A stretch of 19,550 bases of DNA from positions 1-19,550 of the forward strand of contig JAMCZX010000010.1 of assembly GCA_023485205.1 (NCBI GenBank). The letters are read 5' to 3'. The notes beneath the pieces were generated by a model, which worked only from the letters and a program-made list of their open reading frames with translations, had not been told where the DNA came from and ran no database searches. Source of the stretch: Candidatus Omnitrophota bacterium. Lineage in GTDB: Bacteria > Ratteibacteria > UBA8468 > B48-G9 > DTJG01. Of this stretch, positions 1 through 19,550 are shown one piece after another. Every line of letters starts with the position of its first letter. Within the stretch, counting starts at the first letter, position 1. The position numbers and the translations under genes were made by a program.

Positions 1-174
1 ATTATGCATCTGCTCATAGATTTTCTCTTTATTACCTAATAAAATAGGTTGACCTATTTTTTCCTTTCCAATATAGGCTGCCGCCTCTAAAATTCTTTCA
101 TCACTTCCTTCAGGAAACACTATTCTTCTATTTAAAGATTTTGCTTTTTCTATAAAATGTTCTATCAGATTCAT
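1..174 (-). CDS. pta: Phosphate acetyltransferase, N-terminal part (cut by window edge)
   Basis: The first 58 residues are visible and the gene runs off the left edge. Phosphate acetyltransferase interconverts acetyl-CoA plus phosphate with acetyl phosphate plus CoA in the cytoplasm; with acetate kinase it yields ATP during fermentation. The recognisable part is RIVFPEGSDERILEAAAYI (about residues 17-35), followed by a KIGQPILLGN stretch, both typical of the N-terminus of the PTA_PTB family. The start is the ATG at 172-174, whose last two bases plus the next base are shared with the nagB TGA (overlap ATGA), so the two genes are probably translationally coupled. The catalytic C-terminal part lies outside the window, so a phosphate butyryltransferase or a PTA-like domain of another enzyme cannot be fully excluded. 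Confidence 0.85.
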   Translation of the reverse strand, partial: MNLIEHFIEKAKSLNRRIVFPEGSDERILEAAAYIGKEKIGQPILLGNKEKIYEQMHN

Positions 175-956
175 AAAGAAATATTCATATTTGCCAATTG
201 TTTTTCAACAAAATTGTAATAGGATAATCTTTTAAGCTCTGAAGCCGCCTCTTTATCCAAAAATACAGTCACCTTAGGATGTAGCTGGATAGCAGAACAG
301 GTTACCATACTTGTAATAGGCCCTTCTAAAGCCTGGGCTACAATCTTTGCTTTTTTTATTCCATTTGCCACCAAAAGTATTTCCTTTGTATCCAGAACTG
401 TACCAACACCCATAGTTATTGCTGATTTGGGAACTTCGTCAATTGAATTAAAAAATCGTGCATTATCCTTAATAGTTTGCTCATCTAAAATCACAAGATG
501 CGTCCTGGAAGCCAAAGAGGTCCCGGGTTCATTAAACCCAATATGTCCATCTCCACCAATACCAATAACCTGTAGGTCTATGCCGTCTTCACTTTTAATC
601 TTCTTTTCATAATCACTGCAAAATTTATCAACATCTTTTGCAAGCCCGTCAGGAACATATGTTTCTTTTTTATTAATATCTATATAATCAAATAAATTTA
701 TATTCATAAAGTATCTATAACTCTGGGGATGGTCAGGATTTAATTCATAATATTCATCCAGATTAAATGTTTTCATTTTTTTAAAACTTATTTCCTTTTT
801 TTCACACATTTTTATAAGCTCTTTATACAATCCTATAGGACTGCTGCCTGTTGCCAAGCCTAAAATCAGATTATTTTTATTTAAAATCCTGTTCTTAACA
901 AGCTGGGCTGCTGCCTTACTCATTTCTTCATAATTATCCTTTATTATTACACGCAT
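171..956 (-). CDS. nagB: Glucosamine-6-phosphate deaminase
   Basis: Cytoplasmic enzyme converting glucosamine 6-phosphate to fructose 6-phosphate and ammonia, the entry of amino sugars into glycolysis. The 261 residues match the usual family length. Visible family motifs are LGLATGSSP (32-40, phosphate-binding loop), TFNLDEYYEL (63-72, with the proton-transfer Asp at 67), GIGGDGHIGFNEPG (132-145, with Asp136, His138 and Glu143 matching the catalytic Asp/His/Glu of the E. coli enzyme) and the region around 204-235. The ATG at 954-956 is preceded by a strong Shine-Dalgarno AGGGGGGA (about 961-968). It overlaps pta downstream, so sugar breakdown and acetyl-phosphate formation appear to be co-expressed. 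The AT-rich gap to the divergent gene at 1030 is too low in complexity for me to name a promoter. Confidence 0.96.
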   Translation of the reverse strand: MRVIIKDNYEEMSKAAAQLVKNRILNKNNLILGLATGSSPIGLYKELIKMCEKKEISFKKMKTFNLDEYYELNPDHPQSYRYFMNINLFDYIDINKKETYVPDGLAKDVDKFCSDYEKKIKSEDGIDLQVIGIGGDGHIGFNEPGTSLASRTHLVILDEQTIKDNARFFNSIDEVPKSAITMGVGTVLDTKEILLVANGIKKAKIVAQALEGPITSMVTCSAIQLHPKVTVFLDKEAASELKRLSYYNFVEKQLANMNISL

Positions 957-1029
957 TTTATCCCCCCTATATTAAAAAAATACTGTTAATAAATTTAATA
1001 ATTATGATATTATATTATTTTATATTATA

Positions 1030-1290
1030 ATGGATAACTTACAAAAAATCATTTTTAATGAGGTAAAAAAATTACCTTTTGGTTCTACCTTATCATACAA
1101 AAATTTAGCAGAAAAACTTAATATAAGAAGAAAAGAAAGGCTTGTTGGAAAAATTCTTTCCCAGAATAAATACCTCATAGCTATTCCGTGTCATAGAATA
1201 ATTAAAAATAATGGAAAAACCGGCAACTATAAACTTGGAGCAGAATTTAAAAAATATCTTCTTGACTGGGAAAAAAGAATTATATCTTAA
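1030..1290 (+). CDS. Minimal methylated-DNA-[protein]-cysteine S-methyltransferase (MGMT/Ogt DNA-binding domain)
   Basis: Repair protein of the Ada/Ogt/MGMT family, which transfers alkyl groups from O6-alkylguanine to its own cysteine. At 86 residues it holds only the DNA-binding/active-site domain; full Ogt proteins are near 160-180 residues. Visible are the helix-turn-helix GSTLSYKNLAEKL (18-30), the arginine-finger segment RLVGK (37-41) and the active-site IPCHRII (52-58, Cys54). The Cys is intact, unlike alkyltransferase-like (ATL) proteins, where Trp usually replaces it. The usual YSGG-type substrate loop is reduced to GNYKLG (66-71). No Shine-Dalgarno precedes the ATG, and the upstream DNA is a run of A/T with TATTAT-like hexamers (for example 1008-1013), so a very short leader is possible. 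Transferase activity is likely but not assured without the N-terminal domain. Confidence 0.85.
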   Translation: MDNLQKIIFNEVKKLPFGSTLSYKNLAEKLNIRRKERLVGKILSQNKYLIAIPCHRIIKNNGKTGNYKLGAEFKKYLLDWEKRIIS

Positions 1291-1299
1291 TTTATTCTA

Positions 1300-2121
1300 T
1301 TATTTAGAGGAAGTTTTTATCTGAGATTCCACTTTCAAAATATCACCTGCTGGAACAATTACAGGGATTGTTCCCAAAGCTTCTGTTGAGTTAAATAACA
1401 TAGATCCCATATTTGCTCCTTCATTAGATGATATTCCTTTACTTAAAAGAATTATACCAATTATTTTCCCATTTGATGCAAAAACCGGGTTTCCAAGAAC
1501 ATCCCCAAAGGATTCGTTAGCAAATTCTTCACTTTCAGGTATATAAACCAGCCTTGGCTCTTTAATTATTCCACTTATGGTACCAGAAGAAATCAATGCC
1601 GCCCAATTTGCCATTGTTCCTAATCTGCTCAGGAAAAATATATTATCAAAAATTTCAGGACTGGCATTATTAGAAAGATTAACATATACCATAGAAGAAG
1701 GTATTTTTACAGGTTTAATAAAAAGAATATCTTCTCCCGGGTCTGTCAGAAGAATATTGGCTTCGGATTCCTGGCCATTGGGAAACCTTACTTTTATACT
1801 GGTTATTTTGCTTTTAATAGAAAGGTTAGAACCTGCACCCATAAACTGGCTTATAAGTTTAGAAGGATTTGAAGTGGTTAAAGAACAAACAATAATACCA
1901 TTCTTTGAAATAATGGTCCCATTGGTCTGCATTTTGGATTCTACACTTGCGCCTTCCCGTCCTTTCATAACAGCTCTTTCCTGAAGAACAAATTTTATGG
2001 TAACTACACTATTACGGTAGGTCTTAAAAATTTTTTTCCCAATTTCACTACTATTTTGAGCTTTTACTATTGTTACTCCAACTGCAAAAGATAAAAAACA
2101 CAATACTAATTTTTTAATCAT
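1300..2121 (-). CDS. Exported Deg-like pseudoprotease (trypsin fold without catalytic His and Ser)
   Basis: Exported protein of 273 residues. It has an N-terminal signal peptide (1-21, hydrophobic core LVLCFLSFAVGV, likely cleavage VKA|Q) and a trypsin-like domain resembling the S1C protease encoded just upstream. Aligned by eye with that paralogue, catalytic His falls on Thr82 (IIVCSLTT against YVVTNYHV), catalytic Asp is kept as Asp131 (GEDILF), and catalytic Ser falls on Leu209 (GDVLGNP against PGNSGGP). The core glycine/proline framework and the following GKIIGI strand are retained. It has no PDZ domain. The start has a clear GGAGG five bases upstream, and the gene lies 24 bases after the protease gene, so the pair is surely cotranscribed. 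Both mature proteins would start with Gln-Asn. I infer a regulatory, adaptor or substrate-binding role; no function is established. Confidence 0.8.
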   Translation of the reverse strand: MIKKLVLCFLSFAVGVTIVKAQNSSEIGKKIFKTYRNSVVTIKFVLQERAVMKGREGASVESKMQTNGTIISKNGIIVCSLTTSNPSKLISQFMGAGSNLSIKSKITSIKVRFPNGQESEANILLTDPGEDILFIKPVKIPSSMVYVNLSNNASPEIFDNIFFLSRLGTMANWAALISSGTISGIIKEPRLVYIPESEEFANESFGDVLGNPVFASNGKIIGIILLSKGISSNEGANMGSMLFNSTEALGTIPVIVPAGDILKVESQIKTSSK

Positions 2122-2145
2122 ATAGCCTCCAATTGTTAAAATTTT

Positions 2146-4191
2146 TTATGTTTTCCTTGTCTCCCATGGTGGAATTATCTGAATAAAATGTGTGTAGATA
2201 TCTCTTTCCACCTTTAAGATAATTGTTTTGCTTTTTGCTTTTTCTATTTTATTCATTAATTTTCCAAAATCTTTACAGTTTACGATATTTATTCCATTTA
2301 CAGAAATAATAATATCACCTACAGCAAGGTGTGACAAAGATGCCCATCCGCCTTCTTTAACTTCTGTCACAATAACACCTTTATTAATTTTTTTCTCAAG
2401 AGATTCAAGACGGGTAAAATTTCTTACACTAAATTCTAATTCTTTATCTTTATATTTGGAGGCTTCTTCCGGGGGTTGCGGAGAAGATATAAGTTTAACC
2501 TTTTTTATAAATGTCTTTTTCCCTTTCATTATTGAAAAATTCACATCCTGTCCAATATTAAATCCTTTTATCATTTCATAAAAAATATTTTTATCACTTT
2601 CTCTTCTTAAAGAAAGAGGTTGCCCATTAATAGCAGTAATAAAATAACCTACTTTTAATCCTGCTGTCCTGGCCGGACTATCAGGATAAATTTTTGTAAT
2701 TCTAACACCATGAACATTTGGAAGTCCAAGAAGTTTACGAATTTGTTTTGTCAAAACCTGAATTTTAACTCCAAGCCATGCCTGTCTTGCTTGTTGGCCC
2801 ATACCTACAGAAGGTTGATGTCCTATATTAACTACTGTAATATATGAAGCTCCTTTCCTCTTAAAATTAACAAGAACAGGAATACTTGTTTTACTGGATT
2901 TTGTTATTTTAATCATTCCTTTTGTCATGGAAATTAAATCTTTGATATTTTTGATATTTACTCCATTCACTTTTACAATAACATCCTTGCTTTTTATATC
3001 AGGTTTTGCTTCATTGCAGGGTCCTCCTGTAATAACAGAATCCACAAGTACTCCATTTATTGATTTTAAACCTAAAGTTTTAGATTGAATAAAAGAAATA
3101 TCAGAAGCATCCATTCCCCAGTTTGATAATTGATATGTTTTTTGTTTTGCAGGAGGTCTTATAATTGGAACAATTTTCAATGTTTTTTCTTTATCATTTC
3201 TTAAAACAACCATATTTATTTCTTTGCCAATGGGCAGTTTAGAAACAAATAAATTAAAATCCGGAACCTGATTTAAATATTTTACAGTGACATTTTTGTT
3301 ATCTAAACTTAAAAGAATATCTCCAGAACGCAATCCTGCTTTTTGGGCAGGAGAACCTTTTATTACTGTGCTTATAAGAACACCTCTGTTTTCTGAAGAA
3401 ATCTTTAAAAGAGGTTGAATTTCAAATCCAAGCCAGGCCCGGACTATTTGTCCATATTTAATAAGCTGACCTGCCACATACCTTGCAAGATTAGAAGGAA
3501 TGGCACCGGAAAGACCAAAACTAACTTCATTTATTCCCACAATATGACCTTTGAGATTTACAAGTGGACCTCCTGAATTACCAGGATAAATAGGAGCGTC
3601 ATGTGTTATCCATTTTACAATTGAACCAACATTTTCTCCATTAAGAGTAAATTCATTGAAAGGCCAGAAAAAAGATGGTATTACAGCGCCTGTATTACTT
3701 ACAATACCCATTGTTACTGACTGAGAAAAAGCATAAGGGGCACCTAGAGCAAATACAGTATCCCCCACCTTTAATTTAGAAGAATTACCCCATTGTGCAT
3801 AAGAAAATTTTTCATGGTTTGGGTTCTGTAGTTTTACAACAGCAATATCAGCTAAAGGGTCTGCACCAATCAATTTAGCTGGAATCTGTTTATTATTATA
3901 AAGGGTACACATAATCCATATCGCTTTACCAACCACATGATAATTTGTCACCACATATCCTTGTGGGTTAATAATAACTCCACTTCCAACAGCTTCTATT
4001 TTTATCTCTCTTCCATTTTGATATTGAGCCAGAACAACATGTATTTTTACAAGGGCAGGTTTTACTTCAGAAATAATTGAAGCAATTATTTTCTGATTTT
4101 TTGTTACAAGACTTGTATTTTGTGCCTTGGCAGAAAATATAAAAGTAGCAAATAACAAAAATATACCTCCGCTTATTTTTATATATTTCAT
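2146..4191 (-). CDS. Exported Deg/HtrA-type serine protease with four PDZ-like domains
   Basis: S1C-family serine endopeptidase acting outside the cytoplasm, where such enzymes degrade or refold damaged proteins. Order in 681 residues: signal peptide (1-23, likely cleavage AKA|Q); trypsin-like domain about 30-245 with His85 (NYHVV), Asp115 (ADIAV) and Ser206 (PGNSGGP), so the triad is complete; then PDZ-like repeats at about 252-345, 366-455, 470-568 and 583-672. Repeats 1 and 3 both open with AWLG, a sign of internal duplication. Classical DegP has two PDZ domains and about 450-480 residues, so this is an enlarged architecture. The ATG is preceded by GGGGGA. coaB ends 18 bases upstream and the inactive paralogue begins 24 bases downstream. 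The degP symbol is withheld because orthology is unclear. Confidence 0.92.
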   Translation of the reverse strand: MKYIKISGGIFLLFATFIFSAKAQNTSLVTKNQKIIASIISEVKPALVKIHVVLAQYQNGREIKIEAVGSGVIINPQGYVVTNYHVVGKAIWIMCTLYNNKQIPAKLIGADPLADIAVVKLQNPNHEKFSYAQWGNSSKLKVGDTVFALGAPYAFSQSVTMGIVSNTGAVIPSFFWPFNEFTLNGENVGSIVKWITHDAPIYPGNSGGPLVNLKGHIVGINEVSFGLSGAIPSNLARYVAGQLIKYGQIVRAWLGFEIQPLLKISSENRGVLISTVIKGSPAQKAGLRSGDILLSLDNKNVTVKYLNQVPDFNLFVSKLPIGKEINMVVLRNDKEKTLKIVPIIRPPAKQKTYQLSNWGMDASDISFIQSKTLGLKSINGVLVDSVITGGPCNEAKPDIKSKDVIVKVNGVNIKNIKDLISMTKGMIKITKSSKTSIPVLVNFKRKGASYITVVNIGHQPSVGMGQQARQAWLGVKIQVLTKQIRKLLGLPNVHGVRITKIYPDSPARTAGLKVGYFITAINGQPLSLRRESDKNIFYEMIKGFNIGQDVNFSIMKGKKTFIKKVKLISSPQPPEEASKYKDKELEFSVRNFTRLESLEKKINKGVIVTEVKEGGWASLSHLAVGDIIISVNGINIVNCKDFGKLMNKIEKAKSKTIILKVERDIYTHFIQIIPPWETRKT

Positions 4192-4209
4192 TTTTCCCCC
4201 AATTTTGAT

Positions 4210-4845
4210 TTATTTTTTCTCTTTAAAAATATTTTCAATCTTTTTCAGTATTATACTGGATAATTTTTCTTTTGTAAAACCTGTGCAATCTTCAATTGTT
4301 TTATCAGGAAAAAGAATAAAAATTTTACTGTTTTTATTTCCTTCTCCAAAATAAGAAACATCATTTGCAATTATCATATCCATATTTTTTTCTTGAAGTT
4401 TTTTCCATCCATTTTTAAGAATATGTGAACTTTCCAAAGCAAAACCCACAATAATCTTGTTTTCTTTTTTTATCTTTGCAATGCTTTTTAAGATATCAGG
4501 ATTAGGAACAAGTTTTAGGTTCCATGCAGATTTTTCCTTCAATTTTTCCGGATATTTCTTTTTCAGTCTCCAGTCGCTTACAGCCGCACTCATTATCAAA
4601 GCATCATTTGATGGGAATTCTTTTTGGACAGAGCTAAACATCTCTAAAGCAGATAAAACAGGGATAAATTTAACTTTTTTTGGGGGTTCCAGATATGTCG
4701 GACCAGAAATTAATGTCACACTATAACCTAAATTTTTTGCTTTATCTGCCAGAGTGTATCCCAGTCTCCCTGTTGAAGGATTGCTGATAAATCTTACAGG
4801 GTCAATAAACTCTCTTGTTGGACCTGCTGTTATCAATATTTTCAT
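4210..4845 (-). CDS. coaB: Stand-alone phosphopantothenate-cysteine ligase (CoaB domain)
   Basis: Second half of the usual bifunctional CoaBC: it joins 4'-phosphopantothenate to cysteine with nucleotide activation on the route to coenzyme A. I start it at the ATG at 4843-4845, giving 211 residues beginning MKILITAGPTREFIDPVR, exactly the usual start of the CoaB Rossmann domain. A TTG 24 bases further upstream is in frame, but it adds only eight unconserved residues and lies where the vapC remnant ends. Seen motifs: TAGPTREFIDPVR (6-18), NPSTG (22-26), SAAVSDW (86-92), a Lys-rich loop before NPDIL (115-119), VGFALES (133-139) and IIANDV (158-163). No CoaC flavodomain is fused or adjacent. It follows the vapB/vapC remnant and precedes the protease pair in one strand-consistent run. 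The ribosome-binding site is weak. Confidence 0.9.
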   Translation of the reverse strand: MKILITAGPTREFIDPVRFISNPSTGRLGYTLADKAKNLGYSVTLISGPTYLEPPKKVKFIPVLSALEMFSSVQKEFPSNDALIMSAAVSDWRLKKKYPEKLKEKSAWNLKLVPNPDILKSIAKIKKENKIIVGFALESSHILKNGWKKLQEKNMDMIIANDVSYFGEGNKNSKIFILFPDKTIEDCTGFTKEKLSSIILKKIENIFKEKK

Positions 4846-4867
4846 AATTTTCAAATAAAAATCTATC

Positions 4868-4952
4868 AAAAATTTTCAGTGGAAATACTTTTTGTATATT
4901 TTCAAAATCTTTGTCAGTATGAAGTAAAAACAGAAGTGTCTACAAGAACCAT
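4868..4952 (-). pseudogene. vapC toxin remnant (PIN-domain ribonuclease with large internal deletion)
   Basis: Directly after the vapB stop (TAA then ATG, no gap) an ATG at 4950-4952 opens MVLVDTSVF, the hallmark N-terminus of VapC PIN-domain toxins with the first metal-binding Asp (residue 5). The frame stops three codons later (TGA at 4914-4916). In another frame the same DNA reads LHTDKDFENIQKVFPLKIF (4924 to 4868), the hallmark C-terminus of VapC. Thus both ends remain, but roughly 100 central codons are gone. The junction lies at about 4916-4928, and the two ends are out of frame. The remnant cannot encode a ribonuclease. No other explanation fits both motifs so well, although each is short. 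Confidence 0.8.
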
Positions 4953-5153
4953 TTATGAACCCTTTCTCAAAGTTTTGTAATTATAATATTCTATAAAATG
5001 AATTTTACCTTTGAGTTTACGTAAATCTTTACATTTGCAGTTTTCCACAAAATTTTGTATTGCTTTATTTATTAATTCCTTTTTGGTTTTTATACCTGAA
5101 CATTTAATGGCTTCTTTGATAAGGTTATCATCCAAAACAACATTTGTTCTCAT
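4953..5153 (-). CDS. vapB: VapB-type antitoxin, now orphaned
   Basis: Small DNA-binding antitoxin of the VapB family that normally binds its cognate VapC ribonuclease and represses its own operon. The 66 residues start MRTNVVLDDNLIKEAIKCSG, the typical ribbon-helix-helix-like N-terminus, followed by KTKKELINKAIQNFV and a basic tail ending LKGKIHF..., the toxin-binding region in this family. I chose the ATG at 5151-5153 because conserved similarity begins there and an excellent Shine-Dalgarno lies upstream; the longer in-frame reading from 5198 adds 15 unconserved residues and overlaps the PIG-L gene. Its partner is deleted (see the remnant just downstream), so it has no local toxin. It may still act as a repressor or neutralise a VapC encoded elsewhere. 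Confidence 0.85.
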   Translation of the reverse strand: MRTNVVLDDNLIKEAIKCSGIKTKKELINKAIQNFVENCKCKDLRKLKGKIHFIEYYNYKTLRKGS

Positions 5154-5162
5154 TTTATTATA

Positions 5163-5171
5163 CACCTCCTT
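5163..5171 (-). promoter_or_regulatory. Ribosome-binding site of vapB
   Basis: On the minus strand this reads AAGGAGGTG, nearly a full anti-Shine-Dalgarno match, nine bases before the ATG at 5153. It settles the choice of the shorter start of the antitoxin. Confidence 0.75.
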
Positions 5172-5194
5172 ATACACATATCTTAACACATAAT

Positions 5195-6520
5195 TCAAAA
5201 AGAGGATAGTTTAAACAATTTCTCTGGGAAAGAATCTATAAGGAGTTCCCCCAGTCTTGATTCTCCTCCCACAAAAAGGTATTGTGGATTTCCAAGTAAA
5301 TATTTTGGAACTATTAAGGTTATTTTATTTCCATACGGATTTTTTACATATTTTATTATATCTGCTGGGATATAAATATTTCCATTTCTTACAGATTTCA
5401 CTTTATGGATATTAACTTCCACCTGTATCTTGGGCATTGTAGAAAAAGAAACTTTCTTATTATAACCAAACAGGTACATTTTTAAATTATATATATCTTT
5501 AACAGGCTGCTGGAATGTTATATTAAATATTACAGATTTAGAATTTTGTGAAATATTAAAATAACATATCCTGGTTTTTAAAAAAGTATTTCCTTCTTTT
5601 CCCACTAATGGTATATGCATTTTTTCAAATACTTCATTTTTTCTGGCAAAGGAAAGAATAAAACCTTTATTGCCAATCATTTCAGAATGGAAACACATTA
5701 AAGCAGAAGCCTGATTTTGAACCTGCTGGGGAGTAAAAAAAGATGAAACCCAGTGGCCTGTTTTAAGAAGTACCTCTGGTGGATATAGTGTATCATCTGG
5801 AGCAAATCTTCTGGGTTTAGGCCAGGCAAAAGGCCATTTATAATAGTGTACCAGATAAAAATACACATCCGGATGTATCTGGTTTTTCATTTCAAGCAGG
5901 GATACTAAAAGGAAATTAGAAATAGCTCTATGGTCAGAATTTGTATCAACAGGATTTGTAATAAAAATTTTTGTGGGCTTCACAATTTTTAATACTTTTA
6001 CAAAATCAGAAACAATACTTTCTCCGGCATAAGGACTGCCATAAGATAATGCCTGCGGATAAGGAACATAATTAACCTTTGTTAAAAAATCATAATAGGG
6101 TTTTTTAACATTCCAATAGTGTTGCCAGATAAGCATTGTTCCTGCATCAGGATAACCAAGAAAAATAAGATTTTTCTCCGGCACACCCAAAATTTTTTCT
6201 GCATTAATGGATTCTTTTCTTCTTTGTTCTCCAATCTGAATATAGTTGTAAGGATGAAGGATTAATTTTCTTTCAAAAATTTTAAATTCCAGCCAGTTAT
6301 GGTCTCCATTGGTAAGAAAAACAACATATACCTTGCTTTTTTGAGCAATGGCCTGTTGAATTATACCGCCACAGCCCAAAACCTCATCATCAGGATGGGG
6401 CGCACATATTAAAATTCTATCTTTACTGGTAAATTTACCCAGAGGGCTAATAGGCTGGGAATAAGAATGGACAAGATTGAAAAAAACAACAACAATTATT
6501 AAAAAAACGAATTTTTTCAA
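5195..6520 (-). CDS. Exported PIG-L/LmbE-family deacetylase
   Basis: Zinc-dependent N-deacetylase of the PIG-L/LmbE superfamily; members remove acetyl groups from GlcNAc-containing substrates. The start is the TTG at 6518-6520, five bases after GGAGG; it begins MKKFVFLIIVVVFFNLVHS, a signal peptide, giving 441 residues. The open frame continues upstream to 6703 but would run through the promoter region and into the divergent gene, so I reject that extension. Metal and catalytic motif: CAPHPDDEVLGCGG (39-52; His42, Asp45 and probable base Asp44) and NSDHRA (194-199; His197). From about 310 onward there is a beta-rich C-terminal domain that I cannot name. Export implies a substrate in the envelope or outside the cell, such as a polysaccharide or glycoconjugate. 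vapB begins 41 bases downstream. Confidence 0.87.
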   Translation of the reverse strand: MKKFVFLIIVVVFFNLVHSYSQPISPLGKFTSKDRILICAPHPDDEVLGCGGIIQQAIAQKSKVYVVFLTNGDHNWLEFKIFERKLILHPYNYIQIGEQRRKESINAEKILGVPEKNLIFLGYPDAGTMLIWQHYWNVKKPYYDFLTKVNYVPYPQALSYGSPYAGESIVSDFVKVLKIVKPTKIFITNPVDTNSDHRAISNFLLVSLLEMKNQIHPDVYFYLVHYYKWPFAWPKPRRFAPDDTLYPPEVLLKTGHWVSSFFTPQQVQNQASALMCFHSEMIGNKGFILSFARKNEVFEKMHIPLVGKEGNTFLKTRICYFNISQNSKSVIFNITFQQPVKDIYNLKMYLFGYNKKVSFSTMPKIQVEVNIHKVKSVRNGNIYIPADIIKYVKNPYGNKITLIVPKYLLGNPQYLFVGGESRLGELLIDSFPEKLFKLSSF

Positions 6521-6525
6521 TTTAA

Positions 6526-6530
6526 CCTCC
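6526..6530 (-). promoter_or_regulatory. Ribosome-binding site of the PIG-L gene (decides a TTG start)
   Basis: GGAGG on the minus strand, followed by TTAAA and then TTG. The position fixes the start at 6520, just before a signal peptide. Confidence 0.7.
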
Positions 6531-6545
6531 AAATAAATTAAGAAA

Positions 6546-6574
6546 TTGACATAATAATATAAAAAAAGTAAAGT
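6546..6574 (+). promoter_or_regulatory. Probable sigma-70 type promoter for the M24-like gene
   Basis: A perfect -35 TTGACA at 6546-6551 and a 17-base spacer lead to TAAAGT at 6569-6574 (four of six matches to the -10 consensus). Transcription would start near 6581, leaving about 40 bases of leader with GGAG just before the ATG at 6621. The -10 is weak, so the call rests mostly on the -35 and spacing. Confidence 0.45.
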
Positions 6575-6585
6575 AAATCTGTAAA
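6556..6585 (-). promoter_or_regulatory. Possible promoter for the PIG-L/vapB/coaB/protease run
   Basis: On the minus strand TTTACA (6580-6585), an 18-base spacer and TATATT (6556-6561). It overlaps the divergent promoter, so the two transcription units may compete. The DNA is very AT-rich and the match could be chance. Confidence 0.3.
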
Positions 6586-6620
6586 TAATATGGAATATAA
6601 TATAAAGGAAAGGAGCAAAA

Positions 6621-7709
6621 ATGTCAAAGGAAATAGAGATTAAACAAGAAAGAGTAAGAAAATTATTAAAAAACCAAGACATTAATGGTATTATTCTGCG
6701 CAAGGTTTCAAACTTTTCATGGTTTACAGGCGGAGGGAAAAATTATGTCGGATTAAATTCAGAAGAAGGAGCAAGTAGCCTTGTTATTACACAGGATAAA
6801 ATATTTTTGCTTACAAACAATATTGAAGCCCCAAGGGTCTTGGATGAAGAAGTTTATGGTATTAATTTAGAAAAAATTATTCTCCCATGGTATGAGGATG
6901 AAAAACTGATAGAAGAAGCCAAAAAAATTACAGGAGAAAAAATTGGAGCAGATAGTGTAATTAATGGATGTAAATATATCAATTTAGATAGCCTTCATTT
7001 TCCTTTGATTCCAGAAGAAATTGAAAAATATCAGGAACTCGGTTCTGTATCAGGAAAAATTATTTCTGATGTCTGTCAAAAAATACTTCCAGGTATGACA
7101 GAAACAGAAATAGCCTCAATAGTTGCAAATGAATTCTGGAAAGTTAATATAATCCCTGTGGTTATATTAATTGCTGTTGATGACAGAATAGAAAAATACA
7201 GACACCCGCTTCCAACATTAAAAAAACTTAAAAATTATGCTATGGTGGTGGTATGCGCAAGAAAATATGGATTGATTGCTTCTTTAACAAGACTGGTCAG
7301 CTTTGGAAAAATTTCTGACAAATTAAAACAAAAACATGAAGCGGTTTGCACGGTTGACGCCACATTCATTTCAGAAAGTGTCCCGGATAACAGGTTAAAC
7401 ACTATATTTACAAATGCTATTGAATCCTATAAACAAACAGGCTTTGAAAATGAATGGGAAATGCATCACCAGGGCGGTCCAACTGGTTATCAGGCAAGGT
7501 ATTACAGGGCAAATTTCAATTCAGAAGGTATTATTGAATCTCACCAGGCATATGCCTGGAATCCATCAATTTCAGGAACAAAATCAGAGGACACAATTAT
7601 AACAACAGATTCTACTGCTATGATAATAACTGAGGATAAAAAATGGCCCATGAAAGAAATAAAAATAAATGGAAAAGATATTTTAAGACCGGATATACTT
7701 ATAAGATAG
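6621..7709 (+). CDS. M24-fold (aminopeptidase P/creatinase-like) protein lacking most metal ligands
   Basis: A 362-residue protein with an N-terminal creatinase-N-like domain (about 1-130; SNFSWFTGGGKNYV, then TNNIEAPR) and a C-terminal pita-bread domain (about 135-350). Databases usually call such proteins M24 metallopeptidases or Xaa-Pro aminopeptidases. By eye the canonical ligands are mostly missing. The Asp pair of VDIG..DITR is replaced in VVVCARKYGLIASLTR (Cys212 or neighbours, Ser221), and the first Glu is Asn314 (WNPSIS). His282/His283 (MHHQGG) and the last Glu (Glu323 in SEDT) are kept. RHPLPT (194-199) is another distinctive segment. Creatinase is a known metal-free member of this fold, so a non-metal enzyme is possible. 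GGAG precedes the ATG. The protein is cytoplasmic, and its 3' end overlaps nfeD by 67 bases. Confidence 0.82.
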   Translation: MSKEIEIKQERVRKLLKNQDINGIILRKVSNFSWFTGGGKNYVGLNSEEGASSLVITQDKIFLLTNNIEAPRVLDEEVYGINLEKIILPWYEDEKLIEEAKKITGEKIGADSVINGCKYINLDSLHFPLIPEEIEKYQELGSVSGKIISDVCQKILPGMTETEIASIVANEFWKVNIIPVVILIAVDDRIEKYRHPLPTLKKLKNYAMVVVCARKYGLIASLTRLVSFGKISDKLKQKHEAVCTVDATFISESVPDNRLNTIFTNAIESYKQTGFENEWEMHHQGGPTGYQARYYRANFNSEGIIESHQAYAWNPSISGTKSEDTIITTDSTAMIITEDKKWPMKEIKINGKDILRPDILIR

Positions 7710-9004
7710 GTTTACTTTTTATATTGTTTTTAGGTACGTGCCTCAATTCTTATGGAGCAGTATCTTTGCATTCAACGCCTAAGGTATACACTCTGTCTGT
7801 AAATAGCACTATCAATCCTTTTGTAGCCTATAAAATAGAAAATTCTATTGAGTATACCAAAAAACATCATGGTCAGGCTCTTATACTTTTAATAGATACT
7901 CCTGGCGGACTTCTTGCATCCATGCAAAAAATAGTTGAATCTATATTAACCTCACCTGTTCCTGTAATCGCCTATGTCTATCCTCAGGGAGCCATGTGTG
8001 CATCAGCCGGAACATTTATTGCTCTTTCCTGTAATTATGTAGCAATGGCACCGGGAACAAATATAGGAGCGGCACATCCTGTTTCTCTTGTTGGGTCCAT
8101 GGGAAAAACAGAAAAAACCAAGGTTATGAATGCTATGGTAAGCTATATAAAATCCATAGCAAAAGAAAGAGGTAAAAACGCTCTCTGGGCAGAAAATGCA
8201 GTGAGAAAAAGTATTGCCAGTAGTGATGAAACAGCACTTAAAGAACATGTTATAGATTTTATTGCTCCAAATATTCAAAGCCTTTTAAAAGATTTAAACG
8301 GAAAAAAAGTTGTTTTATCCTCAGGGACAACTGTTATTCTTAATACCAAAAATTCCATAGTAAAACAAATTCCTTATACATTCGGAGAAAAACTTCTTGA
8401 TGTTGTGGGAAATCCCAATGTTGCATCCATCTTGCTTATTATTGGAATACTTGGCATTGTCTTTGAATTTTTACATCCTGGTCTTGCAATCCCCGGAGTT
8501 GTAGGAACAATATCTCTTGTTTTATCTTTTTATGCTTTTCAGGCTTTTAATCAGAGTTTTGCAGGGGTCTTTTTCATTATTATCGGAGCTATAATGTTTA
8601 TCATAGAGGTTTTTGCTCCAAGTCATGGAATTTTTGCTATAGCAGGAGCAATATGTTTAATGCTCGGCTCATGGATGCTTTTTCATTCCCCTTCCAGTGA
8701 ATTTCATATTTCATTATTTGCTTTAATAAGACTATGGACATTTTTAATTCTCTGTCTTTTAGCTATTTTTATTTTTATCAGAAGAACAAAAAAAAGGAAG
8801 GTAACAACAGGAAAGGAAGGAATGGTAGGGGAAACCGGACATGTAATTTCTGATATTAATCCTAAAGGGATTATTTTTGTTCATGGTGAAGAATGGAATG
8901 CTTATTCAGATACTCAAATACCAAAAGGCGCAGAAATCAAAGTGGTTAAAGTAGAAGAGGATATGAGATTAAAGGTGGAACCTATTTCAAGAGATGATAA
9001 ATAG
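7643..9004 (+). CDS. nfeD: NfeD-family membrane serine protease (long form)
   Basis: Membrane protein of the long NfeD type (ClpP-class N-terminal protease, membrane core, C-terminal OB-fold); archaeal relatives cleave stomatin partners. In 453 residues: signal or anchor helix about 22-39; ClpP-like domain about 45-235 with LLIDTPGGLLASM (82-94) and nucleophile Ser121 in CASAGTF, with the general-base Lys probably Lys160 (in KTEKTKVMN); several hydrophobic helices about 260-345 and 360-380; cytosolic or soluble OB-fold about 385-447 (GKEGMVGETGHV). The ATG at 7643 has GAGG seven bases upstream and no later plausible start precedes the signal sequence, so the 67-base overlap with the previous gene looks real. 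No stomatin/SPFH gene is adjacent, unlike the common arrangement. Its last 23 bases overlap the 3' end of convergent glmM. Confidence 0.92.
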   Translation: MAHERNKNKWKRYFKTGYTYKIGLLFILFLGTCLNSYGAVSLHSTPKVYTLSVNSTINPFVAYKIENSIEYTKKHHGQALILLIDTPGGLLASMQKIVESILTSPVPVIAYVYPQGAMCASAGTFIALSCNYVAMAPGTNIGAAHPVSLVGSMGKTEKTKVMNAMVSYIKSIAKERGKNALWAENAVRKSIASSDETALKEHVIDFIAPNIQSLLKDLNGKKVVLSSGTTVILNTKNSIVKQIPYTFGEKLLDVVGNPNVASILLIIGILGIVFEFLHPGLAIPGVVGTISLVLSFYAFQAFNQSFAGVFFIIIGAIMFIIEVFAPSHGIFAIAGAICLMLGSWMLFHSPSSEFHISLFALIRLWTFLILCLLAIFIFIRRTKKRKVTTGKEGMVGETGHVISDINPKGIIFVHGEEWNAYSDTQIPKGAEIKVVKVEEDMRLKVEPISRDDK

Positions 9005-10322
9005 TATTTTTTATTTCCTGAAGCTTTTCAATATCTTTCCCTTCAAAGAAAATTCTTATAATTGGTTCTGTTTTAGAAACCCTTAACTGGAACCAGAACT
9101 CAGGAAAAGAAATTTTTAATCCATCCTCCTCTGAAATCTTTCCTTCTTTGAATTTATTTTTAACCTTTGAAAAAAACTTTTCTATTTTTTCAGGGGTAAT
9201 CTGTATTTTTTCTTTTATGAAATGGTAAACAGGAAATTTATTTATACTTTCAGAAAGAGTACTATTATTAATGCTTAAACATTCTAAAGCAAGCCCAATT
9301 CCTATAAAACTATCCCTGCCATAATGAAAATCCGAGTAAATGATACCGCCATTTCCTTCTCCCCCACAGACAGCTTTAACTTTTTTCATTTTAGAGGATA
9401 CATACATCTCCCCTACTTTTGTTCTATAAAGAGGCACATCCATTTTTTTACAAATGTCATCTACAAGCATTGTTGTAGAAAGATTAACAACAACAGGCCC
9501 CTTTTTTCTGGTGGATAAGATATGTTGTATAAGAAAAGAAACCCCATATTCTTCACTGATAATATTACCCTTTTCATCTACAAGGACAAGTCTATCACAA
9601 TCCGGGTCCTGAGCAAACCCTATGTCTGCTTTTTCTTCAACAACTTTTTTGGCTAATTCTTTAAGATTATCTCTGGTTGGTTCAGGATTCCTTGAAAAAA
9701 TACCTATAGGTGCCTCATTTATTGCTATTACATCACAACCAAGCTTTTTAAGAAAATCTTTTGTCCAGACTGCTCCAACACCCTGGCATGGGTCTATAAC
9801 AACCCTGAATTTTTTCTTTTTTATGGCAGCGACATCTATAAAATTTAAAATCTTAGCAAAATAGGTATGAATTTCTTTTTCCGAATGTATAAAAAGTCCA
9901 GGGGTAGAGACATGTTTTTTTTTATTTTTTTTATAGATTTTTATAAATTCTCTAAATTCTTCTTCATTTAGAAATGTACCAGAAGAAGAAAAAAATTTAA
10001 TTCCATTATATGGCTGAGGATTGTGGCTGGCTGTTATAATTACCCCATTTAATTTACAATTTTTTTCTATAATAAAACCTATAGCAGGGGTTGGAACAAT
10101 TCCTATATCAATAATATTCTTACCTGAAGATAAAACCCCTGCAGAAAAGGAAATTTTTAAAGAATCTCTGCTGGGCCTTGTATCTGTGCCAATAATAATA
10201 TTTTTTTCATGACACCATTGCCCAAATGCCATTCCAAAATCAAAAGCATTTTTTTCACAAAGAGTTTTTCCATATATACCACGGATTCCAGAAGTACTGA
10301 TTATTAAATTTTTATCTATCAT
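8982..10322 (-). CDS. glmM: Phosphoglucosamine mutase / phosphohexomutase
   Basis: Alpha-D-phosphohexomutase superfamily enzyme, most likely interconverting glucosamine 6-phosphate and glucosamine 1-phosphate on the way to UDP-GlcNAc. The 446 residues show all four domain signatures: TSGIRG (10-15); TASHNPQPYNGIKF (97-110), with phosphoserine Ser99; DPDCDR (239-244), the Mg-binding loop; GGEGNGGI (320-327), the sugar-binding loop; and RVSKTEPIIR (414-423), the phosphate-binding loop. The sugar loop, GGEGNGG rather than GEESGH/GEQSGH, resembles archaeal-type GlmM/phosphomannomutases, so sugar specificity is not settled. The ATG overlaps the truB stop (ATGA), making it the last gene of the rplU operon. 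Its 3' end overlaps nfeD on the other strand. Confidence 0.87.
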   Translation of the reverse strand: MIDKNLIISTSGIRGIYGKTLCEKNAFDFGMAFGQWCHEKNIIIGTDTRPSRDSLKISFSAGVLSSGKNIIDIGIVPTPAIGFIIEKNCKLNGVIITASHNPQPYNGIKFFSSSGTFLNEEEFREFIKIYKKNKKKHVSTPGLFIHSEKEIHTYFAKILNFIDVAAIKKKKFRVVIDPCQGVGAVWTKDFLKKLGCDVIAINEAPIGIFSRNPEPTRDNLKELAKKVVEEKADIGFAQDPDCDRLVLVDEKGNIISEEYGVSFLIQHILSTRKKGPVVVNLSTTMLVDDICKKMDVPLYRTKVGEMYVSSKMKKVKAVCGGEGNGGIIYSDFHYGRDSFIGIGLALECLSINNSTLSESINKFPVYHFIKEKIQITPEKIEKFFSKVKNKFKEGKISEEDGLKISFPEFWFQLRVSKTEPIIRIFFEGKDIEKLQEIKNTIYHLLK

Positions 10323-11002
10323 TTTATAAAACTTAAAGGTAAAATATAATGTGGAAAAGGGTGTTTTGCTAATTCTTCCAGAGTAATACTATCTTTAATT
10401 GTAAATTTACCCACACGGGTCCTTAAAAGTTCAGATTGTGTGGCTCCACAACCAAGTTTTTCTCCAATATCCCTGCATAAAGATCTCATATATGTTCCTC
10501 TACTACAAACAACCCTGATTTTTACTTCTGGAATTTTTATATCTACTATTTCTATTTCTTTTATGTGGACCTTACGGGGAAGCAATACTACATTTTCCCC
10601 TTTTCTGTATAAATTATAGCTTTTTTCCCCTTTTAATTTTAAAGCTGAAACTATTGGCGGAACCTGATTAATTTCTCCAAGAAAACCCCTTACCACCTCT
10701 TTTATGTTTTCCGAAGTAATATTGTTAATACTTCTTGTTTCTAAAACTTTCCCATCTACATCATCAGTATCTGTAATTTTCCCCAGTTCCATTGTGGTAA
10801 TATACTCTTTATCCATATTAAGAAAAAAATGGGAAAATTTTGTTGCTCTGCCAGCACAAATAACAAGAACCCCTGATGCCAGAGGGTCTAAAGTTCCTGT
10901 ATGACCTAATTTTTCTTTAGGATGAAAAACCTTTTTTATAAACCTGATAACATCATATGATGTTATCCCGGATGGCTTGTTTATATTAATAAATCCTTCC
11001 AT
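10319..11002 (-). CDS. truB: tRNA pseudouridine-55 synthase
   Basis: Cytoplasmic enzyme that isomerises U55 to pseudouridine in the T-loop of tRNAs. The N-terminus GFININKPSGITSYDV and the catalytic block KLGHTGTLDPLASGVL (31-46, nucleophile Asp39) are textbook TruB. KEYITTMELG (65-74) carries the conserved Tyr67, and CSRGTYMRSLCRDIG (near 169-183) carries the conserved Arg/Thr/Tyr strand. At 227 residues it is shorter than the E. coli enzyme (about 314) and lacks a PUA-type C-terminal domain, as in several bacterial lineages. The start overlaps the nrnA 3' end by 22 bases, and its stop overlaps glmM by 4, so translation is probably coupled on both sides. Confidence 0.97.
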   Translation of the reverse strand: MEGFININKPSGITSYDVIRFIKKVFHPKEKLGHTGTLDPLASGVLVICAGRATKFSHFFLNMDKEYITTMELGKITDTDDVDGKVLETRSINNITSENIKEVVRGFLGEINQVPPIVSALKLKGEKSYNLYRKGENVVLLPRKVHIKEIEIVDIKIPEVKIRVVCSRGTYMRSLCRDIGEKLGCGATQSELLRTRVGKFTIKDSITLEELAKHPFPHYILPLSFIK

Positions 11003-11961
11003 TTTTCTCTTATAAATTGAAGAATGATATCTTCAGATTTTTTTAGTGAAGCATTATAAATAGAAAATCCAGAAGCATTAGGATGACCCCCTCCACCAAA
11101 GTGTTTTGCTATTTTATGGGTATTGTACATTGATTTACTTCTTATACTTATTTTAATTTCTTTTTTTCTTTCTTTCATTAAAAAAGCCATTTCTGCTTCT
11201 TTTACTGACCTTAATATATCTATTAATCCTTCTGTATCCTCTTCTGTTGTTTTTGTTTTTTTATACATATCCAGAGAAACTTTTGCCCATATAATTTTTA
11301 AACCCTGGTCAATCTTTATTGTTTTTAGAATCAAAGCAAGAAGTTTTGTTATTTTTAAAGGCTGCTGATAATAGATTTTATTGGCAATATCCTGTGGATT
11401 AATACCATACTTTAAAAGTTCTGCGGCCACATAAAATGTTTTATCTGTAAGATTATAATGAAATGAACCCGTATCAAAAGATAATGAGGTATAAAGACAT
11501 TCAGAGATTTCTTTGTTCATTTTTTCCATCTGAGATATTAAAAAATAACACATCATTCCCACAGAAGACTGTTGGGGGGAAACCCAGTTTATGGTTCCAA
11601 AATTTTCATTTTCTATATGATGGTCTATATTAATCACTATAGGGGTTTTTAAAATAATATGGGATACAGAACCCATTCTTTCTGCACCACTACAATCAAA
11701 AACAATGGAAACTTCCGGAACAAAATTCTTCTTTTTAAATATTTTAAGTGTATCAATTTCATCAGCACCCGGGAGAAATTGATATTTCTCAGGCAAAGAT
11801 TTTTCATTAATTACATAAACCTGTTTTCCCATTTGTTTTAACAAATTTAAAAAAGCCGTCTCACAACCAAGTCCATCACCATCAGGAATCTGATGTGTTG
11901 TAATAACAAATCTATTATACTTTTTAATTACATCTATAATTTCTGTAATATGTTTCTTCAT
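10981..11961 (-). CDS. nrnA: DHH/DHHA1 phosphoesterase, NrnA-like (oligoribonuclease / pAp phosphatase)
   Basis: Manganese-dependent DHH-family phosphoesterase. NrnA members degrade 2-5 base RNA fragments and often 3'-phosphoadenosine 5'-phosphate; related proteins hydrolyse cyclic or linear dinucleotides. The 326 residues show HQIPDGDGLG (23-32; His23, Asp27 and Asp29), FDCSG (88-92, Asp89), NIDHHIEN (111-118, the DHH motif), FDTGSF (162-167, Asp163) and the DHHA1 substrate loop FGGGGHPNASG (288-298). Placement right before truB is the common nusA-infB-rbfA-nrnA-truB neighbourhood with its upstream half missing. The start overlaps hflX by 38 bases. Which small RNA or dinucleotide it prefers cannot be told from the sequence. 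Confidence 0.93.
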   Translation of the reverse strand: MKKHITEIIDVIKKYNRFVITTHQIPDGDGLGCETAFLNLLKQMGKQVYVINEKSLPEKYQFLPGADEIDTLKIFKKKNFVPEVSIVFDCSGAERMGSVSHIILKTPIVINIDHHIENENFGTINWVSPQQSSVGMMCYFLISQMEKMNKEISECLYTSLSFDTGSFHYNLTDKTFYVAAELLKYGINPQDIANKIYYQQPLKITKLLALILKTIKIDQGLKIIWAKVSLDMYKKTKTTEEDTEGLIDILRSVKEAEMAFLMKERKKEIKISIRSKSMYNTHKIAKHFGGGGHPNASGFSIYNASLKKSEDIILQFIREKWKDLLI

Positions 11962-13105
11962 TTTTTTTTATATCAGAGGTATCTTTTCCCTCTTCATTTT
12001 TACCATAAATTTCTTTATAAATAAATTCTTTTAAAAGATTAATACCCTCTCCACTATCAGCAGAAATAAATAAATTTTCCTGATACCTTCTCTGAAGAAT
12101 AATTAAATCTTCAGGAGCAAGAAGGTCTATTTTATTAAATACTTCTATTCTCGGTTTATTTTCTATACCAAGCATGTCTATTACTTTATAAACAGTTTCT
12201 TTTTGTTTGTCTATAAATTGGTTTGTAGAATCAATAACTATTAGCAAAAGGTCTGCAAATCTTAATTCCTCCAGCGTTGATTTAAAGGCAGATATAAGGT
12301 GATGGGGAAGATTTGCAAGAAGACCTACTGTATCAGAAACTAAAACATAGTGTTTTTCACTTAGATAAACAAGTCTTGTAAGAGGGTCAAGCGTGGAAAA
12401 AAGTTTATTGTCTGTATAAGCATCCCGCCTATGAATAAGTTTATTAATAAGTGCGCTTTTACCTACATTTGTATATCCTACTACAGCAATGACAGGAAGA
12501 TTTTTTCTTTCTCTGGATTCCCTTAAAATCATTCTATGTTTTTCTATTTCTTTTATTTTATCATTTAACCATTTAATTCGTTCTCTGACACGTCTTCTCT
12601 GAATTTCAATTTTTTGTTCACCCGGGCCCCTTGTTCCTATTGTACCTCCCAGCCTTGAAAGACCCACTCCTGAACCTGCAAGCCTGGGAAGTATATATGT
12701 CAGATTGGCAAGTTCTATCTGCAGTTTTCCTTCCAATGTATGGGCATGCCTGGCAAAAATGGAAAGAATGATTTCTGTTCTGTCAAGAATTTTTATTTGC
12801 CAAAAATCTTCAAGATTTCTTTGCTGAATAGGACTAAGGTCATTTTCAAAAATTATAAAATCCGTCTTTTCTGTATTAAGATAATTTTTTATTTCTTCTA
12901 CTTTTCCTTTACCAATATATATGGCGGGATTAATTTTAACAGGAGAATTTAAAAGCAAAGATTTGCCTGCTATACCAAGAGTTTTACATAAAGACTCTAT
13001 TTCTTTTTTATTTTCTTCTGTGAGTAAATGATTTGAGTGTTTAAAAATTAGTATCAGGCCTGTTTTACCATTAAAATTATTTGGCAAAAAAGAAAGAAGG
13101 TCCAT
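11924..13105 (-). CDS. hflX: Ribosome-associated GTPase HflX
   Basis: GTPase of the Obg-HflX superfamily that binds 50S or 70S ribosomes; in other bacteria it splits stalled or hibernating ribosomes under stress. In 393 residues: N-terminal HflX domain about 15-180 (PAIYIGKGKVEEI at 60-72; ENDLSPIQQRNLE near 87-99; LAGSGVGLSRLGGTIGTRGP about 142-161), a coiled linker about 165-200, and the G domain with G1 GYTNVGKS (210-217), G2 STLD (237-240), G3 DTVG (258-261), G4 NKID (324-327) and G5 SAD (348-350). Residue 262 is Leu where the E. coli-type family mostly has Phe. The gene starts two bases after the rplU stop with only a weak ribosome-binding site, so coupling to L21 translation is likely. 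Its end overlaps nrnA by 38 bases. Confidence 0.96.
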   Translation of the reverse strand: MDLLSFLPNNFNGKTGLILIFKHSNHLLTEENKKEIESLCKTLGIAGKSLLLNSPVKINPAIYIGKGKVEEIKNYLNTEKTDFIIFENDLSPIQQRNLEDFWQIKILDRTEIILSIFARHAHTLEGKLQIELANLTYILPRLAGSGVGLSRLGGTIGTRGPGEQKIEIQRRRVRERIKWLNDKIKEIEKHRMILRESRERKNLPVIAVVGYTNVGKSALINKLIHRRDAYTDNKLFSTLDPLTRLVYLSEKHYVLVSDTVGLLANLPHHLISAFKSTLEELRFADLLLIVIDSTNQFIDKQKETVYKVIDMLGIENKPRIEVFNKIDLLAPEDLIILQRRYQENLFISADSGEGINLLKEFIYKEIYGKNEEGKDTSDIKKNEETYYRNYRCN

Positions 13106-13107
13106 TA

Positions 13108-13422
13108 TTAGCCTGGGATTATTTGAGAAATTTTAAGAACAGTTACACTATCTCTATATCCTACACCTCTTTTATATCCGGTTTTGGATTTTTTCTTAAA
13201 AGAATATATTTTTTCTCCTTTTTTTTCTTTTATAACTTCAGCAATTACCTTGCAGTTTTTAAGTCCATCTTTATCCATAATAAGTCTGCCATCTTTTTCA
13301 AGGGCAACAACATCACTAATTTCAAATTTTTCACCTTTTTTCTGTTGAAGTTTATATACTTCTAAGATATCCCCTTCTTTAACTAAAAATTGTTTGCCGG
13401 AAATAGATACTATACTATACAT
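13108..13422 (-). CDS. rplU: 50S ribosomal protein L21
   Basis: Ribosomal protein L21, which binds 23S rRNA with L20. Its 104 residues match the usual length. It begins MYSIVSISGKQFLVKEGD, the standard L21 start, and has the family's conserved basic block KKKSKTGYKRGVGYRD (77-92), the rRNA-contacting region, before the final VTVLKISQI strand. GGGGAGAT lies just before the ATG. It heads an operon with hflX, nrnA, truB and glmM. Notably the usual neighbour rpmA (L27) does not follow; hflX starts two bases after its stop. Confidence 0.96.
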   Translation of the reverse strand: MYSIVSISGKQFLVKEGDILEVYKLQQKKGEKFEISDVVALEKDGRLIMDKDGLKNCKVIAEVIKEKKGEKIYSFKKKSKTGYKRGVGYRDSVTVLKISQIIPG

Positions 13423-13453
13423 ATTCTTAATCTCCCCATATTATTTTTTATAT

Positions 13454-13481
13454 ATTATAGCAGTATTGGATAAAAAAACAA
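13454..13481 (-). promoter_or_regulatory. Extended -10 promoter of the rplU-hflX-nrnA-truB-glmM operon
   Basis: Minus strand: -35 TTGTTT (13476-13481), a 16-base spacer ending TGC, and a perfect -10 TATAAT (13454-13459), giving the extended motif TGCTATAAT. The predicted start is near 13447, leaving a leader of about 25 bases with GGGGAG before the L21 ATG. The leader is too short for an L21-type autoregulatory RNA structure. Confidence 0.7.
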
Positions 13482-13512
13482 ATTTATTATATTTTCAGGT
13501 ATTATAAATAAT

Positions 13513-14643
13513 CTATATAAATTCGTTTAATTCTCCTGAATCAATTAAATTTAAAACTACTTTAACTACCTTCCTATCAAATTGTTTTTCAATATTTTCT
13601 ACTAATTCATTTTTTGCTTGTTCTAAAGATAAAGCTTTTCTATAGGGTCTGTCTGCTATCATTGCTTCAAAAGCATCAGCCACAGAAAAAAATTCTTGCC
13701 AAATAGGAATCCGGGAATCTTTAAGTCTTTCAGGATAACCATTTCCATTGGGCTGTTCATGATGAGATTTAATAAAAGATATATCCTTTATATATTCTTC
13801 TATTGGAGAAATTATATGCATACCATTTATAGGATGTTTTTTAATTATTTCCCACTCTTCTCTGGTTAGTTTATCTGGTTTATTTAAAATAGAAGGGTCT
13901 ATACCAACTTTACCTATATCATGAAGAATACCAAAATCTGAAATTATTTGTATTTTATCTCTGGAAAGTTTCATTTTTTCAGCAATTTTTATAGCTATTT
14001 CTTTCACCTTTTCTGAATGGCCTCTATGATAAGAACCCTTTTCTTCAAGTATGTTTATTAATGTTGTAGCAATGCTTATATAAATCTTATGCAGACGATA
14101 CTGCATTGTTTGTGAAGCAATAAAATTTGATAAAAAAGACCCAAGAATTGAAAAAAATTCCATTTCTTCATTTGTAAATTTTTTTGGCTTGGGATAATAA
14201 ATACTTAAAACCCCAAATTTTTTATCTTTAGTCACCAAGGGAATACAAACAAGAGAATTTATTTTTTCTTTCAAGGAAAACTCAGAAAATGCATATAAGT
14301 GATTGGCTTTTAGGTCTTGGGCAAAATAGATTTTACCTGTTTTAAAAACATGACCGGCTATACTTTCACCTGTTTCTATGGAAAACTTCATTTTTTTATA
14401 TTCCTTACTTGTTCCATAACTTGCCACTAAAAGAAGTTTTTTTGCTGAAGTATTATATAATCTGATATTTCCCACCTTGGCATTCATCAGGTTAATAATT
14501 TCTTTTAAAGTAAAATCCAACAGGGGAATAATATCACTTCTCATTTTTTTAGAAGCATACTCTGAAATGTTATTTAAAACAAAAAGAATCTTTGAGGGAT
14601 TTATTACAAGTTTGTTTTCTATTTTTCTATTTTTTAAAACCAT
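13513..14643 (-). CDS. GAF-domain HD-GYP phosphodiesterase (probable cyclic di-GMP hydrolase)
   Basis: Cytoplasmic signalling protein of 376 residues without membrane segments. A GAF sensor domain (about 36-180) is joined by a short helix to an HD-GYP domain (about 190-375). HD-GYP residues are present: HRGHSEKV (206-213), GILHDIGKVGI (238-248, His241-Asp242), HP (270-271), HH (294-295) and GNGYP (300-304), so hydrolysis of cyclic di-GMP (or a related cyclic dinucleotide) is likely. What the GAF domain binds is unknown. It has its own candidate promoter and lies 60 bases after the Fe-S protein gene, so it may be expressed with or independently of the Rrf2 module. No Shine-Dalgarno is visible before the ATG; I keep this start because the next Met (residue 34) is at the edge of the GAF fold. 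Confidence 0.92.
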   Translation of the reverse strand: MVLKNRKIENKLVINPSKILFVLNNISEYASKKMRSDIIPLLDFTLKEIINLMNAKVGNIRLYNTSAKKLLLVASYGTSKEYKKMKFSIETGESIAGHVFKTGKIYFAQDLKANHLYAFSEFSLKEKINSLVCIPLVTKDKKFGVLSIYYPKPKKFTNEEMEFFSILGSFLSNFIASQTMQYRLHKIYISIATTLINILEEKGSYHRGHSEKVKEIAIKIAEKMKLSRDKIQIISDFGILHDIGKVGIDPSILNKPDKLTREEWEIIKKHPINGMHIISPIEEYIKDISFIKSHHEQPNGNGYPERLKDSRIPIWQEFFSVADAFEAMIADRPYRKALSLEQAKNELVENIEKQFDRKVVKVVLNLIDSGELNEFI

Positions 14644-14666
14644 AAATAATATTTTAAATTAAATTT

Positions 14667-14695
14667 ATTCTAACTACAAAAATTTTTATCATCAA
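14667..14695 (-). promoter_or_regulatory. Probable promoter of the GAF/HD-GYP gene
   Basis: Minus strand: -35 TTGATG (14690-14695), a 17-base spacer, and -10 TAGAAT (14667-14672). The predicted start near 14660 leaves a leader of about 17 bases without a Shine-Dalgarno. No GATAC-type palindrome lies here, so it does not look like part of the Rrf2 site set. Confidence 0.5.
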
Positions 14696-14703
14696 TCAGA
14701 AAA

Positions 14704-15546
14704 TCAGGCCCACTCTTCGGAAAGAATTTCCCCTTTAATACTTACAACAATCTGTTTTAATGGAATCTTTCTTTTGACAGATGATGTTGCTTGCTGTGCT
14801 AATCTTAAAAGTCCCATACAACATGGAACTTCCATTATTACCACAGTCAATGTATTTATATGAGCCTGTTCCACCAAATCTTTTATTTTTTCTACATACT
14901 CTTCTAAACCTTCATCCAACTTTGGACAGGCAACAGCAATGGATTTTCCTTTTAAAAAATTCTCATGAAAATCCCCAACAGCATAAGCAACACAATCTGC
15001 GCAAAGAAGAACATCTGCATTTTTAAAATAGGAAGCAGATGGAGAAACCAAATGAAGTTGTACTGGCCACTGTCTAAGTTGAGATATTCTTTTTCCGGTT
15101 TCCTCAACCTGTTCTTTTTGATTTTCTCTCATATCTACCATTTGTGCCCCCGGGCAACCAGATGGGTGCATACCTTTATGCATCATTTTTTTATTTATTG
15201 GTATTTCCATGTTTTTCTCCTTTAAAAATGAAATAGCCTGATTAAATAGTTCTTTTTCGTTATGGGCAAGAAGATGTTCAAGATGCGCTTTTATAACATT
15301 TTTCCCCTGTTTTATGATATTACCCATAACTTTCTTTTCATCATAAGCTTCTGACTCTCTTTCTTCAATCGTTATTGCTCCTTGAGGACAATGCCCTATA
15401 CAGGCACCAAGTCCATCACAAAACAGGTCACTGATAAGTCTTACCTTGCCATCAATAATTTGTAAAGCTCCTTCAGGACAGTTAGGTATACATAATCCAC
15501 ATCCATTACACTTTTCATGGTCAATCTTTATAATTTTTCTTTTCAT
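14704..15546 (-). CDS. Fe-S protein with ferredoxin-like N-terminus and cysteine-rich C-terminal domain
   Basis: Cytoplasmic protein of 280 residues. The N-terminal di-cluster ferredoxin fold has CNGCGLCIPNCP (Cys 13, 16, 19, 23; one complete [4Fe-4S] motif) and CDGLGACIGHCP (Cys 43, 49, 53), in which the second Cys of the CxxCxxCxxxC pattern is Leu46; the second cluster could be three-ligand, altered or absent. The C-terminal part (about 120-280) has further cysteines in SGCPG (131), LLCADC (182, 185), VACPKLDE (207) and EVPCCMGL (242-243), suggesting another metal or redox site. Similar proteins occur in anaerobes, from memory sometimes near hybrid-cluster (Hcp) genes, but no Hcp is present here. 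It is third in the rrf2 unit, 14 bases after the HD gene, with AAGGTGG before its ATG. The exact reaction is unknown. Confidence 0.8.
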   Translation of the reverse strand: MKRKIIKIDHEKCNGCGLCIPNCPEGALQIIDGKVRLISDLFCDGLGACIGHCPQGAITIEERESEAYDEKKVMGNIIKQGKNVIKAHLEHLLAHNEKELFNQAISFLKEKNMEIPINKKMMHKGMHPSGCPGAQMVDMRENQKEQVEETGKRISQLRQWPVQLHLVSPSASYFKNADVLLCADCVAYAVGDFHENFLKGKSIAVACPKLDEGLEEYVEKIKDLVEQAHINTLTVVIMEVPCCMGLLRLAQQATSSVKRKIPLKQIVVSIKGEILSEEWA

Positions 15547-15560
15547 CTATTCAACCCACC

Positions 15561-16283
15561 TTATATTTTGTAAATCTTCTTTGCCATCTGTTTTCCTGTT
15601 TCAGTAAGAAAAATCTTATCAATCAATTTTTTTAGTCTATCTTTATCTTTGGTATCTACTTCATCTTTTAGATTAACAAGCCGATCAGCATCATATAACA
15701 CCTTAAAATTATTTGAATCAATTTCTCCGGGACAATGGTGATGAGCAATTATATTACATATTTCCTCAACATCTTCTTTTTTTAATCCATATTTTAAAAG
15801 AATCTTTCTTGCAATTTCAGGACCTTCTTTTTCCTGATAATGTCCATCAGAAGAACCATATTTTTCTTCTGCCACTTTTATTCCTATATCATGCAGAATA
15901 CTTGCAGGTATAACTATCTGCCAATCAGCTTTTTCATTTTTTAATAATTCTTCTGCGAAATTAAGGACATTTTTAGCATGGATTATTCTTTTTGTGTCTC
16001 TGCCAAAATATTCTTCCAATTCCTTTATAAGTTTTTCTTTTATTGTTAATTTTTTATTTTCCATATATGTGTTATATACCTGTTGGCCTACACATTCTTT
16101 ACCGTATTTGCACCATTCAAGACACGATAAATCTATTTCCCTGCGGATAAGACTTTTACAATCTGGACAAATAACTTTTACCTCATCTGTCCATATTTCA
16201 ACCTCTGTTCCACAAGAAGGACATTTTATTTCCTCTGGTTTTGGCTGTCTTAAACCTATCGAACCGGGGCATTTAAAAACCAT
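15561..16283 (-). CDS. HD-domain hydrolase with N-terminal zinc-ribbon/cysteine-rich region
   Basis: A 240-residue cytoplasmic protein in two parts. The N-terminus (about 1-70) is rich in cysteine: Cys5, CPSC (21-24), CPDC (39-42), then Cys54, Cys58 and Cys63 in SCLEWCKYGKECVG. The two CxxC pairs look like a zinc ribbon; the last three plus Cys5 could hold a second metal or Fe-S site. The C-terminus (about 80-235) is an HD domain with His102, LHDIG (130-134, His131-Asp132), HHH (181-183) and Asp198/Asp200, so a metal-dependent phosphohydrolase is expected. The substrate is unknown; nucleotides or signalling nucleotides are both possible. AGAGG lies five bases before the ATG. It sits 12 bases after rrf2 and before the Fe-S protein, which suggests a redox-linked role. 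Confidence 0.82.
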   Translation of the reverse strand: MVFKCPGSIGLRQPKPEEIKCPSCGTEVEIWTDEVKVICPDCKSLIRREIDLSCLEWCKYGKECVGQQVYNTYMENKKLTIKEKLIKELEEYFGRDTKRIIHAKNVLNFAEELLKNEKADWQIVIPASILHDIGIKVAEEKYGSSDGHYQEKEGPEIARKILLKYGLKKEDVEEICNIIAHHHCPGEIDSNNFKVLYDADRLVNLKDEVDTKDKDRLKKLIDKIFLTETGKQMAKKIYKI

Positions 16284-16295
16284 AAAAACCTCTTT

Positions 16296-16715
16296 TTATA
16301 TTTTGCTATTTTTTTCCAACAAAGAATGTAAAGAAATAGATTGAAGTTGTGTTTTTATATAATCTTCAATTTTATCTATTCTCTTCTTTAAAGGACAGGT
16401 GTTAATATTAGGACAAATATTCTTTTTAAATATACACTCATTCAATTTTAAAGGGCCCTGAAATACTTCTATCAAGTCAGTTAAAAATATCCTATCAGGA
16501 GAAACAGATAAAGCAAATCCTCCTCCTTTCCCTTTATAAGAATGTAATATCCCTTTTTTATTTAACATTTGCATTATTTTTCTTAAAAAAGGCCGTGGTA
16601 TCTTCAGTTCTTCCACAAGTTTATCAACCGGCATTATTTCTTCCTCATTTATTGCCATAAAACATAAAGCCCTTACTGCATAATCTGTATCCCTGGTAAT
16701 AAGTTTTCCTTTCAT
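16296..16715 (-). CDS. Rrf2-family transcriptional regulator with Fe-S-type cysteines
   Basis: Winged helix-turn-helix repressor of the Rrf2 family (relatives: IscR, NsrR, RsrR). In 139 residues, TRDTDYAVRALCFMA (7-21) and the recognition region KIPRPFLRKIMQML (38-51) are typical, followed by the wing GKGGGFALSVSPDRI (62-76). Cys94, Cys101 and Cys107 match the three-cysteine cluster-binding loop (spacing seven then six), so the protein probably senses Fe-S status, redox or nitric oxide. The ATG at 16713-16715 has only a weak purine-rich site upstream. It heads the HD/Fe-S unit, and its promoter holds a near-perfect palindrome, pointing to autoregulation. The ligand-free state and exact signal cannot be read from the sequence. 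Confidence 0.92.
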   Translation of the reverse strand: MKGKLITRDTDYAVRALCFMAINEEEIMPVDKLVEELKIPRPFLRKIMQMLNKKGILHSYKGKGGGFALSVSPDRIFLTDLIEVFQGPLKLNECIFKKNICPNINTCPLKKRIDKIEDYIKTQLQSISLHSLLEKNSKI

Positions 16716-16741
16716 TTTTCTTATAAAAATTCTTTCTGTTA

Positions 16742-16766
16742 AAAAGATACCATATTAGTATCATTT
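16742..16766. promoter_or_regulatory. Candidate Rrf2 operator (palindrome)
   Basis: On the plus strand AAAAGATAC, seven bases (CATATTA), then GTATCATTT: two nine-base arms matching at eight of nine positions. The palindrome covers the -10 and the entire spacer of the rrf2 promoter, so a bound dimer would block RNA polymerase. Size and dyad symmetry suit an Rrf2 dimer site; assignment to this regulator is inferred from position. Confidence 0.6.
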
Positions 16767-16772
16767 AGTCAA
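16744..16772 (-). promoter_or_regulatory. Promoter of the rrf2-HD-FeS unit
   Basis: Minus strand: -35 TTGACT (16767-16772), a 17-base spacer ending TGG, and -10 TATCTT (16744-16749), giving an extended -10 TGGTATCTT. The predicted start is near 16737, about 20 bases before the rrf2 ATG. It begins 14 bases after the nrdJ stop codon. Confidence 0.6.
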
Positions 16773-16785
16773 TAAAAAATAAAAA

Positions 16786-19050
16786 CTAACAACGGGAAAA
16801 ACCACAATTATAACATTTTGAACAACCTTCTTCATAAGTAAGAATTTCTCCGCAATCAGGACAAATTCCTATAATATTTTTATTTTTAAAATTCTTTAAT
16901 TTATCGCCTAAAGGTAAAAATAAGGTGTTATTATTTTTTTCTGAATTTATATTTTTACTATTTTGAAAATTGTTTATAGTCTCTTCTATTACTTTAGCAA
17001 TAGCATCTGCACAGGAGAAAATTTTTACACCTTTCTGATATGAAGGAGAGGGACAACGGATATTTTTTAATTGTTCAACAATTGATTTTGCATCTACGCC
17101 AGAGCGAAGACATAAAGAAGTAAGTCTGCCAATAGCTTCTAACTGGCTTGCCGCACAACCACCCGCTTTACCCATCTGAATAAATACCTCAAATGGCTGA
17201 CCACTTTTATCGCAATTAACGGTTACATAAAGATTACCACATCCTGTAGTGACTTTTATTGTATTTCCCATAGTTACATCCGGTCTGGGTTTCGGAGTAA
17301 TTTTCCCTTTTGCTGTAAAACCAACAGATTCTTTATTTATATTCAGAACCTGATTTTCTCTGCTTTTATTACGATAAATAGTTACACCCTTACATCTTAA
17401 TTCATAAGCCTGTAAAAATATTTTCTTCACATCTTCTTTACTGGACGTTTCAGGAAGATTAACCGTTTTGGAAACGGCATTATTAACATATTTCTGAAAT
17501 ACTGCCTGCATTTTTATATGCCACTGCGGTTCAATATCATGAGATGTCACAAAAACTTTTTTTACATCCTGCGGGATTTCATCAATATGCTGGATAGAAC
17601 CAATCTCTGCTATTTTTTCCATTAATTGCCTGCTGTAAAAATTTCTTTTTTTTGCCACTTCTTCAAAAATCGGGTCAACCTCTATCAATTTATCATTATC
17701 CATAACATTTCTGAAATATGAAAGAGCAAAAATAGGCTCTATACCAGAAGAACAAGGTCCGGCAATAATACTAATAGTTCCAGTAGGAGCAATAGTGGTT
17801 AGGGTTGAGTTCCTTAACTTTAAACCCTCTTTTTCATAAATACTACCCTTATAGGCAGGAAATACTCCTCTTGATTCTGCAAGAAAGATGGATTTATTTT
17901 GTGCCTCTTTTAAAATAAAACCCATAATTTTTTCTGCTAATTGTAAAGCATCCTGGGAATTATAAGGTATGTTTAATTTAAACAAAAGAGTTGCCCATCC
18001 CATAACACCTAAACCGATTTTTCTGGTCACCTTTGTCATTTTTTCAATCTGAGGAATGGGAAATTTATTCACATCTATAAGATTATCAAGAAAATGAATA
18101 CTATTATGAACAGTTTTTTTAAGTTTCCCCCAGTTAATCTGATATCCATCCTGTATTTTCTCTACCATATTTGATAAATTAATAGACCCTAAATCGCAGC
18201 TTTCATAAGGTAAAAGAGGTTGTTCTCCACAAGGATTTGTTGATTCTATTTCACCAAGATTGGGTGTAGGATTTGCTTTATTTATTTTGTCAATAAATAT
18301 TATTCCGGGTTCTCCATTTTTATGTGCTTGAGAAACTATTAAATCAAAAACCTTATTTGCTTCAAGTGTATCCTTTGCCTGTCCGGAATGTGGGTCTATT
18401 AAATTATATTTTTCTCCATTATTTAGTTTCTCCATAAATTCATCAGTAATGGCTACAGAGATATTAAAATTTGTAAGGACATGAGAATCATCTTTACAGG
18501 TAATAAAATCCAGAATATCAGGATGGTCAACCCTTAAGATTCCCATATTTGCCCCTCTTCGTGTACCTCCCTGCTTTATTGCTTCTGTAGCCGCATCATA
18601 AACCCTCATAAAAGAAACAGGACCTGAAGCTATTCCCTTAGTAGTTTGAACCACTGAATTTTGCGGTCTTAGTTTAGAAAAAGAAAAACCTGTTCCTCCC
18701 CCGGATTTATGGATAATAGCTGTAATTTTAAGAGTTTCAAAAATACCCCCTATAGAATCTTCAACTGGCAAAGTAAAACAGGCACTTAACTGCCCTAATT
18801 CCTTTCCTGCGTTCATTAAACATGGAGAATTTGGCATAAATTCCAGATTATACATCATTTCATAAAAAATCTCTTCTGTATCTTGAACTTCAGAATCTGA
18901 GATACCATAGAATTTATCTCCTGAAGCAATTGCCCTTGCCACTCTAAGAAATAATTGTTCTGGCGTTTCAATAATTTCTCCATTCTCATTCTTGGATAAA
19001 TATCTTTTTTCCAAAACTTTTAAAGCATTTTGAGAAATTTTAATACTCAT
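16786..19050 (-). CDS. nrdJ: Class II (adenosylcobalamin-dependent) ribonucleoside-diphosphate reductase
   Basis: Cytoplasmic enzyme reducing ribonucleotides to deoxyribonucleotides with a B12-derived radical, independent of oxygen. I start at the ATG (19048-19050), giving 754 residues; an in-frame GTG at 19062 falls inside the Shine-Dalgarno itself. Numbering from the ATG: Cys91 in LSACF (substrate-reducing pair), N-P-C-G-E (272-276; thiyl Cys274, Glu276), Cys285 in SCDLGS (probable second member of the pair), the phosphate loop APTGTIS (about 421-427), a TSCPD-type domain about 595-695 (GKAGGCAASQLEAIGRL), and a C-terminal cysteine cluster (730, 733, 743, 746, 749, 754), probably a zinc ribbon plus the redox-active tail. 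No NrdR-like box was found; its promoter instead carries a half-conserved palindrome like that of rrf2. rrf2 follows 70 bases downstream. Confidence 0.95.
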   Translation of the reverse strand: MSIKISQNALKVLEKRYLSKNENGEIIETPEQLFLRVARAIASGDKFYGISDSEVQDTEEIFYEMMYNLEFMPNSPCLMNAGKELGQLSACFTLPVEDSIGGIFETLKITAIIHKSGGGTGFSFSKLRPQNSVVQTTKGIASGPVSFMRVYDAATEAIKQGGTRRGANMGILRVDHPDILDFITCKDDSHVLTNFNISVAITDEFMEKLNNGEKYNLIDPHSGQAKDTLEANKVFDLIVSQAHKNGEPGIIFIDKINKANPTPNLGEIESTNPCGEQPLLPYESCDLGSINLSNMVEKIQDGYQINWGKLKKTVHNSIHFLDNLIDVNKFPIPQIEKMTKVTRKIGLGVMGWATLLFKLNIPYNSQDALQLAEKIMGFILKEAQNKSIFLAESRGVFPAYKGSIYEKEGLKLRNSTLTTIAPTGTISIIAGPCSSGIEPIFALSYFRNVMDNDKLIEVDPIFEEVAKKRNFYSRQLMEKIAEIGSIQHIDEIPQDVKKVFVTSHDIEPQWHIKMQAVFQKYVNNAVSKTVNLPETSSKEDVKKIFLQAYELRCKGVTIYRNKSRENQVLNINKESVGFTAKGKITPKPRPDVTMGNTIKVTTGCGNLYVTVNCDKSGQPFEVFIQMGKAGGCAASQLEAIGRLTSLCLRSGVDAKSIVEQLKNIRCPSPSYQKGVKIFSCADAIAKVIEETINNFQNSKNINSEKNNNTLFLPLGDKLKNFKNKNIIGICPDCGEILTYEEGCSKCYNCGFSRC

Positions 19051-19055
19051 TTTTT

Positions 19056-19060
19056 CCCTC
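19056..19060 (-). promoter_or_regulatory. Ribosome-binding site of nrdJ
   Basis: GAGGG on the minus strand, five A bases before the ATG at 19050. The upstream GTG candidate overlaps this site, which favours the ATG. Confidence 0.75.
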
Positions 19061-19071
19061 ACTTTACTTTT

Positions 19072-19092
19072 GAGACAAACTTAGTATCATTT
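19072..19092. promoter_or_regulatory. Imperfect copy of the rrf2 palindrome at the nrdJ promoter
   Basis: On the plus strand GAGAC, seven bases, GTATCATTT. One arm is identical to the rrf2 operator arm over nine bases, and the minus-strand identity extends to the 12-mer AAATGATACTAA. The other core arm differs at one of five positions, with the same seven-base spacing. It overlaps the -10 and the predicted start. The nine-base arm also occurs once inside glmM (9338-9346), so the arm alone is not decisive. Confidence 0.4.
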
Positions 19093-19117
19093 TATTTCCA
19101 TATTTATTCTTTGTCAA
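19089..19117 (-). promoter_or_regulatory. Promoter of nrdJ
   Basis: Minus strand: a perfect -35 TTGACA (19112-19117), a 17-base spacer and -10 TAAAAT (19089-19094, five of six). The predicted start is near 19082, giving a leader of about 30 bases with GAGGG. The leader is far too short for a cobalamin riboswitch. Confidence 0.7.
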
Positions 19118-19125
19118 AAAAATTG

Positions 19126-19550
19126 TGTAGTTTAAAATATAGAATGTCACTTTTTTAATATGGTAATTCTTCATTCAATAAATTCATTATTATACCAAAT
19201 TCTTATTTTTTTATCCGGATGAATATAAAGTGAAATTTTTCTTCCTACTAAATTTCTTTTATCATTTAATCTATAAATTGTTCCATTATAAGAAAAAGCA
19301 TTTGTTCTATCAACCTTTCTTGTATCTTTAATGCAGAATATATCATCAAGATTTATTTTATCTTGTAATGGTTTAAAAACTGATGGTATTTTTCTTTTTT
19401 CTGGGGTTGTTTTTATTTCTCTATTTATCCAATTTTTGTTATACCAATCTATCCAATTTTGAAAAGCACTATTCAATTGATTCATTCTATTGATTTTCCC
19501 TCTATTTTCTTTAATAAATCTACTATTGATAAATCTAAATATTCTTTCTA
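19126..19550 (-). mobile_element. 3' part of an insertion sequence with DDE/Mu-type transposase
   Basis: The transposase tail plus about 45 non-coding bases. The outer end is guessed at the TGTAG at 19126-19130, because TGT ends and a nearby repeated TGTCAC-like motif (19145-19150) are common in elements with this transposase type. The other end and any target duplication lie outside the window, so the boundary is tentative. The element stops about nine bases before the -35 of nrdJ. Confidence 0.45.
19171..19550 (-). CDS. DDE transposase/integrase, C-terminal part (runs off the right edge)
   Basis: The open frame continues to the window edge without a start, so the coding region extends past 19550; the internal ATG at 19485 is only an in-frame Met. 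Upstream of it the frame reads ERIFRFINSRF..., and then come WIDWYNKNWINRE and TTPEKRK, matching the end of an integrase catalytic core (the FxxWYNxxRxHR...TPxE pattern of IS481-like and related elements). The final segment RKVDRTNAFSYNGTIYRL and GRKISLYIHPDKKIRIWYNN resembles the small beta-barrel that follows the core in Mu-type transposases. The DDE residues lie outside the window. The exact IS family cannot be fixed. It reads in the same direction as nrdJ, so read-through is possible. Confidence 0.8.
   Translation of the reverse strand, partial: ERIFRFINSRFIKENRGKINRMNQLNSAFQNWIDWYNKNWINREIKTTPEKRKIPSVFKPLQDKINLDDIFCIKDTRKVDRTNAFSYNGTIYRLNDKRNLVGRKISLYIHPDKKIRIWYNNEFIE

Follow-up and report, generated by a model that had tools for sequence, protein, structure and literature searches.

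A candidate operator of a predicted NsrR-like Rrf2 repressor at a class II ribonucleotide reductase gene of a Candidatus Omnitrophota bacterium

The stretch of DNA analysed here—19,550 nucleotides, hereafter the window—is part of contig C14 in a Candidatus Omnitrophota genome of 2.0 Mb (86 contigs, 90.8% complete). Along its minus strand, an ISNCY-type transposase fragment is followed by nrdJ, encoding a B12-dependent class II ribonucleotide reductase (16786–19050; NCBIfam NF006417, Pfam), and by rrf2, encoding a predicted NsrR-like Rrf2 repressor (16296–16715; Pfam PF02082, a 13-row alignment, a structural model and a fold search). Next come the genes for an HD-domain/zinc-ribbon protein (15561–16283; Pfam HD) and a 4Fe-4S ferredoxin-like protein (14704–15546; Pfam Fer4), both of them probable members of the rrf2 operon. 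NrdJ scores 1175.9 bits against the NF006417 model of PRK08665-type class II enzymes (cut-off 961), with the ATG at 19050 as the preferred and the GTG at 19062 as a possible start codon.

Among the genomes searched, a single relative, G001 (62% complete; rrf2 locus L046), belongs to the same genus. It retains the nrdJ–rrf2 order as well as the HD gene downstream of rrf2, with one extra gene in between, and the ferredoxin-like gene lies downstream of the same rrf2 in both G001 and a further genome, G033. The extra gene (L046 5623–6330), which gives a sub-threshold match to FmdE, is absent from the window. Upstream of nrdJ the gene content differs: the transposase fragment occupies 19171–19550 of the window, near the contig end, and other genes are found there in G001.

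Both promoters are readable on the minus strand. That of rrf2 combines a -35 element (TTGACT, 16767–16772) with a predicted autoregulatory operator, ATGATACTAATATGGTATCTT (16744–16764), which is kept in relatives and includes the -10 element TATCTT (16744–16749). At nrdJ, a -35 element kept in G001 (TTGACA, 19112–19117) is separated by a 17-base spacer from the -10 element TAAAAT (19089–19094), two bases of which are shared with the left arm of a candidate Rrf2 operator, ATGATACTAAGTTTGTCTCAA (19070–19090). Motif searches and score matrices identified this site, whose left arm is perfect and whose right arm is degenerate.

The original prediction held that the two promoters share one operator core, GATAC-N7-GTATC, and a scan of the window recovered it at rrf2 as GATACCATATTAGTATC (16746–16762, no mismatch) and at nrdJ as GAGACAAACTTAGTATC (19072–19088, one mismatch), together with six further matches of two mismatches each, the maximum allowed. 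The total of eight is unexceptional by itself (shuffle mean 4.4; at least eight in 17 of 200 shuffles). The predicted common 12-mer, AAATGATACTAA, was found in the window solely at 16755 and 19081, on the minus strand. Among 5000 first-order Markov simulations, 22 produced a same-strand word of at least 12 bases common to two promoters of ~70 bases. The accompanying caveat was equally well founded, as the nine-base AAATGATAC occurs in glmM too, near 9338. When the window was scored with a matrix built from 17 operators that included no nrdJ site, the rrf2 (27.2) and nrdJ (16.0) sites ranked first and second, ahead of a third match at 10.7; they were likewise the top two in L046 (25.4 and 17.9; third, 4.3). 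The claim that both sites take the same place over their promoters did not survive: the rrf2 operator takes up the -10 element and the whole -35/-10 spacer, whereas that of nrdJ extends from the end of the -10 element across the likely start site.

To follow the regulator and its site, we searched for Rrf2 in 61 genomes and then, using the 13-row alignment, in 35 genomes of the phylum. The lineage was present in 12 of these 35 (at least 166.9 bits; next match, 98), and all 12 carry the motif in the rrf2 promoter, with a left arm of ATGATAY or CTWRKAC and a core spacing of seven bases. The rrf2 motif was also found in G061, a MAG from groundwater that is catalogued under Nitrospinota, there with the GAGAC arm seen at nrdJ. 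In G061 (L047 1304–6879), translations place sulfite/nitrite-reductase-like and transporter genes in front of Rrf2, and a hemerythrin-domain gene (Pfam) follows it. Directly after the same rrf2, nine relatives encode hcp; in G033, hcp is divergent from rrf2 and has its own operator, and no hcp was found in the 62% complete G001. In the rrf2 promoters of the sister genus (G002, G004, G005, G006 and G007), the -10 element (TAAAAT) falls on the operator core ACTAAAATAGT and the start codon comes right after it, so that the message may be leaderless. The proposal of an Rrf2 operator is thus upheld by footprinting across all 12 rrf2 promoters of the lineage and by recurrence of the motif at other fitting genes, and the motif is very likely a genuine operator.

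Genome-wide, TTGACNAAATGATAC (up to one mismatch) returned three matches, all of them perfect, at rrf2 and on contigs C27 and C21; the reversed-pattern control gave two matches, their mismatch number unstated. The C27 site belongs to the hcp promoter (NCBIfam hydroxylamine reductase/hybrid cluster protein, 804.6 bits; cut-off 367), behind which rubrerythrin is encoded. The C21 site precedes a gene for a DUF2249-DUF438-hemerythrin protein, then a DUF2249 gene, and is perfect in G001 as well, before a 91% identical protein. This hemerythrin-domain protein scores below the RIC/YtfE equivalog cut-off (26.0 versus 204.7 bits). The original prediction invoked Fe-S or redox sensing in general; the target set points more narrowly to nitrosative/oxidative defence.

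With up to two mismatches, ATGATAC-N7-GTATCAT occurs at 15 sites in the source genome, including four promoters with -35 and -10 elements (the hemerythrin gene, rrf2, hcp and nrdJ); eight of the other 11 lie inside open reading frames, two over the start of one, and one, on C54, was read as intergenic. Four promoters in 15 sites correspond to p = 0.002 at a non-coding fraction of 3.85% (from the window's gene list) and to p = 0.056 at 10%. At up to three mismatches, the motif gives 121 matches and its reversed control 103; of the 121, we read the contexts of the 15 sites above and of seven others. Three genomes lacking this Rrf2 (G003, G008 and G009) hold nine, nine and four sites at up to two mismatches, versus three, one and one in the control. 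Counts at three mismatches barely exceed the control and matches turn up without the regulator, so what carries the argument is where the sites lie, which genes neighbour them and how well they are conserved. The anticipated concentration of hits in promoters was seen for one form of the motif and missed for another: joined with the -35 element, three of three matches fell in promoters, whereas the five exact matches to the bare core divided into two promoters and three genes.

Several candidates were set aside. Bare GATAC-N7-GTATC fails as a genome-wide marker, given that three of five exact matches lie in genes and that 55 matches stand against 38 in the control per strand at up to one mismatch. 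In a matrix built from relatives, a gene-internal site on C71 (19.9) outscored the rrf2 promoter (18.9), and hcp reached only 8.6; we take this site and another inside a gene (C28:92822, 14.7) as chance matches despite their high scores. Outside genes, C54:39356 and C1:644 in the source genome and C25:12596 in G001 have a low score or no fitting promoter that we could see. A second Prismane-family gene, on C25, is assigned by NCBIfam to CO dehydrogenase, and its upstream region contains no operator (best score, -0.5).

The regulator itself is a member of the Rrf2 superfamily (104.5 bits; cut-offs of 30 for PF02082 and 73.3 for TIGR00738). D11, R15, C94, C101 and C107 are invariant in all 13 alignment rows, and D11 aligns with Asp8 of Streptomyces coelicolor NsrR (ScNsrR), described as the fourth ligand, besides three cysteines, of a [4Fe-4S] cluster and as salt-bridged to Arg12 (PMC5411485). 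The protein hence has the three cysteines together with the ScNsrR-type Asp8 and Arg12 positions. Where IscR has its cluster ligand His107, numbered as in PMC5411485, this Rrf2 has K110, with histidine in none of the 13 rows. Every named NCBIfam equivalog that matched the protein did so below its cut-off, namely NsrR (58.7 versus 182 bits), IscR (54.0 versus 207.55), the SUF regulator TIGR02944 (68.4 versus 110.65) and RirA (70 versus 193), the last being the best score for a named subfamily. Nor does ATGATAC-N7-GTATCAT match gATGyAT-N5-ATrCATc, the one published NsrR motif compared (PMC1274295). By sequence, the nearest solved relative is T. potens IscR, then NsrR; a model computed from 13 sequences (pLDDT 87.1) retrieved RsrR first in a fold search, with CymR, NsrR and IscR structures also matching. 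We infer that this Rrf2 works like NsrR, yet do not file it as NsrR because both its equivalog score and its DNA motif fail.

A different signal for the same regulon—a cluster reporting iron, Fe-S status or oxygen, as in RirA, IscR and RsrR, and not NO—appears somewhat unlikely to us. It would suit the RirA score and the closeness to T. potens IscR in sequence and to RsrR in fold, as well as the rubrerythrin gene behind hcp, given that D. desulfuricans rubrerythrin is described as unresponsive to added NO (PMC5701242). Speaking for NO are the Asp8/Arg12-type residues in 13 of 13 rows, the lack of histidine at the IscR ligand position in all of them, and the hcp and hemerythrin-type targets, which fit NO defence; the same study of D. 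desulfuricans reports NO induction of an hcp-containing cluster and of a YtfE-like hemerythrin gene (PMC5701242).

For the nrdJ site, we used a matrix of 12 sites from other lineages, none from this genus. It scored the source site at 14.6, equivalent to p = 2e-5 to 3e-4 for a 60-base promoter according to the background used; chance would produce such a value between 0.7 and 11 times in 2 Mb, and the hcp score 4 to 16 times. The G001 site reached 19.4, which nothing in 3 Mb of simulated DNA attained. At nrdJ the two genomes agree base for base over TAAAATGATACTAA (left arm and core), a conserved block that is partly the -10 element itself; their right arms are both degenerate and differ from each other. 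Both sites are kept in the one same-genus relative, as the original prediction required, short of an intact right arm at nrdJ. Five sister-genus genomes, searched with the version of the operator found there at up to three mismatches, gave one site each, always at rrf2–hcp and never at nrdJ (reversed control, five matches over the five genomes). Besides the genus's two genomes, 29 had a NrdJ match; we examined the nrdJ upstream regions of 17 of these and found no operator in any (best score, 5.4). The nrdJ site is the weak, asymmetric fourth of the predicted Rrf2 sites and, since none of the 17 other upstream regions has one, recruitment of nrdJ would be, if real, a trait of this genus.

Rrf2 might instead regulate rrf2, hcp and the hemerythrin gene only, with TAAAATGATACTAA representing the -10/start region of nrdJ and resembling the operator arm by chance or as an old copy. 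The degenerate right arms, the exact bare-core matches inside genes and the operator-free upstream regions of the other nrdJ genes agree with such a promoter feature or relic, which we nevertheless judge to be distinctly unlikely: both nrdJ sites keep high scores under a matrix free of sites from this genus, they rank second in the window and L046, respectively, well ahead of the third match, the likeness reaches past the -10 element into arm, core and spacer, and the nrdJ–rrf2 gene order is kept. That all of these sites are chance palindromes of an AT-rich genome would account for the near-control count at three mismatches and for matches in relatives lacking this Rrf2, but is extremely improbable, contradicted as it is by the footprint in all 12 rrf2 promoters of the lineage and by the joined -35/operator pattern falling, three times out of three, in promoters of related function.

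A regulon that includes nrdJ would bear on a genome with two ribonucleotide reductases. NrdR is encoded on contig C61 beside the class III gene nrdD, and nrdR–nrdD is preceded by a perfect NrdR box (no mismatch to the consensus). The box lies at L163 4657–4670, just upstream of nrdR, with nrdD directly after nrdR, so NrdR probably regulates both its own gene and nrdD. The suggestion that Rrf2 acts in place of NrdR was accordingly too broad; it is the nrdJ promoter alone that goes without a box, the best match having three mismatches in the source genome and four in G001 (0.29 expected per 300 bases at up to three). Conversely, no Rrf2 operator was found at nrdR–nrdD (score 0.6). In G001, the class III nrdD frame (L170, C12, 2324–5956) comprises 1211 codons, versus 806 in the source genome, and its NRDD match falls into separated pieces, which suggests an intein.

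Pfam detected the C-terminal TSCPD domain but no ATP cone in the NrdJ of the window, and the same was true of G001. The sister-genus NrdJ that was tested, from G004, does have an ATP cone. Elsewhere in the class, 12 examined nrdJ genes are 102 to 117 codons longer at the N-terminal end; we read these extensions as ATP cones, one of the 12 having been tested. As the best matches of the window's NrdJ outside the genus are full-length enzymes from beyond the phylum (57%), the gene was likely acquired from elsewhere.

Taken together, we consider it probable that one NsrR-like Rrf2 represses its own operon, hcp–rubrerythrin, the hemerythrin gene and, more weakly, nrdJ, that NO or another oxidant releases all of them, and that NrdJ is a stand-by enzyme. 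In the resting cell, an [Fe-S] Rrf2 dimer bound to ATGATAC-N7-GTATCAT would cover the promoters of the rrf2 operon (rrf2, the HD protein and the ferredoxin), of hcp with rubrerythrin and of the DUF2249-DUF438-hemerythrin gene, and less firmly that of nrdJ, presumably shutting them to RNA polymerase. NO, or another oxidant, would destroy the cluster and make the dimer let go, so that all four promoters are freed. Class III reductases are sensitive to NO. NrdJ, which requires B12 but no Fe-S activase and no glycyl radical, could then supply deoxynucleotides while the NrdR-controlled NrdD is poisoned. What the sequences show directly is the sites, where they lie and how far they are kept, the invariant ligand residues and the separate promoters of the two reductases; for release and for the stand-by role of NrdJ, this scheme draws on knowledge of the protein families.

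The scheme resembles known systems in part. With NsrR, the protein shares the Rrf2 fold, the three cysteines, Asp and Arg of ScNsrR, and hcp and hemerythrin-type targets, and ScNsrR is likewise reported to use a 23-base site (PMC9338935); it differs in missing the equivalog cut-off, in its operator motif and in the ribonucleotide reductase added to the regulon. An Rrf2-family Fe-S regulator on a ribonucleotide reductase promoter has a precedent in E. coli IscR, described as activating class Ib nrdHIEF from a type II site that holds the -35 element (PMC8561392). Here, by contrast, the gene is of class II and has a repressor-type site at its start, and the regulator has no histidine at the IscR ligand position. 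Dnr and Anr belong to the CRP/FNR family. In Pseudomonas aeruginosa they similarly tie a class II reductase to anaerobic/NO regulators, with nrdJ activation reported to proceed via TTGAY-N4-RTCAA boxes (PMC4860495), as opposed to the Rrf2-type site proposed here. NrdR, too, provides transcriptional control of reductases in this genome, with its box at nrdR–nrdD and not at nrdJ. In the open-licence literature we found no paper naming both nrdJ and Rrf2; papers containing 'ribonucleotide reductase' and 'Rrf2' exist.

More broadly, the class II reductase of this genus, with neither an NrdR box nor an allosteric cone, may have left nucleotide control entirely and been enlisted for the response to nitrosative or Fe-S damage under an NsrR-like Rrf2 subfamily, the two reductases being split between a nucleotide sensor, NrdR (class III), and a sensor of cluster damage, Rrf2 (class II)—a proposal that we regard as evenly balanced between right and wrong. 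If the regulon is as proposed, an Rrf2 group outside all named subfamilies, from an uncultured phylum, would gain a target set and an operator, and there would be a clear, testable case of a damage sensor, in place of nucleotide pools, governing DNA-precursor supply. Such an arrangement would also provide a reason for anaerobes to keep a class II reductase beside a class III enzyme.
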